From Actomonas aquatica (GTDB lineage: Bacteria; Verrucomicrobiota; Verrucomicrobiia; Opitutales; Opitutaceae): a stretch of 64,000 nt of DNA. The first letter of the stretch is position 1. Every line of letters begins with the position of its first letter. This document shows, one piece after another, positions 1 to 64,000 of the stretch. The notes beneath the pieces are model-generated. The model was not told the origin of the DNA. It saw nothing but the letters and a program-made list of their open reading frames with translations, and did not search any database. The stretch is taken from positions 1,550,001-1,614,000 of the forward strand of contig NZ_CP139781.1 in the NCBI RefSeq assembly GCF_019679435.2. The letters run 5' to 3'. The position numbers were made by a program, and so were the translations under genes.

Positions 1-535
1 AGGACAGCCCCTCGCGCTCCATGCGCGTGATGATGTAATTGCAGGTGCCGTTGAGGATACCGTAGATGCGGCCGAAACGATTGGCCACGAGACCCTCGCG
101 CAGGGCTTTGATGATCGGAATACCACCCGCCACCGACGCTTCGAAGAAGTAATGCCCGCCGTTCTCGCGTGCCGCCGCGAAGATCTCCGGACCACATTCG
201 CAGACGAGCGCTTTGTTGGCCGAAATGACGGTCTTGCCCAGCTTGAGCGCCGCCAGCGTGACCTCCTTCGCCACAGTGGTGCCGCCAATCAACTCACAGA
301 CGATCTGAATGGACGGATCGGTTGCGACCGCCATCGGATCGTCCGACATGCGGGACTTGCTGACCCGCACGCTACGCTTCTTGGCGAGGTTGCGCACCGA
401 GGCTCGTTTCAGGACGAGTTTGGCCCCGAGGCGGGATTCAAATTTGGCACGGGAACGGGTGATGTGTTTCCACACCCCCTGCCCTACGGTGCCGAGGCCG
501 CAGATGCCGATATTAACGACAGGGAGATCGCTCAT
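1..535 (-). CDS. hom: Homoserine dehydrogenase, N-terminal part (cut by window edge)
   Basis: Homoserine dehydrogenase reduces aspartate semialdehyde to homoserine for threonine and methionine synthesis. The start codon is the ATG at 535-533, and the first 178 codons lie in the window. A Rossmann glycine motif (GICGLGTVGQG) lies at about residues 10-20. The family motif SANKAL is at about 105-110, followed by the ASVAGGIPIIKAL segment. The reading frame is open to the window edge, so the catalytic domain and any ACT domain lie outside. The gene is the last visible member of a minus-strand run serA-plsY-hom, 22 bp after plsY. The family call is firm from the motifs. Confidence 0.9.
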   Translation of the reverse strand, partial: MSDLPVVNIGICGLGTVGQGVWKHITRSRAKFESRLGAKLVLKRASVRNLAKKRSVRVSKSRMSDDPMAVATDPSIQIVCELIGGTTVAKEVTLAALKLGKTVISANKALVCECGPEIFAAARENGGHYFFEASVAGGIPIIKALREGLVANRFGRIYGILNGTCNYIITRMEREGLS

Positions 536-557
536 GAGTAGGAAGGAAGGGAACCGA

Positions 558-1187
558 CTACTTACGGTCCCAACGATGCTCGGTGCCAGCCATGAGACGG
601 CTGATATTCGCGTGATGCCGCACGATGACGAGCAAACCGAGCAGGGTCGCCATCACGTTGAGGGTCATGCCAAACGACAGGAACCACGGCGTAATCGCTA
701 TGATTGCGGCGGCCACAATGGACGCCAAAGAAACAAACCGGCTCGCAAAGAAGGTGACCACCCACGCCACCGCGGCAACGAGGCACGGCAGGGGCATGAG
801 CATCAACAAACCACCGGCAGCCGTCGCCACCCCCTTGCCGCCGCGAAAGCCGAGGAAGCAGGAGAAGGAGTGCCCGAGAACCGCTCCGACCACGCCGGCC
901 ACGCCACCGAGATCATAAAGGAAGGTGCCCGAACGAGCGGAATCGCCGAGCACGATCGGAAACACGATCAACGGCGTGATGGTCGCGAAGATCCCCTTGC
1001 AGACATCCAGCGCAAACACGACGTTGCCGGGGCCTTTGCCCAGCACGCGTTTTACGTTGGTGGCGCCGGGATTTTTGCTGCCGACCTCGAGGATGTTAAC
1101 GCCCTTGCGCTTCGCCACCCAGTAACCAAACGGCAACGATCCCAACACGTAGGCAAAGGCAACGGTGAGGAGGATCGGGGTGATCAT
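558..1187 (-). CDS. plsY: Glycerol-3-phosphate acyltransferase PlsY
   Basis: Inner-membrane enzyme that transfers an acyl group from acyl-phosphate to glycerol-3-phosphate, the first step of phospholipid synthesis. The 209-residue protein has about five hydrophobic segments. All family motifs are present: GSLPFGY near residue 16, GSKNPGATNVKRVLG near 37 and GHSFSCFLGFRGGKGVAT near 103. Its length is normal. It sits 43 bp after serA and 22 bp before hom on the same strand, so co-transcription is likely. The functional link to amino-acid genes is not obvious and probably reflects shared housekeeping expression. Confidence 0.95.
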   Translation of the reverse strand: MITPILLTVAFAYVLGSLPFGYWVAKRKGVNILEVGSKNPGATNVKRVLGKGPGNVVFALDVCKGIFATITPLIVFPIVLGDSARSGTFLYDLGGVAGVVGAVLGHSFSCFLGFRGGKGVATAAGGLLMLMPLPCLVAAVAWVVTFFASRFVSLASIVAAAIIAITPWFLSFGMTLNVMATLLGLLVIVRHHANISRLMAGTEHRWDRK

Positions 1188-1230
1188 GGGTGGAGGAGCG
1201 GGCGCGGCAGCGGGGCTAAGTCGAACGAGG

Positions 1231-2820
1231 TTACAACTGCACGAACTTGGCCAGCTTGATCTTCGGGTGCGCCTTGAGTTCGGTGCGGGCTTCGTCGCCC
1301 GGCTCGCTGTCGACGCGCACCACCATGTAGGCGGTCTCGCCCTGCACGAGTCGGCTGAGCGACATGTCGGCGATGTTGACCCCGGTGCGACCGAGCAAGG
1401 TGCCGACCTCGCCGACCATACCGGGCTGGTCGAGATTCTCGAGGACGAGCAGCTTGCCTTCTGCCGCCACCTCGACCTCGCGGCCGTTGATGCCGACGAT
1501 GCGGGGCTGCTGAGCCTTGCCGATCAGGGTGCCCAGCACGGAGTGAGACTTGCCTTCGCCGTCGATGGCGGCGACCGAGATGAGCTCGGTGTAGTCCACG
1601 TCGGAGTTCGACTTGGTCACCTCCACCTCCACGCCGAGGCGCTTGAGCAGGTAGGGAGCGTTAACCTCGTTGACCTCATCGCCGGAGATGCGGCGGAGGT
1701 AACCGCGCTGGATCGAGCGGGTGACGGCGTTGGCGTCGAGGTCGATGATCTTGCCCCAGTAGGTGATCCGCAGGCTGCTGATCTGATTCGGGGAAATCTG
1801 TTGCACGAGCGTGCCGAGCTTGGAGCCGAGATCGAGATACGGGCCGAGCACCTTGATGGCGGCGCTGTCGATTGAGGGCATGTTCACCGCGTTGCGGATG
1901 ATGCCCTTGCTCAGCACGTCGCTGATCTGTTCGGCGATTTCCACACCGACGGCGGCCTGGGCTTCGACGGTCGAGGCACCGAGGTGCGGGGTGAGATTCA
2001 CATTGGACAAGGAACGCAGCTCGCTGTCGTTCGCGAGAGGCTCCTCTTCAAACACGTCGAGACCGGCGCCGGCAACCTGACCGGACTTGAGGGCCTCGAT
2101 GAGCGCGGACTCCTTGATGATGCCGCCGCGAGCACAGTTGTAGAGGCGCACGCCCGACTTGCACTTCGCGAGGGCCGCCTCGTCGATCATGTATTTGGTG
2201 TCGTCGGTGAGCGGCATGTGCACCGTGATGAAATCCGATTTCTCGAGCAATTCGTCGAGGGTGACGGCCTCCACCTGCATGGCCTTGGCGCGGCTCGGGG
2301 CGAGGTAGGGATCGTAGGCGACAACTTGCATGCCGAAGGCCTGCGCGCGCTTGGCGACTTCGCCACCGATGCGGCCCATGCCGATGATGCCGAGGGTCTT
2401 GCGGAACAGCTCGACGCCGGCGAAGACCTTGCGGTCCCAGCGACCGGCCTTCATCGAAGCCGCGGCCTGCGGCACCGGGCGGGCACCACTGAGGATGTGG
2501 GCGAAGGTCAATTCGGCGGTCGCGATGGTATTGCCCGAGGGCGTGTTCATCACGACGACACCACGTTCGGTGGCCGCCTCGACATCGACGTTGTCCACAC
2601 CCACACCGGCACGACCGACGACCTTCAGTTCCGGGGCGGCCTCGAGGACCTCCCGCGTCACCTTGGTCTCGGAGCGCACCGCAATGGCGTGCACGTCTTT
2701 GACGAGCTCGAGCACTTGCTCGGGGGAGGAGCCATAGGCCTCCACGACTTCGAAGCCCGGCTGCTCACGCAGATAGGCTACTCCTTTGGCTGAGATCTTG
2801 TCGGCTACGAGGATTTTCAT
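1231..2820 (-). CDS. serA: D-3-phosphoglycerate dehydrogenase (long form with ACT domain)
   Basis: Catalyses the first step of serine synthesis, oxidising 3-phosphoglycerate with NAD. The protein has 529 residues, typical of the long SerA type: a substrate/NAD domain, an intervening ASB domain (about 320-450) and a C-terminal ACT domain (about 455-529). Visible motifs are the NAD-binding GIIGMGRIGGEVA near 145-157, NCARGGII with the catalytic Arg, DVFEEEP with Glu and PHLGAST with His. The start ATG gives the usual N-terminus MKILVADKIS. It is the first gene of the minus-strand serA-plsY-hom run. The ACT domain suggests serine feedback control, as known in the family. Confidence 0.96.
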   Translation of the reverse strand: MKILVADKISAKGVAYLREQPGFEVVEAYGSSPEQVLELVKDVHAIAVRSETKVTREVLEAAPELKVVGRAGVGVDNVDVEAATERGVVVMNTPSGNTIATAELTFAHILSGARPVPQAAASMKAGRWDRKVFAGVELFRKTLGIIGMGRIGGEVAKRAQAFGMQVVAYDPYLAPSRAKAMQVEAVTLDELLEKSDFITVHMPLTDDTKYMIDEAALAKCKSGVRLYNCARGGIIKESALIEALKSGQVAGAGLDVFEEEPLANDSELRSLSNVNLTPHLGASTVEAQAAVGVEIAEQISDVLSKGIIRNAVNMPSIDSAAIKVLGPYLDLGSKLGTLVQQISPNQISSLRITYWGKIIDLDANAVTRSIQRGYLRRISGDEVNEVNAPYLLKRLGVEVEVTKSNSDVDYTELISVAAIDGEGKSHSVLGTLIGKAQQPRIVGINGREVEVAAEGKLLVLENLDQPGMVGEVGTLLGRTGVNIADMSLSRLVQGETAYMVVRVDSEPGDEARTELKAHPKIKLAKFVQL

Positions 2821-2962
2821 GGAGACAGTCGCGGTGGATCGAAGGGGCCGCCATGAAAACCGGCAAGGAAAAGCTGCACCCCGCCTAGCGGCCTTTTTGC
2901 AATCCGATGGCGCCCATCAGACTCGCATTGCGCGCCCTCCGCTCGTTCGACCAAGCTGGGCC

Positions 2963-3586
2963 ATGGAACCCTCGTCCGCTTCGCTCGACCGCCTCGGTCG
3001 CCAGATCGCCTTCATCGTGGAGGTCGACAAACTCAAAGAGATCTTCCGCCAGACGCTGGTGATCAACAGCCGTCGGCAGGAAAACGACGCCGAGCACTCC
3101 TGGCACCTATGCCTCGTGGTCATCACCCTCGCGGAATACGCCAACGACCCCGACCTCGATGTGTTGCGCGTGCTCAAGATGCTCATCTTGCACGACATCG
3201 TCGAAATCGATGCCGGCGACACCTTCGCCTACGACACTGTCGGCATGAGCGACCAACACGAGCGCGAAGCTCGCGCCGCCGATCGTCTCTTCGGTCTGTT
3301 GCCCGATGACCAAGCCGCCGACTTCCGCGCGCTGTGGGACGAGTTTGAGGAGCGCGCCACGGCCGAAGCCAAGTTCGCCGCCGCCTGCGATCGCTTCCAA
3401 CCGATGCTGCTCAACCTCAACACCGAGGGCGCTTCCTGGCGCAAACACGGTATCACCAAACCCCAGGTCGTCGCGCGCAACCAACACGTCGCCGAGGGGT
3501 CTCAAGCCATGTGGGAGCGCATCTCCGCGCTGCTCGATGAAGCGGTCGCCAACGGTCTCCTACCTGCCCAAGCACCGGCCAAATGA
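2963..3586 (+). CDS. HD-domain hydrolase (YfbR/COG1896-like)
   Basis: A 207-residue HD-superfamily phosphohydrolase. The metal-binding signature is split as in the YfbR/HDDC2 group: AEHSWH near residue 40, then LILHDIVEIDAGD near 75-87. Relatives dephosphorylate deoxyribonucleoside 5'-monophosphates, but the substrate here is not shown. The frame is open back to 2786, but that stretch overlaps the serA start and translates to low-complexity sequence. The ATG at 2963 (MEPSSASLDRLGRQIAF) fits the family N-terminus and is preferred. The gene is divergent from serA with about 140 bp between the starts. No downstream partner is clearly linked (69-bp gap). Confidence 0.85.
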   Translation: MEPSSASLDRLGRQIAFIVEVDKLKEIFRQTLVINSRRQENDAEHSWHLCLVVITLAEYANDPDLDVLRVLKMLILHDIVEIDAGDTFAYDTVGMSDQHEREARAADRLFGLLPDDQAADFRALWDEFEERATAEAKFAAACDRFQPMLLNLNTEGASWRKHGITKPQVVARNQHVAEGSQAMWERISALLDEAVANGLLPAQAPAK

Positions 3587-3655
3587 GCCCGCACTTGCGC
3601 AAGCACGATCAAGCGCCCGCCGCCCTGCTCTGTTAATCTTTAGCCGCACTCAATC

Positions 3656-4579
3656 ATGCGGCCTGTTACCCTCAACGACTACAAACGACGCTTGCTGCGC
3701 GTCATCGAGCACATCCACGAAAACCTGGATGAACCGCTCCCGCTGGCGACCCTCGCCGGCATCGCGCACCTCTCGCCGTTTCACTTTCATCGCGTCTTCA
3801 CCGGCATGCTCGGTGAGACCGTGCAAGGACTGGTCCGCCGCCTGCGTCTCGAACGCGCCGCCTGGCAACTGCGCCAGCCCGCTCGTCCCGGCATCCTCGA
3901 TGTCGCCCTCGATGCCGGCTATGACTCCCACGAGGCCTTCTCCCGTGCGTTCGGGCGGGCCTTCACGGTGAGTCCCAGCCGCTTTCGCGGCGACCGGGCC
4001 CGGCCGCCGCGTCTGCGCGCGCATTCCGGAGTGCATTATGACCCCGCCGGCACCCCGGTCGGGTTTCGCTCCCGCCCCGTGCGGCCCTTTGCCATGAAAG
4101 TCACCATCAAACACCTCCCCTCCGTCCTCGTGGCCTGTGTGCGCCACGTGGGTCCCTACGAAAACTGCGGCATCGCCTGGGAAAAGATCTGCACCCTGCT
4201 CGGCGCCGAAGGTTACATCGGGCCCGGCAGTCAACTGATCGGGATCAGCTACGATGACCCGGAAAACACGCCCCCAGCTGAGATCCGCTACGATGCCGCC
4301 ATCAGCGTGCCCGACGATTTTGTCGCACCGGCAGGCGTCACCCTTCGCCGCATCGCCGGCGGCGACTACGCCGTCCTCACCCACCAAGGGCCCTACAACC
4401 AGGTGAGCCGCGCCTACCGTCATCTCATGGGGGAATGGCTGCCGCGCTCGGGTCGTGAGCTGGCCGACGAACCCTGCTTCGAAAGCTACCTCAACGACCC
4501 GGACAACACCCCGCCCGCCGAGCTACTGACCGACGTCTATCTGCCGCTCGCTCCCCTGCCCGCCTCCGCTCACGCCTGA
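3656..4579 (+). CDS. AraC-family regulator with C-terminal GyrI-like effector domain
   Basis: A 307-residue transcription regulator. Residues about 8-105 form a double helix-turn-helix AraC DNA-binding domain, with LATLAGIAHLSPFHFHRVF and the second motif GYDSHEAFSRAFGRAF. Residues about 140-300 resemble the GyrI/SOUL-like small-molecule-binding fold, with VRHVGPYENCG and repeated NDPDNTPPAE segments. This layout (DNA-binding domain first, GyrI last) is that of the Rob/TipA-like multidrug or stress regulators. The next gene, 12 bp downstream, encodes a separate GyrI-like protein, and then comes an O6-alkylguanine transferase. It may therefore control a small drug or alkylation-response unit (inference). 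Confidence 0.9.
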   Translation: MRPVTLNDYKRRLLRVIEHIHENLDEPLPLATLAGIAHLSPFHFHRVFTGMLGETVQGLVRRLRLERAAWQLRQPARPGILDVALDAGYDSHEAFSRAFGRAFTVSPSRFRGDRARPPRLRAHSGVHYDPAGTPVGFRSRPVRPFAMKVTIKHLPSVLVACVRHVGPYENCGIAWEKICTLLGAEGYIGPGSQLIGISYDDPENTPPAEIRYDAAISVPDDFVAPAGVTLRRIAGGDYAVLTHQGPYNQVSRAYRHLMGEWLPRSGRELADEPCFESYLNDPDNTPPAELLTDVYLPLAPLPASAHA

Positions 4580-4591
4580 CCACCCTGCCCC

Positions 4592-5197
4592 ATGCCTGCG
4601 ACCGACAAAATCGACCTCTTTAAGTCATTAAAAACTGAATACGCCTCCCCGCGCCAACCGCGCCTGATCAACACCTCGCCGGGACGTTACCTGAGCCTCA
4701 CCGGCAGCGCGGTCCCGGGGAGCGAAGCCTACGGCGCTCACGTGGCCGACCTCTATGCCGTGGCTTACACGATGAAATTTCGCGCCAAGCTCCACGGCGG
4801 ACTCGATTACGCCGTCGGCAAACTCGAATGCATCTGGCTGAGCCTGCCCGACGCGCGCGACGCGACCACGGGCTGGCGCTGGCAACTGCTCATGCGTGTG
4901 CCCGACGCCATCGGCGAGGACGACCTTGCCACCACCATCGATGCGCTGATCGACAAAAAAAAGCCGGAGTCCGTGCGCGATGTGCAACTCGTCGCGCTGC
5001 ACGAAGGCCGTTGCGTCCAGATGCTGCACGTCGGTCCCTACGATCGTGAACCGGAGACCTTTGCCCTCATGGCCGAGTTTGCCGCCGCCGAGGGCTTGAG
5101 CACCGCTGGCGGTCACCACGAGATCTACCTCTCCGACCCACGCCGCGTGGAGCCGGATCGCCTGAAAACCATCCTGCGCCTGCCGGTCACCAGCTGA
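4592..5197 (+). CDS. GyrI-like small-molecule binding domain protein
   Basis: A 201-residue stand-alone GyrI-like protein. It has the duplicated layout of the family: an N-terminal half with RYLSLTGSAVPGSEAY and LYAVAYTMKF, and a C-terminal half with QMLHVGPYDREPETFALMAEF. HVGPYD is the typical second-half signature. Stand-alone members have been linked to binding, and in some cases hydrolysing, toxic small molecules. Nothing in the sequence decides between the two here. It follows the AraC-GyrI regulator by 12 bp and precedes the alkyltransferase by 44 bp, so the three probably form one transcription unit. Confidence 0.85.
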   Translation: MPATDKIDLFKSLKTEYASPRQPRLINTSPGRYLSLTGSAVPGSEAYGAHVADLYAVAYTMKFRAKLHGGLDYAVGKLECIWLSLPDARDATTGWRWQLLMRVPDAIGEDDLATTIDALIDKKKPESVRDVQLVALHEGRCVQMLHVGPYDREPETFALMAEFAAAEGLSTAGGHHEIYLSDPRRVEPDRLKTILRLPVTS

Positions 5198-5241
5198 GGC
5201 CACGCTCGACATCTTCACGCTCCGGGCCACCGTCTGTCGTC

Positions 5242-5730
5242 GTGCCTCACCTGCGCTTCGACACCGTGCTCGGCCCCTGCGTGATATACTGGGAAAGCGA
5301 CCAGCTCACCGGCTTTGCGCTGCTGCCCGATGACCCAAGCGACGAAGCCACCGCACCACCACCCGAGTGGATCGTCCGCATCGCGAGTCGCGTGCGCGCC
5401 CACCTAGCCGGCGCCCCGGAGGATTTCAGCGCGTTGCCCTACGCATGGCACACCGTCAGCGATTTCCAGCGACAGGTTTACGAAGCCGCCCTCCGCGTGA
5501 AGTCCGGCCACACCGCCACCTACGGAGACCTCGCCCACGCCATCGGCCAGGGTCCCGCCGCCGCCCGCGCGGTCGGCACCGCCCTCGGCCAAAACCCGTG
5601 GCCGCTGCTGGTGCCCTGTCACCGTTTCGTCGGGGCCGGCGGCAAGATGACCGGTTTCTCCGCGCCCGGCGGCGTGCAAACCAAACTCCGGCTGCTTGCC
5701 ATCGAGGGGAACCAATTGTTCGCCGATTAG
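5242..5730 (+). CDS. ogt: Methylated-DNA--protein-cysteine methyltransferase
   Basis: Suicide repair protein that moves the alkyl group from O6-alkylguanine to its own cysteine. The active-site motif VPCHRF is at about residue 125, preceded by the helix-turn-helix segment [27 protein letters not shown]. The protein has 162 residues, about the length of Ogt/MGMT rather than of the three-domain Ada. The start is a GTG at 5242, giving [11 protein letters not shown]. It closes a short plus-strand cluster after an AraC-family regulator and a GyrI-like protein. E. coli Ada fuses an AraC domain to this enzyme, so adjacency here is suggestive but not proof of regulation. Confidence 0.92.
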
Positions 5731-5807
5731 CCTCCCCTCGGCGCCCCCCGAATCTTTCATTCGCATTCAGATTGTTTCTGCCGGGGCGGGACTTCCATGC
5801 TGCGCCC

Positions 5808-6854
5808 ATGTCTGAACGCACCATGCGGGCCATTGCCAAAACCTCCGCCGGCCCCGGCCTCGAAATGATCGAAGCGCCGGTGCCCCAGCCCGGCCTCAAC
5901 GACGTGCTCATCCGCGTCAAACGCACCTCCATCTGCGGCACCGATGCCCACATCTACAACTGGGACACCTGGGCGCAGGAGACGATCAAACCGCCCCTGA
6001 TCATCGGCCACGAATTCGTCGGCGAGGTGGTCGAGGTGGGCTCCAACGTGCAGGGTTTTGTTCCCGGCGATCTGGTCGACGGCGAGGGCCACATCGTCTG
6101 CGGTCGTTGCCGCAACTGCCTCGCGGGCCGCCGCCATCTTTGCCAAGCCACCAAGGGCGTGGGCGTAAATCGCAATGGCGCCTTCGCCGACTATTTGTGC
6201 ATCCCCGCCACCAACGCCGTGTTGGTCGACCCGAGCATTCCGCTCGATGTGCTCTCCTGCTTCGACCCGCTGGGCAACGCCACCCACACCGCCCTGCAAT
6301 GGGACCTCGTTGGCGAGGACGTGCTCATCACCGGCGCCGGTCCGATCGGCTGCATGGCCACCGCCATCGCCCGCAAATCCGGCGCGCGCAACATCGTCGT
6401 GACCGACGTCAACGACGACCGCCTCGCCCTCGCCCTGCGCATGGGCGCGACCGCCACCGTCAACGTGGCCCGCGAAACCGTCGCCGATGCCCAAAAACAA
6501 CTCCGCATGAAGGAGGGCTTCGACATCGGTCTCGAAATGTCCGGCAACCCCGCCGCCTTGCGCGACATGATCGACAACATGACCCACGGTGGCCGCATCG
6601 CCCTGCTCGGCATCATGCCCGGTGCCGCCGCCATCGATTGGAACAAGGTCGTGTTCAACATGCTCACCCTGCGCGGCATCTACGGCCGTGAGATGTATGA
6701 GACGTGGTATAAGATGACGGCGCTCATTCAGAGCGGTTTGGACATCTCCCCCGTCATCACCCACCGCCTGCCCTGCACCGATTTCGAGGAGGGCTTCGAG
6801 CTCATGCGCTCTGGCCGCTCCGGCAAGATCGTGCTCGACTGGGAAAACAACTGA
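5808..6854 (+). CDS. tdh: L-threonine 3-dehydrogenase
   Basis: Zinc-dependent medium-chain dehydrogenase that oxidises threonine to 2-amino-3-ketobutyrate. The start is placed at ATG 5808 (348 residues). The ATG at 5823 ([10 protein letters not shown]) is an equally good family N-terminus. The longer upstream open frame belongs to sequence overlapping ogt. Visible motifs are the catalytic zinc site [12 protein letters not shown] and GHEFVGEVV, the structural zinc cysteines [15 protein letters not shown] and the NAD-binding GAGPIGCMA. kbl follows 14 bp downstream and encodes the next enzyme, so the two form the classic threonine-to-glycine operon. Confidence 0.95.
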
Positions 6855-6868
6855 ACCGCGTCCGCGCC

Positions 6869-8059
6869 ATGACTCCCGCTTTTCAAGACCATCTGTCCTC
6901 CACCCTCGCCGACATCGAGTCGTCCGGTCTGTTCAAAACCGAACGCCTCATCGCCACGCCGCAAAGCGCCCGCATCGCCCTGCACGACGGCCGCGAGGTC
7001 CTCAATTTCTGCGCCAACAACTACCTCGGCCTCGGCAACCATCCCGAGATCGTCGCCGCCGCCCACGCTGCCCTCGATCGCTGGGGTTACGGCATGGCTT
7101 CCGTGCGTTTCATCTGCGGCACGCAGGAGATTCATCGCGAACTCGAGAACGCTCTCAGCCGCTTCCTCAGCATGGACGATACGATTCTGTATTCGTCCTG
7201 CTTCGACGCCAACGGCGGCGTGTTCGAAACCCTGCTCGGCCCCGAGGACGCCGTAATCAGCGACGCGCTCAATCACGCCTCCATCATCGACGGCATCCGC
7301 CTCTGCAAAGCCAAACGCTTCCGCTATCGCAACCGCGACCTCGACGACCTGAAGGCGCAGCTCGAAGCCGCCGATGCAGCCGGTGCCCGCTTCAAACTCA
7401 TCGTCACCGACGGCGTGTTTTCGATGGATGGCTACATCGCGCCGTTGCGGGAAATCTGCGACCTCGCCGATCAGTTCGACGCACTCGTCATGGTCGACGA
7501 CAGTCACTCCGTCGGATTCATGGGCGCTCGCGGTCGCGGCACGCCCGAGCACTGCGGCGTGAGTGACCGTATCGACATCATCACCGGCACGCTCGGCAAA
7601 GCCCTCGGTGGCGCCAGCGGCGGCTACGTGAGCGCCCGTCGCGACATCATCGGGCTGCTCCGCCAACGCTCCCGCCCTTACCTGTTTTCCAACACGCTCG
7701 CGCCTGTGATCACCAACGCATCACTCAAGGCCCTCGAACTCCTCGAAGCCTCCACGGAGCTGCGCGACACCCTCGAAACCAACACCGCCTATTTCCGCGC
7801 CGAACTCGAAAAACTCGGCCTCGAAATCAAAGCCGGCACCCACCCGATCGTCCCGGTCATGTTGGGCGATGCCGCCCTTTCGCAACGCGTGTCCGCCCGC
7901 CTGCTCGAGCTTGGCATCTACGCCATCGGCTTCTTTTATCCGGTCGTGCCCGCCGGTGAAGCGCGCATCCGCACCCAAGTCAGCGCCGCCCATACGCGCG
8001 CCGATCTGGATGCTGCGATCGCCGCCTTTGCCACGGTGAAGACCGAATTTAAGCTCTGA
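6869..8059 (+). CDS. kbl: Glycine C-acetyltransferase (2-amino-3-ketobutyrate CoA ligase)
   Basis: PLP enzyme that splits 2-amino-3-ketobutyrate with CoA into glycine and acetyl-CoA, completing threonine breakdown started by Tdh. The protein has 396 residues, matching E. coli Kbl (398). Motifs include [15 protein letters not shown] near the N-terminus, [23 protein letters not shown] and the PLP lysine in [14 protein letters not shown]. It lies 14 bp after tdh and 5 bp before cdd, so all three genes are likely co-transcribed. Confidence 0.96.
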
Positions 8060-8064
8060 CTCCC

Positions 8065-8493
8065 ATGCCACGTTCCGCCGCCTCGCGCCCGCTCAGCCAA
8101 GCCAAACTCAAAACGCTCGAGCGCGCCGCCAAGGCCGCCGCCGATCACTCCTACTCGCCCTACTCCGAGTTTCGGGTCGGCGCCGCCATCCTCACCGCGA
8201 GCGGCGAAACTTTCAGCGGCTGCAACGTCGAGAACGCGTCCTACGGCCTGTGCAACTGCGCCGAGCGCACCGCCATCTTCACCGCCGCCGCTGCCGGCCA
8301 CCGGCAGATCCGTTGTGTGGTGGTTTACACCCCCACCACCAAAGCCACCGCGCCCTGTGGGGCTTGTCGCCAGGTGATCTACGAGTTTGGACCCACTGCT
8401 CGCGTGGTGAGCGTGTGCGACAGTAAGGACCGTTTGGATACAGACATCAACGCCCTGCTCCCGGGCGCATTCGGTCCGGCGGACCTCGCCTGA
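8065..8493 (+). CDS. cdd: Cytidine deaminase
   Basis: Deaminates cytidine and deoxycytidine for pyrimidine salvage. The 142-residue protein is the small homotetrameric type. The zinc site is clear: CAERTAIF, where CAE carries the first Cys and the catalytic Glu, and PCGACRQV with the two further Cys. The substrate motif FRVGAAIL and the segment GCNVENASYG are intact. The start is 5 bp after the kbl stop. It converges with the ACT-domain gene, with only 12 bp between the stops and no visible terminator. Confidence 0.95.
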   Translation: MPRSAASRPLSQAKLKTLERAAKAAADHSYSPYSEFRVGAAILTASGETFSGCNVENASYGLCNCAERTAIFTAAAAGHRQIRCVVVYTPTTKATAPCGACRQVIYEFGPTARVVSVCDSKDRLDTDINALLPGAFGPADLA

Positions 8494-8505
8494 ACGCTCG
8501 CGAGG

Positions 8506-8916
8506 TCAGCCGTCGGTCTCGTCGTCGACCGTCACGCGCTGATGACCGGCGAGCGCCAGCGCTTGCTCGGCCTTCGCCAAGGCATCCTGCCGCACCAACA
8601 CATAGTCGGTGTCAAAGGTCGCCATTGAGAGAATCGGAATGCCGGCCTTCGCCAGCGGACTCACAAACCGCACGAGGATGCCCACGGCGTCGAAGGCGAA
8701 CGGCCCCACGACCTTCAACACCCGCCACCCCCGCTCCATGCGAATACCGGCCGGCACATTTTCGGCGGCGCACACGATGGAGAGTTCGTCCTGCGTGCGC
8801 GTGATGTTGCTATACCCCGGTGCCCGTGCCCAGTCCGGCTCGGGCTCACTGGGATCGAGGCGACAAACGGCAAAGTCGCCCGGCAATACGCGGTATCGCA
8901 GGGAATCGGTCGGCAT
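8506..8916 (-). CDS. ACT-domain protein (CASTOR/ACT_7-like)
   Basis: A 136-residue protein with the layout of the ACT_7 family of amino-acid sensors. The N-terminal part has DELSIVCAAENVP. The C-terminal part has WRVLKVVGPFAFDAVGILVR and then LAKAGIPILSMATFDTDYVLV, a typical ligand-binding ACT hairpin. No catalytic domain is attached, so a sensing or regulatory role is inferred and the ligand is unknown. The gene starts 2 bp after the hisS stop on the same strand, which suggests translational coupling to histidyl-tRNA synthetase. Confidence 0.85.
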   Translation of the reverse strand: MPTDSLRYRVLPGDFAVCRLDPSEPEPDWARAPGYSNITRTQDELSIVCAAENVPAGIRMERGWRVLKVVGPFAFDAVGILVRFVSPLAKAGIPILSMATFDTDYVLVRQDALAKAEQALALAGHQRVTVDDETDG

Positions 8917-8918
8917 AC

Positions 8919-10235
8919 TTAATCGTCTCCGCTCAGGAAGTCGCGCACCGCCAGCGCAATCTGTTCGCGAGGCACCTCCACTTCTTCACGTTTGGCGAGA
9001 TCGCGCAGCTTGACCACCCCGCGGGCGAGTTCGTCACCGCCATAAATGATCGCGAGGCGTGCGCCCGACTCGGTCGCAGCTTTGAACTGCTTGCCGAAGC
9101 CGAGGTCGCGCAACGGATAGTCGACGCGGAAGCCGCCGGCGCGCAACGCGTTGATATCGGCAAACGCCGCGAGGCGTTCGTCGGCACCGCCGATCACGGC
9201 GTAAACATCGGGCTTCGAAACGAGGTCCGGCAGCAAACCACGTTGCTCGAGCAGGAGCTCCATCGTCATGTCGCCGATGGCAAAACCGACCGCCGGCAGA
9301 TCCGGTCCGCCGAGCTTGCCCACCAGGTTGTCATAGCGACCGCCACCGGCCAGCGCCCGCAGGTCGCCCTTGCGATCGAAGGCCTCGAACACGAAGCCCG
9401 TGTAGTAAGCGAGCCCGCGCACCACACCGAGGTCGACGCTCACAAACTCGCCCAGCCCCATCGCTTCGAGCGCGCCCAGCACCTTGCGCCAGTCGCCCAG
9501 CCGCGCGGTGAGGTTTTCGCCGCCCAGTTCGCCCACCACGCTTTCGAGGTCGGCCAAGGATTTGATCGCGAGAAAGGCTTCGATCTTTTCGCGGCGCTCC
9601 GGCGCGAGTTCGCCGTGCGCATCGGTGTAAATCTTGAAGGCCTCGCCGCCCAGTCGCTCGTATTTGTCGATCGCCTGCAGCATGCCCTTGGCCTGCGTCT
9701 CGTCGAAGCCCAGCGCCTCGAGGAAGTAGAACCAGAGATTACGATCGCTCAGCCGCACAAAAAAGTCGGCAGCCTCCAGCCCGAGTCCGCGCAGGCATTG
9801 CACGAGCAGCGAGATCAACTCGATCTCCGCCTCCGGACCGGCCTCGCCAAAAATGTCGGCGTTGAACTGCGCGAAGCAGCGACCGCGCCCCTTCTGCATG
9901 CGCTCGTAACGGAAAAAGTCGGCGATGCTGAACCACTTGATCGGGCGCTTGAGGGCGTTGGCTTTGGCGCCGACCAGACGGCACACCGTCGGCGTCATCT
10001 CCGGCCGCATCGCGACCTCGCGTCCGCCCTTGTCGGTGAAGCTGAAGAGCTGGGCTTCGATCTCGTCGCCCGACTTGGCCTTGTAGAGATCCAGCGGCTC
10101 CAGCACCGGCGCATCATACTCTTGAAAACCGTAGACATGCGCGGCCTGGCGCCAGCAACGGAACAGATGATTCCGACGCGCCAACGCTTCGGGATAGAAC
10201 TCACGAAAACCGGGCAAAGACTGAAAAGTAGCCAT
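8919..10235 (-). CDS. hisS: Histidyl-tRNA synthetase
   Basis: Class II aminoacyl-tRNA synthetase that charges tRNA-His. The start is set at ATG 10235 (MATFQSLPGFREFYPE), giving 438 residues. The frame stays open for 60 more codons upstream, but those run through an inverted repeat and are not coding. Motif 2 (FRYERMQKGRGRCFAQFNAD), the histidine A-like segment RGLAYYTGFVFE and motif 3 (GGGRYDNLVGKLGG) are all visible, followed by the C-terminal anticodon-binding domain. The presence of motif 3 and this last domain favours HisS over the HisZ paralogue. The ACT-domain gene follows 2 bp downstream. Confidence 0.93.
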   Translation of the reverse strand: MATFQSLPGFREFYPEALARRNHLFRCWRQAAHVYGFQEYDAPVLEPLDLYKAKSGDEIEAQLFSFTDKGGREVAMRPEMTPTVCRLVGAKANALKRPIKWFSIADFFRYERMQKGRGRCFAQFNADIFGEAGPEAEIELISLLVQCLRGLGLEAADFFVRLSDRNLWFYFLEALGFDETQAKGMLQAIDKYERLGGEAFKIYTDAHGELAPERREKIEAFLAIKSLADLESVVGELGGENLTARLGDWRKVLGALEAMGLGEFVSVDLGVVRGLAYYTGFVFEAFDRKGDLRALAGGGRYDNLVGKLGGPDLPAVGFAIGDMTMELLLEQRGLLPDLVSKPDVYAVIGGADERLAAFADINALRAGGFRVDYPLRDLGFGKQFKAATESGARLAIIYGGDELARGVVKLRDLAKREEVEVPREQIALAVRDFLSGDD

Positions 10236-10324
10236 GGGAATCGGAGAACTTGTCCCGGCAGCGGCGCTCGCGCCAACCGAAAAATCGGTCTCGGAAAACT
10301 CCGCTCGAGGTCGGACTCCCCCCC

Positions 10325-10392
10325 GGTGGCTACGAGCGTGAGCGAGTGGTTTGGAGAGGTCGCACCTCCACTCGCTCACGCTCGTAGCCACC
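10325..10392. repeat. Perfect 25-bp inverted repeat pair (REP-like)
   Basis: Two perfectly complementary 25-bp arms (10325-10349 and 10368-10392) flank an 18-nt loop. The arm core reads GCTACGAGCGTGAGCGAGTG. The element lies in the gap between the hisS start and the HU-gene terminator. It is not followed by a T-run on either strand, so it is not a simple terminator. A dispersed REP-like element is the likely reading, but no second copy of this core is present in the window. Confidence 0.7.
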
Positions 10393-10413
10393 GCCCCCCC
10401 TCTCCCGCTGGCC

Positions 10414-10443
10414 ACAAAAAAAGCCGGACCCGCGGGTCCGGCT
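10414..10443 (-). terminator. Intrinsic terminator of the HU/IHF gene
   Basis: A perfect 10-bp GC-rich stem (AGCCGGACCC with its complement, two-base loop) is followed on the minus strand by a seven-T run. It lies 26 bp after the stop of the HU-family gene and matches a rho-independent terminator. Confidence 0.85.
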
Positions 10444-10469
10444 GAGAAAGAGACGAGTGAGCGGCGACC

Positions 10470-10790
10470 TCAGTTGATGGTGCCGATGTCGAGCTTCTTG
10501 AGCTTCTGCTTGAGAATCTTGCCCGACTTGAACTTCACCACCGCGCGTTCCGGGATGACCACCTCGGCCGCCGGCTTGTTCGGGTTGCGGCCGATGCGGG
10601 ACTTGCGGCGCTGCACTTCCAGCACACCGAAATTCCGCAGCTCCACGTTGCGCCCTTCCGCCAGCGCACTCATGATGATATCGAGAGTCATCTGGACCGT
10701 CGCGACCACTTCCTTCTGAGGGAAATTGGTCTTCTCGTAAATCTGCAGCACAATTTCGCGCTTCGTGAGGTTCGGGAGATTCGAGGGCAT
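10470..10790 (-). CDS. HU/IHF-family DNA-binding protein
   Basis: A 106-residue nucleoid protein that bends DNA. The C-terminal arm motif RKSRIGRNPNKP carries the intercalating proline of the family, and NLTKREIVLQIY plus VELRNFGVLEV match the dimer core. The start ATG at 10790 is supported by an AAAGGA Shine-Dalgarno about 12 bp upstream, one of the few clear ones here. An alternative start lies 7 codons earlier. Sequence alone does not separate HU from an IHF subunit. It is divergent from the ClpX-like gene across about 100 bp and ends in a strong terminator. Confidence 0.9.
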   Translation of the reverse strand: MPSNLPNLTKREIVLQIYEKTNFPQKEVVATVQMTLDIIMSALAEGRNVELRNFGVLEVQRRKSRIGRNPNKPAAEVVIPERAVVKFKSGKILKQKLKKLDIGTIN

Positions 10791-10889
10791 GAAGGGTGTT
10801 CCTTTCGACAAAAAGTTCGTTTAGTGACCGCAGATCGTTTTCAGAAGTCCTAAAAGGTCAATCGATTAGGACGGATTTACCTAGCAAAA

Positions 10890-12503
10890 ATGAGTGAAAA
10901 ACCTCCACAAGATCCTTTTGAACAACTCCCTAAGCAACTCAGGGACCTATTTAAGAGCTCTCCATTCGGAGGGTCATTTCAATCAGGAGTGACCCCGCCT
11001 GCGTCGGGAAGTTCCTCCCCTGCACCGGATTCTGAGAAAGATCCGCACGCCGAAGTCATCGAGCGCATCCGCAATTTTAACCTGCGCCCGCGGGAGATCC
11101 GCGACCACCTGGACCGGTTCGTGATCCAGCAGAATGAGGCCAAGAAGGTCCTCTCCGTCGCCATCTGCGACCACTACAACCACGTGCGCCGCTGCCTCGA
11201 GGACCCCACCCTCACCGAGCGCGACTACGCCAAGCAGAACATCCTCCTCCTCGGCCCGACCGGCGTCGGCAAGACCTACCTCATGCGCTGCATCGCCCGT
11301 ATGATCGGCGTGCCGTTCGTCCGGGCCGACGCCACCAAATTCTCCGAAACCGGCTACGTCGGTGGAGACGTCGAAGACCTCGTCCGTGACCTCGTGAAGG
11401 CCGCCGATGGCGACGTCGACCTCGCCCAATACGGCATCGTCTACATCGATGAAATCGACAAGATCGCCCAAAGTTCCGGCCCGGCCGGCAGCGGCGGCGG
11501 TCGCGACGTGTCGGGTCGCGGCGTGCAGATCAATCTGCTCAAACTGATGGAGGAAACCGACGTTTCCCTCACCAGCCAGAACGACATCGCCTCCCAGATG
11601 CAGGCCATGATGGAGATGCAGCGCGGCGGCAAACCGCGCAAAAAGACCATCAATACGCGCCACATCCTCTTCATCGTCAGCGGCGCTTTCGACAAACTCT
11701 CCGACCGCATCAAGAAGCGCCTGCAGAGCGCCTCCATCGGTTTTGCCGCCAACCACGGAGATGCCGACAAACCCGACAGCGATTACCTGCGCCACGCCCA
11801 GTCCCGCGACATCATCGACTACGGCATGGAGCCGGAGTTTGTCGGTCGCCTACCCGTGCGGGTCGCCTGCCAATCGCTCGAGCCCAAGGACCTCGAAAAG
11901 ATCCTGCTCACCAGCGAAGGCAGCATCCTGCAGCAATACCGGGCCGACTTCGCCGGCTACAAAATCGATTTCGACATCACGCCCGAGGCCGTCACCGAAG
12001 TCGCCAGCCGCGCGCACCGCGAAGGCACCGGCGCCCGCGGACTCATGACCGTGCTCGAGCAGACCTTCCGCAACTTCAAGTTCGAGCTCCCCTCAACCGG
12101 TATCCGCTCCTTCAAGATCGAAGCCAACACGGTCGCCGAGCCCGAAAAGACCCTGCGCGCCCTGCTGGAGTCCAACGCCGAAAACCAACGCGACGTGCTG
12201 CGCGCCGAAGTGCAGACCTTCGCCGATCGTTTTCATCAGGCTCACGGCTTCACCCTCAACTTCCAGGAAGACGCCATCAGCGCGCTCATCGAGCAAAGCC
12301 TGGAGACCGACAAAACCATCCGCGCGCTCTGCGAGGAACGTTTTCACAACTTCCATCACGGCCTCACCCTGCTCTCCCGCGACGGCACCACGCCGAGTTT
12401 CGACATCACGGCCGACGTCGTGCGCGATCCGGAGAAAGCCCTCTCCAAATGGGTGGTGGAACGCTTCCGCGACAACGAAACCGACGCTCCCGCGGCGTCT
12501 TAA
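10890..12503 (+). CDS. ClpX-like AAA+ ATPase without zinc-binding domain
   Basis: A 537-residue AAA+ unfoldase related to ClpX. Walker A (GPTGVGKT) is at 122-129, the pore-loop motif GYVG at 155-158 and Walker B (VYIDEID) at 184-190. The arginine-finger segment EFVGRLPV and the sensor-2 region GARGLM are also present. The N-terminal C4 zinc finger of true ClpX is missing, replaced by about 55 residues rich in Pro, Ser and Gln. The ClpP-docking tripeptide IGF is kept (283-285). The C-terminus continues about 110 residues past the usual ClpX end. A normal clpX is present at 44141-45427, so this is a paralogue. It could serve ClpP with different adaptors or act alone (inference). Confidence 0.85.
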   Translation: MSEKPPQDPFEQLPKQLRDLFKSSPFGGSFQSGVTPPASGSSSPAPDSEKDPHAEVIERIRNFNLRPREIRDHLDRFVIQQNEAKKVLSVAICDHYNHVRRCLEDPTLTERDYAKQNILLLGPTGVGKTYLMRCIARMIGVPFVRADATKFSETGYVGGDVEDLVRDLVKAADGDVDLAQYGIVYIDEIDKIAQSSGPAGSGGGRDVSGRGVQINLLKLMEETDVSLTSQNDIASQMQAMMEMQRGGKPRKKTINTRHILFIVSGAFDKLSDRIKKRLQSASIGFAANHGDADKPDSDYLRHAQSRDIIDYGMEPEFVGRLPVRVACQSLEPKDLEKILLTSEGSILQQYRADFAGYKIDFDITPEAVTEVASRAHREGTGARGLMTVLEQTFRNFKFELPSTGIRSFKIEANTVAEPEKTLRALLESNAENQRDVLRAEVQTFADRFHQAHGFTLNFQEDAISALIEQSLETDKTIRALCEERFHNFHHGLTLLSRDGTTPSFDITADVVRDPEKALSKWVVERFRDNETDAPAAS

Positions 12504-12520
12504 CGCTTCCCAATCCGGAA

Positions 12521-12592
12521 CGTCGGGCGTAAAGCCCGAGGTTCCGCTGGACGTCCCAGCCTAGTTCGTGTGCGTCGGGCTTTACGCCCGAC
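12521..12592. repeat. REP-like inverted pair, GTCGGGCGTAAAGCCCGA family (copy 1)
   Basis: Two inverted copies of a palindromic core (GTCGGGCGTAAAGCCCGAC or its complement) sit at 12521-12540 and 12573-12592, separated by 32 bp. Each arm can fold on itself, and the two arms can pair with each other. The element fills most of the 119-bp gap between the ClpX-like gene and ubiE. The same core recurs at 16304-16370. Confidence 0.75.
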
Positions 12593-12622
12593 ATCTCTCC
12601 TGCTGCTCTCGCTCACCATACC

Positions 12623-13330
12623 ATGCCCGATCCCAACGCCGTTAATTCCATGTTTGGCCGCATCGCCGGCCGCTATGACGTGGCCAACCGCTTGCTCAGC
12701 GGGGGCGTGGACATCTGGTGGCGCAAGCGCCTCATCCGCGCCGTGGCCGCCCACCAACCGGCCGACGTGCTCGATCTCGCCACCGGCAGCGGCGACGTCG
12801 CCTTCGCCCTCGCCGATGGCCTGGCTGACGGCACGCCCATCACCGGCATGGACTTCTGCCGCCCGATGCTCGACGAGGCCGAGATCAAACAACGCGACCG
12901 CGGTGGCTATGAGCAGATCACTTTCCGCGAGGGCGACGGTCTGAACCTGCCGGTCGAAGACGCCAGCTACGACGCCGCGACCATTTCCTTCGGGCTGCGC
13001 AACATGGCCGACCGGCATCGCTGCCTCAGCGAATTGCACCGCATCCTGCGCCCCGGCGGCCGCCTCTGGGTGTTGGAATTTTCGCAGCCCTACCGCTGGT
13101 TCCGCCCGATCTACTACGCTTACCTGAAGTATCTGCTGCCCATCATCGCCGGCATCGTGACTGGCGACAAAGGCGCCTACGACTACCTCTGCGGTTCGAT
13201 CGAAACTTATCCCGGTCACGAAGGCATCGCTGCCGAGATGGAGCGTGCCGGGTTCGACGCCGTGGAGTGCCATCGCCTCACCCTCGGTATCGTCGCCCTG
13301 CACGGCGGCTGGAAAAAGCCCAGCGCCTGA
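12623..13330 (+). CDS. ubiE: Demethylmenaquinone/ubiquinone C-methyltransferase
   Basis: SAM-dependent methyltransferase for the last ring methylation of menaquinone (MenG) or of ubiquinone precursors. The protein has 235 residues. The family signature VNSMFGRIAGRYDVANRLLS is at the N-terminus, the SAM motif DVLDLATGSGDVAFAL near 47-62, and FGLRNMADRHRCLSELHRILRPGG marks the UbiE family. It may be called menG, because menaquinone is the usual quinone of lineages with alternative complex III, but the window has no other quinone gene to decide. A REP-like pair lies just upstream. Confidence 0.93.
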   Translation: MPDPNAVNSMFGRIAGRYDVANRLLSGGVDIWWRKRLIRAVAAHQPADVLDLATGSGDVAFALADGLADGTPITGMDFCRPMLDEAEIKQRDRGGYEQITFREGDGLNLPVEDASYDAATISFGLRNMADRHRCLSELHRILRPGGRLWVLEFSQPYRWFRPIYYAYLKYLLPIIAGIVTGDKGAYDYLCGSIETYPGHEGIAAEMERAGFDAVECHRLTLGIVALHGGWKKPSA

Positions 13331-13345
13331 GCGCCGCGTTGCGAA

Positions 13346-13663
13346 TCAGCTGAACGACTTGCCGCAACCGCAGGTGCTCTGCGCGTTGGGGTTCTGGATC
13401 TCAAAGCCCTTGCCCTGCAGTCCGTCGTCAAAATCGATGTTGGAGCCGTCCAGGTAAGCGTGGCTCGCCGGATCGACTAAAAACTGCACCCCGGCCGATT
13501 CGAGCTGCTCGTCGTCGGCTTTCGGCGCGTCAAAGGACATGCCATATTGAAAACCGGAGCATCCGCCGGTTTCCACAAACACGCGCAGCAGCTGGCCTTC
13601 GGTGGCCGACTCTTGGTGCATGGCTTGGATCTGGCGGGCAGCGCGCTCGGTCAAAGTGATCAT
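13346..13663 (-). CDS. erpA: Iron-sulfur cluster insertion protein (HesB/IscA/ErpA family)
   Basis: A 105-residue A-type carrier that delivers Fe-S clusters to target proteins. The three invariant cysteines are present: one in [12 protein letters not shown] and two in the C-terminal STCGCGKSF. Its length and layout match ErpA/IscA. No isc or suf partners are nearby. The stand-alone setting makes ErpA more likely than IscA, but the symbol is provisional. It converges with ubiE (15 bp between stops) and is divergent from the Ser/Thr kinase. Confidence 0.9.
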
Positions 13664-13782
13664 GCCGACAACCTGCGGTCTCCCCCTCGCCTGTCAAATC
13701 CCGGACTCGTGGAAGCAAGTTCCATGCTAGATGAATTTTTCGTTACTTGCCACGCCGCCCGGGCCTGCTTTGCTGGCCGAAC

Positions 13783-14745
<963 letters not shown>

Positions 14746-14785
14746 TCACCCGCGCTCTCGCCCCATCGCATAAGCACGCTGTTTC

Positions 14786-16273
14786 ATGGCCGGTCCCGGT
14801 TTTTCGCAAAGTCTTAGTCAAAGGCAGACGCAATCGCTCGTTCTGGCGCCTCAATTGCGCCAGTCGCTCAAGATCCTGCAGGTCGCTGCCATGGACCTGC
14901 GCACCGTCATCCAGGAGGAGCTGCAGGCCAACCCGACCTTGGAAGAGCTGCCCATGGACGGCGTGTCCCTCGATCACGAGACCGCCGCCGCCAGCGGCGA
15001 TTCTGATAGCGGCAGCGACTCCAGTCACGGCGACGATGGTCCGTCCTCCGGCGGCGACGAAATGGACTTCTCCAAGGAGTTCGAAATCCTCACCAAGCTC
15101 GATCAGGACTGGCGGGACTACATGAGCAACGCCGGCGGCAACCAGCCGCACACCAGCGAGGACGAGGAAAAGCGCCAACACTTCTTCGACTCCCTCGTCA
15201 GCGAGACCTCGCTGCAGGAACACCTCATGAGTCAGGCCGAAATGGCCGACGTCGACGACGCCACCATCGAAGCGATGCAATACCTCGTCGGCAGCCTCGA
15301 CGACCGCGGCTTCCTGACCCAATCGATTCCCGACATCGCGCTCCAGACAGGCCTCCCCCTCGACGCCGTGCAGAGCGCCCACGCCCTGCTCAAAACCTGC
15401 GAGCCCGCCGGCATCGGTGCCGCCGATCTGAAGGACTGCCTCGCGCTGCAGCTTGTCGCCAAAGGCCGCGGTGACTCCCTCGCCGCCCGCATCGTGCGCA
15501 ACCACTTCCCTCTCCTCATCCGTCGTCGCATTCCCGACATCGCCCGCCGTTCCGGCGCGACCCTCGAGGACGTGCAACACGCCATCGAGGAGATCGGCAC
15601 CCTTGATCCCGCCCCCGGCCGCCGTTTTGCCGACGACTCAAACCGCGTCGTCACGCCCGATGTCACAGTCGAAAAGGACGGCGACGAATGGAAGATCGAG
15701 CTCAACAGCGACTACATCCCGCGTCTCCGGATTTCGAATACGTATAAGGACCTCATCGCCAAGGGTTCCCTCAACCGCCAGGAGCGCGACTACCTGCGCG
15801 AACGCATCCGCTCCGGCCGTTTCCTCATCAATTCCATCGAACAGCGCCAACAGACCATCGAGCGCATCACCCGAGAGATCATCAAGGTGCAGGAGCCGTT
15901 CTTTGACGAAGGCGTGTCCAAACTGCGTCCGCTCACCATGACGCAGATCGCCGACACCGTCGGTGTGCACGAGACCACCGTGAGTCGCGCCATCGCCAAC
16001 AAATACATCCGCACCCCGCACGGCGTCTTCGATTTCAAATTCTTCTTCACGCCCGGTTATCAATCCGATGGCGGCGCTTCCGTCTCCAACACCAGTGTGA
16101 AGGAGATGATCCACGATCTCATCGACATCGAGGATCGCAGCCGACCGCACAGCGATCAGGACCTCGTGGCCAAGCTACAGGACAAGGGCATCAAAATCGC
16201 CCGCCGCACCGTCGCCAAATACCGCGAAGAGCTCGGCATCCTCCCCAGCAACCTCCGCCGCGAATACGCGTAG
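14786..16273 (+). CDS. rpoN: RNA polymerase sigma-54 factor
   Basis: Alternative sigma factor for promoters activated by enhancer-binding ATPases. The protein has 495 residues. Region I is glutamine- and leucine-rich at the N-terminus (QTQSLVLAPQLRQSLKILQ). An acidic region II of about 60 residues follows, rich in Asp, Ser and Gly. The C-terminal DNA-binding part has the helix-turn-helix DTVGVHETTVSRAIANKYI and the RpoN box ARRTVAKYREELGI. It is full length. It follows the Ser/Thr kinase by 40 bp and ends before a REP-like inverted pair shared with the convergent tsaD. Confidence 0.96.
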   Translation: MAGPGFSQSLSQRQTQSLVLAPQLRQSLKILQVAAMDLRTVIQEELQANPTLEELPMDGVSLDHETAAASGDSDSGSDSSHGDDGPSSGGDEMDFSKEFEILTKLDQDWRDYMSNAGGNQPHTSEDEEKRQHFFDSLVSETSLQEHLMSQAEMADVDDATIEAMQYLVGSLDDRGFLTQSIPDIALQTGLPLDAVQSAHALLKTCEPAGIGAADLKDCLALQLVAKGRGDSLAARIVRNHFPLLIRRRIPDIARRSGATLEDVQHAIEEIGTLDPAPGRRFADDSNRVVTPDVTVEKDGDEWKIELNSDYIPRLRISNTYKDLIAKGSLNRQERDYLRERIRSGRFLINSIEQRQQTIERITREIIKVQEPFFDEGVSKLRPLTMTQIADTVGVHETTVSRAIANKYIRTPHGVFDFKFFFTPGYQSDGGASVSNTSVKEMIHDLIDIEDRSRPHSDQDLVAKLQDKGIKIARRTVAKYREELGILPSNLRREYA

Positions 16274-16303
16274 GCAGGCGCAGATCGGACGACCATCCAT
16301 CGC

Positions 16304-16370
16304 TGTCGGGCGTAAAGCCCGACCCACAGTAAACGCCTCCAACATGTGGGTCGGGCTTTACCGCCCGACA
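16304..16370. repeat. REP-like inverted pair, GTCGGGCGTAAAGCCCGA family (copy 2)
   Basis: Arms at 16304-16328 and 16345-16370 are complementary over 25 of 26 positions, with one extra base in the right arm. They contain the same palindromic core as the pair at 12521-12592. The element lies between the convergent ends of rpoN and tsaD, where the hairpin may also help stop transcription, though no T-run follows. Confidence 0.8.
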
Positions 16371-16373
16371 TCC

Positions 16374-17405
16374 TCAGCGCGCCAGTGGCATGCTGGGGTG
16401 AATAGCCAGTTCGGCCGGCGCCACGTCCTGCACCATCGGATCCACCCACGCGGCAAACGCGATCATGCCGGCGTTGTCGCCAGTGTGCTTCGGCTGCGCG
16501 GCGAGGAATTTAAAATGCCGGCGCTCGGCCATCGTCTGCATCGCCGCCCGCAGGGTGCGATTGTTGGCCACGCCACCCGACAGCCCCACGCTGCGAAATG
16601 TCTCGGTGCGCGACGCCAGTTTGGCCTTGCGCACAAGGGCATCGATCACCGCCTGCTGGTAGCTCGCACACAGGTCCGCTTTGCGCGCTTCGATTTCCTC
16701 CAGCGACATTTTTTCCAGCTGGTATCGCAGCGCCGTTTTTAGCCCTGAAAAACTGAAATCGAGCTCGGCCTTCTTGCCGATGCCGCGGGGAAAATCGAAA
16801 GCCGTCGCATCGCCCTCCGCCGCCAGCTTCTCCACCCGCGGACCGCCGGGATAACCCAGCCCCAGCAGCTTGGCACCTTTGTCCAAAGCCTCGCCCGCCG
16901 CATCGTCGCGCGTCGACGAAATCACCGTAATGCGCCGCGCTTCGTCCAATTTGAAGAGCAGCGTATTACCGCCCGATACGATCAGGCCGAGATGCGGCAG
17001 GAGCGCAGCGAAGGCCTCATCAAATCGCTCCGGCGCTTCGGCGTGCAGCGCGATGAAAGGCGAAAAGGTGTGCCCCCGCAGATGGTTCACTCCGGCCAGC
17101 GGCACGCCTTGCGCCACCGCGAGCGCCTTGGCCGAACTGGTGCCGATAGCCAGACAGCCGGCCAATCCCGGTCCATGCGTGACGACCACGCGCGTCACCG
17201 CCGTGAGATTGTGCTGTTTGCCAACTTCGGCCAACAGCGGTCCGATCGTGCGTAAGTGCTCACGCGTGGCGAGATCCGGCACCACACCGCCATAGTCCTC
17301 GTGCAACGCCATCTGGCTGTGCACCCACTCGCCCACCAGGCCGTGCGCGGGATCAAACAACGCCACCGCGCTTTCGTCGCAGGAACTCTCGATCGCCAGA
17401 ATCAC
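16374..17405 (-). CDS. tsaD: tRNA N6-adenosine threonylcarbamoyltransferase TsaD
   Basis: Transfers the threonylcarbamoyl group onto A37 of ANN-decoding tRNAs (t6A). The 343-residue protein has the ASKHA fold. The metal-binding motif NHLRGHTFSPF carries the two histidines, THGPGLAGCLAIG lies upstream of it, and LSGGVANNRTLR is near the C-terminus. The start is a GTG that overlaps the stop of the S41 protease by 4 bp (GTGA), so translation is probably coupled. A divergent TsaB-like partner is encoded at 50527-51183. TsaC and TsaE are not in this window. Confidence 0.95.
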   Translation of the reverse strand: MILAIESSCDESAVALFDPAHGLVGEWVHSQMALHEDYGGVVPDLATREHLRTIGPLLAEVGKQHNLTAVTRVVVTHGPGLAGCLAIGTSSAKALAVAQGVPLAGVNHLRGHTFSPFIALHAEAPERFDEAFAALLPHLGLIVSGGNTLLFKLDEARRITVISSTRDDAAGEALDKGAKLLGLGYPGGPRVEKLAAEGDATAFDFPRGIGKKAELDFSFSGLKTALRYQLEKMSLEEIEARKADLCASYQQAVIDALVRKAKLASRTETFRSVGLSGGVANNRTLRAAMQTMAERRHFKFLAAQPKHTGDNAGMIAFAAWVDPMVQDVAPAELAIHPSMPLAR

Positions 17406-18685
17406 GGTTGTGCCGCCTCTTCCTTTTGCTCGATTAACAACGCGGCTTCGAGGATCGCCTGCGCCGCGTCCAACTGCCGGTCCGCGACCGGCGCGATACC
17501 AAAGCGTTCCTCAAACGCCGCCGGATCATTCAAGTCCGGCCGCAGGCGCTGCAGGGCCACGTTGCGGTCCTCGTCGGGTGACATGATCACCTCGACATCC
17601 GGCGGCACGCCGCGCTCGTGAATCGTCTCACCGCCCGGCGTGTAGTAGCGCGCCGTGGTAAGGCGCAACGCCTCGCCTTCATTCAGGCGGAAAAGGGTTT
17701 GGACGGAGCCTTTGCCAAAGGAGCGCTCGCCGACCACGACCGCTTTGCCGGTGTCCTTGAGCGCGCCGGCCAAAATCTCCGCCGCGCTGGCGCTGCCGGC
17801 ATTGATGAGCACCGCCATCGGCAATTCGATCGGATCCTTCTCGTTGCGCGAACGCAGTTCCTCGCGGTCCTCCGCCTGACGTCCCTGGGTGTAAACCAAC
17901 AAGTCCCCGCGCTCGAAAAACGGCTCGAGCACATCCGCCGCCGACGTGAGCAAACCGCCGGGGTTGTTGCGCACATCGATGATGAGTGCCCGCGCGCCTT
18001 CTCCCAACAATTGGGCGAGCGCCGCGTGCATCTCCTCCGCCGTGGGCTCCGAAAACTGCACAATCCGCACGTAGCCGATGTTGCCCTCCAGCATCCGCAC
18101 ATCGGTCACACTCTCCACGCGGATAAACTCCCGCACGATCGTCAGCTCGATCGGTTCATCTACCCCCTCACGCCCGAAACTCACCTGCACACTCGTGCCG
18201 GGTTTGCCGCGCATCCGCTCCACGACCTCGTTGAGCGTTTTGCCTCGCATGGATTCGCCCTCGACCGCCAACACCACGTCGCCGCGCAAAATGCCCGCGC
18301 GTTCTCCCGGAGTGCCCGCGATCGGTGCGACCACCACCACCTGATCCTCGCGCCGCTCAATCTGCACCCCGATGCCCCCAAACTGACTGTCGAGATCCTC
18401 CTGCAGATGCGCGAAGTCGCTCGCCCGCAGGTAGGACGAGTGCGGATCCAGATTCTCCATCATCCCAACCAGCGCCTCCCGCGTCAGCGTGTTCACGTCC
18501 TCAGCCGCGGCTTCGTCGACGTATTGCTCCTGCACCAACTGCAGCACCTGCCGGTAGTAAGTGGACGCCTTTCGCAGCTCGGCGTCCTGCCGCAGGCCGA
18601 GCAATTCGACCACGTGCAGCAGGCCCATCGCAATGAGCGTGCCGACCACCATGCCGACTGAAAGGGACAGAATCCGTTTGAGCAT
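17402..18685 (-). CDS. S41 carboxy-terminal processing protease
   Basis: Serine protease of the CtpA/Prc type that trims C-termini of envelope proteins. The start at ATG 18685 gives 427 residues with an N-terminal signal or anchor (ILSLSVGMVVGTLIAMGLLH). A PDZ domain follows (GGIGVQIERREDQVVVVAPI, then GILRGDVVLAVEG). The catalytic Ser is in INAGSASAAEILAGAL and the Lys in GERSFGKGSVQT. Upstream in-frame codons to 18820 overlap the divergent methyltransferase start and lack family similarity. It overlaps tsaD by 4 bp. The processed substrates cannot be told from the sequence. Confidence 0.92.
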   Translation of the reverse strand: MLKRILSLSVGMVVGTLIAMGLLHVVELLGLRQDAELRKASTYYRQVLQLVQEQYVDEAAAEDVNTLTREALVGMMENLDPHSSYLRASDFAHLQEDLDSQFGGIGVQIERREDQVVVVAPIAGTPGERAGILRGDVVLAVEGESMRGKTLNEVVERMRGKPGTSVQVSFGREGVDEPIELTIVREFIRVESVTDVRMLEGNIGYVRIVQFSEPTAEEMHAALAQLLGEGARALIIDVRNNPGGLLTSAADVLEPFFERGDLLVYTQGRQAEDREELRSRNEKDPIELPMAVLINAGSASAAEILAGALKDTGKAVVVGERSFGKGSVQTLFRLNEGEALRLTTARYYTPGGETIHERGVPPDVEVIMSPDEDRNVALQRLRPDLNDPAAFEERFGIAPVADRQLDAAQAILEAALLIEQKEEAAQP

Positions 18686-18719
18686 CACGGCGACTGTGAC
18701 CAATGCATCGCGCTTGTAA

Positions 18720-19736
18720 ATGGGTTCATCGTCACAACCGCATCCCACCACTCCGCACATCGCCACCCAACTGCGCGCGCGTGCTGCCGCCGACGGCTTT
18801 ATCCCCTTTGCGGACTTCATGGACGTCGCCCTCTACGACCCCCAAACCGGTTTCTACACCGCTGATCGCGAGCGCGTGGGTCAATCGGCCGGCACCCATT
18901 TTTACACCGCCACCTCCCTCGGCCCGGTTTTTGGCGAACTGGTCTCAGCGGCCGCGCAACATCATCTCCAACGGCACCACGCCGACCCCGCCGCCTACCG
19001 TTTCATCGAAATAGGCTCCGAACGCGGCCGCACCGTGCTGGACGGGATCGAACATCCTTTCGCCGAACTCGTGCCACTGGGCGTCGGCACCGAGCTCAAG
19101 CTCTCCGGCCCCTGCATCGTATTCTCCAACGAGCTATTTGATGCCCAACCCTGCCGCCGCTTCCTGCGCTCCGGCGACGCTTGGCTGGAACGAGGTGTGA
19201 CGCTCGACGCGCAAAACCAGCTGCACGAAACCACCCGCCCGGTCGCTCCGGCCGACGCCATCGCCCTCCGACTTCCGGCCGACGCGCTCGATGGCTACGA
19301 ACTCGATCTGCCAATCGCCGCCGATGCCCTCGCCGCCACCATCGCGAGCCAACCCTGGCACGGCCTCTTCCTCGCTTTCGACTATGGCAAAAGCTGGCAC
19401 GAACTTAGTCACGAAACCCCGCAGGGCACGGTGCGGGCCTACCATCATCACCGCCAGAGCAACGCCCTCTACGACCACATCGGCGAGCAGGATCTAACCT
19501 GCCACATCTGCTGGGACACCTTGGGCGAGGCCCTGCAGAAGGCCGGATTTTCCGTCGATTCCGCCCTCTCGCAGGAGGCCTTCTTCATCAAAAACACCGC
19601 CTCAACCCTCGCTCGCATCATGGCCGCCGAGGCCTCCACGATGAGTCCGCGAAAAGCTGGGCTCATGCAACTCCTTCACCCCTCAGCACTTGGACAAAAG
19701 TTCCAAGCGCTAACGGCTTGGCGTGACGAAGCGTAA
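18720..19736 (+). CDS. SAM-dependent methyltransferase, MidA/NDUFAF7 family
   Basis: A 338-residue member of the COG1565 (DUF185) family. The N-terminal signature FADFMDVALYDPQTGFY and the segment HFYTATSLGPVFGELV match closely. The SAM-site region YRFIEIGSERG and the family motif IVFSNELFDAQPCRRF follow. The mitochondrial homologue methylates an arginine of complex I. The bacterial substrate is generally unknown, so only the family is named. It is divergent from the S41 protease with just 34 bp between the starts. rpmB follows 64 bp downstream. Confidence 0.88.
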   Translation: MGSSSQPHPTTPHIATQLRARAAADGFIPFADFMDVALYDPQTGFYTADRERVGQSAGTHFYTATSLGPVFGELVSAAAQHHLQRHHADPAAYRFIEIGSERGRTVLDGIEHPFAELVPLGVGTELKLSGPCIVFSNELFDAQPCRRFLRSGDAWLERGVTLDAQNQLHETTRPVAPADAIALRLPADALDGYELDLPIAADALAATIASQPWHGLFLAFDYGKSWHELSHETPQGTVRAYHHHRQSNALYDHIGEQDLTCHICWDTLGEALQKAGFSVDSALSQEAFFIKNTASTLARIMAAEASTMSPRKAGLMQLLHPSALGQKFQALTAWRDEA

Positions 19737-19800
19737 AAAATCCCCTTGCTTCGCACTCCGCCAAACCCTTAAGTCCGCCCCTTTTAACTGAGGAAAAGCC

Positions 19801-20031
19801 ATGTCCCGAATCTGTGCCATCACTGGAAAGCGCCCCACCACGGGCAGCATCATTCATCGTAAAGGTGTCGCCAAGAAGAGCGGCGGTATCGGCACGCACG
19901 TGACCAAGGTCACGAAACGCACCTTCCGCCCGAACCTGCAACGCATCCGCGTGAAGCTGCCGAACGGCACGATCAAGCGCATGTGGGTCTCCGTGAAGGC
20001 CATCAAGGCCGGTCTGGTCCAAAAGGTCTGA
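19801..20031 (+). CDS. rpmB: 50S ribosomal protein L28
   Basis: Small basic ribosomal protein of 76 residues. It begins with the typical MSRICAITGKRPTTGSII and continues with TKRTFRPNLQRIRV, both diagnostic for L28. A strong Shine-Dalgarno (GAGGAAA) sits about 6 bp upstream of the ATG, one of the clearest in the window. The usual partner rpmG is not adjacent. A strong intrinsic terminator follows at 20071-20101. Confidence 0.96.
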   Translation: MSRICAITGKRPTTGSIIHRKGVAKKSGGIGTHVTKVTKRTFRPNLQRIRVKLPNGTIKRMWVSVKAIKAGLVQKV

Positions 20032-20070
20032 CCCCACCCGCTCACCGCGGTCACACACACTACTTTCCCA

Positions 20071-20101
20071 CCGCCGCTTTTTCGCAAGCGGCGGTTTTTT
20101 T
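20071..20101 (+). terminator. Intrinsic terminator of rpmB
   Basis: A perfect 9-bp stem (CCGCCGCTT with its complement, 6-nt loop) is followed at once by a seven-T run. It lies 40 bp after the rpmB stop on the plus strand. Confidence 0.93.
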
Positions 20102-20129
20102 GTGCCCGGCGCGAAACAACTCCAACCGC

Positions 20130-20199
20130 AGCGCGAGCAAGCTCGCAGCCTACATTCCGCGTTCGTTCCCGCACTGTAGGCTGCGAGCTTGCTCGCGCT
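20130..20199. repeat. Perfect 25-bp inverted repeat pair (REP-like)
   Basis: Arms at 20130-20154 and 20175-20199 are perfectly complementary over 25 bp with a 20-nt loop. Each arm holds a small palindrome (GCGAGCAAGCTCGC). It lies just past the rpmB terminator and before an unknown membrane-protein gene. The core differs from the other inverted pairs of this window. Confidence 0.75.
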
Positions 20200-20277
20200 A
20201 CCCTGCCCCACGGCCCGCCCTCCTTTACGCACCTATGCGTATACCGGATGGCGCCCCTCCTCCGCTAAGGTTTTGGC

Positions 20278-20892
20278 GTGCGCGACGCCACCCCCTCCGA
20301 CACCAGCGACCAACCGATCCTCTTCCGTCATCCACACGGCAGACGCATCCGGCTGATGGCCCGCGCCGCGAGCGCCCTGGGTCTGCTCACGGCGGTCACC
20401 ACCACGAGCGTGGTCCTACGCGCCGCCTTTCAGCACGGCTTCGCGGAGCTGCACGCGCCGGCGCTTGCCCTGGCCTCATTGCTCGCCGTCGGCGGTCTGG
20501 GATTTGCCCTCCTCGCCTGCCGCTTCGCGCGGAGCTTCGTCACTCATTTTGAACTGTGGCCACGCAGCCATCTGGCGGTGGTGCGTGCTGCCGGCTGCTG
20601 GCGCGAGCAACTACAGCTCCTCGCTTGGCGTGAGTTCAGCACGGGGCACCTCAAGGCACACGCTCTCGCGCACGATCCCACGCTGCGTTTTTACACCCGC
20701 TCGCACGGCGCACTCATCTTCGAGCAAAGCGCCGGCGAAGCCCCCCACGGTTGGGTGGCCCTGCACCGTTTCCTGGAGAAGTGCAGCTTGCCGGAATGCC
20801 CGACGTCGCGAGACGAAAGGGAGGAAACCCTCCTCCGCACCCGCGTCGCCCGACCGACTCAGACCTTGCGGAAGACGACGGCGGCGTTCTGA
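20278..20892 (+). CDS. Hypothetical membrane protein (two predicted TM segments)
   Basis: A 204-residue protein of no family that I recognise. It starts at a GTG at 20278. Two hydrophobic stretches, about residues 28-48 and 60-82 (ALALASLLAVGGLGFALLAC), form a helical hairpin. After them comes a cytosolic-looking part with SHGALIFEQSAGE and a charged tail. The last 34 bp overlap the 3' end of fabF on the other strand, so the C-terminus is constrained by fabF. No partner gene is obvious. It follows a terminator and a repeat, so it probably has its own promoter. It may be genus-restricted. A spurious ORF is possible but less likely, given the clean two-helix pattern. Confidence 0.55.
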   Translation: MRDATPSDTSDQPILFRHPHGRRIRLMARAASALGLLTAVTTTSVVLRAAFQHGFAELHAPALALASLLAVGGLGFALLACRFARSFVTHFELWPRSHLAVVRAAGCWREQLQLLAWREFSTGHLKAHALAHDPTLRFYTRSHGALIFEQSAGEAPHGWVALHRFLEKCSLPECPTSRDEREETLLRTRVARPTQTLRKTTAAF

Positions 20893-22109
20893 CCACCGAA
20901 GCCGAGGTTGTTGCTCAGCACCGTATCCACTTTGGCCTCACGCGCCGTGTTGGGCACGTAGTCGAGATCACACTCGGGATCGGGTTCGTGGAGATTGATC
21001 GTCGGCGGCAGCGTCTGGTGTTCGATCGCTTTCAAACAGGCGATGCTTTCGATACCGCCGGCGGCGCCCAGCAGGTGACCGGTCATCGATTTGGTCGACG
21101 AGACGGCGAGCTTGGTCGCGTGGTCGCCGAAGAGACGCTTGATCGCCATGGTCTCAAACTTGTCGTTGTAGGGCGTCGAGGTGCCGTGGGCGTTGATGTA
21201 ATCCACGTCGGTGGTCTCGACTCCAGCCCACTTGAGCGCACGGGTCATGGCCATGCCAAGGCCCTTGCCTTCGGGATCGGGCATCGTGATGTGGTGAGCA
21301 TCAGCCGTGGCCGCGTAACCCGCCACTTCGCCGTAGATCCGGGCACCGCGCGCCTTGGCGTGTTCGAGCGATTCGAGAATCAGCACGCCGGCGCCCTCAC
21401 CCATCACAAAACCATCGCGGCCCTGAGAGAAGGGACGGCTGGCGGTGAGCGGATCGTCGTTGCGCGTGCTCATGGCCTTCATCGAGCAGAAGCTGGCGTA
21501 GGCAAACGGCGTGATCGCCGCTTCTGCGCCGCCTGCGATCATGACCTTGGCGTCACCGCGGCGGATCATGTGCATCGCTTCACCGATGGCGTGGGTCGCC
21601 GTGGCACAGGCGGACACCACGCCGAAGTTCGGACCACGCACGCCGTAGCGGATGGCGATGAGACCCGAGCAGATGTTGCCGATGAGGGCAGGAATGGTGA
21701 ACGGCGAGACCTTGCGCGGACCACCATCGACGAGACGACGGAGCTGTTGCTCGTAGGTGAGCATGCCGCCAATGCCGGAGCCGACCAACACGCCGATCTC
21801 GTCGGGGTTCTCAGCGTCAAAATCGAGACCCGAATCCTCCACGGCCTGCTTCGCCGCCACAAAACCGAAGTGGGTGTAGCGGTCGTTGCGCCGCGCTTCC
21901 TTGGGATCCATGTGCTCCTCGACATTCCAGTCTCGCACTTCGGCACCAATTTGGCAGGCGAACGGTTCGGGATCGAACAACGCAACGCGGTCAACACCGG
22001 GTTTGCCGGCGACCAAGCTGGACCAGAAGGCCACCGGATCGTGGCCCAAACCGTGCACCGCACCGAGACCGGTGACGACCACACGCTGGGAATCGGGAAG
22101 GGTATCCAT
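20859..22109 (-). CDS. fabF: 3-oxoacyl-ACP synthase II (FabF)
   Basis: Elongating beta-ketoacyl-ACP synthase of fatty-acid synthesis. The protein has 416 residues, the usual FabF length. The active site Cys is in VSACATATHAIGEA, with the two histidines in NAHGTSTPYND and KSMTGHLLGAAGG. It lies 102 bp after acpP in the minus-strand order fabG-acpP-fabF. A terminator-like hairpin occupies most of that gap and may set the ratio of carrier protein to synthase. No clear Shine-Dalgarno precedes the ATG. The 3' end overlaps a hypothetical gene on the plus strand by 34 bp. Confidence 0.96.
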   Translation of the reverse strand: MDTLPDSQRVVVTGLGAVHGLGHDPVAFWSSLVAGKPGVDRVALFDPEPFACQIGAEVRDWNVEEHMDPKEARRNDRYTHFGFVAAKQAVEDSGLDFDAENPDEIGVLVGSGIGGMLTYEQQLRRLVDGGPRKVSPFTIPALIGNICSGLIAIRYGVRGPNFGVVSACATATHAIGEAMHMIRRGDAKVMIAGGAEAAITPFAYASFCSMKAMSTRNDDPLTASRPFSQGRDGFVMGEGAGVLILESLEHAKARGARIYGEVAGYAATADAHHITMPDPEGKGLGMAMTRALKWAGVETTDVDYINAHGTSTPYNDKFETMAIKRLFGDHATKLAVSSTKSMTGHLLGAAGGIESIACLKAIEHQTLPPTINLHEPDPECDLDYVPNTAREAKVDTVLSNNLGFGGQNAAVVFRKV

Positions 22110-22145
22110 TCAGCGAAGACTTAAGGGAGGAACGATTTTAACAAC

Positions 22146-22198
22146 AAAAAGGGCGCCCCACAGCGGCTCGCTTACGAGACCGGTAGGACGCCCAAAAA
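22146..22198 (-). terminator. Terminator or attenuator hairpin between acpP and fabF
   Basis: On the minus strand, GGGCGTCC pairs with GGGCGCCC (one G-T pair), enclosing a second small hairpin, and is followed by a five-T run. It starts 14 bp after the acpP stop and ends before fabF. Partial termination here would leave acpP more abundant than fabF (inference). Confidence 0.65.
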
Positions 22199-22211
22199 TG
22201 TGACGGAAGAC

Positions 22212-22475
22212 TCAGCTGTTGCCGGCCTTACCCTTGATGTAGTCGACGACCTGACCGACGGTCTGAAGCTTCTCGGCGTCGGACTCGGGAATCTCACCCT
22301 GAATCTCTTCCTTGAACTCTTCCTCGAAGGCCATGATCAGCTCGACAGTATCGAGGGAATCGGCACCGAGATCATCCAGGAACGAAGCTTCCGGAGTGAT
22401 CTGTTCCTCGTTCACGTTGAGTTGGTTAACGATGATTTCCTTAACCCGTTGTTCGATGGTTTTTTGGTCGGACAT
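22212..22475 (-). CDS. acpP: Acyl carrier protein
   Basis: An 87-residue acidic carrier that holds growing acyl chains on a 4'-phosphopantetheine arm. The attachment serine is in the invariant [10 protein letters not shown] at about residues 42-51. The N-terminal region [14 protein letters not shown] matches the family. It lies between fabG (29 bp upstream) and fabF (102 bp downstream), the standard fatty-acid cluster order. It is slightly longer than E. coli AcpP (78), with extra residues at both ends. CoaD, which makes the CoA that supplies the prosthetic group, is encoded at 57304-57783. Confidence 0.97.
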
Positions 22476-22504
22476 GTGGAGGGACTACTAAAGGCGCTGA
22501 GGCT

Positions 22505-23245
22505 TCACATCACCATACCGCCGTCAACGGTAAAAACCTGTCCTGTGATGTAGGAGGACTCCTCACTGCACAGGAAGGTCGTGGCGTTGGCGATGTCGGT
22601 GGCTTCACCGAAGCGGCGCATGGGAATGAATTCAACGACTCCCTTTTGCACTTCTTCGCTGAGCTCAGCGGTCATATCAGTTTTGATGAAGCCGGGAGCG
22701 ACGACATTCACGGTCACATTGCGGCGCGCGAATTCCTTCGCGACCGTCTTGCTGAAACCGATCATGCCCGCTTTCGCGGCAGAGTAATTGGCTTGGCCGG
22801 CATTCCCCATGATGCCGGAAACAGAAGAGATGTTGACGATGCGACCCCAGCGGTTGCGGCACATCGGCCAGCCGATGGCTTTGGTCCAATGGAAGCAGCT
22901 GGTGAGGTTCGTCTGCAGCACGGCGTCCCAGTCCTCTTCGGACATGCGCGCGAGCAATCCATCGCGGGTGATACCGGCGTTGTTCACCAAGATATCGATC
23001 TTGCCGAACTCCTTGAGCAACTCTTCGGCAGCGGCCTGCACGGCCGGTCCATCGGACACGTCAACCGCCCGCGCGACGGCTTCACCGCCGGCGGCTTTAA
23101 TGGCGTCAGCGACCCCCCCGCAGCTGGCGGGATTCTTGGACACACAAATGACTTTAACGCCCTTTGCGGCGAGGGACTCGGCGATGGCCTTGCCGATGCC
23201 ACGGCCAGCGCCCGTCACCAATGCGGTGCGATCAGTAAACGTCAT
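22505..23245 (-). CDS. fabG: 3-oxoacyl-ACP reductase FabG
   Basis: NADPH-dependent short-chain reductase of the fatty-acid cycle. The start at ATG 23245 (MTFTDRTALVTGAGRGIG) gives 246 residues, close to E. coli FabG (244). An open frame continues 15 codons upstream but lacks family similarity. Visible motifs are the cofactor loop TGAGRGIG, NNAGITRDGLL, Ser in NISSVSG and the catalytic YSAAKAG. The C-terminal ITGQVFTVDGGM is typical. It is the first gene of the fabG-acpP-fabF run. Confidence 0.96.
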   Translation of the reverse strand: MTFTDRTALVTGAGRGIGKAIAESLAAKGVKVICVSKNPASCGGVADAIKAAGGEAVARAVDVSDGPAVQAAAEELLKEFGKIDILVNNAGITRDGLLARMSEEDWDAVLQTNLTSCFHWTKAIGWPMCRNRWGRIVNISSVSGIMGNAGQANYSAAKAGMIGFSKTVAKEFARRNVTVNVVAPGFIKTDMTAELSEEVQKGVVEFIPMRRFGEATDIANATTFLCSEESSYITGQVFTVDGGMVM

Positions 23246-23329
23246 AGAAGGTGCAAAGTGCGCGAAGCTCTTAACCGGGGGCGAGGACAAAATGCATCGG
23301 CTGCGCCCACCGGTTTAACACATGCGCCC

Positions 23330-26296
23330 TCACTCGTCTGGCGGCGTAAAGCCGCGCCGCAGCACGTTTTCACTCACCAACCGCGGGACGAGGAAGTTCT
23401 CCAGATAACCGCGGCCGCCCGCCTTGGTGCCACCACCACTCATGCGGTAACCGCCAAACGGCTGACGTTCGACGATGGCCCCGGTGATCGCGCGATTGAG
23501 GTAGATGTTACCCGCTTCGAGCTCAGCCGCGGCCCGACGCAATGCAGAAGGTCGCCGCGAGAACAAACCGGCCGTGAGCGCATAGTCGGTGCCGTTGGCC
23601 CACGCGATGGCTTCATCGAGATCACGGGCCCGCAGGATCGCGACAACGGGTCCAAAAACCTCGTCTTGGGCGATGCGATGGTCGGGCCGCACCTCGGTGA
23701 ACACGGTCGGCCCAATGAACCAACCGTGGGCCGGCGCGGTGCCTTGATAAGCCAGACGCGCCTCCCCTCGCCCGGTATCGATGCAGCCGCGAATCTTGCG
23801 CTGCGCCTCCTCGTCGATGACTGGCCCCACCAACGTGCCGGGATCGGTCGGGTCGCCGATTTGCAGGCTGCCGCAGGCCGCGACAAAACGCTCCACAAAC
23901 GTATCGTAGATGCCGTCGAGCACGATGAGTCGCGACAGGGCCGAACACTTCTGACCGCTGAATCCAAACGCTGAATACAGCGCCCCAGGAATGGCTTCAT
24001 CCAAGTCGGCGTCGTCGTCGATGATGAGTGCGTTCTTGCCGCCCATTTCACAGACCACCTTCTTGAGCTGCGTCTGGCCCGGCAGCGTGCGCCCGGCGGC
24101 TTCCCAAATGGCGGTGCCCACCGCTCGCGAGCCCGTGAAAGCCACGAAGCTGATCTGCGGATGCGCCACCAGATGCGCGCCAATTTCCTCACCTCGCCCG
24201 GGGAGGAAGTGCAGCACCTCGGCCGGCACGCCGGCCTCGCGCAGGATGTCGTAGCATACGCCGGCGATGAGTGTGGTTTGCTCCGCCGGTTTCATGATGA
24301 CCGCATTGCCCCCGACCAGCGGCGCGACGGTGAGACCCGTGAGGATGGCGAGGGGGAAATTCCATGGCGCGATCGCCACCCCGACGCCGCGGGCGGTCCA
24401 TGTCGTGGTATTGCGTTCACCCGCCACGCGCTGCGTCAGCACAGGTGCATCGATCCGCCGCATCTCGGCCGCGTAGAAACGGCAAAAGTCGACCGCCTCC
24501 GACACATCGGCGTCGGCTTCCGGCCAAGGTTTGCCGGCCTCAAGAATGATGAGGGCGGTAAGTTCGGAGCGGCGCGCCTCCATCAGATCGGCGGCGCGGT
24601 CCAACATGCCAGCGCGCTCGGCCACCGGCGTGCGTCGCCATTGCGGCCACGCTTTTTGCGCGGCAGCTACGGCCTGGTCCGCATCAGCGATGGTGGCGAC
24701 GCCCCAACGGCCGAGCACCTGCGCGGGATCGGCGGGGTTGCGCGATTCGAGCCATTCGCGGGGCGCGATGGCGCGGCCGCCCACGATCGGCGGACGCTCC
24801 TGGCCGAGCTTGGCGCGGACGTCCTCGATCGCCTGCGCCAGACGCTCGCGTTCCGCCGTTTGGCTGAAGTCGCGATTGGGCGCGTTGACAAATCCGGTCG
24901 CCGCGGGCGGCGCCGGCTCGGCAGTCACATCCGCGGCGGGATCCCGCAATAAGGTCGCCGCGGAGACTTCGCCGGAGGCGGCCGAGCTGAGGAAGCCTTC
25001 GTTACTGGTATTTTCCAGCAAGCGGCGCACGAGGTAGGCCATGCCCGGCAGGAGTTCGCCGATCGGACAATACTCGCGCACCCGATGACCCGTGGCGGCG
25101 AGGGCTGCCTTGAGATCATCGGCCATGCCGTAGAGCGCCTGAAATTCGTAGTCCCGCGGGTCGAGTCCGAGCCGTTCGGCTTGCGCGATCGCGTGGGCGC
25201 AGGACCGCACGTTGTGCGACGCAAAGGCCGCCGTGATCCATTCGTGCTCTTCGAGCAGGCGGGTGGACAGGCGCTCAAAACAGGCATCACTCTGCGCCTT
25301 CTGCGACCACACCGGCACCGGCCAGCCCCGCTGCTCGGCGAGCACCGTTTCGAAATCCCAATACGCGCCTTTGACGAGACGCACCGTAATCGGCCGACCC
25401 TGTTGCCGCACCCATTGAATCAACGCGTCCAGATCGGCATCGGCCGAGCGCAGGTAAGCCTGCAACGCGATGCCCATGGCGGGCTGTTCGCGAAATTCGG
25501 CTTCTTCCAAAATCGAACGAAAGAGCGCGAAGGTAAGGTCCTTCAGCTTGTAGCTCTCCATATCGAAATTGATGAAGGCCCCCACCTCGATGGCGCGTCG
25601 CAGCAGCGGTCGCAGACGCTCCTTCAGCGCACGTAAACTGGTGGCGGGATCGGCGGGGTTCACTTCTGGTGTGAGCGCCGAAATTTTGACGGAAAGATTG
25701 AGCCGCGGCAGCGGACCGCGACTGGTCGCATCGCTGAACCCGCCCTCCCCGTCCTTCTCCATCGCGGCGGAGACTTCGGTGAGAACCTCAAGGTTGCGTT
25801 GTAGAAACACATCCGCTTCGGCTTCGCTCACCACCGTTTCGCCGAGTAGGTCGATGGTGGTCGCGATGCCGCGCTTGGTGTTGGATCGGATCCGCTTCAC
25901 CAAATCGCGCGGCGTCTCGCCGGCTACAAATTGGCGGGCCATATCGGTGACCTGCGCTTTGACCGGCCCGGCCACCAATTTCGGGGCAAATCCCGCCGCG
26001 CCCAGACCAGCTTTGAGCGCCGGATGCAACACCACCGCGTGGTCGCCCAGATACTCCCGCAAATGGCCGACAATCTCGGCCGACGAACGGAGCACCGGCA
26101 ATACATCCACGAAGCGAAACAACTGCGCCTTGAAGGCCGGATCGCGCATCGCCCACTGCATGATCCGCGCATAAGCGCCGGACTTGGAGAGGAGCCCGGG
26201 CGCCGGGTGCTCCGCCATGCGGTTGAGGAGGTCTTCTCCGATGGCCCGCACCGTTGCTTCGGCTTCAGGGGCATCGACCGAATTCGTCTTAAGCAT
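23330..26296 (-). CDS. putA: Bifunctional proline dehydrogenase / P5C dehydrogenase (short PutA)
   Basis: Converts proline to glutamate in two steps within one protein, channelling P5C between sites. The start at ATG 26296 gives 988 residues. That length fits short PutA without the N-terminal RHH DNA-binding domain. The FAD-dependent proline dehydrogenase half is about 100-480, with INFDMESYKLKDL, VKGAYWDFE and RRLLENTSNEGFL. The NAD-dependent half is about 510-980, with the catalytic Cys in GFSGQKCSALSR and Glu in CEMGGKNAL. proC, the opposing biosynthetic step, is at 31453-32259. The frame is open upstream to 26482 but crosses the neighbouring terminator, so those codons are not used. Confidence 0.95.
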   Translation of the reverse strand: MLKTNSVDAPEAEATVRAIGEDLLNRMAEHPAPGLLSKSGAYARIMQWAMRDPAFKAQLFRFVDVLPVLRSSAEIVGHLREYLGDHAVVLHPALKAGLGAAGFAPKLVAGPVKAQVTDMARQFVAGETPRDLVKRIRSNTKRGIATTIDLLGETVVSEAEADVFLQRNLEVLTEVSAAMEKDGEGGFSDATSRGPLPRLNLSVKISALTPEVNPADPATSLRALKERLRPLLRRAIEVGAFINFDMESYKLKDLTFALFRSILEEAEFREQPAMGIALQAYLRSADADLDALIQWVRQQGRPITVRLVKGAYWDFETVLAEQRGWPVPVWSQKAQSDACFERLSTRLLEEHEWITAAFASHNVRSCAHAIAQAERLGLDPRDYEFQALYGMADDLKAALAATGHRVREYCPIGELLPGMAYLVRRLLENTSNEGFLSSAASGEVSAATLLRDPAADVTAEPAPPAATGFVNAPNRDFSQTAERERLAQAIEDVRAKLGQERPPIVGGRAIAPREWLESRNPADPAQVLGRWGVATIADADQAVAAAQKAWPQWRRTPVAERAGMLDRAADLMEARRSELTALIILEAGKPWPEADADVSEAVDFCRFYAAEMRRIDAPVLTQRVAGERNTTTWTARGVGVAIAPWNFPLAILTGLTVAPLVGGNAVIMKPAEQTTLIAGVCYDILREAGVPAEVLHFLPGRGEEIGAHLVAHPQISFVAFTGSRAVGTAIWEAAGRTLPGQTQLKKVVCEMGGKNALIIDDDADLDEAIPGALYSAFGFSGQKCSALSRLIVLDGIYDTFVERFVAACGSLQIGDPTDPGTLVGPVIDEEAQRKIRGCIDTGRGEARLAYQGTAPAHGWFIGPTVFTEVRPDHRIAQDEVFGPVVAILRARDLDEAIAWANGTDYALTAGLFSRRPSALRRAAAELEAGNIYLNRAITGAIVERQPFGGYRMSGGGTKAGGRGYLENFLVPRLVSENVLRRGFTPPDE

Positions 26297-26356
26297 GGCC
26301 CAAGCTAAGCACCGGTTTGACCGAGGAAAAGCTGGATCGCTGACCGTTTTCGCGCG

Positions 26357-26391
26357 CAAAAAAAACGCCGCCCTCACGAGGAGGCCGGCGT
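26357..26391 (-). terminator. Intrinsic terminator of the CysJ-like gene
   Basis: On the minus strand an 11-bp stem (ACGCCGGCCTC against its complement, one mismatch, 5-nt loop) is followed by a run of eight T. It lies 29 bp after the reductase stop and separates it from putA. Confidence 0.85.
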
Positions 26392-26420
26392 TCGGGAAAA
26401 GCACGGAAACGAGTGACGAC

Positions 26421-27593
26421 TCAGTAAACGTCGCGCTGGTAGCGCTTGTCTTTCTTGAGCTGCTTAACCCACTCGGCGGCATCTTCGACGCTCATCTTAC
26501 CCTGCTCGGCGGCGATGTCGTGCAGGGCTTGGTCGACGTCCTTGGCCATACGTTTGGCGTCACCACACACGTAGAACAGCGCACCGTTCTGCAACCACTC
26601 CCACATCTCGGCGGCATTCTCGCGCATCTTGTCCTGCACGTAAACCTTCTGCTCCTGGTCGCGGGACCACGCGAGGTCGAGTTTCGTGACAGAACCCTTG
26701 GCGACGTAATCCTTCCACTCGTCCTCGTAGAGGAAATCGGTGGCGGCGTGCTGGTCACCAAAGTAAACCCAATTACGCCCCTTGGCGCCCACCGCGTCAC
26801 GCTCCTGGACGAAGGCACGGAACGGTGCGATGCCGGTGCCCGGACCGACCATAATGACGTCACGCTCGGCATGATCTTCCGGCAGCCCGAAATGGGAGCT
26901 AGAGACAAACACCGGCACCGGTGTTTCGCTGACGATCGCGCGATCCGCCATAAACGTGGAAGCCACGCCCACGCGCTCACGGTGGTTGGATTCGTAGCGC
27001 ACAATGGCGACCGTGAGATGCACGCCCTGCGGCGACACGGCCGGCGAGGACGCGATCGAGTAGAGCCGCGGCATGAGTTTGCGCATTTGGTCGACCAACT
27101 CCTGCGGGCTTAGGCGAGTCTTCGGAAACTCCTGCAACACGTCGATGTAATGACGCTCTTCGAGGTAGGTGCGCAGGACCTCCTTGCTTTCCGGGGCCAG
27201 CAGTTCGTCAAGTTTGGCCTTTTCCGCCGCGTCGGTGGCCTTTTCGGCCAGTGCCTTCATGAGCTTCGGCGTCGGCGAAGCCAGCGCCAGACGGTCGGAG
27301 AGGGCTTCGCGAAGCGTAATCGGCGTTTCCAGCTTCAGCATGGCCGGCGAAACCAGTTCTCCGCCGGAGGCGTGGATCGCCTCGAGAACCTCCGCCACCT
27401 CCACCGGGCGATTGGACGGAAATACCCCCAGCGAATCGCCGGCGGTGTAGGAGAGGCCACTGCCGGAAATATCCACCACAAAATGGCGGGTCTCTTTGGC
27501 GGAGCCAGGCTGGTTCAGCACGCGATTTTCGATGATGCGCGCGGGAAAGGGATTGGTCTTGGAGTAGGCTGAGTCGGCTTCAGGTGCGGACAT
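26421..27593 (-). CDS. CysJ-like NADPH flavoprotein reductase without flavodoxin domain
   Basis: A 390-residue FAD/NADPH diflavin-reductase module. The N-terminal FAD-binding part has GDSLGVFPSNRP. A helical connecting domain follows, then the FAD motif RLYSIASSP. The NADPH site has GPGTGIAPFRAFVQER, and the C-terminal YVCGDAKRMAKDVD and the final aromatic Tyr fit the CysJ/P450-reductase group. The FMN flavodoxin domain of full-length CysJ is absent, so electrons must go to a separate carrier. In other bacteria such short forms are annotated as sulfite reductase alpha subunits. No cysI, flavodoxin or ferredoxin gene is adjacent, so the partner is unknown. Confidence 0.82.
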   Translation of the reverse strand: MSAPEADSAYSKTNPFPARIIENRVLNQPGSAKETRHFVVDISGSGLSYTAGDSLGVFPSNRPVEVAEVLEAIHASGGELVSPAMLKLETPITLREALSDRLALASPTPKLMKALAEKATDAAEKAKLDELLAPESKEVLRTYLEERHYIDVLQEFPKTRLSPQELVDQMRKLMPRLYSIASSPAVSPQGVHLTVAIVRYESNHRERVGVASTFMADRAIVSETPVPVFVSSSHFGLPEDHAERDVIMVGPGTGIAPFRAFVQERDAVGAKGRNWVYFGDQHAATDFLYEDEWKDYVAKGSVTKLDLAWSRDQEQKVYVQDKMRENAAEMWEWLQNGALFYVCGDAKRMAKDVDQALHDIAAEQGKMSVEDAAEWVKQLKKDKRYQRDVY

Positions 27594-27712
27594 AAGTAAG
27601 TGAATTGATCAACACACTCGGCTTACGTGCAAGGCTTAGTTGAGTCGGACAGAACGGCATTCCCGCCGTGACGGCTTGCCACACCTCGGCAAATCCAGCC
27701 AACTGCGCGTTA

Positions 27713-28516
27713 ATGTCATTAGAGCCTATCCGTGTGCAAAAATTTCTGGCCGACGCCGGCGTCTGCTCCCGTCGAGCCGCCGAAGCGCTGATCGCGGAGG
27801 GAGAGGTCACCGTCAACGGCCAACCCGCCGAGCTGGGTCAACGCATCCGTCCCGGAGAGGACGAAGTGCGCGTGGACGGTCAGCGCGTCAAACCGGTCGA
27901 GGAATCGCATATCACCGTAGCGGTGCACAAACCGCGCGGATTGGTCTGTTCCAACGACGATCCGCATAACCCCCGCACGGTGTTCGACTTGTTGCCGCCG
28001 GCGCTGGCCGCGCGACGCCTCTTTTGCGCCGGTCGCCTCGACAAGGATTCCGAGGGTCTGGTCATTCTCACGACCGATGGAGACCTCGCCAACCGCCTCA
28101 TGCATCCACGCAACGTCGTCGTGAAGCGCTACCAGGTGAAACTCGACGAACCCTTCCCGCGCGCCCGCCTCGCGCGCCTGATCAAGGGCGTGAAGATGGA
28201 GGATGAATGGTTCAAAGTGGAACGGGCAGCGCTGGTGAACCCGCGTAAAGACGCCTCGGTCGACCTCGACGTGTGGATGCACCACGGCAAAAAGCGCGAG
28301 ATCCGGCAGCTCTTTCTCGCCCTCGGTTTTCCGGTCCAACGCCTGCGACGCTACCAAATCGGAGCCTTTCCTCTGCGGGGAATCCCGTTGCGCGCCGTGA
28401 AGCAACTTTCTAGCAAGGAAATCGACCGCCTTTTCCAAGTGCCCACGGCTCCGCTCCCGGAACATCAAGCTGCCGTGATCCGCAAACCGTCCCGTCCTCG
28501 TTCGAACCCATCATGA
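27713..28516 (+). CDS. rRNA pseudouridine synthase, RluB/RsuA family
   Basis: A 267-residue enzyme that isomerises uridine in rRNA. The N-terminal S4 RNA-binding domain (RVQKFLADAGVCSRRAAEAL) is followed by the synthase domain with the catalytic Asp in GRLDKDSEGLVILTTDGDL and a basic C-terminal tail. The start is ATG 27713 (MSLEPIRVQKF); earlier in-frame codons lack similarity. The layout suits RluB (23S) slightly better than RsuA (16S), but the sequence does not settle it. The stop overlaps the start of the next gene by 4 bp (ATGA). Confidence 0.9.
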   Translation: MSLEPIRVQKFLADAGVCSRRAAEALIAEGEVTVNGQPAELGQRIRPGEDEVRVDGQRVKPVEESHITVAVHKPRGLVCSNDDPHNPRTVFDLLPPALAARRLFCAGRLDKDSEGLVILTTDGDLANRLMHPRNVVVKRYQVKLDEPFPRARLARLIKGVKMEDEWFKVERAALVNPRKDASVDLDVWMHHGKKREIRQLFLALGFPVQRLRRYQIGAFPLRGIPLRAVKQLSSKEIDRLFQVPTAPLPEHQAAVIRKPSRPRSNPS

Positions 28517-29337
28517 CCGTCAAGTCGCCGCTCGCCGTCCTTCTCTGCCTGCTCACCGCCACACTCGGTGCTCAAACCGCCCAGCGCGCCACCCCGATTC
28601 ATACCGCGCCCGAGGTCACCGCTCCGGTCGTCAAACTCGTCAAACCGGGCGAAGACCTCCCGGCTGCCTCCCCCACCGGCACCGCCCCCGCCGGCTGGAG
28701 CGCTGTCGTCCTGCCGGGTCCCCACGAACTCTTCGTTCGCAACAGCGACATCGGCAAAGACCTCGACATCAAACCTGGCTCCTCCCTCCGCGCCGACCCG
28801 AAATCCGACGCCGCAGAATTAACCACTTTTCAAGCAGGCGATGAAGCAGAGATCACCGGCCTGCGGGGACGTTGGACCCAGATTCGCCTCAACCGCGACG
28901 TGATCGCCTACGTGCAAGGCACGAGCGCCCCCGCGGTGCAGCGCACTGCCCCGGTTGTCACGACCGCGCCGGTGACCGATGCTCCCTACTCCGCCGGTAG
29001 CAACACCTCTCCGGTGGTGAACCCCACGCCTCGTCCGGCCGTCGGACGTCCGGTGGACCGCACCGCTTCCGACCGCTCGAGTTTGGCTGCCCTGCCCCGC
29101 TTGTTTGAGGGCAAACTGGCCTCGACTCGCGTGCCGTTGCGTCCGCGACGTCCCTACGACTTCGCGCTCGAAGCCGAAGACGGCACGCGCTTCGCCTACC
29201 TCGATCTCACCAAGCTGCTGCTCACCGAACAGATCGAAAAATACATCGACCGCACCGTCGTCGTTTATGGCGTGGCCCGACCCGTGCCCGATACCAAAGA
29301 CATCGTGATCGCCGTTGAATCGCTGCAGTTGCGCTGA
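28513..29337 (+). CDS. Secreted SH3b-like domain protein, function unknown
   Basis: A 274-residue protein with an N-terminal signal peptide (SPLAVLLCLLTATLGAQ). Two SH3-like segments follow: one near 25-75 with PVVKLVKPGEDLP and LFVRNSDIGKDLDI, and one near 85-135 with LRADPKSDAAE and WTQIRLNRDVIAYVQG. A Pro/Thr-rich linker leads to a C-terminal part (about 185-274) with RFAYLDLTKLLLTEQIEKYI that resembles a small beta-barrel. Such proteins usually bind the cell wall or partner proteins in the periplasm, but the role here is unknown. The start overlaps the pseudouridine synthase stop by 4 bp, which implies translational coupling. Confidence 0.75.
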   Translation: MTVKSPLAVLLCLLTATLGAQTAQRATPIHTAPEVTAPVVKLVKPGEDLPAASPTGTAPAGWSAVVLPGPHELFVRNSDIGKDLDIKPGSSLRADPKSDAAELTTFQAGDEAEITGLRGRWTQIRLNRDVIAYVQGTSAPAVQRTAPVVTTAPVTDAPYSAGSNTSPVVNPTPRPAVGRPVDRTASDRSSLAALPRLFEGKLASTRVPLRPRRPYDFALEAEDGTRFAYLDLTKLLLTEQIEKYIDRTVVVYGVARPVPDTKDIVIAVESLQLR

Positions 29338-29406
29338 GCTCGCGGCAAATCATCCGCCTCCTCCACTCTCTCCCATCCGCCAAGACCCCGTCCCTCTCCT
29401 GCTCAA

Positions 29407-30282
29407 ATGGAATTGATTAAAGGCAACGATATCGCCGCCACCATCATCGCCGAACTCAAGGCCGAAGTCGCTGCTATCAGCGGTCGCAAACCGTGCCTCG
29501 CGCTGGTCCGGGTCGGAGACGACCCCGCCTCGGTTTCCTACGTGAAGAAGAAGGAGAAAACCGCTGCGGAAATCGGCGTGGAAAGCCGCGTTATTCTGCC
29601 TCCAGTCGACATCAGCCAGGCTGAACTGGAGAAACTCATCGACGACCTGAATGCCGACGAGACCGTCGATGGCATCCTCGTCCAGTCCCCCCTGCCCAAG
29701 CCACTCGACGAGCTGGCCATCTTTCGGCGGGTGTCTCCAGCCAAGGACGTTGACGGTTTCCACACGCTCAACCTCGGCAAACTCGCGCAGGAAGATGCCA
29801 CCGGCTTCGCCTCCTGCACCCCCGCCGGCATCATGGAGTTGCTCGGCCGCAGTGATGTCGACCTGAAGGGCAAGCATGTGGTGGTGCTCGGCCGCTCGCT
29901 CATTGTCGGCAAGCCTATCGCGTTGCTGGCCCTGCAAAAGAAGGCCGGAGCCAACGGCACCGTCACTATTTGCCATTCCGCCACCAAGGACCTGCCCTCG
30001 ATCACCCGCTTGGCCGATGTCCTGATCGCCGCCATTGGGCGTGCTCACTTTGTCACCGCCGACATGGTGAAGGAAGGCGCGGTGGTCATCGACGTCGGCA
30101 TCAACCGTATTCCTGATGCGTCACGAAAATCCGGATACCGCTTGGTGGGTGACGTCGATTTCGACAACGTCGCGCCGAAGACCGCCCAGATCACCCCGGT
30201 GCCCGGCGGCGTCGGTCCCATGACGGTGGCTATGTTGATGAAGAATACCGTCAAAGCGCGTCAGCAAGGCACCGCCGCCTGA
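29407..30282 (+). CDS. folD: Bifunctional methylenetetrahydrofolate dehydrogenase/cyclohydrolase
   Basis: Interconverts methylene-, methenyl- and formyl-tetrahydrofolate. The protein has 291 residues, the standard length. Motifs are [16 protein letters not shown] with the catalytic Lys, [11 protein letters not shown], the NADP site [17 protein letters not shown] and the C-terminal [15 protein letters not shown]. It lies 69 bp after the SH3b-like gene and 56 bp before the REC-kinase gene. It supplies one-carbon units together with the serine and glycine enzymes encoded elsewhere in the window (serA, kbl). Confidence 0.97.
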
Positions 30283-30338
30283 AACAGGTTGCGCTCCCGC
30301 ATTGCGTAACGCGTTCCATCTGGTCAACTTACCCTCTG

Positions 30339-31460
30339 ATGCCCGCTCCCAAAATCCTGGTGGTCGACGACCAGCTTATCAACGTCCAGCTGCTCAAACG
30401 GAAATTGGAGCGCGAGGGCATCACCGTGATTTCCGCCTACTCCGGACAGGAAGCACTCGATGCCGTCGCCGCGGACAAGCCTGACCTCATCCTGCTAGAT
30501 GTTATGATGCCTGAGATGGACGGCATCGAGGTTTGCACCCGACTGCAGTCCCGCGAAGAAACCCGCTCCATCCCGGTGATCTTCATCACTGCCCGGAATT
30601 CCAAGGAAGGGAAAATCGAGGGCCTCGCGGTCGGTGCGGTCGATTACATCACGAAACCCATCGATCTCGACGAAACCCTGGCCCGGGTGCAGACGCAGCT
30701 GCGTTTTGTGCACATCAACCGCGAGATGGTTGATCTACAACGCCGCCTCGCGGAGGCCCGACGCGCCGCCACCGTCGGTGCCGTCACTCAAGGCATCGCC
30801 CACAACCTAAACAACCTGCTAGGCGTCGTCATCGGCTACCTCGACCTAATCAAGAGCGGAGCAGACAAACCCGATGCCGTTCGCCGCAACGCCGATGCAG
30901 TGGAACGGGCGGTGCAGCGGATCGTTTCCATCATCAAGCAACTCAGCTCGATGGTGGTGAAGACTCGCCTGCCCACTGAACGCTTTAAACTCTCCGAGCT
31001 GCTGGATGGCGCCATCAAACGTTTTGAACAAGAGGTCGAAACGACCGGAGCCGTCACCCTCCAAAACGAAATTGGAGATCTCGATATCGATAGCCATGTC
31101 GAGGTTTTCGAAAGCGCGATCAGCGCGCTGCTGTGCAACGCGTGGGAAGCCTACGGGCATTTGCCAGCCGGCGAGCGCCACATCGTGCTGAAGACATCGA
31201 TGAAGCCCGATGCCGAAGTGCCCACCCTTGAACTGCGCATCGAAGACAGCGGACGCGGTATCGACCCCACGATTCGTGATCAGATGTTCGAGCCCTTCAT
31301 CAGCACCAAGCACACGGTGGGAGTGGGCATGGGCCTCACCGTTGCCCGCCATGCCCTGCGGAACATGAGCGGCGACCTCATTCTCAAGGATCTGGAACAA
31401 GGCGGCACCGTCGCCATTGCCCATCACCCCATCAACCGACCGGAACGCAATCGTGCCTAA
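30339..31460 (+). CDS. Soluble response-regulator/histidine kinase hybrid (REC first)
   Basis: A 373-residue signalling protein with the receiver domain at the N-terminus. REC spans about 3-122, with acidic DD at 10-11, phospho-Asp54 in LILLDVMMPEMDG and Lys in DYITKPID. The kinase part has His154 in TQGIAHNLNNLLGVV, an N-box with LLCNAWEAYG, and G boxes EDSGRGIDP and VGVGMGLTVAR. There is no membrane or PAS sensor domain, so input probably comes through the REC domain from another kinase or from phosphotransfer. The stop overlaps the proC start by 8 bp. No cognate regulator gene is adjacent. Confidence 0.9.
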   Translation: MPAPKILVVDDQLINVQLLKRKLEREGITVISAYSGQEALDAVAADKPDLILLDVMMPEMDGIEVCTRLQSREETRSIPVIFITARNSKEGKIEGLAVGAVDYITKPIDLDETLARVQTQLRFVHINREMVDLQRRLAEARRAATVGAVTQGIAHNLNNLLGVVIGYLDLIKSGADKPDAVRRNADAVERAVQRIVSIIKQLSSMVVKTRLPTERFKLSELLDGAIKRFEQEVETTGAVTLQNEIGDLDIDSHVEVFESAISALLCNAWEAYGHLPAGERHIVLKTSMKPDAEVPTLELRIEDSGRGIDPTIRDQMFEPFISTKHTVGVGMGLTVARHALRNMSGDLILKDLEQGGTVAIAHHPINRPERNRA

Positions 31461-32259
31461 AATCGCCTTCATCGGGGCGGGCCGGATGGCTTCAGCCATC
31501 GTTGACGGCCTGCTCGCCCAAAACTCCGAGCGCCGAGCTCAGATTTCCTGCTATAGCGCCAGCGGTAAAAGTGCCGTCGCGCTCTCCCAACGCACTGGTA
31601 TCCAATACGCCGCCGACTTGCCCGAGTTGCTCGATGGAGCCGATTGTGTGGTGGTGGCGTTCAAACCTCAGCATCTGGCCACGGCCGATTCCCGCCTCGC
31701 GGAGCTTACAACAGGTAAGATTGTGCTCTCCGTGCTGGCCGCCAAAACCATTGCTCATCTGGAGGCGGTTTTCCCGCAGGCTCGCGCCGTTGTTCGCACC
31801 ATGCCCAATACGCCCAGCGCCATTGGAGCCGGCATTACCGGCTGGTGCACCCGCGAACCGCTGCCGGATACAGATCGTAGCATCGTAACCGAGCTACTGG
31901 GCGCCGTGGGCCAGGCAATCGAAGTGCCCGAAGAAAAAATCGACGCGCTCATGGGTGTGAGCGGCTGCGGTCCTGCCTTCGTTTTTGAGTTCACTGCGGC
32001 CTTACGCGACGGCGGTGTCGCAGCTGGGTTGACTGAAGAAGAGGCTTCAACCCTGGCGCAAGAAACGGTGCTGGGCGCTGCCCGTTTGATGGCCCGCAGC
32101 GAGCTGACTCCGGAACAACTCCGCGATCAAGTCACTTCCCCCAACGGCACCACCTACGCGGGCCTCCAACGCATGTCCGCGCACAATATTCGGGATATCA
32201 TGCGCGAGACTGTGCTGGCAGCCAAAACCCGTTCTGAAGAACTGGCGCGCGGCGACTGA
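31453..32259 (+). CDS. proC: Pyrroline-5-carboxylate reductase
   Basis: Last enzyme of proline synthesis, reducing P5C with NADPH. The GTG at 31453 gives MPKIAFIGAGRMASAIV and 268 residues, matching E. coli ProC (269). An ATG 36 bp earlier is possible but would overlap the kinase gene further and add an atypical extension. The Rossmann motif FIGAGRM, PNTPSAIGAG, the dimer motif GVSGCGPAFVFEF and SPNGTTYAGL are intact. It overlaps the upstream kinase gene by 8 bp. A bidirectional terminator follows. Confidence 0.95.
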   Translation: MPKIAFIGAGRMASAIVDGLLAQNSERRAQISCYSASGKSAVALSQRTGIQYAADLPELLDGADCVVVAFKPQHLATADSRLAELTTGKIVLSVLAAKTIAHLEAVFPQARAVVRTMPNTPSAIGAGITGWCTREPLPDTDRSIVTELLGAVGQAIEVPEEKIDALMGVSGCGPAFVFEFTAALRDGGVAAGLTEEEASTLAQETVLGAARLMARSELTPEQLRDQVTSPNGTTYAGLQRMSAHNIRDIMRETVLAAKTRSEELARGD

Positions 32260-32292
32260 TCCAGCCCGCCGCTTTTGCAAAATATCCCAACA

Positions 32293-32322
32293 AAAAGACC
32301 GTCGTTGGAACGACGGTCTTTT
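32293..32322. terminator. Bidirectional terminator between proC and ccoP
   Basis: A perfect 13-bp stem (AAAAGACCGTCGT with its complement, 4-nt loop) is flanked by A-run and T-run on each side, so it can work for proC (plus) and for the act-cco operon (minus). It lies in the 96-bp gap between their converging ends. Confidence 0.9.
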
Positions 32323-32355
32323 GCTTTGAAAGCGGTGTCGGGATTCGCGTCGAGC

Positions 32356-33045
32356 TTACTGGATCGCCAGTAGCTCTTCGGCGGAATATTGAGTGGAGCG
32401 GGAACCGTCCGCTTCGCGAATCGCTGTGACTTGCTCCGGCGAGATGGGTTCAGCCTCGTTGCCCCATTCCGAACGGATGTAGGTCAACACATAGGAAATA
32501 CGCTCATCGGTCCAGTTGTAGGAGCTGCCTTGGCCGAACGCCGGCATGTTGCCGTTGTAGGTGTTGCCGCGCACTTCAACCGGACCAGCCAAGCCGTGGA
32601 CCAAGATACGAACGAGCCGCTCTTCGGACCCAAGAACCCATTCTGACTCCGCCAACGGCGGAAAGGCACCGGGAAGACCTTGGCCATTCACCTGGTGACA
32701 GGTCGCGCACACTTGGGTGTAAAGGCGTTTGCCCATCACCAGCGGATCGACTTCTTGCACCACTTGCGCGCCACCATCGGTCTTCGGATCGAAGAGCGGA
32801 TCGTAAATGAGCGCCGCCTCGTGAATGCCTTCGGTGAGGCCGCCCCGGTGATGGATGAAGTAAATCGAGACGATGAAGATCATCGCCGACACGAAACCGA
32901 GCAGGAAGAGCGGCATCGGCGTGTAGCCTTCGCTGGGCTCACTCTTTTCGCGCAGGAGGACAGAGTGCAGATTCTGAATCTGCTCATCAGAGGCCGCGGC
33001 CTGTTCGATCTTAGGATCGGACTTCTTGAAATTGTCTTGGCTCAT
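32356..33045 (-). CDS. ccoP: Monoheme cytochrome c, CcoP-like subunit
   Basis: Membrane-anchored cytochrome c of the cbb3-type oxidase cluster, 229 residues from ATG 33045. One TM segment (PLFLLGFVSAMIFIVSIYFI) is followed by a single heme site (VCATCHQVNGQG) and an axial-ligand methionine in NMPAFGQG. Canonical CcoP has two heme sites, so this is a shortened version, or a functional replacement. It is 1 bp after ccoO and last in the act-cco operon, with the terminator 34 bp beyond. The frame is open further upstream inside ccoO, but that part does not resemble the family. Confidence 0.85.
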   Translation of the reverse strand: MSQDNFKKSDPKIEQAAASDEQIQNLHSVLLREKSEPSEGYTPMPLFLLGFVSAMIFIVSIYFIHHRGGLTEGIHEAALIYDPLFDPKTDGGAQVVQEVDPLVMGKRLYTQVCATCHQVNGQGLPGAFPPLAESEWVLGSEERLVRILVHGLAGPVEVRGNTYNGNMPAFGQGSSYNWTDERISYVLTYIRSEWGNEAEPISPEQVTAIREADGSRSTQYSAEELLAIQ

Positions 33046-33046
33046 C

Positions 33047-33748
33047 TCAGTTGCCCTCCTCTTCGCTGTCCGCGGCGTCTTCTTCCTCCGCCTTCTCGTG
33101 GTGCAGCTTAAATGCCTCCGGGAAACCGTAGGTATCCTTACGTTGAATGAGGTAGGCGACCAACGCCTTGGCACGAGCCGTAGGCACGACCTCATAACCT
33201 TCAGCCGGGATGGAGTGCGCCGGCACCGCCACACCGTCGGTGTAGGTGGTCGGAATGCTGATCGCGTCCGGACTGGGTTCACCCACGATCTTCCGCATCT
33301 CAAAGAGGAAGCGATACGGAGGCATCACTGAGCCACGGGACGTCAGCTGCGGATCGTAAAGATGCAGGAGGTGCCACGTTTCGTCGGACTGGCGTGCGCC
33401 GATGTTCCGGAGGTCCGGACCGGTGCGCATCGTGCCGAGCATCACGCGATTCTCGTAAATGTAGTCGCGGGCGACACTGCCGCGTTCACCCCAACCGCGC
33501 TCGATATCCGAGCCATAGCCCGGACGACGCACCTGTTGGGTGTGACAATAGACACAACCGAGGTCTTGGTAGACCAGTTCACCGCGCTTCACGATGCCAG
33601 GCATCGGCTCGGGGAAGGCCTTACTTTCGTTTTCGTCGTAGATCGGAGTCAGGCTGCCGTAGGCAATCTGGTTAACCAGCACGATGCCGGTCCACGAAAA
33701 CGCGAGGGCGAGAAAGACGCCGAGGAAAATCAGAGGAGCGCGATTCAT
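33047..33748 (-). CDS. ccoO: cbb3-type cytochrome oxidase subunit II, CcoO
   Basis: Membrane-bound monoheme cytochrome c that passes electrons to CcoN. The 233-residue protein has an N-terminal anchor (PLIFLGVFLALAFSWTGIVL), the heme site GCVYCHTQQVRRPGYG, which is a CcoO signature, and a later RTGPDLRNIGAR with SRGSVMPPYRFLF supplying the methionine ligand. The C-terminus is an acidic tail of about 15 residues. It overlaps ccoN by 4 bp and is followed 1 bp later by the ccoP-like gene. Confidence 0.95.
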   Translation of the reverse strand: MNRAPLIFLGVFLALAFSWTGIVLVNQIAYGSLTPIYDENESKAFPEPMPGIVKRGELVYQDLGCVYCHTQQVRRPGYGSDIERGWGERGSVARDYIYENRVMLGTMRTGPDLRNIGARQSDETWHLLHLYDPQLTSRGSVMPPYRFLFEMRKIVGEPSPDAISIPTTYTDGVAVPAHSIPAEGYEVVPTARAKALVAYLIQRKDTYGFPEAFKLHHEKAEEEDAADSEEEGN

Positions 33749-35229
33749 CGGGCGATCTCCATGGACTCGGGATTACGGAACAGCGTGGGCGCGGAGGCTT
33801 CGGTGGAGCGGGACTTGAAGAGCATCCATGCAAAGTTCACCGCAAAGGCAATGTGGCCGACCGTGATGAGGATACCGGCGAGACTGCGCGTCACGAGGTA
33901 ACGTTTGGTCATCTCGACGATATCGAGGAAGATCGGGTAGTTATCCACGTCGTTGAGCGCGAGCCCCTGCTCGACACCACCGATGGACAAGGCCGCGACA
34001 TAGATCAGGATACCAATCGCAGTGGCCCAGAAGTGAGCGGTGATGAGCGCGGCGGACGGCCACTCCTTCAGCAGCAGGCGCGGCAGGATGTAATAGATGC
34101 TGCCAAACATCACCATGGTGAAGAAGGCATACATACCCCAATGCGCGTGACCGACCGTGTAGTGGGTGAAGTGCGTCACCTCAGCCCAGCTGCGGATCGC
34201 CATGGAGGAACCCTGCAGGGAAGTCAGCGTGTAGGAAACCGCACCAAATACGATGAAGCGCAGGGTCGGGCTATACTTCAGCGCACCGAAGCTGCCGACC
34301 ATTGTCATGTGATGGTTGATGGCGGTCACCACCACCGGCACGACCATCATGAAGGAAGCGGCAATACCAGCGGTCTGCACCCACGCCGGCACCGGACCAC
34401 CGATGAGGTGGTGAACACCAGCCCAGTTATAGAAGAACGCGAGGGACCAGAAACCGAGCACCGACAGGTAGTAACTGTGAATCGGCTTACCGAGCACCTT
34501 GGGCAGGAAGTAGTAAACGGCGCCCAGACCGATCGGCGTGAACCAGAGGCCGAGCACGTTGTGGGCGAACCACCAGTTAACGAGGGCCTGCACCGTGCCA
34601 CGGGCCGGCTCGAAGATGAGCATCATCTGGGCGATGGAATAGAGCCACGGGAACCAGAAGAGGGCCGCCATGATATACCACTGCGACACGTAGATGTGCT
34701 GTGACTTGCCGAAACGGAAGGTGATGATCGCCCAAGCACCAACGAGGGCGTAGGCCACAAACAGAAGAGGCGTGGCGTAGGCCGGCATTTCTAGCCACTC
34801 GATGGAATTCGAGTCGCCGCGCATGATGCCAAACACGCCGATGCTGACGCCGATGTTCCAGAAGGCACCGGCGACGAAGAGCAGCTTCGGGTGACGCAGC
34901 ACCGAACGGGAGAGACGCGCCATAAGCCAAAAGGCCACGGCGAAAGCGGCATTCACGCTCCAGCCGAAGATGACCGTATTCAAGTGAGCGGTGCGGGCCC
35001 GACCAAAAGTCATCCATTCCCAGTCGCCCATGAACTCGGGGTTGTGCAGCTTGAAGGACGAGATCAGTGCGAACACCGTTCCCGCCAGCAGCCATAGCAC
35101 ACTGGAAATAAGGAAGAATAATGCGGGCGCTTTCGTCGAAGCGTCGATTTCGCTCAGCTCCGCGCGGGACACCGAAGTGGCCGACGTCGCGGGATCAAGC
35201 GATTGAGCGATACTGGGGGCGGATGCCAT
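33745..35229 (-). CDS. ccoN: cbb3-type cytochrome oxidase catalytic subunit I, CcoN
   Basis: Catalytic heme-copper subunit that reduces oxygen at a binuclear centre and pumps protons. The protein has 494 residues and about 12 hydrophobic segments. Histidine ligands are visible in FAHNVLGLWFTPIGLG, VVVTAINHHMTMVG and HFTHYTVGHAHWGMYAFF. The motif order is that of C-family oxidases rather than aa3 types. It is translationally coupled to ccoO (4-bp overlap) and lies 18 bp after the ccoS-like gene. The oxygen affinity is expected to be high for the family, but this cannot be read from the sequence. Confidence 0.95.
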   Translation of the reverse strand: MASAPSIAQSLDPATSATSVSRAELSEIDASTKAPALFFLISSVLWLLAGTVFALISSFKLHNPEFMGDWEWMTFGRARTAHLNTVIFGWSVNAAFAVAFWLMARLSRSVLRHPKLLFVAGAFWNIGVSIGVFGIMRGDSNSIEWLEMPAYATPLLFVAYALVGAWAIITFRFGKSQHIYVSQWYIMAALFWFPWLYSIAQMMLIFEPARGTVQALVNWWFAHNVLGLWFTPIGLGAVYYFLPKVLGKPIHSYYLSVLGFWSLAFFYNWAGVHHLIGGPVPAWVQTAGIAASFMMVVPVVVTAINHHMTMVGSFGALKYSPTLRFIVFGAVSYTLTSLQGSSMAIRSWAEVTHFTHYTVGHAHWGMYAFFTMVMFGSIYYILPRLLLKEWPSAALITAHFWATAIGILIYVAALSIGGVEQGLALNDVDNYPIFLDIVEMTKRYLVTRSLAGILITVGHIAFAVNFAWMLFKSRSTEASAPTLFRNPESMEIAR

Positions 35230-35247
35230 CGTCTTATTGAAGCAGAA

Positions 35248-35454
35248 TTAGCGGCGGGTTGGATCCGCCGGTCGTCGACCAGGAAAATAATCGGTGGGCT
35301 GACCCACGGGCTCCTCGTCGTCGAATATGGAAGCAGCGTTTTTCTCGAATTCCTTGAGCTGGCCGTTCTTCACCGCCCAGTGCAGCGCATAGGCCGCAGA
35401 CGCCAGAAAGAGCAGCGTAAAGGGCAGCGCGACGGCATAGAAAAACCAGTCCAT
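35248..35454 (-). CDS. ccoS: CcoS-like small membrane protein
   Basis: A 68-residue protein with one TM helix (ALPFTLLFLASAAYALHWAV) followed by KNGQLKEFEKNAASIFDDEE. The GQ-x-x-x-E pattern and the acidic end match CcoS, a factor needed to place cofactors into cbb3 oxidases. CcoQ is also short with one helix, but it lacks this pattern. The start is ATG 35454, shorter than the open frame. It lies 4 bp after a small unknown gene and 18 bp before ccoN, so it is part of the operon. Assignment is by motif and position. Confidence 0.72.
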   Translation of the reverse strand: MDWFFYAVALPFTLLFLASAAYALHWAVKNGQLKEFEKNAASIFDDEEPVGQPTDYFPGRRPADPTRR

Positions 35455-35458
35455 CAGA

Positions 35459-35779
35459 TCAGCGAGTAGCGTTGATATCGGCCAGCGTGAGTTCGATCGC
35501 GCGGTCGACGGGGAGTTGGACGACGCCCTCCTCCTGATTGATCCAAGCGTAACTGTCGGCCTTGGCGTCCGCCGCACCGCGCAGCTCCTTGAGACGGCCC
35601 TTGCGGCCATCTTCCGTCAGTTTCCATTGCTCGCTCTCCGGCACGTTGGTCGCCTGCGTGAGCGGGGTGACCGGCGTGCGGGCCAGGGCCATGATGACGA
35701 GAAAGATCGCGAAGACACCGATGATCGCTACGGCGAGCGGCCAAATCGGGCTGTCGGTTTTCTGAGACGGGTTACTCAT
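35459..35779 (-). CDS. Small single-TM protein of the act-cco operon, unknown function
   Basis: A 106-residue protein with an N-terminal TM helix (PLAVAIIGVFAIFLVIMALA) and a soluble, probably periplasmic, domain of about 70 residues. The domain contains a run of Lys, Arg, Asp and Glu near 53-70 and ends with AWINQEEGVVQLPVDRAIEL. That last stretch resembles one I have seen in small uncharacterised proteins near oxidase genes in related phyla. No heme, copper or metal motif is present. It overlaps actF by 8 bp and precedes ccoS by 4 bp, so it joins the two halves of the operon. An assembly or coupling role is inferred. Confidence 0.75.
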   Translation of the reverse strand: MSNPSQKTDSPIWPLAVAIIGVFAIFLVIMALARTPVTPLTQATNVPESEQWKLTEDGRKGRLKELRGAADAKADSYAWINQEEGVVQLPVDRAIELTLADINATR

Positions 35780-37109
35780 GATAGGTCAGGGATTCGCCGA
35801 TGCGGGGATCGCGGATCGGGATGAGTTTAGCGGTCGGGAAGCTCTTGAGGTAGGCCCAGATCCAGATGCCGCCCACGCCGATGATGGCGGTGAGGGTCCA
35901 GAGCTGGTGGGTCGCGAGGAACGGGAGCGCATCGCCGACGCCGAGACCGTAGGCGTGGCCGGATTCAACCATGTCGACGGTCACCTTCTTGGAGGGCCAG
36001 ATGTTGTAGATCATGTCGACCATCACGATGGTCAGGATCCAGTAGGCCATAAACTTCATCCACTTCTTGCTGACCTTCGCCGGGTAGCTGATGAGGCCGA
36101 GGAAGGGGAAGAAGAAGTGACCAAAGAGAATCAGCATACCGATCCACTTCCACTGGTTGGCTTCGCCCGTGCTCAGGTTGATCTCGCGCAGGTTATACCA
36201 GAAGGTTTCTTCCGGCACATTGGCGTTCCAGATCAGGAAGTATTGGGAGAAGGTCACGTAGGCCCAGAACACCGTGAAGGCGAAGGAGAGCATACCGATG
36301 GAATACCAGTGGTTGGTGTTCAGGACTCCCTTGTAGTCGCCCCGCACCCACAGCCAGCACATCATCAACACGCCGACGGCGAGCGCCGCACGGACGCAGT
36401 TGGCGAAGAACCAGACACCATACATGGTGGAGAACCAGTGGTAATCGAGCGCCTTGACCCAGAGAATCACGCAGAGCGTGAGCGTGACGGCGGTGAAGGG
36501 AATACCGGCAGCCGCCCATTTGCGGCTGGAGATGGTCCACTTGGCATCACCGTCGCTGTCTTGGGTGAAGGAGTTGCGACGGAAGCGGCTCGCGAGGAAG
36601 ATCCAGCCGAGGAAGGAAACCACCGTCGCACCGATGAAGAAGTTGATGTTCAGCATGCCCGACTTCTTCACCCAGAGCACGTCTTCGCCAACGGTGCCAT
36701 GACCACCGATGGAGCCGAGGTCGTAGGCGGGATTGAAGTATTTCCAGAGCAGGCTGGGATCCATCACCGCGGCAACGACCAGCGGGATGAAGAGGAGGGC
36801 CAACCATTTGAAGGCGGAAACGCCATGTTCAAACTGGCGGCGGATCACCGTGGACCAATTCGCATCGAAGATGTGATGGATCATGATCAGCATGAGCATG
36901 CCGATGGTGATACCGGTCCAGAAGGTCATCGCGGTGAGCCACGAGAAGGCGACCTTGGAGCCACCGGAGACGGCAATGCCCGCGGCGGTCAGCACGATAC
37001 CGATCACCCCAACGGCGAGAGCGAGCCCGGCCGGCGTGCTTTTGCTCGCGGCGGGAGCTCCGGCCGCAGCGGCGGTGGAGGCGGAAACAGTGGAAGAGGC
37101 AGAAGACAT
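35772..37109 (-). CDS. actF: Alternative complex III subunit ActF
   Basis: Membrane subunit of the quinol:cytochrome c/oxidase oxidoreductase, 445 residues with about ten hydrophobic segments. It belongs to the ActF family, seen in WTGITIGMLMLIMIHHIFDA and the region ALDYHWFSTMYGVWFF. An Ala/Ser-rich N-terminal tail of about 25 residues precedes the first helix. It lies 1 bp after actE and overlaps the next small gene by 8 bp. In solved ACIII structures ActF sits beside ActC and contributes to the proton path. That role is taken from the family. Confidence 0.92.
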   Translation of the reverse strand: MSSASSTVSASTAAAAGAPAASKSTPAGLALAVGVIGIVLTAAGIAVSGGSKVAFSWLTAMTFWTGITIGMLMLIMIHHIFDANWSTVIRRQFEHGVSAFKWLALLFIPLVVAAVMDPSLLWKYFNPAYDLGSIGGHGTVGEDVLWVKKSGMLNINFFIGATVVSFLGWIFLASRFRRNSFTQDSDGDAKWTISSRKWAAAGIPFTAVTLTLCVILWVKALDYHWFSTMYGVWFFANCVRAALAVGVLMMCWLWVRGDYKGVLNTNHWYSIGMLSFAFTVFWAYVTFSQYFLIWNANVPEETFWYNLREINLSTGEANQWKWIGMLILFGHFFFPFLGLISYPAKVSKKWMKFMAYWILTIVMVDMIYNIWPSKKVTVDMVESGHAYGLGVGDALPFLATHQLWTLTAIIGVGGIWIWAYLKSFPTAKLIPIRDPRIGESLTYHE

Positions 37110-37110
37110 G

Positions 37111-37725
37111 TTAGTTCAACTCCGCTTGGTAAGCAGCCGGCACATCGGAGAGGCGGCCATTCTGAGAACGTTGCAGGGCGCGAACGTAGGCGATGACGGC
37201 CCAGCGGTCCTCGGGGACCAGCTTGTCGCCGTAAGCAAACATGGTGTTCTTGCCGTGGGTGATGGTATTGAAGAGCTCGCCTTCAGTCTGCGCGCGGAAC
37301 GTATCGCTGTGCAGATTGGCCGGCGTGCCCCAGCCATACTGGGTGACGATGCCGCGGCCGTCAGCGAGGGTGCCGTGACAGGGCGTGCAGTAGATGTTGT
37401 AGCGCTCCTGACCGCGAAGGATGAAAGCTTCATCGATGTCGAGCGACGCCGGGAAGCCGGCAGCGAACTCGCCATCGGCGTTGCGACCCGTGGTGAGGTG
37501 CGCATCACCGATGATGATCTCACGAGCAACCGTGCCCGCGGGGATCGGCCGATCGGCCCGACCATCGGCAAAGAAGGCCGACTCACCCTGCGGTTGGTAT
37601 TTGGACTGGCGATCCATGTCCGGGAATACTTCCAGCGGCGGCTTGGTTGAAATGGAGCCTCGGAATCCGAGAGCACCAACGGTCAAAACGACCAGAAAGA
37701 AGGCGACGAGGTAAACGTAACGCAT
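37111..37725 (-). CDS. actE: Alternative complex III monoheme cytochrome c, ActE
   Basis: Membrane-anchored cytochrome c of 204 residues. An N-terminal helix (VYLVAFFLVVLTVGALGF) is followed by the single heme site IYCTPCHGTLADGRG. The C-terminal NTITHGKNTMFAYGDKL holds the likely methionine ligand, and VPEDRWAVIAYVRALQ is typical of class I domains. It lies 5 bp after actD and 1 bp before actF. In ACIII-oxidase supercomplexes ActE is a candidate electron exit towards the oxidase; here the target would be CcoO or the CcoP-like protein (inference). Confidence 0.92.
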   Translation of the reverse strand: MRYVYLVAFFLVVLTVGALGFRGSISTKPPLEVFPDMDRQSKYQPQGESAFFADGRADRPIPAGTVAREIIIGDAHLTTGRNADGEFAAGFPASLDIDEAFILRGQERYNIYCTPCHGTLADGRGIVTQYGWGTPANLHSDTFRAQTEGELFNTITHGKNTMFAYGDKLVPEDRWAVIAYVRALQRSQNGRLSDVPAAYQAELN

Positions 37726-37730
37726 CTGGG

Positions 37731-38264
37731 TCAGGCCTCGATTTCGGTGATGTCTTTACCCCCGATGGACTCGAGCAACGACTTGGTCGCAGCGGCGTCA
37801 TACTTGGGGTCGCGGGATTCGATCACGATGAGGAATTTGTCATCGAGACCCTGGTGGATGTGCGGCGCTTTCAACACCGGGTGATAATGCATGGGCAATC
37901 CGTTGAGGATGAACATGCCGCCGATGGTGAAGAAGGCCGTGAGCAGAATGGTGAGCTCGTAAGACACCGGGAAGGCAAACATCGGGCTGAAGAGCGGCTT
38001 GCCGCCGACGATCAGCTGGTAGTCCACCGCGCCGGTGAAGAAGATGAGGGACATGCCGGTGGTGAAACCGAGGATGCCGCCGATGAGCGAGAAGCGCGGA
38101 ACCTTGGAGCGACGCACGCCCATCGCACCATCCAGACCGTGAACCGGACACGGGGTGATGCAGTCCCAGAATTTGAAGCCGGCGTCGCGCACTTTCTTGG
38201 CCGCCTCGTAAATGTCCGAGGCGGTGTCGAAGGTAGCAATCACGCCATGTGAAGGAGCAGCCAT
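37731..38264 (-). CDS. actD: Alternative complex III subunit ActD (DUF3341)
   Basis: A 177-residue membrane protein of the DUF3341 family. The N-terminal soluble part has IATFDTASDIYEAAKKVRDA and FKFWDCITPCPVHGLDGAMG, which is diagnostic. Two TM helices follow (FSLIGGILGFTTGMSLIFF and SYELTILLTAFFTIGGMFIL). It sits between actC (27 bp upstream) and actE (5 bp downstream) as in known act operons. It has no cofactor motif and is thought to be structural. Confidence 0.93.
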   Translation of the reverse strand: MAAPSHGVIATFDTASDIYEAAKKVRDAGFKFWDCITPCPVHGLDGAMGVRRSKVPRFSLIGGILGFTTGMSLIFFTGAVDYQLIVGGKPLFSPMFAFPVSYELTILLTAFFTIGGMFILNGLPMHYHPVLKAPHIHQGLDDKFLIVIESRDPKYDAAATKSLLESIGGKDITEIEA

Positions 38265-38291
38265 GATCGTAAAAGTTGAATTGCGCTGGGC

Positions 38292-39719
38292 TTAGTGGTG
38301 GCCGTGACCCGCGTGCGGATCGGCTTGCGGGGTGACCGCCTTGATTTCCGCCATCGGCATGATGGGCAGGAAGCGGATGAAGAGCAGGAACAGCACGCTG
38401 AAGACACCGAAGGTGCCGAAGAAGGTGAAAATTTCCACGATCGACGGGCTGTAGTAACCCCAGCTGGACGGAAGGAAGTCGCGGGCCAGCGAAGTAACGA
38501 TGATCACGAAGCGCTCGAACCACATACCCACGTTGACGAAGATCGAGAGGATCCAGACGAACATGGTGTTGTTGCGCACCGCCTTGAACCAGAAGAACTG
38601 CGGCGTGATGACGTTACAGCCAATCATCCACCAGTAGGCCCAAGCGTAGTGACCAAAGGCACGGTTGATGAACGCGAAGCCTTCATACGGATTCGCGCCA
38701 TACCACGCGATGAAGAACTCCATACCGTAGGCGTAGCCCACGATGGTGCCCGTCGCCAACGTGATCTTACACATGCAATCGATGTGATACTGCGTGATGA
38801 GATCCTCGAGTTTGAAGATCGCGCGCAGCGGCAGCATGAGCGTGAGCACCATACCGAAACCGGAGAAAATGGCGCCGGCTACGAAGTAAGGCGGGAAGAT
38901 GGTGGTGTGCCAGCCCGGGAGGAGCGACACCGCGAAGTCGAACGACACGATGGTGTGCACGGAGAGCACCAGCGGGGTGGAAATACCGGCGAGCACCAGG
39001 TAGGCCATTTCGTAGTTGGACCAGTGGCGGTTCGCACCGCGCCAGCCCATGGCGAACAGGCCGTAGAGCCAGGAACGCACCTTGTTGCCGGTCTTGTAGA
39101 AACGGTCACGCAGGATGGCCAAGTCGGGAATCAAACCGACATACCAGAAGAGGACCGAAACCGTGCCGTAGGTCGAAACCGCGAACACGTCCCACTCCAG
39201 CGGCGAACGGAAGTTCTGCCAGATGTAGTTGGCGTTGGGGATCGGGAAGAGATACCAGGCGAACCAAACGCGACCGACGTGGAAGACCGGGAAGATCGCG
39301 GCGCAAACCACCGCGAAGATCGTCATGGCCTCGGCGGCACGATTGATCGAGGTGCGCCACTTCTGTCGCAACAGACAGAGAATGGCGGAGATCAGCGTGC
39401 CGGCGTGACCGATACCGATCCAGAACACGAAGTTGACGATGTCCCAAGCCCAGTTGACCGGATTGGCGTGGCCCCACACACCGACGCCCGTGGCGACGAG
39501 GTAGGTGATGCCGGCTACGGTCCAGCTGGCGACGAAGCAGGCGAGCGCGAAGCAAATCCACCACCAGGTGGGGGTCTTGCCTTCGATGATGCCGCAAATC
39601 TTATCGGTAATCCAACCGAAGCTGCGGTCATGCTCGACCAGCGTCGCGCGCGGCAACACCGCGGGCTTCACTTCACTGAGAATTGCCGGAGCGGCGGCGG
39701 AGTCTGCGTGCGACGACAT
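38292..39719 (-). CDS. actC: Alternative complex III quinol-binding subunit ActC (NrfD family)
   Basis: A 475-residue polytopic protein of the NrfD/PsrC family, with about ten hydrophobic segments. It is expected to hold the quinol-oxidation site next to the ActB iron-sulfur clusters. Family segments include [19 protein letters not shown] and [20 protein letters not shown]. The C-terminus is His-rich. The start overlaps the actB stop by one base (TAATG), so the two are translationally coupled. The protein is full length. Confidence 0.94.
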
Positions 39720-42700
39720 TAGCTAAGTCCTCCCGTGCGAAGGGCGTTCTTCATGATCGACGTGTGACCATCGGTCGGCTCGTGATGGCCGGCTTCCTCT
39801 TGGTCGTGATGGCCGCCACCGTGACCGGAATCGTCACCATGGGCGGGATGGTTCTTGGTGTTGTATTCGACGCGGCTCAGGGGCAGCTCGTTGTAATCGG
39901 GCATCTTCGGGTTCGGGTTGCGCAGCTTGCCGAGGTAGGTCGTGCGCGGACGGATGTTGAGGTAACCCAACAACGCGTAGTCCTGCTCACGCTTCTTGGC
40001 CTTCGAGACGGCGCTCTCCGGATCCTTGATGTTACCAAACTCAATGGCGTCGACCGGGCAGACCTGCTGGCAGGCCACCTTGATCGTGCCGTCGGGAATA
40101 ACGACGTTGTCGGTGTCGCGGGCCTTCGCCTTTTGGGCGATCTTGGCCTGCTGGATGCGTTGCACGCAGTAGGTGCACTTTTCCATGACACCGCGCATGC
40201 GCACCGTCACGTCCGGGTTCTTCACCATCTTGACGAGCTCGGGCATGCCCTTGTCGCCCGCCGGGCCCATGTAGAGCTGGTCGAGCGAACGGTCATTCCA
40301 ATCAAAGAAGTTAAAGCGACGCACCTTGTAGGGGCAGTTGTTCGCGCAGTAACGCGTGCCAATACAACGGTTGTAGGCCATCGTGTTGAGACCTTCGTCG
40401 TCGTGCACCGTGGCGTTCACCGGGCAGACCGTTTCGCAGGGAGCGAGCTCACACTGCATGCAGCCCACCGGCATGATGGACGCCTGCGGATCCTCGGGGA
40501 TCTGCTTGTTGCCCTCACCACCGAAGGCGGCGGCGTCGATGTTGCCATCGGAGTAGTAACGATCGAGACGGATCCAGTGCATTTCACGACCGCGCAGGAC
40601 CTGGTCCTTGCCGACGATCGGGATGTTGTTCTCCGCCTGGCAGGCCACGACGCACGCGTTGCAGCCCATACAGGTGTTGAGGTCGATCGACATGCCCCAC
40701 TGGTGCACGCCTTCGAAATTCGGCGTCTCGTAGAGCGAGTTACCGCGCGGCGTTTCGGCAGCGACGACGCTCAGCGGTTGGTCCTTGTCTTTGCCGAGGT
40801 TGGCCGGGGCGTGGGACTCGATGCCGAAGGTATCAACGAAGTTCGGAGTGTGGTCGAATTCGCTCTTGTTGGCTTCGCGCACGATGTCGCGACCTTCCAT
40901 CGACCAGTGCTCTTGCGTGTTCGCGAGCAGGTAACGTTCGTCGAGCACCTTGATGGAGGCACCGGTGGCGAAGGCCATCGAGCCCGAGGTGCGAGCCGGG
41001 AAGTAGTTGTGACCAGTCCCCTGCCCCACGCGACCGGAAGCGGTGCGCCCGTAACCGAGCGGCAGCACGATGGTCCAGTTGGAGAGACCCGGTTGGATGT
41101 GCAACGGACCGCGGACGGTCACGCCGTTGACGGTGACTTCACCGATGAAAGCAGCTTCCTTACCCTGAGGGTAATCCGCGAGCTCCTTACGGGCCACCTG
41201 CAGCGCGACACCATCCGGCTCGATGCCGAGTTCCTTGCCGAGACGCGGGCTGACGAGGATCGCGTTGTCCCAGGAAATCTTGGTGATCGGATCCGGGCAC
41301 TCCTGCAGCCAGCCGTTGTTAGCAAAGCGGCCGTCGTCGAGCTTGTGGTCGATCGCAAAGCGCACTTCGAGGTTGTCCTTGCTCAGCGCCGCCGAGGAAG
41401 CCGAGGCAGTGAACAGCGAGCCAGCGCCCGATTGGTCGTAACGAACCGAGGCGGACTTGTAGGCGGAACCGGCGAGCAGACCATCGTGGAGGAACTTGCG
41501 GAAAGCCTCTTCGGCGTTGCCGCCGGCGATTCCAGTGACGGTTTCAAACACGATCGCGTAAGGATCGGCGTTCTCTTCACCAGCGAGACGGGCCACGACT
41601 TCGAGTTCGGTAAGACCATCGAAGAGCGGCAGAATCATCGGCTGGATCGGCACGATGGTGCCGTCGGCCGTGCGGGCATCGCCCCAGGATTCGAGGAAAT
41701 GGGTTGCGGCGATGTGCGTGCCGGCCAAGGCCGACGTTTCATCGACGTAATAACCGTAGCGAACGACGTCGCCGACCGCACCCGCGATACCAGCGAAATC
41801 GAGATCCGCCGGAGCGTTGTAGGCCGGATTGCCGCCGAGCACCACGAGCGTCGAAACCTGACCGGCCTTGGCGGCAGCGGCGAGGTCGGCGAGCGAAGCG
41901 GCGTCGTTTTGCGGGACCGACACGAAGTCGATCGTGTGGCCGACGTTACCGAGGAAGGTGTTGATCGCGTAAACGAGAGCGTGGACCTGCGGGCTCTGGT
42001 GAGCACCGGCCACCACGAGACACTCACCCTTGTGGGCGGCGAGGTCGGCGGCGCAGGCTTCGATCCATGCGTCCTTGTTTTTGAAATCGAGGCCCTGCGC
42101 GAGCGAAGTCAGCTCCGAGCGACCGGAAAGCTGCTGCAGCAGCGCCGCGGCGAAGGCCAGCATGTGGCTGCTGGCGAGACGCAGCCGGTGGTCAGCCATC
42201 GAACCGGTGAGCGTGAACATGCTCTCGACCGCGTAGAGGCGGTTCATCGGATCGTTGGCCTTCAGCACCTTGCGGCCCTTGGCGAAATCGCGGGCGTAAC
42301 CGAGGGCGCCGGATTCGGCGTGGAAGAAATCGGAGTCGATCGAAACGATGCGCTTGGCCTTCGCGAAGCGGTAGAGCGGCTTCACGTTCTGACCAAAAGC
42401 AGCGCGCGCGGCGGCGGCCGGCGGCGTATCGATCACCGCGTCATACTCCGCCCAGATCGCATTCGGCAGCTTTTGCTTGAGCGAGCGGACGAGACGAGCG
42501 CGGCTGGGCGACGAGGAGGTCTCGGCGAGGATGGCGAGTCCGGCACCACCACTGCTGGCAGCTGCGGTATGGATCGCGGCGAGCTTGTCGCGCATGGCGA
42601 CGGCCGTGGAGGCCCTCCCACCCGTGGTGTGGGTCGTGGCGCGGTCCGGGTCGTAAAGATCGAGTACGGAACCTTGGGAAACCAGCGACGAGGCACCGCC

Positions 42701-43102
42701 GTAGGGCGCGTAGCTCGGGTTACCCTCGAGCTTGGTCGGGCGGCCTTGATGCGTCTCAGCCAGCAAGGGCAACGCTGCGCCACGCAGCGGGAACGCGGTG
42801 GCGAAATATTGCGGCACGCCGGGGATGACGTTCTCCACCGACTTGCCGTAAGGCAGGATGTTCGCCTCGGGGCGACGGCAGCCCGTGGCCAGACCCATAC
42901 CACCGAGGGCAAAGGAAGCCGCCATGAGCTTGAAGAAGGAACGGCGGTCAACGCCGTTCAGATTCGAGGCACCTTCGGGGAACTCGCGGGCGAGCTTGTC
43001 CTGGAAACCGGGGGTCTCCACGAGCTCGTCGAGGCTGCGCCAGTAGCGCGGACCACTCAGCTCACGGGCGGAGGGTTCGGGATGGTTAACTTTGCGTTTC
43101 AT
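39719..43102 (-). CDS. actB: Alternative complex III iron-sulfur subunit ActB
   Basis: A 1127-residue fusion of a molybdopterin-oxidoreductase-like domain (about 80-780) with a four-cluster iron-sulfur domain (about 800-1030). The Tat signal [10 protein letters not shown] is near 51-60, with a Cys at about 75 in LATGC, which suggests a lipid anchor. The cluster cysteines are in [48 protein letters not shown] and CTYCVQRI plus [13 protein letters not shown]. ActB family members lack the Mo cofactor. The Fe-S chain probably carries electrons from quinol to ActA. A His/Gly-rich tail follows. The start overlaps the actA stop by 4 bp. Confidence 0.95.
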
Positions 43103-43755
43103 CGGTGGCAGCCTGAGCAGCTTTGCGGAGGATGGATATTCCAGTCGTGAATGAACTTCTCACCGTCGGCGCGTTGACCGTCTTCGCCGCCGGGGTGCTT
43201 CCAATCGAGCTGGGTGACAAGCTTGGGGTCGCGGAGGCGCGGGGCCGGATCGCGATGGCAATCCAAGCAGAAGCCCATCGAGAGCGGCTTGGAGTGCGTG
43301 ACCACTTCCATCTCGTTGATCTGACCGTGGCACTCCACGCAGGAGACGCCGCGGTTCACGTGCACGGAGTGATCGAAGTAAACATAGTCAGGGGCTTGGT
43401 GCACCCGCACCCACTCGACCGGGTCACCGGACTCGTAGCTGGCGCGCACCGGCGCGAGCAACGGGCTCTGGTTCTTCACCTGGGAGTGGCAGTTCATGCA
43501 GGTCTGCGCCGTGGGCACCGCCGCGTGGCCCGCCTTTTCCACCGTGGAGTGGCAGTAGCGGCAATCGATACCGAGCTCGCCATTGTGCTTGGCGTGGCTA
43601 AACGGCACCGGCTGGACCGGAGCATAGCCAATCCGAGTATACTTCGGCGTGGCGTAATAAGTCGTGGCAGCCGTCACGATACCGCCGAACACCACCAGGA
43701 AGATGATGATCTGCAGCGGCAGACGGTTGGCCGATTTCGGGAAGATATGCGACAT
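43099..43755 (-). CDS. actA: Alternative complex III pentaheme cytochrome c, ActA
   Basis: Membrane-anchored multiheme cytochrome, 218 residues from ATG 43755 (MSHIFPKSANRLPLQ). The N-terminal helix LPLQIIIFLVVFGGIVTA serves as anchor. Five CxxCH heme sites are visible: CRYCHS, CMNCHS, CVECHG, CLDCHR and the C-terminal CSGCHR. The pattern FSHAKHNGELGIDCRYCH is typical of ActA. The open frame extends 17 codons further upstream without family similarity. It is the first recognised subunit of the operon and overlaps actB by 4 bp (ATGA). Confidence 0.94.
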   Translation of the reverse strand: MSHIFPKSANRLPLQIIIFLVVFGGIVTAATTYYATPKYTRIGYAPVQPVPFSHAKHNGELGIDCRYCHSTVEKAGHAAVPTAQTCMNCHSQVKNQSPLLAPVRASYESGDPVEWVRVHQAPDYVYFDHSVHVNRGVSCVECHGQINEMEVVTHSKPLSMGFCLDCHRDPAPRLRDPKLVTQLDWKHPGGEDGQRADGEKFIHDWNIHPPQSCSGCHR

Positions 43756-43786
43756 GGGCCGGTGGCTTCTGGCGTCTGGGCCGGGG

Positions 43787-43972
43787 TTAGAGCGAATCCT
43801 CGTCACGCGCTACCGCACGGACGTCGGGTTTGAGCGTAAATTTGGTCCGTCCCGCAGGATGAACGACCGCTCGGGTCGCGGACTTCGCCATGATTTTAGG
43901 CGCGAAAACGGCAGCGGCAAAAATCGCTCCGATTCGGCCAAAGAAAGACTTGCGCGTAGTTGGCTGGCTCAC
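43787..43972 (-). CDS. Short Tat-like signal protein upstream of actA
   Basis: A small open frame of about 61 residues ending 31 bp before the actA start. From the GTG at 43972 it reads MSQPTTRKSFFGRIGAIFAA, a Tat-like n-region (RKSFFG) and hydrophobic core, then APKIMAKSA. A short mature part ends FTLKPDVRAVARDEDSL. The start is uncertain: a GTG at 43990 and a TTG at 44035 are also in frame. No cofactor or domain is recognised. If real, it would be the first gene of the act-cco operon and could be an exported chaperone, anchor or structural peptide. It might also be non-coding leader DNA, so confidence is modest. Confidence 0.5.
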   Translation of the reverse strand: MSQPTTRKSFFGRIGAIFAAAVFAPKIMAKSATRAVVHPAGRTKFTLKPDVRAVARDEDSL

Positions 43973-44140
43973 GGGTTCAAGAGTGGTCACGGTCAGCCGG
44001 TCAAAGAACCGGTCGAGTTTTCCAAAGTAAAACAAAATTTCTCATCGAAGTGGTCTGATCCGAACTATTAGCGAAAACACACACGGTTTCCGCCGCACCT
44101 AATCGTTACTTGCGAAAAACGACGCATTTTCAGCCATCTC

Positions 44141-45427
44141 TCAGGCTGCGTTCTTCGAGACATTCTTCGGGGCGCGCCGCAACGAGGGACGGCGCTTTCC
44201 GGCGACCACGGCAGCATCGATCACAACCTCGGCCACATCATCGCGGTCCGGCAGGTCATACATCACTTCCAGCATGATTTTTTCCATAATGGAGCGCAGG
44301 GCGCGAGCGCCGGTCTTCAGGTCGATCGCCTTCTGCGCCACCGCCCGGATCGCATCCGGCGTGAAGCGCAGTCGAGCGCCGTCCATGGCGAAGAGCTTCG
44401 AATACTGCTTCACGATGGCGTTCTTGGTGCGGAGCAAAATCTTCTCGAGATCGGCGATCTGCAGCTGATCAAGCACAGATACCACCGGCAAACGGCCGAT
44501 GAACTCCGGGATCATGCCGAAGCGCACCAAGTCCTCGGGGGCGATTTGTCGCATGATTTCGACGGAATCGAGTTCGACCGACTGATCACGCGTAAATCCG
44601 AGCGAGCGAGCGCCCAATCGCTTCTGAATAATGTCTTCGAGGCCGACGAAGGCACCACCACAGATGAAGAGGATGTTGGCCGTGTTGATCTGGATGTATT
44701 CCTGGTTCGGGTGCTTGCGCCCGCCCTGCGGCGGCACGTTGCAGACCGTGCCCTCCAAAATCTTGAGCAACGCCTGCTGCACGCCTTCGCCCGACACGTC
44801 GCGCGTGATCGAGACATTTTCGGTTGTGCGGCGGATCTTATCGATCTCGTCGACGTAGATGATGCCGCACTCGGCCTTCTTCACGTCATAGTTCGCCGAC
44901 TGCAGGAGTCGCAGCACCACGTTCTCCACGTCCTCCCCCACGTAACCGGCTTCGGTCAGCGTGGTGGCGTCGGAGATGGCGAACGGCACATCCAGAATGC
45001 GCGCGAGCGTGCGCGCCAAAAGGGTTTTGCCAGAGCCGGTCGGCCCCGAGAGCAGGATGTTGCTCTTCTCGACTTCGACGCCGTCGAACTCCGGCGCGAG
45101 CGTGGCGCCGTCACTCTCCGGGCCTTGTCCGTTATCGAAGGCCAGTCGCTTGTAGTGGTTATAGACCGCGACCGAGAGCACCTTTTTGGCGTGCTCCTGC
45201 CCGATAACATGTTCGTCGAGGGTGGCCTTGATCTGCGCGGGCTTGAGGAGGCGGAATGACGGCTTGGACTCGATCGGGCTCTGCTTCGTTTCGCGATCGA
45301 TAATCGTCTTACAGACGTTCACGCACGAGTCGCAGATGTAGACGCCCGGCCCCGCGATGATTTTTTTCACCTCGGTCTGGGATTTACCACAAAAGGAGCA
45401 GAGCGTCATCCGCGACGATTTAGCCAT
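44141..45427 (-). CDS. clpX: ATP-dependent Clp protease ATP-binding subunit ClpX
   Basis: AAA+ unfoldase that feeds proteins to ClpP. The protein has 428 residues. The C4 zinc-binding domain is intact, with Cys at 10, 13, 32 and 35. Walker A (GPTGSGKT), the pore motif GYVGEDVE, Walker B ([10 protein letters not shown]), EFIGRLPV and GARALRS are visible. The ClpP-contact loop reads LGF rather than the E. coli IGF, a known variation. It lies 122 bp after clpP in the order tig-clpP-clpX, but a terminator-like hairpin stands between them. A second ClpX-like gene is at 10890-12503. Confidence 0.96.
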
Positions 45428-45465
45428 ATCGGAGGGTTATCGGCACGAATTGCTCTGTCGAGGGG

Positions 45466-45506
45466 AGAAAAATGCAAAAACGGACCAAAAAGATTTTGGT
45501 CCGTTT
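45466..45506 (-). terminator. Terminator-like hairpin between clpP and clpX
   Basis: A perfect 13-bp stem (AAACGGACCAAAA with its complement, 3-nt loop) lies at 45478-45506 and is followed on the minus strand by T-rich sequence (TTTTTGCATTTTT). It lies 44 bp after the clpP stop, so some transcripts may end before clpX. Confidence 0.82.
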
Positions 45507-45549
45507 CGAAAGTGCTGCGAACAGCTGAAATAATGAGTGGCGAAACGCG

Positions 45550-46173
45550 TCAGGCGGCGGACGGCTCGGAGAGGTTTTGGGCCTCGCGGGTGGATTCCAC
45601 CACGTGGTCCACCAGACCGTATTCCTTGGCTTCAAGAGCACTCATGTAGTAATCGCGATCGGAATCCTTGGCGACCTGCGCGGCAGTCTTGCCAGCGTGT
45701 TTGGCGATCGTGGCATTCAGCGTCTCGCGCCAGCGCAGGATCTCCTTGGCGGCGATCGAGATGTCGGTCGTCTGACCGCCGGCACCACCGGAGGGCTGGT
45801 GAATCATCACCCGACTGTTCGGCAGCGCGAAGCGTTTGCCCTTCGTGCCAGCGGCCAGCAGGACGGTGCCCATGGAGGCCGCCATGCCGATGCAGTAGGT
45901 CACCACATCGCATTGCAGGAAGTTGATCGTGTCGTAGATGGCCATGCCACCCGTCACCACGCCCCCGGGGGAGTTGATGTAGAGGTGGATGTCCTTCTTG
46001 GGATCCTCCATCTGCAAAAAGAGCAGCTGGGCGATCACGCTATTGGCCACACCGTCATCGATCGGCGTGCCGATGAAGATGATCCGATCCTTGAGGAGCC
46101 GGCTGTAAATATCCATCGACCGCTCACCACGGCCGGTGTTTTCGATGACGTAGGGAATGTAGTATGAGCTCAC
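45550..46173 (-). CDS. clpP: ATP-dependent Clp protease proteolytic subunit ClpP
   Basis: Serine peptidase that forms the degradation chamber for ClpX. The protein has 207 residues from a GTG start. The catalytic triad is visible: Ser100 in [13 protein letters not shown], His125 in [11 protein letters not shown], and an Asp at about 172-174 in DSDRDYYM. The N-terminal [17 protein letters not shown] is typical. It lies 36 bp after the trigger factor gene and is the only clpP in this window, so it would have to serve both ClpX proteins unless another copy exists. Confidence 0.96.
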
Positions 46174-46209
46174 GGGCGTTGAATTAAATCGGTCGCCGCT
46201 GGCCTAACT

Positions 46210-47538
46210 TTATTCAGCAGACGGAGCGGCGCCTTCAGTGACACTGGATTTTGCGACCACCAGATCAAGGGTCTTGTCGAAGAGGATCCCTTGCTGAATG
46301 GAACGCAACCGTTCGCGATCCTTTGCCAGCTCCTTAACGAACTTGTCCGGGCCCTGACCGCTGCGCATGGCCTGCTGGTAAATGACCTGGTTCATGTCGT
46401 TCTCCTCGACCTTAACCTTCTCCTTCTCGGCGATCTTGGCGATGAGCAACTGGCTTTGAATGCGAGTCTCGGCGGTCTTGCGCGCGTTGGCGTAGAGCGC
46501 CTCCTTGTCCTCTTCAAATTTCTCGGCCGGCACGCCCTGGCGCATCTGCTGGTCGATGAACTGGCGCAGCACGCCTTGGGTTTCCTGCTCCACCAGCGAT
46601 TCCGGGGCGGCGATGGCGACCTTGCCGAGCATGGCTTCAATCACCTGACGACGCTGCTCGGAACGGTTGCGCGACTCCTTCTGCATCTTCACGTGGTTGC
46701 GGATGTTGGTCTTAAGCGACTCCAGGTCGTCGGCCTGATGGGCCTTGCAGAATTCTTCGTCGAGCTCCGGCAGCACGCGCTCGCGCACCTCCAACAGCTC
46801 CACGGCGTAGACCGCTTCTTTGCCCGCGAGGGCCTCAACGGCCTTGAAGTCGGCCGGGAAAGTCACGGTGGCGTCTTTCTTGTCGCCCTTGGCGAGGCCG
46901 CCGAGCTGGGCACCGAGACCGGGGATGAGACCTTCGTTCTCGCCCTCAACCTCTTCCCACGTCTGCGGGACCTTGCCGTAAATCTGCTTGTCCGGAGCGA
47001 TCTCGAGAATCGGGGTGCCGTCGATCGTGCCTTCGTAGGCGATCTTCACGTAGTCGCCCTTTTGGGAGGCGCGGTCGGCCTCCTTAAAGTCCGCGCGTTC
47101 AGCGCGCATGTTTTCGAGCACCTTCTCCACGTCCTCATCGGTGGCCTCGGTGGGCTCGACGGTGGTGGGGATGCCTTCGTAATCCGGCAGCTCGAAGCTC
47201 GGCTGAATGTCGACCGTGATCGTGATGGTCGCTTCGGCATCTTTGGAAATCTCGCCTTCCTGGACGTCGGTCACGCCGATCACGTCGAGTTTCGCTTCGT
47301 CCATGGCGCTCTGGTAGGCCTTGGTGACGACCTTCTTACGGAACTCGCCCTCGATGTCCTTGGCATAGCGCTTGGTCACCATGGCGGCGGGAGCCTTGCC
47401 GGGGCGGAAGCCCGGGAGGCGGGCCATCTTGGTAAACTCAGCGACCACGGCTTGGTGCTCAGCGGCGACCTCGGCGGCGTCGAAGGACACGACCAGGCTC
47501 TTGCGGGTTTCAGAAACGTCTTGGGTTTGGATGTTCAC
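46210..47538 (-). CDS. tig: Trigger factor
   Basis: Ribosome-bound chaperone and peptidyl-prolyl isomerase. The GTG at 47538 (MNIQTQDVSETRKS) gives 442 residues, near the E. coli length of 432. A GTG 14 codons earlier is also in frame. The ribosome-binding loop GFRPGKAPAAMVTKRY is at about residues 43-58, the PPIase domain holds GDYVKIAYEGTIDG, and the helical C-terminal domain ends near IQQGILFDKTLDLVV. It is first in the tig-clpP-clpX run, the order found in many bacteria. No clear Shine-Dalgarno precedes either start. Confidence 0.94.
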   Translation of the reverse strand: MNIQTQDVSETRKSLVVSFDAAEVAAEHQAVVAEFTKMARLPGFRPGKAPAAMVTKRYAKDIEGEFRKKVVTKAYQSAMDEAKLDVIGVTDVQEGEISKDAEATITITVDIQPSFELPDYEGIPTTVEPTEATDEDVEKVLENMRAERADFKEADRASQKGDYVKIAYEGTIDGTPILEIAPDKQIYGKVPQTWEEVEGENEGLIPGLGAQLGGLAKGDKKDATVTFPADFKAVEALAGKEAVYAVELLEVRERVLPELDEEFCKAHQADDLESLKTNIRNHVKMQKESRNRSEQRRQVIEAMLGKVAIAAPESLVEQETQGVLRQFIDQQMRQGVPAEKFEEDKEALYANARKTAETRIQSQLLIAKIAEKEKVKVEENDMNQVIYQQAMRSGQGPDKFVKELAKDRERLRSIQQGILFDKTLDLVVAKSSVTEGAAPSAE

Positions 47539-47673
47539 GACCGAAATTGTGGTGAAGGATTCGTTGAGAGAATTGGACACGCTACGGAGCCCGCTTCGGG
47601 CCGGTCAATGCCGGATTGCAGGCCTGTTCCCGTCGCTGAAACCGCCAGCCCCGCCCCGCCGTCTTGTCTCTGC

Positions 47674-49161
47674 ATGCCCGCTACCCCTGCGCTACCCCAC
47701 CTTACCGCTGAGACCGCCTGGCAACCGCTTCCCGCCGAAGATTGGTCTGCCTCACACGCGCGCCATCTTCTGCGGCGCGCTGGCTGGAGTGCCCAACCTG
47801 CAGAGGTCGAACGCGCTCTGGCCGACGGTTTGCCCGCCACCTTGCAGCGACTTTTCCCTCCCTCACCTCCGTCATGGCCCGCCCCCGCTGCCGTAGCGGA
47901 AACCGGACGCGGCTTACGGGAAACCCTCCGAGAAATCCGCGACTTGCCCGAACCGGAGCGCCGCCGTGCCCGCAATCGCCTCCAGCAACAATCCCGCGCA
48001 GCCGGCCAAAGTCTCGCCCTCGATTGGTTGCAACACGCTCGCGCCCCCGAACACGCCACCTTCAGCAAATGGGTCCTGTTTCTCGATGATGTCTACGTGG
48101 TGTCCGCCCAGAAGGTGAAGCAGCCGGCCCTCATCCACGCCCACGACCACATCCTCCGCACTCACGCTTTCGGCCCGGCCCAGGCTCTGACCAAGGCCGT
48201 ATCCCGCTCGCCGGCCATGATCGTCTACCTCGATCTGCAGCAAAGCAAAGCCAAGTCCCCCAACGAAAACTTCGCCCGCGAGCTCTTCGAACTCTTCGTC
48301 CTCGGCGAGGGCCACTACACTGAAAACGACATCAAGGAAGCCGCCCGCGCTTTCACTGGCTACCGCCAAGCCGGTGGCGAGTTCCGCTTCGCCCGCCGCC
48401 AACACGACCGCGGACGCAAAACCGTCTTCGGCCACACCGGCGCCTTTGATGGTGATCAGGTCATCGACCTCGCCTACGCGCAACCCGCCGCTGCGACCTT
48501 CCTGCCCACCGAACTCGCCCGCTTTTACCTCACCGAAGACCCGTTGCCCGCCGATTGGATCGCAACGCTCGGTGACGCCTGGCTGGACGACGCTTTCGAT
48601 TTGCGCGCCCTCGCCCTCCGGTTCTTCGGCAGCCGCGCTTTCTTCGCGCCGGAGTTTCGCGGCAACGCCATCAAAAGCCCGATCCAGTTCTACCTCGGCC
48701 TGCTGCAGGACCTAGATCTCGACGTCCTCCCCGCCCCGCGCTTCACCCTCAATGCCCTCCGCGCCATGGGCCAACTGCCCTTCACTCCGCCCAACGTGCG
48801 CGGCTGGGTCGGCGGCCGCCGCTGGATCAACTCCACCACCCTCGCCGCCCGCCGCCAAACCGCGGCCTTCCTCATCGAAGGACTGCCCCACAACCGCTTC
48901 AACGCCGACGAACTCCGCGCCATGGAGGCCGCCCGCGCCGCCGGTCATGAAACGTTCTTCCTACCGCCGGAAGCGCTGATCGAACTCTCCGAAGACTCCC
49001 CGTCTGCCACCGTGCAGAACTGGGCGTCACGCTGGCTGGCCTCTCCCCCGCCGCCCGACGCCCTCGCCGCCCTCGCCGAGCTTCTGGCCGACGCCGACCG
49101 CGACGAAACCGCCACCGCGCTCACCACCCTGCTCCAATCGCCGGACTACCAACTCTGCTGA
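47674..49161 (+). CDS. DUF1800 family protein
   Basis: A 495-residue protein of the DUF1800 family. Characteristic segments are HLLRRAGWSAQPAEVERAL near the N-terminus, MIVYLDLQQSKAKSPNENFARELFELFVLGEGHYTE in the middle (split across about 190-230), and LPFTPPNVRGWVGGRRWIN near 370. The start ATG 47674 is chosen because the open frame before it runs antisense through tig. DUF1800 genes are almost always paired with DUF1501 genes, as here (12 bp apart). The pair's function is not established; secreted or surface roles have been suggested. No signal peptide is clear on this one. Confidence 0.88.
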   Translation: MPATPALPHLTAETAWQPLPAEDWSASHARHLLRRAGWSAQPAEVERALADGLPATLQRLFPPSPPSWPAPAAVAETGRGLRETLREIRDLPEPERRRARNRLQQQSRAAGQSLALDWLQHARAPEHATFSKWVLFLDDVYVVSAQKVKQPALIHAHDHILRTHAFGPAQALTKAVSRSPAMIVYLDLQQSKAKSPNENFARELFELFVLGEGHYTENDIKEAARAFTGYRQAGGEFRFARRQHDRGRKTVFGHTGAFDGDQVIDLAYAQPAAATFLPTELARFYLTEDPLPADWIATLGDAWLDDAFDLRALALRFFGSRAFFAPEFRGNAIKSPIQFYLGLLQDLDLDVLPAPRFTLNALRAMGQLPFTPPNVRGWVGGRRWINSTTLAARRQTAAFLIEGLPHNRFNADELRAMEAARAAGHETFFLPPEALIELSEDSPSATVQNWASRWLASPPPPDALAALAELLADADRDETATALTTLLQSPDYQLC

Positions 49162-49173
49162 AGCCCCCCTTCC

Positions 49174-50460
49174 ATGTCTGCCTCCTTCCCCTCCGACTTC
49201 CCCACCACCCGCCGCGAGTTTCTCCGCACGACCGGCAGCGGCATCGGGCTGCTCACCTTCGCCCAGTTTGCCCCCGCGTTTTTGGTCAACTCCGTGCGCG
49301 CCGCCGCCCCGTCTCCCGAACGCGATCGCACCATCCTCGTGCTCGTCCAACTCGCCGGCGGCAACGATGGCCTGAACACGGTCGTGCCCTTCGCCAACGA
49401 TCACTATCACCGCCTTCGCCCCTCCCTCGGCCTGACCCGTCAGGCCGTCCTCCCCATCAACGACGAGCTCGGCCTGCATCCGGCCTGCCGCGAGTTGTAT
49501 GCGCTCCACCAGGACGGCCAGCTCGGCATCATTCAAAACGTCGGTTACCCCAACCCCAACCGCAGTCACTTCCGCTCCACCGAGATCTGGGAAACCGCCA
49601 GCGAGGCCGACGACACCCTCAGCACCGGCTGGCTCGGCCGCTACCTCGATAACGCCTGCGCCGGTGCCGACGCTGCGACCACGTCCGCCGACCCCGCCGC
49701 CATCCATGTCTCCGGCGAGACGCCACCGTCGTTCGCGTCCGACGCCGATCACGCCATCTTCGGTGTCCCCGAACGCCCGCTCCGTCGCAGCACCCGCAAC
49801 CGCCGCAACACCACACCGACTGACGTCTTGGAAGCCTTCGCTCGCAGCCCCGATCACGCCCACGACGACGACCATTCCAACCACGCCTTTCTACGCGCCA
49901 CCGCCATGAATGCGCTCGTCACCGAACGCCGCGTCGAAAAGGTCCTCGCCGCCTACCGCCCCGGTGCGGCTTACCCGACCGACAACCGTTTCGCGCAGTC
50001 GTTGCAAAAGGTCGCCGCCATGATCGCCGCCGGCTTCGACACCCGGGTGTATTTTGTGAGCCTCGGCGGCTTCGACACCCACGCCAACCAGGCCGGCGCG
50101 CACCAAAACCTGCTCGCCACGCTCAGCGGTGGACTAGCCGCATTCCAAGCCGACCTCACCGCCCACGGCCTCGCCGACCAGGTGCTCACCACCACCTTCT
50201 CCGAGTTCGGCCGTCGCCCGGCCGAAAACGAAAGCGGCGGCACCGACCATGGCACCGCCGCGCCCCTCTTTGTGCTGGGCTCCAAACTCGACCAAACCCT
50301 GCTCGGCGCCGCCCCCGACCTCGACCTGCCGTCGCCCAAAGCAGACCTCACCTACAGCACCGATTTTCGCTCCGTCTACGCGACCCTGCTCGATCGCTGG
50401 CTCGAAGCCGACGCCGATGCCGTGCTCGGCCAACGCTTCGATCGTCTTGCCTTCCTCTAA
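49174..50460 (+). CDS. DUF1501 family protein with Tat signal
   Basis: A 428-residue exported protein of the DUF1501 (sulfatase/alkaline-phosphatase-like fold) family. The Tat signal TTRREFLRTTGSGIGLLTFA is at residues about 11-30. Family segments are ILVLVQLAGGNDGLNTVVPF, LGIIQNVGYPNPNRSHFRS and VYFVSLGGFDTHANQ, and the end has TTTFSEFGRRPAENES. Metal-site residues (Asp, His) in GGFDTH and the following Asp/Glu segments are kept, so enzymatic activity is possible. It pairs with the DUF1800 gene, 12 bp upstream. The substrate is unknown. Confidence 0.9.
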   Translation: MSASFPSDFPTTRREFLRTTGSGIGLLTFAQFAPAFLVNSVRAAAPSPERDRTILVLVQLAGGNDGLNTVVPFANDHYHRLRPSLGLTRQAVLPINDELGLHPACRELYALHQDGQLGIIQNVGYPNPNRSHFRSTEIWETASEADDTLSTGWLGRYLDNACAGADAATTSADPAAIHVSGETPPSFASDADHAIFGVPERPLRRSTRNRRNTTPTDVLEAFARSPDHAHDDDHSNHAFLRATAMNALVTERRVEKVLAAYRPGAAYPTDNRFAQSLQKVAAMIAAGFDTRVYFVSLGGFDTHANQAGAHQNLLATLSGGLAAFQADLTAHGLADQVLTTTFSEFGRRPAENESGGTDHGTAAPLFVLGSKLDQTLLGAAPDLDLPSPKADLTYSTDFRSVYATLLDRWLEADADAVLGQRFDRLAFL

Positions 50461-50526
50461 ACGGCCGCGTCTCGCTGCACGCTTGCACCGGGTCGGGCAC
50501 CGACGTTTTCTCGGCCCTTTCCTGCC

Positions 50527-51183
50527 GTGACGTCGATCCGCGAACTCCTCACCGAACACCCGTCGCTCCTCCTGATCGACGCCGCCTCGACGGTGCTGCA
50601 CCTCGGGCTGACCCGCCCGGGCATCGCCCCGGTTTGGCTGCACCGCGAGGGTGAAGCGAGTTCGACGCTCTTTGCCCTGCTCGCCGAGTCCGGCGCGAGC
50701 CCCAACGACTTCGATGGCTTTGTCTTCTGCGAAGGTCCGGGCTCCATGCTCGGTATCCGCACGGTCGCTACAGCCTTGCGCACCTGGGTCGCGCTGCGCC
50801 CGCGGCCCATCTGGAGCTACCGCAGTCTCGATCTGCCTGCCTCTTCCCGCGGCACAGTCGGCGACGCCTTCATCTGCGACGCCCGGCGCCAATCCTGGCA
50901 TGTGCTCACGCTCGCCGACGAAACCGCCAGCGCGACACCGCTCCGCCGACTCAAAACCGAGCAATTGGCCCACACCTTCATGCCGGCCGGTTTCCGCACC
51001 TGGACGCCGTTACCCGATCCTGCGCCCACGGTTGTGCCCTATGAGCCGTCAGAGCTCACTGGCGCGCTGATCGACGCCCCGTTGCTGCGCGCCAACCCGG
51101 AACCCGACGCCTACCAGGACACCGCACCGGACTACGTGCGCTGGACACCGCAAGTCCATCGCGCCCCGGAAGCCAGCCGATGA
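50527..51183 (+). CDS. tsaB: TsaB-like tRNA threonylcarbamoyladenosine protein
   Basis: A 218-residue protein of the TsaB family, which partners TsaD in t6A formation. The N-terminal ASKHA motif (SLLLIDAASTVLHLGL) and the diagnostic FDGFVFCEGPGSMLGIRTVATALRTW are clear. The C-terminal half is divergent, with no strong motif. The start is a GTG. It overlaps alr by 4 bp (ATGA). tsaD is at 16374-17405, on the opposite strand. The symbol is used with some caution because the family also includes inactive relatives. Confidence 0.78.
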   Translation: MTSIRELLTEHPSLLLIDAASTVLHLGLTRPGIAPVWLHREGEASSTLFALLAESGASPNDFDGFVFCEGPGSMLGIRTVATALRTWVALRPRPIWSYRSLDLPASSRGTVGDAFICDARRQSWHVLTLADETASATPLRRLKTEQLAHTFMPAGFRTWTPLPDPAPTVVPYEPSELTGALIDAPLLRANPEPDAYQDTAPDYVRWTPQVHRAPEASR

Positions 51184-52328
51184 TCCCGCGCACCCAAGTT
51201 CCGCTGCGTTGCTGGGCCGAGATCGATCTCGCCGCCCTCGAACGCAACCTGCGCCGCATCCGCGCCTCCCTGCCCTCCTTCATGCGCTACGTCGCCGTCG
51301 TGAAGGCCGACGCCTACGGCCACGGTCTGCACCAGGTGGCCGCCCGTTTGATGCACGCCGGGGCCGACCTCTTTGCTGTCGCCACGCTCTCCGAAGCCGC
51401 CGCCTTGCGTGAACTCGGTCCCGGTTGGCCGATTCTCCTGCTCAGTCCGCTGGTGCCGGAAGAGGACGACTACATCCCGCGCCACGACGTGGCCGTCACC
51501 GTTTCGTCCGCCGACGAAGTGGACCGCTTCGCTGCCGCCGCCGAACGCGCCGGGCGCAAGATCAGCGTCCACCTCAAGATCGATACCGGCATGGGCCGCG
51601 CCGGCGTTTGGCACGAAACAGCCGCCACGGTGTATCAAAAAATCCGTGACGCCGCCGGACTCACCCTCGCCGGCATCTACACGCACTATTCCAGTTCCGA
51701 CGACGATCCGGCCTTCACCGCCGAGCAACGCCAACGTTTCCGGCAAGCGCTCGCCTCCTTCGACGGGCTCGATCCGACCTCATTGCTCATTCACGCCGAC
51801 AACAGCGCCGGCCTCGAAACCATCGAACGTGCGGGTCCCTTCAACGCCGTGCGCATCGGCCTGCTGCAGTTCGGCATCCTGCCCCGCACCGGATCACTGC
51901 TGGCCGACGTGCACGCCGAGCCGGTGTTCAGTTTTCGCACCCGCGTGGGCCTCGTGAAAGACCTGCCCGCCGGCACCGCCATCAGTTACGGCCAAACGCA
52001 TCGCCTCGAGCGCCCGTCCCGCATCGCCGTGCTCACCGCGGGTTACGGCGACGGCATCAACCGGCTCCTCAGCAACCGGGGCGCTGTGCTCATCGGCGGT
52101 CGCCGTTGCCCGATTCTGGGCCGCGTCACGATGGACCAAACCATCGTCGACGTCACCCATCTCGACACCGTCAAATCCGGCGACGAGGTCACGCTCATCG
52201 GCCATCAACAAGGTGCCGAGATTTCCGTTACCGAGTTCAGCACTTGGGCCGAAACCATTCCGTGGGAAACACTCTGTTCGGTGACTAAACGCGTGCCCCG
52301 CCTCTACCGCACCGCCCTCGGCGTTTAG
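51180..52328 (+). CDS. alr: Alanine racemase
   Basis: PLP enzyme that makes D-alanine for peptidoglycan. The protein has 382 residues. The PLP lysine is in YVAVVKADAYGHGLHQVA, and the catalytic tyrosine is in the C-terminal part near AVLTAGYGDGINRL. Other family motifs are DTGMGRAGVW and the HADNSAGLETI region. The start overlaps the tsaB stop by 4 bp, so translation is likely coupled. It converges with yqgE, with a 4-bp overlap of stop codons. Confidence 0.96.
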   Translation: MIPRTQVPLRCWAEIDLAALERNLRRIRASLPSFMRYVAVVKADAYGHGLHQVAARLMHAGADLFAVATLSEAAALRELGPGWPILLLSPLVPEEDDYIPRHDVAVTVSSADEVDRFAAAAERAGRKISVHLKIDTGMGRAGVWHETAATVYQKIRDAAGLTLAGIYTHYSSSDDDPAFTAEQRQRFRQALASFDGLDPTSLLIHADNSAGLETIERAGPFNAVRIGLLQFGILPRTGSLLADVHAEPVFSFRTRVGLVKDLPAGTAISYGQTHRLERPSRIAVLTAGYGDGINRLLSNRGAVLIGGRRCPILGRVTMDQTIVDVTHLDTVKSGDEVTLIGHQQGAEISVTEFSTWAETIPWETLCSVTKRVPRLYRTALGV

Positions 52329-52900
52329 TTGCGTTCCGGATCGTCCGGTTCTTCCGCCAACAGTTTCCACTCGGGGCTCACGCGCACCAAAATGCCCCGC
52401 CACATCGACTCGTTCTGCTCGTAATCGAGCACGTCCGATGGGATCGCACTCACCGCCCAGGTATCGTGATCCAATTCGTTTTCAAGCTGCCCTTCGCCCC
52501 AGCCGGAATACCCCACAAAGGCGCGCAACTCGATGTCGTCGCCCTGCTCCGCCTTGAGCTTCTCCGCCTCCAGCGGCTCCAGGCCAAAATGCAAACGCAG
52601 CCCCGCGCCGTCCGAATGAAATCCGAGCGCGCAAATCAGGAGCCGATCCGTCTGCACCGGCCCGCCCGCCAACACCGGCACCGTCGCCAAAGCCCCAAAC
52701 GCAAACGCCTCATCGAGGTCCGCCAGGGTTTTACCCGTTCCGCGATTCAGCACCACGCCCATCGCGCCTTCCGCGTCGTGCGCCGATAGCAACACCACCG
52801 TGCGCCGGAAATTCGGGTCCTTCAGGCTCGGGTGCGACAGCAGCAGCGAGCCCGCCAGAGACTCCGCCGCTTCCGCTTCACTCGGATCGTTTTCCATCAT
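52325..52900 (-). CDS. YqgE/AlgH family protein
   Basis: A 191-residue protein of the UPF0301 (DUF179) family. Diagnostic segments are GSLLLSHPSLKDPNFRRTVV near the start, GAMGVVLNRGTG near 45-56, VLAGGPVQTDRLL in the middle, and FVGYSGWGEGQLENEL. The family is widespread but its biochemical function is not settled. It follows the dCMP deaminase gene by 48 bp on the same strand and overlaps the alr stop by 4 bp. Confidence 0.92.
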   Translation of the reverse strand: MMENDPSEAEAAESLAGSLLLSHPSLKDPNFRRTVVLLSAHDAEGAMGVVLNRGTGKTLADLDEAFAFGALATVPVLAGGPVQTDRLLICALGFHSDGAGLRLHFGLEPLEAEKLKAEQGDDIELRAFVGYSGWGEGQLENELDHDTWAVSAIPSDVLDYEQNESMWRGILVRVSPEWKLLAEEPDDPERN

Positions 52901-52948
52901 GCCGTCGTCTCGCTGCGTTGATCGCTCCAGTTCGCGTCGCGCCTCACT

Positions 52949-53440
52949 CTACAGTTTCGTCACTTTCACGCCCGCTTCGACGAGCACGTCGGCCACAATC
53001 GGGTCGTTGTGGTAATCGGCCCGGTAACGCACTTCGGCGATGCCGGCCGCCGCCAGAATCTTCGCACAATTGATGCACGGGTAATGGGTCACGTAGGCCA
53101 CGCAACCTTCCATCGAGGAACCGCGTCGCGCCGCATCGGCCACCGCGTTTTGCTCGGCATGCACCGTCGCCTGCTCGTGTCCGTCACGCACCCGCGAGGT
53201 GTGCGGCGTGCCGGGCAAAAAGCCGTTGTAGCCCGCCGCCACGATGCGATTGCGGCGATCGCCGCCACTCACCAGCACGCAGCCCACGTGCAATCGCTCG
53301 CACGGCGAGCGCGTCGACAACAACACCGCCGTGGCCATGAAATATTCATCCCAGGACGGGCGTTTGGTAAACTTCGACGCCGCGTCGGCGATCAGATCCA
53401 CGGGGTCAGTGAGGTCGAGTTCCGCGATGGTGCGCTCCAT
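52949..53440 (-). CDS. dCMP deaminase family protein
   Basis: A 163-residue zinc deaminase. The active site is TVHAEQNAVADAAR (His and Glu of HAE) with the cysteines in THYPCINCAKILA, and CERLHVGCVLV plus GYNGFLPGTPH fit deoxycytidylate deaminases that supply dUMP for thymidylate synthesis. The start ATG 53440 (MERTIAELDLT) is preferred; the open frame upstream runs into nif3-like sequence on the other strand. It is divergent from the Nif3-like gene with 75 bp between the starts. Confidence 0.9.
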   Translation of the reverse strand: MERTIAELDLTDPVDLIADAASKFTKRPSWDEYFMATAVLLSTRSPCERLHVGCVLVSGGDRRNRIVAAGYNGFLPGTPHTSRVRDGHEQATVHAEQNAVADAARRGSSMEGCVAYVTHYPCINCAKILAAAGIAEVRYRADYHNDPIVADVLVEAGVKVTKL

Positions 53441-53515
53441 GTTCTCCACCGCTAAGCCGCCCCCCGCCAAAAATCCACCTCGAAAGCCCGCCGCTGATCC
53501 CCCTAACGTCTGCCC

Positions 53516-54268
53516 ATGCCTTCTCTCGACGAACTCGTCGCCTACGCCAATCAACGCACCCGCCTCGACGCCTACCAGGACGCCCCCGGCGCCCGCAACG
53601 GCCTCCAGGTCGCCAACAACGGCGCCGTCACCAAGATCGGCGCCGCGGTCGATTCCGGCCTCGTGCCCTTCCAACGCGCAGTCGCCGCCGGGGTCGATTT
53701 CCTCATCGTGCATCACGGCATGTATTGGGACATGCCCCAGCTCCTCACCGGCCCGGTTTACACCCGCGTCAAAACCCTCTTCGACGGCAACTGCGCCCTC
53801 TACTCCAACCACCTGCCGCTCGATGGTCACCCCGAGATCGGCAACAACGCCCTGCTGGCCAAACAACTCGGCCTCACCCCCGACCGCCCCTTCATGGAGA
53901 CCGAGGGCGGTGCCGTGGGTTGCTCCGCCCCTTGGTCAGGCTCGCGCGATGACCTCAAAACTCAGCTCGAGGCTCAATACGACCGTGTCGTGCCCATCAC
54001 CTGCGGCTCGACCACCCCCTCCCGCATCGCCTTCTGCAGCGGCAGCGGCAACAGCGCCATGAAGGAGCTCGTCAAAGCCGGCATCGACACGCTGGTCACC
54101 GGCGAACTCCGCGAGGAATGGTTCAACTTCGCCCAGGAGCGCGGCCTCAACGTCTTCCTCTGCGGCCATTACGCCACCGAGGTGCACGCCGTCCAGGCCC
54201 TCGCCGCCGAGCTCGCCGCCAAGTTCGACTTGCCGTGGGAGTTCATTCGCACCGAAAACCCGCTTTGA
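53516..54268 (+). CDS. Nif3-like dinuclear metal center protein
   Basis: A 250-residue member of the Nif3/YbgI/YqfO family (GTP cyclohydrolase I type 2 homologue). The metal-binding histidines appear in DFLIVHHGMYW and YSNHLPLDGHPEIGNN, and the C-terminal part has NVFLCGHYATEVHAVQ and a terminal Glu/Ala-rich helix. The motif DAPGARNGLQV near residue 22 is typical. Members bind two divalent metals in a toroidal hexamer, but the cellular role is uncertain. It is followed 50 bp later by aroQ. Confidence 0.9.
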   Translation: MPSLDELVAYANQRTRLDAYQDAPGARNGLQVANNGAVTKIGAAVDSGLVPFQRAVAAGVDFLIVHHGMYWDMPQLLTGPVYTRVKTLFDGNCALYSNHLPLDGHPEIGNNALLAKQLGLTPDRPFMETEGGAVGCSAPWSGSRDDLKTQLEAQYDRVVPITCGSTTPSRIAFCSGSGNSAMKELVKAGIDTLVTGELREEWFNFAQERGLNVFLCGHYATEVHAVQALAAELAAKFDLPWEFIRTENPL

Positions 54269-54318
54269 ACGAAAAGCGTTCTCTTTCCGCGCCGCATCCG
54301 TTTTCACCAACCCCGTCC

Positions 54319-54750
54319 ATGAAACGCATCGCCATCCTCAACGGCCCCAACCTCGATCGCCTCGGCAAACGCGAGCCGGAGATCTACGGCTCCACCACGC
54401 TCGCCGATCTCGAGACGCAACTCACCGCCGCGTTCGTCGATCAGGCCGAGTTCTCCTTCTTCCAGAGCAACCACGAGGGCGCGCTCGTCGACCAAATCTC
54501 CGCCCTCGCCGAAGCCGGCATCGACGGCCTCGTCATCAACGGCGCCGCTTACACCCACACCAGCGTCGCCCTGCGCGACGCCTTGCTCGGCTCCAAACTC
54601 CGCGCGGTCGAGGTGCACATTTCCAACATCTACCGCCGCGAGGATTTCCGCCACAACTCCTTCACCGCGCCCGCTTGCGTCGGCGTGATCACCGGCCTCG
54701 GTCTCGAGGGGTATTACGCGGCCGTGCGCTTCCTACTCCAAGACGCGTGA
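54319..54750 (+). CDS. aroQ: 3-dehydroquinate dehydratase, type II
   Basis: Third step of the shikimate pathway. The 143-residue protein begins MKRIAILNGPNLDRLGKREP, the type II signature, with the catalytic Tyr in EIYGS at about 23. Other active-site segments are SNHEGALVD (Asn, His, Glu), VINGAAYTHTSVALRDAL and EVHISNIYRREDFRHNS. The start is ATG 54319. The stop overlaps the start of the NusG-like gene by 4 bp (GTGA). Confidence 0.95.
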   Translation: MKRIAILNGPNLDRLGKREPEIYGSTTLADLETQLTAAFVDQAEFSFFQSNHEGALVDQISALAEAGIDGLVINGAAYTHTSVALRDALLGSKLRAVEVHISNIYRREDFRHNSFTAPACVGVITGLGLEGYYAAVRFLLQDA

Positions 54751-55283
54751 GCGACACCGATCCCGCACCGTTCAGCGCCTTCGCCAGCGTCGAAGGCGAG
54801 TCGTGGTGGGTTTGCCACACCAAACCCCGCTGCGAAAAGAAGTTTGCCGCGCTCATGAACGCTGAGCGCATGCCGCACTACTTGCCGCTCATCACCAGCG
54901 TGCGACGCTACGGCAACCGCGAACGCAGCTTCACCAAACCGCTCTTCGCCAGCTACGTCTTCGCCCGCGTGCCCGACGAAAAGAAGGCCCGCATCTACCA
55001 ACAGGACCTGCTCGCCCGCGCCCTGCCGGTCACCAACGAAGCCCTCTTTCTCGCCCAGCTCGCCGACGTGCAACGCATCGTCAGCTCCGGTTTCGAGACG
55101 TCGATCCACCCGCTCTTCAAACAGGGTCAACCCGTGCGAGTCGTCAGCGGTCCGCTCCGCGGCCTGGAAGGCGTCATCGACGATCCGGCCGACCCCAAGG
55201 GCATCATCGTCACCGTCGACGTGCTGCAACAAGGCCTGCACGTCTCGATCCCGATCGCCGACCTCAAGATCCTGCCGCGATGA
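54747..55283 (+). CDS. NusG-family transcription antiterminator paralogue
   Basis: A 178-residue protein with the two NusG domains. The N-terminal NGN part has WWVCHTKPRCEKKFAALMNA; the HTKPR-x-E-K pattern is typical of specialised NusG paralogues such as RfaH-type proteins. The KOW domain is at about 120-175 (FKQGQPVRVVSGPLRGLEGV). The start GTG at 54747 overlaps aroQ by 4 bp. It is not beside secE or the rplK-rplA ribosomal cluster where canonical nusG sits, so it is probably a dedicated antiterminator with a limited target set. Its targets are unknown and no ops-like element is recognised here. Confidence 0.85.
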   Translation: MSDTDPAPFSAFASVEGESWWVCHTKPRCEKKFAALMNAERMPHYLPLITSVRRYGNRERSFTKPLFASYVFARVPDEKKARIYQQDLLARALPVTNEALFLAQLADVQRIVSSGFETSIHPLFKQGQPVRVVSGPLRGLEGVIDDPADPKGIIVTVDVLQQGLHVSIPIADLKILPR

Positions 55284-55301
55284 CCCTCTACCCTCACTCT
55301 C

Positions 55302-55352
55302 CTGTAGCCGGGGGCGGTGACCCCGGTCCGGCCTCACCGAGGCCAGCTACAG
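55302..55352. repeat. REP-like imperfect inverted pair upstream of rsmG
   Basis: Left arm begins CTGTAGCCGG and right arm ends CCAGCTACAG, so the outer 7 bp pair perfectly. Each arm also folds on its own (CCGGGGG...CCCCGG and GGCCTC...GAGGCC), giving two hairpins in opposite orientation. It ends 10 bp before the rsmG ATG, where a ribosome-binding site would be expected. Confidence 0.65.
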
Positions 55353-55362
55353 CGCCTGCGTC

Positions 55363-56034
55363 ATGAGCGAATCCGACCCCACGCCCGCCCCGGAACTCCT
55401 TCCGCTGCCGCCCGTGCCGGCCTACGCGGCCTCGCGCCTCGACGCCGCCGCCATCGCCCGCCTCACCCGCTACGGTGAAGCCCTCGCCAGCGACGGGGTC
55501 ATTCGTGGACTCATCGGCCCGCGCGAGGTGCCCATCCTCTGGGACCGTCACCTGCTCAATTGCGCTGCCATGGCCGAGGCCATCAAACCCAACGCCAAGG
55601 TTGTCGACATCGGCACCGGCGCCGGGCTGCCCGGTATGGTCCTCGCCCTCGTGCGTCCCGACCTGCACCTCGTGCTCGTCGACACCCTGCAACGCCGCTG
55701 CGAATTTCTCGAAGAGATGGTCGCCGCCTTCGACCTCGCCGATCGCGTCGAGGTCATCTGGGGCCGCGCCGAAAGTATCCCGCCCTGCGAGGCCGACATC
55801 GTCACGTCGCGCGCGGTGGCTGCGCTCAAAAAGCTCGCCCCCTGGTGCCTGCCGCACGCCCGCATCGGCGGCCGTTTGCTCGCCATGAAGGGTCAAAAAG
55901 CCGGCGAAGAACTCGTCGCCGCCCGCAAAGTCCTGCACCAATGGGGCGCCGCCAAAAGCGCCCGTGTCGTCACCTGCGGCGAGGGCTGGATCGAGCCCAC
56001 CGTCACTCTCGTTTCCGCGACGCGCACCAAATAG
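55363..56034 (+). CDS. rsmG: 16S rRNA (guanine527-N7)-methyltransferase
   Basis: Methylates G527 of 16S rRNA. The 223-residue protein has the SAM motif VVDIGTGAGLPGMVLALVRP and the family segment VLVDTLQRRCEFLEEMV, then TSRAVAALKKLAPW. A proline-rich N-terminal extension of about 25 residues precedes the core. The start ATG 55363 lies only 10 bp after a REP-like pair, so ribosome binding may use no Shine-Dalgarno or depend on folding of the repeat. mnmG, a common neighbour, is absent. Confidence 0.93.
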   Translation: MSESDPTPAPELLPLPPVPAYAASRLDAAAIARLTRYGEALASDGVIRGLIGPREVPILWDRHLLNCAAMAEAIKPNAKVVDIGTGAGLPGMVLALVRPDLHLVLVDTLQRRCEFLEEMVAAFDLADRVEVIWGRAESIPPCEADIVTSRAVAALKKLAPWCLPHARIGGRLLAMKGQKAGEELVAARKVLHQWGAAKSARVVTCGEGWIEPTVTLVSATRTK

Positions 56035-56056
56035 GATCGCGCCGCGCCGCCCGCGA

Positions 56057-56584
56057 TCAGTTCAGCATCGCGATCACCTGCGCCAGCACATGCAGCGTCA
56101 GGCAGGCCGCCAGCGCCGCCGCGATATCGTCAGCCACCACGCCCCAGCCATCCGGCAGGTCCTGCAGTTTGCCGATCGGTCCGGGCTTCCAGATGTCGAA
56201 GAGACGAAAGAGCGCGAAGCCGGCCAGAAACACCGCCCACGGCGCCGCCCAATTTGGCAACACGACCGCCACGTAGGGCCAGCCGATGAAACAGAACGGG
56301 ATGGCGATGAACTCATCCAATACGATCTCACCCGGATCCCGTCGCCCGAGCCGAAACTCCGCTTCGCCACACATGGCGACAGCCAGGTAGATGCCCAGCG
56401 CCCCAAAGAGCACCGTGCCGAACCAGCCCACGTCGTAGAAGAACAGGGTGAAATACAGCAGCCCCGCCACGGACCCCCAGGTGCCCGGCGCTTTGCGGAT
56501 GCGGCCCACCGGCCCCACCGTCGCGAAATTGAGCACCAGCTGCAGCGGCAGAAAGCGCGGCCAGATCGGTTGACGCAGTTTCAT
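56057..56584 (-). CDS. pgpA: Phosphatidylglycerophosphatase A
   Basis: Removes the phosphate from phosphatidylglycerophosphate. The 175-residue membrane protein has the PgpA signature near the N-terminus (FATVGPVGRIRKAPGTWGSV) and the second motif DPGEIVLDEFIAIPFCFIGWP with the metal-binding acidic residues, followed by two to three hydrophobic segments. It lies 15 bp after pgsA, which makes its substrate, so the two work as consecutive steps of phosphatidylglycerol synthesis. Confidence 0.94.
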   Translation of the reverse strand: MKLRQPIWPRFLPLQLVLNFATVGPVGRIRKAPGTWGSVAGLLYFTLFFYDVGWFGTVLFGALGIYLAVAMCGEAEFRLGRRDPGEIVLDEFIAIPFCFIGWPYVAVVLPNWAAPWAVFLAGFALFRLFDIWKPGPIGKLQDLPDGWGVVADDIAAALAACLTLHVLAQVIAMLN

Positions 56585-56599
56585 CGTCGTGCGCTCCGC

Positions 56600-57202
56600 T
56601 TAGTCGGCGAACACGTGCGCGTGGCGGCGCAGGTAGTTCCAACCCGAGGTCACCGTCAGCAGCGCCGAAAGGAAATAGAAGCAAAGCCCCACGATGTGCA
56701 CGACGCGGATGATCATCATGTCATCCCCCGGAAACAGGTCGCCAAAATCATCCGACAACATGCGCGCGCCCATCAGCCAACCGATGGCATTGAGCTGCGT
56801 GAAGGTCTTCACTTTGCCACTTTTGTCGGCTTCCACCACGAGGCCCTTCACCGCCGCGATCATGCGCAGACCGGAGATCGCGAATTCGCGCGTCAGGATG
56901 CAGAGCCACGCCATCAGCGCGATCAGCGTGAGTTCCCCGAAGTAACCGCCTTGCAACAGCGCGACCATCAGGCCCAGCACCATCACCTTGTCGATCACCG
57001 CATCCATAAACCGCCCAAACTGCGAAACCTGACCCGACTTGCGGGCGATCAACCCATCGAGCCAATCAGACAAAGCCGCGACGATGAACAGCCAGAAGGC
57101 CAGCGTCGCCGCCGGGTTGAAATCGGCGATCATCAAGCCCACGACGGCAAACATCATCGGCACCCGCGAAACGGTGATCACATTGGGCAGAGTCCAGCGC
57201 AT
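56600..57202 (-). CDS. pgsA: CDP-diacylglycerol--glycerol-3-phosphate phosphatidyltransferase
   Basis: Makes phosphatidylglycerophosphate. The 200-residue membrane enzyme has the CDP-alcohol transferase motif D-x2-DG-x2-AR-x8-G-x3-D-x3-D in SDWLDGLIARKSGQVSQFGR followed by FMDAVIDK, at about residues 46-75. It begins with MRWTLPNVITVSRVP, the usual PgsA start. It is upstream of pgpA by 15 bp on the same strand. coaD diverges from it, with about 100 bp between the starts. Confidence 0.95.
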   Translation of the reverse strand: MRWTLPNVITVSRVPMMFAVVGLMIADFNPAATLAFWLFIVAALSDWLDGLIARKSGQVSQFGRFMDAVIDKVMVLGLMVALLQGGYFGELTLIALMAWLCILTREFAISGLRMIAAVKGLVVEADKSGKVKTFTQLNAIGWLMGARMLSDDFGDLFPGDDMMIIRVVHIVGLCFYFLSALLTVTSGWNYLRRHAHVFAD

Positions 57203-57303
57203 TACCTCGATTCACTGCCCCCGCTTCGTCGCTGGCAACCCCGGAAACATTACGATTTGCGCTCGCTCCATTTGCGCCCCTCGCATCTAGTGCCCCTTCG
57301 CTC

Positions 57304-57783
57304 ATGCGCCACTGCATATACCCCGGGACTTTCGACCCTGTCACCTACGGCCACCTCGATGTTTTGCGCCGTGCCGCCAAGCTGTTTGACCGCGTCACCA
57401 TCGCCGTCGCTCACAATCCCGGCAAAGGTCCCCTCTTTCAGCCCGAGCAACGCATCGAGATGATCGGCCCCAACATCACGGAGATGCCCAATGTCGATGT
57501 GACCACCTTCTCCGGCCTGCTCGTCGACTTCGCCGTCGAACAAAAAGCCACCGCCATCATCCGCGGTCTGCGTGCGCTCTCCGACTTTGAGTTCGAGTTC
57601 AACATGGCCCTCATGAACCGCCACCTGAAGGCCGAGATTGAAACCATCTTTGTCATGCCGGCCGAGGCGTTCAGCTATACCAGCTCCCACCTCGTCAAGC
57701 AGGTCGCCAAATACGGCGGCGACGTCACGAAGTTTGTCCCCGCCAACGTCGCCGCAGCCCTCGCCGAGGCCTACCGCACGTAA
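57304..57783 (+). CDS. coaD: Phosphopantetheine adenylyltransferase
   Basis: Penultimate step of coenzyme A synthesis. The 159-residue protein has the nucleotidyltransferase motif YPGTFDPVTYGHLDVL (T/HxGH form) and the C-terminal SSHLVKQVAKYGGDVT. The central DFAVEQKATAIIRGLRALSDFEFE is typical. The 3' end overlaps the M14 peptidase 3' end on the other strand by 13 bp. Confidence 0.96.
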   Translation: MRHCIYPGTFDPVTYGHLDVLRRAAKLFDRVTIAVAHNPGKGPLFQPEQRIEMIGPNITEMPNVDVTTFSGLLVDFAVEQKATAIIRGLRALSDFEFEFNMALMNRHLKAEIETIFVMPAEAFSYTSSHLVKQVAKYGGDVTKFVPANVAAALAEAYRT

Positions 57784-60503
57784 CTGCCCACGTCGTTCTG
57801 CAAGCCCGGCGCGTAGAGCAACGCGTTGAGCAACATCGGCACCGACGCGTGCCACATCGCCCGGTAGCCCGGCTCGTCGCTGAACAGAATCAAGTGGCCG
57901 TCGCCGATCGGCTCGTCGATCACCGCCGCCGCCCTCGCCAGTAGGCGCTCCGTATTCTCCGGCCAGATGTGGCCCGACACCCACAGGTTCTCGTCAGCAA
58001 ACCGCACCACATTCGTGCCGGTCGTGGATGGTTGGAAGAACGCGTCCCCATCGGCGAAATACGGCAGCTCCGTCTGCGCATAACCAAAACTCAGGAAGTG
58101 CTCCGGCTCGATCGTGGCCCGCAGCAACGCCCCCGGCAGCGGCAGCACCTGATCGTCAAACGCGACCTCTTCGTCCTCGCCGTCCGCGACACCCACCAGC
58201 CGCGTGTCGGTCCAGCCCGTGTCGGCGTCGACCGCAAACTCCGCCGCGCCGCCCAGACAGATGAGCGTGCCGCCTTGCTCCATCCACGACCGCAGGTGCG
58301 CCCGACCGTCTTCGTCGAAGGCGTCCGACCAGCGACCCGACCACGCCGACGGCAGAATCACGACGTTGAAGCCGCTCAGGTCGAGCGACCCCAGCCGATC
58401 CGCCGCCACCGGCACGTAGTCCACCACGCCCAGCGTATCCAAAAGATGATACATCGCCCCATAGCTGGCCGGCGTCACGGGATCTCCCGCCGCCACGATC
58501 ACCTTGGGCACTTTGAGCGCCATCATCGCCACCGAACCCACGCCGGTGCTGCCGTCCTCAGTGAACGTGCCGTGCACCGGCACTACTCCGGCAGCTTGGC
58601 CGTCGAGACTGAACGGCCCGAGCCGCGCCACCACATCCGCCGGATTGCGCTCCGCCCGCACCACCAAAGATCCGGCCGGGAAACTCTGATTGCCGACCTG
58701 CAACGGTTTGACCGCCGCCGACACGCGGTAGCCCGCGCGCAACAAGCTCAGCGCGCGCTCCTTCATGCCCGCTTGGTCGACCGGCAGCACCCACGCCGTC
58801 GCGTCCTTCACCGACAGCGCCGGCTTCACTGCCACCGGCGGCAACCCGCTCTTCGATCGCGCTGTCGTCGCGACCGACGCCAGGTCGACCGGCGTCGCCG
58901 TTTGGTAAGCCTCCACGCCAAACAGCAACGGCAGGCTCCACGCCGTCTGATCGTAAAACTCGTAGTCGTCCTCGGGCGCGTTGTCCCCGCGCTCGCGATT
59001 GCGCTCCACCTTGGCCAACTGCCGCTCGACAAACGCCGCGTCCATCTGCGAATGCGTCTGCAACAGCGCCCGCGCCAACGGCCCGCGCGGCTGCGCCAGA
59101 TCCACCACCAAGGTGCCCGGCGCCAACTCGATCTCACTCACGTCGCGACCTTCAAAGTCGCGCGCCCCAGTCAGCCGCACGCGCTCGTTGAGCTGTTGCA
59201 CTTCGATCCCCTGCCCGCGCAACAACGCGCTGAGCGGGTGTTCGAAAGGCAAACCCGGCAGAAACACCTGCTGCATCTCCCCCTGCCGACCGACGGCCAC
59301 AGCATCAACAAACGCCGCGTGGAAGTCGCGCAACCGCGCATCGCGGTTCGCCGCCGCCGTGCGGATCGTCGTCATGCTCGCCACAAAGTGTTTCGCGATG
59401 GCTTGGCGCAGCGTCATCGTCGTGCCGTCGTCGCGCCGATAATTGCGGCCTCGTTTGCCCCCGCCGCTGGTCTCGTAGGTCATGCCGGTGGCGCCTTGGA
59501 GCGACGGCCAGCTGTCCCAGTAACCCGGGTAAAAAATGTCGAAGTCGTCACGCACGTAGTAGAGCCAGTGCTGCGCGTCGAAGGCCGCCGCGTTGGCGCG
59601 GCCAAACACGTCCTGCCAGCGTTCCGTCTGCTCGCGCGGCAACTGCGGATTGATCGGCAGCATCGCCGGCGGGAAGAAATACTCTTTGGTTTCGCCATGA
59701 TGGTCCGCCGCCACCTGCGGCATCCACTCGAGGTAGGCCGCGGCGGTGTTGCGACTCTCCACCTGCGAGAGCGCGATCATGTCGCGGTTGAGGTCAAAGT
59801 AGTAGTGATTGTAGCGACCCTGCACGTTCCACGGGTTCTCCTTCTCCCACGCAAAACGCTCCGGCCGGCCGATGCCGTGGGCGTTGGCCCACACCACAAA
59901 ACGTTCCCGACCATCCGGGTTCTGGCAGGGGTTCATCACCACCACCACGTCGCGCAGCAGCGCCTCCACTTCGGCGCTCCGCGACGCGAGCAAGGTGTAG
60001 AGCACCTGCATCGCCGCCTCCGTGCCCGCCGCCTCGTCGCCGTGGATGTTGTAACCGAGCCACACGATGATCGGCTGCTTCGCCACCGCGCGATCGAGCG
60101 CTCGTCCGCTGAGCGGAGCCCGCCCGTCGACCAATCGTTGGTTGGCCGCTTTGATCTCCTCGAGGCGGGCGAGGTTTTCCGGCGAAGAGATCACCAGCAC
60201 CTGCATCGGCCGCCGTTCGTTGGTCATGCCCGTGGGCTCAATCATCAGGCGTTCGCTGCCGCGGTAACGATCCACCAGCCGCAGCACCGCGCCGTAATCG
60301 GCGTAGGCCTCCCCCACGGCATAACCCAGCACGGTCTCCGGCGCCGGCAACGCCTCGTCCAAGGTCCAACCCGCGCGGAAGTCGAAGGGCGTCTCCGCCA
60401 CCGGCAGATACGGCGTGGGCTCCTGCGCCCCCAGGCTGACGGTCAGCGCGACCAGCGCGCCCACCCACTTACAACGAGACCAGGAAAATAGCGTAGCGAT
60501 CAT
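57771..60503 (-). CDS. Secreted M14-family zinc carboxypeptidase
   Basis: A 910-residue exported protein. The start ATG 60503 gives an N-terminal signal (VGALVALTVSLGAQ). The M14 zinc site is GYNIHGDEAAGTEAA (His154, Glu157), followed by NPCQNPDGRERFV and a later His in AADHHGETKEY, and the catalytic Glu lies further on. The carboxypeptidase domain covers about 60-420. A long C-terminal region (about 420-910), with LSGFNVVILPSAWSGR and GTLICLGGAAEF, resembles a class I amidotransferase-like fold. This arrangement is common in large M14 proteins of related phyla. The preference for free or cross-linked peptides is unknown. Confidence 0.88.
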   Translation of the reverse strand: MIATLFSWSRCKWVGALVALTVSLGAQEPTPYLPVAETPFDFRAGWTLDEALPAPETVLGYAVGEAYADYGAVLRLVDRYRGSERLMIEPTGMTNERRPMQVLVISSPENLARLEEIKAANQRLVDGRAPLSGRALDRAVAKQPIIVWLGYNIHGDEAAGTEAAMQVLYTLLASRSAEVEALLRDVVVVMNPCQNPDGRERFVVWANAHGIGRPERFAWEKENPWNVQGRYNHYYFDLNRDMIALSQVESRNTAAAYLEWMPQVAADHHGETKEYFFPPAMLPINPQLPREQTERWQDVFGRANAAAFDAQHWLYYVRDDFDIFYPGYWDSWPSLQGATGMTYETSGGGKRGRNYRRDDGTTMTLRQAIAKHFVASMTTIRTAAANRDARLRDFHAAFVDAVAVGRQGEMQQVFLPGLPFEHPLSALLRGQGIEVQQLNERVRLTGARDFEGRDVSEIELAPGTLVVDLAQPRGPLARALLQTHSQMDAAFVERQLAKVERNRERGDNAPEDDYEFYDQTAWSLPLLFGVEAYQTATPVDLASVATTARSKSGLPPVAVKPALSVKDATAWVLPVDQAGMKERALSLLRAGYRVSAAVKPLQVGNQSFPAGSLVVRAERNPADVVARLGPFSLDGQAAGVVPVHGTFTEDGSTGVGSVAMMALKVPKVIVAAGDPVTPASYGAMYHLLDTLGVVDYVPVAADRLGSLDLSGFNVVILPSAWSGRWSDAFDEDGRAHLRSWMEQGGTLICLGGAAEFAVDADTGWTDTRLVGVADGEDEEVAFDDQVLPLPGALLRATIEPEHFLSFGYAQTELPYFADGDAFFQPSTTGTNVVRFADENLWVSGHIWPENTERLLARAAAVIDEPIGDGHLILFSDEPGYRAMWHASVPMLLNALLYAPGLQNDVGSYVR

Positions 60504-60895
60504 GTGGCGGAAATCCGAGCGACGGAACCAGCAAGCAAGGTTCCGCCACCCCACTCCCGCAACGCCTTTCCCTGCGCGTCACCGGGTCCGACCACATTTT
60601 TCAAAACGCGCTCAAATCTGCTGAGCCGTTTTGCCGATCCCTTGCGCATGACTTCCCGAACGAGCGCATCTTTTCCCGCTTCCACGCCCCTCGGGTGTGG
60701 GTTGACGACCCCGCCCCGTCCGGCTCCGGCCGGGCGGGGCCCCGTTCCTTTGCTCCCGTCTCCTAATCCACCATAACGGAGCCCCCGGCCCCGGGACCGT
60801 CACGTCCCGGGGCCATCCGGGATGGCGTCCGCTCAAAAAAAATCGCCCAACGCCGGGAGCGTTGAGCGATTCAAAAAAACGGGGTCGTCGCGGGA
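60504..60895. other. Gene-free interval with GC-rich hairpins
   Basis: This 392-bp gap lies between the M14 peptidase start and the aspartate aminotransferase stop, both on the minus strand. I find no convincing gene. Three strong hairpins are at 60682-60700 (8 bp), 60709-60739 (8 bp of G-C) and 60787-60814 (11 bp), with a smaller one at 60813-60825. Short ORFs on both strands have no family similarity. A terminator for the aminotransferase lies at 60833-60871. Confidence 0.7.
60833..60871 (-). terminator. Intrinsic terminator of the aspartate aminotransferase gene
   Basis: A 13-bp stem (AATCGCTCAACGC on the minus strand with its partner, one G-T pair, 5-nt loop) is followed by a run of about nine T. 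It lies 25 bp after the aminotransferase stop. Confidence 0.9.
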
Positions 60896-62083
60896 TCAGA
60901 GCGAACCGCAGAAGCGGGCCAGACGATCCAAGCCCTTTTGCAGGGTCTCGTCCGAAGTCGCGTAACTGATGCGCAGGAACCCTTCGGTGCCAAACGCACT
61001 GCCCGGCACGGCGGCAACCTTTTCGCTCTCCAGCAAACGCGAGCAGAACTCCATGTCGGGCACGCCAAAACTGGAGACGTTCGGGAAAAGGTAGAACGCG
61101 CCCTGAGCGAGCTGACAGTCGATACCGGAGATGGCGTTGAGTCCGGCGTGGACCAGTTTACGTCGACGGTCGAAGGCCACCAGCATCTCATCGAGCGCCG
61201 CCTTCGTTTTGTCCCACTCGGTATACGCCGCGAGCGCGCCCCACTGGGCGAAGGTGGTGGCATTGGACGTCATTTGGCTCTGCAGATCGGCGATCGCGGT
61301 GGCGATCGGCGTCGGCGCGACAATCGTGCCCAAGCGCCAACCCGTCATCGAAAAGGTTTTGGCGAAGCCGGAGACGATGATGGTGCGCTCCCGCGCTTCG
61401 GCCGAAAACGACGCCGGCGAAACATGCGTGACGCCATCGTAGAGCAGGTGCTCATAGATTTCGTCCGACATGATGTAGAGGTTGTGCTTCACCGCGACGG
61501 CCGTGATGGCCTCCAACTCCTCACGGGTGTAAACTGCACCAGACGGATTGGAGGGTGAATTGAGAATGATCAGTTTGCTCTTCGGCGTGATCGCCGCTTC
61601 GACCATGTCCGGCGTGAGCTTAAAGCCGGTCGCATCGGTCGCCACGACCACCTTGGGCGTCGCCCCCGCCAGCTTCACCATCTCGGGATAACTCACCCAA
61701 AACGGCGCCGGCACGATCACCTCGTCACCCGGCGAGCACAGCGCGAGGATCGTAAGGTAACAGGAGAACTTGCCACCCGGACTCACGACCACTTGAGCCG
61801 GCTTCGTCTCCAGGCCGTAGACGTCGGCGTATTTCGCGGCCAACGCCTCGCGCAGCGGCGGGATGCCGGGGGTCGGGGCGTATTTGGTTTTACCATCCCG
61901 CAGCGCCTGCGCCGCGGCCTCCTTGATGTGATCAGGGGTGTCGAAGTCGGGCTCACCGGCGGCGAACCCACAGACGTCTTCACCGGCTGCTTTCAGGGCC
62001 TTGGCCTTGGCGTCGACAGCAAGCGTCGGCGACGGCGAGACATTCAGGGCCCAGGTGGATAATGGGGAGGGGGCTTGGCTCAT
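60896..62083 (-). CDS. Aspartate/aromatic aminotransferase, class I
   Basis: A 395-residue PLP-dependent aminotransferase. The PLP lysine is in [17 protein letters not shown]; the N-terminal [12 protein letters not shown] and [16 protein letters not shown] are characteristic of the bacterial aspartate aminotransferase group (subgroup Ib). The start is ATG 62083, with a TTG two codons earlier. It probably transaminates aspartate and oxaloacetate, and perhaps aromatic or prephenate substrates. The terminator follows at once. The upstream RHH-H1 gene is separated by its own terminator. Confidence 0.92.
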
Positions 62084-62180
62084 GGTCAAAACGGGACGGA
62101 ACGCTTGGTCGCGTTCGTCAAATAATCAAGTTCATCGGGAATGCGCGCCGCCAGTCTGAGCGACCGGATCGGTCGCGCGC

Positions 62181-62210
62181 AAAAAAGAAGCCCCCACCAG
62201 CGGTGAGGGC
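62181..62210 (-). terminator. Intrinsic terminator of the RHH-H1 gene
   Basis: On the minus strand the 9-bp stem GCCCTCACC pairs with GGTGGGGGC (one G-T pair, 3-nt loop) and is followed by a T-rich run (CTTCTTTTTT). It lies about 31 bp after the stop. Confidence 0.85.
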
Positions 62211-62241
62211 TCGCAAATCTGTGCGGAAGCTAACCCGCGAC

Positions 62242-62730
62242 TTAGCGGGACTTCTTGCCCTTCTTGGCGGCTTTCTTGGCCGGAGCAGCTTTTTTGGCCG
62301 GAGCCTTTTTCACCGCGGCTTTCTTGGCCGGCGCTTTTTTAGCGGGAGCCTTTTTCGCCGGAGCGGGCTTGGCAGCGGCCTTCTTGGCGGTCGCCTTCTT
62401 CTTGCCCTTGGCCACGGTGGGCTTGGCCGGTTTGGTCACCGCGAGGTCGTCGAGTGCCGCGCGCAGGAGCTCACCCACGCTGACCTTCTTTTTCTTCGAG
62501 GTGCGGGTCAGCACCGTCTTCATGTCGCCCGGCAGGCGGACCGAAATCTGACGATGCTCTTCACGAGTGCTCTCGTAACGATCAAAGTTGTAGGAAGCGA
62601 GAGCGAGGCGAACCACTTCACTGGTGGACGCGAGACCCATCTTGGACTGGGCGGACGTGATCTTGCTGATCAACGAAACCGGCAGGTCAAAGGTGAGCGG
62701 GGAAGCGGGGCTGGGAGCTTTTTTTGCCAT
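62242..62730 (-). CDS. Tandem ribbon-helix-helix protein with histone-H1-like tail
   Basis: A 162-residue basic protein. Two RHH-like segments are visible: residues about 11-48 (PLTFDLPVSLISKITSAQ, then TSEVVRLALASYNF) and 60-97 (RQISVRLPGDMKTVLTR, then VSVGELLRAALDDLAV). From about residue 100 to the end the protein is Lys/Ala/Pro repeat (KKAPAKKAP), like histone H1 tails and AlgP-type proteins. RHH pairs bind DNA through beta strands, while the tail would bind the DNA backbone, so a nucleoid-compacting role is inferred. It starts at ATG 62730; a longer frame has no support. It is a single-gene unit. Confidence 0.85.
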   Translation of the reverse strand: MAKKAPSPASPLTFDLPVSLISKITSAQSKMGLASTSEVVRLALASYNFDRYESTREEHRQISVRLPGDMKTVLTRTSKKKKVSVGELLRAALDDLAVTKPAKPTVAKGKKKATAKKAAAKPAPAKKAPAKKAPAKKAAVKKAPAKKAAPAKKAAKKGKKSR

Positions 62731-62915
62731 GGCAGAGTGACGTTCAACCGGAGAACAGGAGAAGAGAGTGCTCAAGGCAATCCACGGGACCGCCCACCAA
62801 GCAATGCTAAACTGCCGTCATTGCCCGGTTTGAGCCATTCTCCGACCACAATTACGCTGTATTGACGCTTTCCCTACCCTGCCCGACCGCGTCGAGTCGC
62901 GCGATCGCGCCCGCA

Positions 62916-63728
62916 TTAGGAGAGCGCAGCCACCAATTCACACCGCGTCGATTCACTTCCGCCCACATAAAACGTGCGCGGCATTTCGAGGTCGAAACGT
63001 CGTAACGGCAGCGGCGAATTCGCGATGAACGTCACGTCTCCTCCCGCACCGCGCACCATCGCGATGCCTGCCGCGATATCCCACAACTTCACGTTGTGAT
63101 CGACCACGCCGTCGAACAGGCCGGCGGCCACGTAAGCCAAGTGCAACGCACTGCTGCCGAGCGCCCGAATCTTGTAACGGCTGACCAGCGCTTCGCCGTG
63201 GCCGGGAAATTCTCCCTGCGCATGCGGGCTGTGGAAACCGATCACCGACTTCGATCCCAACGGTCCCGGACGCACCCGCACAGCCTCTGCGCCATCCCAC
63301 ATGCCGATCCCTGGCCCGCCATGCATCAGCACGCGCCGGGCGGCGTCATAGATTACCCCATACACCGGCTCGCCATGTTCCAGCAGGGCCAACGAGATCG
63401 CACACTGCGCCAGGCCGGTGGCAAAGTTGTTGGTGCCGTCGATCGGATCCAGCACCCAAGTGAAACGACTGTCAGCCTCCAACACCCGATCGGTGAGCAA
63501 CTCCTCGCTGAACCCACGGTCCTCCGGATGGGCCTCCGCCACCGCCGCCAGAATCGCGCGCGAAATCGCATGGTCGATCGCCGTCACCCGACTGCCGTCC
63601 GCCTTCCATTGGCTGCTGACCTGCCCCAGATTTTCGTGCAGGCAGTCAACCTGACCGAGCACCACCGTCTTGGCGGTGGCGATACGTCGTTGCAGATCAG
63701 AATCGGTGGCAGTCGTGGCTTCGGACAT
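62916..63728 (-). CDS. Inositol monophosphatase family protein
   Basis: A Mg-dependent sugar-phosphate phosphatase of the IMPase family, 270 residues from ATG 63728; an ATG at 63743 would add five. The metal-binding motifs are GFSEELL, WVLDPIDGTNNFATGL and, near the C-terminus, NVKLWDIAAGIAMVRGAGG. Substrates in this family include inositol-1-phosphate, histidinol phosphate and 3'-phosphoadenosine nucleotides; the sequence does not tell which applies. It is separated from the unknown upstream gene by a terminator. Confidence 0.9.
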   Translation of the reverse strand: MSEATTATDSDLQRRIATAKTVVLGQVDCLHENLGQVSSQWKADGSRVTAIDHAISRAILAAVAEAHPEDRGFSEELLTDRVLEADSRFTWVLDPIDGTNNFATGLAQCAISLALLEHGEPVYGVIYDAARRVLMHGGPGIGMWDGAEAVRVRPGPLGSKSVIGFHSPHAQGEFPGHGEALVSRYKIRALGSSALHLAYVAAGLFDGVVDHNVKLWDIAAGIAMVRGAGGDVTFIANSPLPLRRFDLEMPRTFYVGGSESTRCELVAALS

Positions 63729-63769
63729 GTTTGTGTTCAACATGCGACAAGCCCCGGACACATGGCATC

Positions 63770-63808
63770 AAAAAAGTCCCCGCGACGACGAAGCGTAACG
63801 CGGGGACT
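63770..63808 (-). terminator. Intrinsic terminator of the gene at the window end
   Basis: A perfect 10-bp stem (AGTCCCCGCG and complement, 14-nt loop) is followed on the minus strand by a six-T run. It lies 7 bp after the stop of the partial gene. Confidence 0.88.
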
Positions 63809-63814
63809 AGAAAA

Positions 63815-64000
63815 TCACTCGTAATCGTAGAGCTGCGGATCGCGGCGCGGCGGCCGCAGGCGACTGCGGAAGCGGTGCCGCTTTTCCTTGGGCTCGGGGG
63901 CGCCTCCTTCCGGCCCGCCTCCCATGCCGCCCATGCCCATGGGATCGCCGTAGGGATCCATGCCGTCGCCGCCGGACTCATCGCCCATCATGTCTTCGAG
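63815..64000 (-). CDS. Unknown protein, C-terminal fragment (Met/Gly-rich tail)
   Basis: Only the last 61 codons are in the window; the start lies beyond 64000. The visible part is rich in Gly, Met, Asp and Pro (GMGGMGGGPEGG), then a basic stretch (EKRHRFRSRLRPPRR), and ends in LYDYE. I do not recognise a family. The composition is that of an unstructured tail. The frame ends in TGA followed by a terminator hairpin. Function cannot be told from this piece. Confidence 0.6.
   Translation of the reverse strand, partial: LEDMMGDESGGDGMDPYGDPMGMGGMGGGPEGGAPEPKEKRHRFRSRLRPPRRDPQLYDYE

Follow-up and report, generated by a model that had tools for sequence, protein, structure and literature searches.

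The genomic window examined in this work, a 64,000-nucleotide stretch of the Actomonas aquatica genome, encodes two ClpX-like proteins. One of them is an ordinary ClpX, in which Pfam finds the zinc domain (zf-C4_ClpX) together with AAA_2 and ClpB_D2-small; its gene adjoins clpP, and the initial annotation had already described it as a normal clpX. The other has no zinc domain and carries the tripeptide associated with docking on ClpP. This raises the question of whether the second protein is a ClpX that has merely been shortened, the partner of another protease, or an unfoldase of a separate kind, and of how it would select its substrates. We consider it likely that it represents a ClpP-docking unfoldase of the ClpX/HslU class with a substrate entry of its own, which would act as a second ClpXP-like protease.

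Architecture of the zinc-free ClpX-like protein

The gene begins with an ATG codon and encodes a ClpX-like AAA+ protein of 537 amino acids (Table 1), in which Pfam recognizes AAA_2 and ClpB_D2-small and does not find zf-C4_ClpX. The open reading frame, its motifs and these matches agree with the initial annotation of a zinc-free ClpX-like protein bearing IGF. The elements that characterize AAA+ unfoldases of the ClpX/HslU class, namely Walker A and B, GYVG, the arginine finger, sensor 2 and the small domain, are all present. In a comparison with solved folds, the best 50 matches listed are ClpX structures, either alone or with ClpP. The same layout is kept in 22 aligned orthologues that share 52–82% identity with the window protein, which argues that it did not arise by chance. 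These orthologues and more distant relatives, 116 members in total falling into two distant branches, are referred to here as the family. The Walker A string GPTGxGKT was not matched in three of them (L148, L150, and L151).

Table 1. Positions, within the window, of the zinc-free unfoldase gene, its parts and associated genes.
Feature	Position	Strand	Basis
Divergent HU/IHF-like gene that recurs as a neighbour in related loci	10470..10811	-	IHF models under their cut-offs
ClpX/HslU-class unfoldase gene, 537 aa	10890..12503	+	ORF, Pfam, orthologue alignment
Partly conserved N-terminal segment replacing the zinc domain, residues about 7–25	10908..10964	+	Pattern count
Walker A GPTGVGKT, residues 122–129	11253..11276	+	Invariant in 22 aligned orthologues
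Pore-1 loop GYVG, residues 155–158	11352..11363	+	Orthologue alignment
Walker B IVYIDE (D187 E188)	11436..11453	+	Orthologue alignment
Rebuilt pore-2/RKH region without RKH motif	11565..11663	+	Motif count
IGF, ClpP-docking tripeptide by analogy with ClpX, residues 283–285	11736..11744	+	Tripeptide count
EFVGRLPV arginine-finger box, residues 316–323	11835..11858	+	phmmer, orthologue alignment
First small AAA+ domain (ClpB_D2-small), sensor-2 GAR R383	11865..12173	+	Pfam, profile comparison
Second small AAA+ domain, tandem duplicate, residues 429–531	12174..12482	+	hhalign, family model, AF2
Ordinary zinc-domain clpX	44141..45427	-	Pfam, ClpX models
clpP1, presumed partner; second clpP elsewhere in the genome	45550..46173	-	Profile match

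The lack of the zinc domain extends to the other family members examined. When whole frames were searched, a CxxC...CxxC pair preceding the AAA+ domain was found in 46 of 46 ClpX proteins, but in 0 of 113 family members, these being the ones whose Walker A motif the script located (L148, L150, and L151 lie outside this count). The N-terminus had been called low-complexity, which is true of the variable linker that extends to about residue 55, but the protein begins with a short segment that is partly conserved. The helix-like pattern of this segment is present in 47 of 71 members of the window's own branch, compared with 227 of 5800 shuffles, and in only 5 of 45 members of the other branch. 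In some rows of the latter, a differently worded segment of the type KELEKE.S.YLSKKYG was noticed by eye. AlphaFold2 places a helix at residues 13–22, with low confidence.

The pore is also altered in part. GYVG is retained in the family rows printed, with GYMG in four relatives of the same genus. The RKH pore loop, termed unique to the ClpX family in a published account (PMC12383707), was counted in 49 of 49 ClpX proteins, in 0 of 19 HslU proteins, and in 1 of 116 family members, as a lone RKH string shown by L036. In the family, its position is occupied by a D...Q-rich stretch.

At the other end of the protein, the initial annotation had noted about 110 extra residues. They are indeed present, and their nature can now be specified as a duplicated small AAA+ domain. 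In a profile comparison with hhalign, residues 429–531 match residues 326–428 with an E-value of 2.7e-14 (probability 98.2) and the ClpX small domain with 1.2e-7, while five control segments of the family give values of 0.094–0.39; the Pfam small-domain model matches the first copy only and not residues 429–531. Because the second copy is nearer to the first copy of the family than to ClpX, the comparison suggests that it arose within the family. A model of the second domain derived from 73 members detects it at E <1e-3 in 113 of 116, including 40 that were not used in building the model. In the AlphaFold2 prediction (22 sequences, mean pLDDT 70.6, with ten-residue means of 72–89 over residues 421–530), the second copy repeats the element order of the first. 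The fragment modelled alone (62 sequences, pLDDT 83.4) resembles the small domains of ClpX (mostly residues about 313–410) and HslU with middling Z-scores of 6.5–8.2; in a Foldseek search, its best 50 matches listed are all ClpX or HslU, with E-values of 0.025–0.16 only. Since the structural scores are middling and the Foldseek values weak, the case for duplication rests mainly on the profile match.

The second small domain is absent from L036, L057, and L188, and thus it is not indispensable. One of these, L036, is a protein of 430 amino acids from a 0.9-Mb genome (G030); it ends before the second small domain and retains IGF. The suggestion that the protein has its own substrate entry stands as a reading, but the proposed location of this entry in the C-terminal part has lost ground, as that part is a small-domain copy which three of the 116 members lack. 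The entry could equally well, or better, lie in the N-terminal segment or in the rebuilt pore-2/RKH region.

The feature that connects this protein with ClpP is the tripeptide. A docking loop of the ClpX [IL]GF type stands in its proper position, and phmmer aligns the IGF of the window protein with that of a ClpX of known structure. In ClpX, residues of the IGF loop are reported to insert into clefts of ClpP (PMC12383707). The tripeptide [ILMV]GF was found in 114 of 116 members across both distant branches (IGF in 81, LGF in 16, MGF in 12, and VGF in 5), and the same script detected it in 45 of 49 ClpX and 1 of 19 HslU proteins. Loss of IGF in orthologues, named beforehand as the observation that would speak against docking, did not occur. 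Across the 116 members, R277, G284, and F285 are each 98% conserved, while residues 279–282 and 286–299 reach at most 48%. The members without the tripeptide are L057 and L188, which constitute a single branch and have neither the GF loop nor the second small domain. Conservation of the loop with loss in one side branch is what one would expect of a loop that serves a function.

Presumed ClpP partner and gene neighbourhood

The genome of A. aquatica (6.1 Mb, one contig) contains two strong ClpP matches and one more that is weak. In the window, no clpP lies beside the gene of the zinc-free protein; the second ClpP of the genome is encoded at G000:C1:1908291-1908815 (L010), away from clpX. Four proteins match AAA_2 at E 1e-10 or better, these being two large Hsp100 proteins, ClpX, and the zinc-free protein. 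The genome has no match to PF00227, the proteasome/HslV family, and because no such gene was found, ClpP is the likely partner. From the conserved tripeptide, together with the failure to find any other partner, we infer that the protein docks on ClpP.

The following mode of action is a proposal. Six subunits would form a ring, the GYVG pore loops of which would pull the substrate through by means of ATP hydrolysis, while the [ILMV]GF loops would dock in the hydrophobic clefts of the same ClpP that ClpX uses; the docked unfoldase and ClpP would then together constitute a second ClpXP-like protease. As the zinc domain and the RKH loop are absent, adaptors of ClpX and ssrA-like tags would not be read in the ClpX manner. 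The N-terminal segment, along with the rebuilt pore-2 region, may form the route by which substrates enter, and the duplicated small AAA+ domain would probably pack on the ring as a stabilizing or partner-binding collar.

The co-occurrence of the family with ClpP was followed in other genomes. ClpP is present in 33 of 34 family-carrying genomes checked; in the exception, G089, an assembly in 90 contigs, neither ClpP nor a zinc-type ClpX was found. A second ClpP of more than 200 bits occurs in 11 of 34 carriers versus 15 of 46 non-carriers and is thus not associated with the family. Two small genomes, G071 of 915,884 bp and G092 of 917,278 bp, are each assembled into one contig and are 99% complete. 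Each has one ClpP, and a search with the ClpX model at E 1e-5, with stops read through, found no zinc-type ClpX in either. The sole match to that model in each genome (L190 and L191, respectively) is the family member, which scores 297 bits, under the ClpX cut-off, and has VGF. Both genomes also encode a ClpC-type protein with an LGF loop, so their retention of ClpP needs no family member. The idea of a parallel ClpP-coupled unfoldase, put forward from the start as an inference, is consistent with the conserved GF and with these two 0.9-Mb genomes, in which ClpP and a family member occur and zinc-type ClpX was not found. It is thus probable that some bacteria possess a second disposal machine of the ClpXP kind, fed separately from the first.

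Gene neighbourhoods offer a different kind of evidence. Among 55 neighbour loci, in six of which the family gene itself was missed by the search string, the gene is frequently flanked, in the taxonomic order to which A. aquatica belongs, by a divergent HU/IHF-like gene (12 of 55, the window's own copy having been dropped by an overlap rule), a hisS/hisZ-like gene (10 of 55) and a ubiE-like gene (8 of 55), the last two kinds being named by eye. A dedicated operon was sought in the own phylum and not found in these 55 loci, where neighbours change between groups.

In the phylum of G179, the Desulfobacteraceae genome that carries L062, gene order is strongly linked to siroheme-dependent heme synthesis. 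Forty loci were taken from 142 carriers, 20 of them near the top score and 20 lower, most on long contigs. In 24 of the 39 loci with sufficient room (L351–L389), an ahbC or hemB gene of the same strand starts no more than 400 bases downstream of the family gene, as measured between open frames and with ahbC, hemB, and ahbD models built from the few named loci; ahbC is found in 21 of them and hemB without ahbC in 3, while 15 of the 39 have neither. The link is present in 8 of 19 loci near the top score and in 16 of 20 further down. The order ahbC-hemB-ahbD was seen in seven linked loci, and ahbC followed by hemB in three more. Of the five named non-verrucomicrobial loci, four have ahbC or hemB downstream: ahbC is the next gene in L059, L062, and L063, hemB lies 652 bases on in L060, and L058 has none. 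The family gene and the heme genes form same-strand runs at L062:7699-11897 and L063:7773-11055. Scores above the NCBIfam cut-offs identify 12,18-didecarboxysiroheme deacetylase, porphobilinogen synthase, and heme b synthase in L062, the first of these enzymes in L063, and the second in L060.

These heme genes, in the sampled phylum as in four of the five named loci, would suit another explanation, by which the protein is a stand-alone remodelling chaperone that activates or dismantles particular enzymes, for example those of heme synthesis, with ClpP docking being secondary. Mitochondrial ClpX sets a precedent, as it is reported to activate ALA synthase by partial unfolding (PMC7077987). However, a chaperone working free of ClpP would not need GF, which is retained in all 40 members examined from the phylum of G179, and no heme gene was recognized by eye among the recurrent verrucomicrobial neighbours. 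We therefore regard this explanation as unlikely and keep to the ClpP-docking protease.

Ancestry and distribution of the family

The window protein misses the cut-offs of both ClpX equivalog models (347 versus 359, and 306.7 versus 370.75) and of the HslU model (197 bits versus 362.45). The first of two trees comprised 144 rows, of which 76 were from the family, 49 from ClpX, and 19 from HslU; three fragments, duplicate loci and, in the larger sets, alternate ClpX rows had been removed beforehand. In it, the three formed separate groups with SH-aLRT values of 97, 99, and 100, respectively, with the caution that the long HslU and ClpX branches meet. A second tree was built from 335 well-filled columns of 91 rows (45 family, of which 20 belong to the 40 members fetched later; 36 ClpX; and 10 HslU). 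It gave bootstrap/SH-aLRT values of 97/91 for the family, 100/99 for ClpX, and 100/100 for HslU, and divided the family into a verrucomicrobial side (20 rows, 99/96) and another side (25 rows, 100/100). In both trees, the clade of the window protein lies outside the ClpX clade and the HslU clade. Of the columns that reach 75% conservation in each of the three families and differ between them, 15 are ClpX-like, 3 are HslU-like, and 7 are the family's own, every third family row being used in this comparison. Since the trees separate three groups and the columns agree, the family is, as judged from its sequences, a third subfamily of the ClpX/HslU class, nearer to ClpX in letters. The description of the protein as ClpX minus its zinc domain thus has to be abandoned.

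The same trees bear on the possibility that the protein is an ordinary, redundant ClpX paralogue whose zinc domain was lost recently. Its 42% identity to the genome's own ClpX over residues 57–425 would fit such an origin, but the family forms a long-stem clade outside ClpX, verrucomicrobial ClpX groups within ClpX and apart from the family, and the family is conserved in two distant lineages; this makes the paralogue very improbable, and a recent ClpX duplicate was rejected on the trees, unless long-branch effects have misplaced the family. An HslU-like partner of an HslV-type protease, to which the 197 bits and the three HslU-like columns might point, is hardly credible and was rejected, given a score under the cut-off of 362, the lack of any PF00227 match in the genome, the separate clade, the retained GF loop, the 15 ClpX-like columns, and the separate HslU over cut-off in each of the five named non-verrucomicrobial carriers.

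A viral origin was also rejected. In the best 80 of 437 relatives from viral contigs, the best segments are 34–42% identical, and none of these 80 extends past residue 434, so that a second small domain is not seen in any of them. Among phage records, 0 of 140 cover 80% of the query.

A match of at least 490 bits to the window protein is present in 25 of 38 relative genomes, where the ClpX tier ends at 225 bits; G003 and G037 contain fragments only, and 11 have no match above the ClpX tier. In the own phylum, 34 of 145 sampled genomes have a match of at least 590 bits, the ClpX tier ending at 314. G153, the genome of L188, carries a second family match of 493 bits, and beside L188 it encodes a full-length, IGF-bearing member. 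In the phylum of G179, 142 of 297 genomes reach at least 505 bits, and the six second-tier matches listed score at most 382; 31 of the 142 matches stop short of model position 490 of 524, as the C-terminal end has diverged further in this phylum. Further named carriers are one Victivallales and one Desantisbacteria record. In the phylum of Kushneria, 0 of 299 genomes reach E 1e-140 in a search made without a positive control.

Taken further, these data could be read as a third ClpP-coupled single-ring class of two distant lineages with a doubled small domain. Its sulfate-reducer-type members would be co-transcribed with the siroheme-dependent heme pathway and dedicated to it, activating or clearing AhbC, HemB, or AhbD, and the class would have replaced ClpX in some reduced, symbiont-size genomes. 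We put forward this extended version tentatively, and as a whole it is rather doubtful.

In bacteria, the class is usually regarded as consisting of just ClpX and HslU. A third long-lived subfamily, in which the ClpP-docking loop is kept and the known substrate-reading parts are replaced, would allow the substrate-choosing parts of ClpX to be told apart from the docking parts by a natural comparison, and could show how a ring makes use of a duplicated small AAA+ domain. In sulfate reducers, heme synthesis may also prove to be subject to a layer of proteolysis or remodelling. Because the family members score only slightly below the ClpX cut-offs, some of them may carry the plain label "ClpX" in annotated genomes.

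Comparison with known systems

Our literature search, from which subscription journals were mostly absent, found no paper on this subfamily or on a link between ClpX and ahb genes. The closest known relative is ClpX (TIGR00382 / NF003745), with which the family shares the AAA+ core, GYVG, the IGF loop, EFVGRLPV, the closest fold, and most columns. In contrast to ClpX, it has neither zinc domain nor RKH loop, possesses a second small domain, forms a separate clade, and scores below the cut-offs. With HslU, or ClpY (TIGR00390), it has in common the AAA+ class and the absence of both the zinc domain and RKH, whereas it differs in keeping the GF loop, in its separate clade, and in that HslV was not found in the A. 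aquatica genome.

Another protein that resembles the family is ClpX3 of Myxococcus xanthus (MXAN_2743), likened here by its description only. It is reported to lack the N-terminal domain and RKH and to be 43.54% identical to E. coli ClpX, and its deletion mutant reportedly grows more poorly at 36 °C (PMC11423568). Among phenotypes, this is the only one that might concern the subfamily. The reported activation of ALA synthase by mitochondrial ClpX (PMC7077987) is likewise an instance of a ClpX-class unfoldase tied to heme synthesis. It involves a true ClpX and another enzyme, whereas the tie of the family to heme consists in gene order and concerns the other phylum only.
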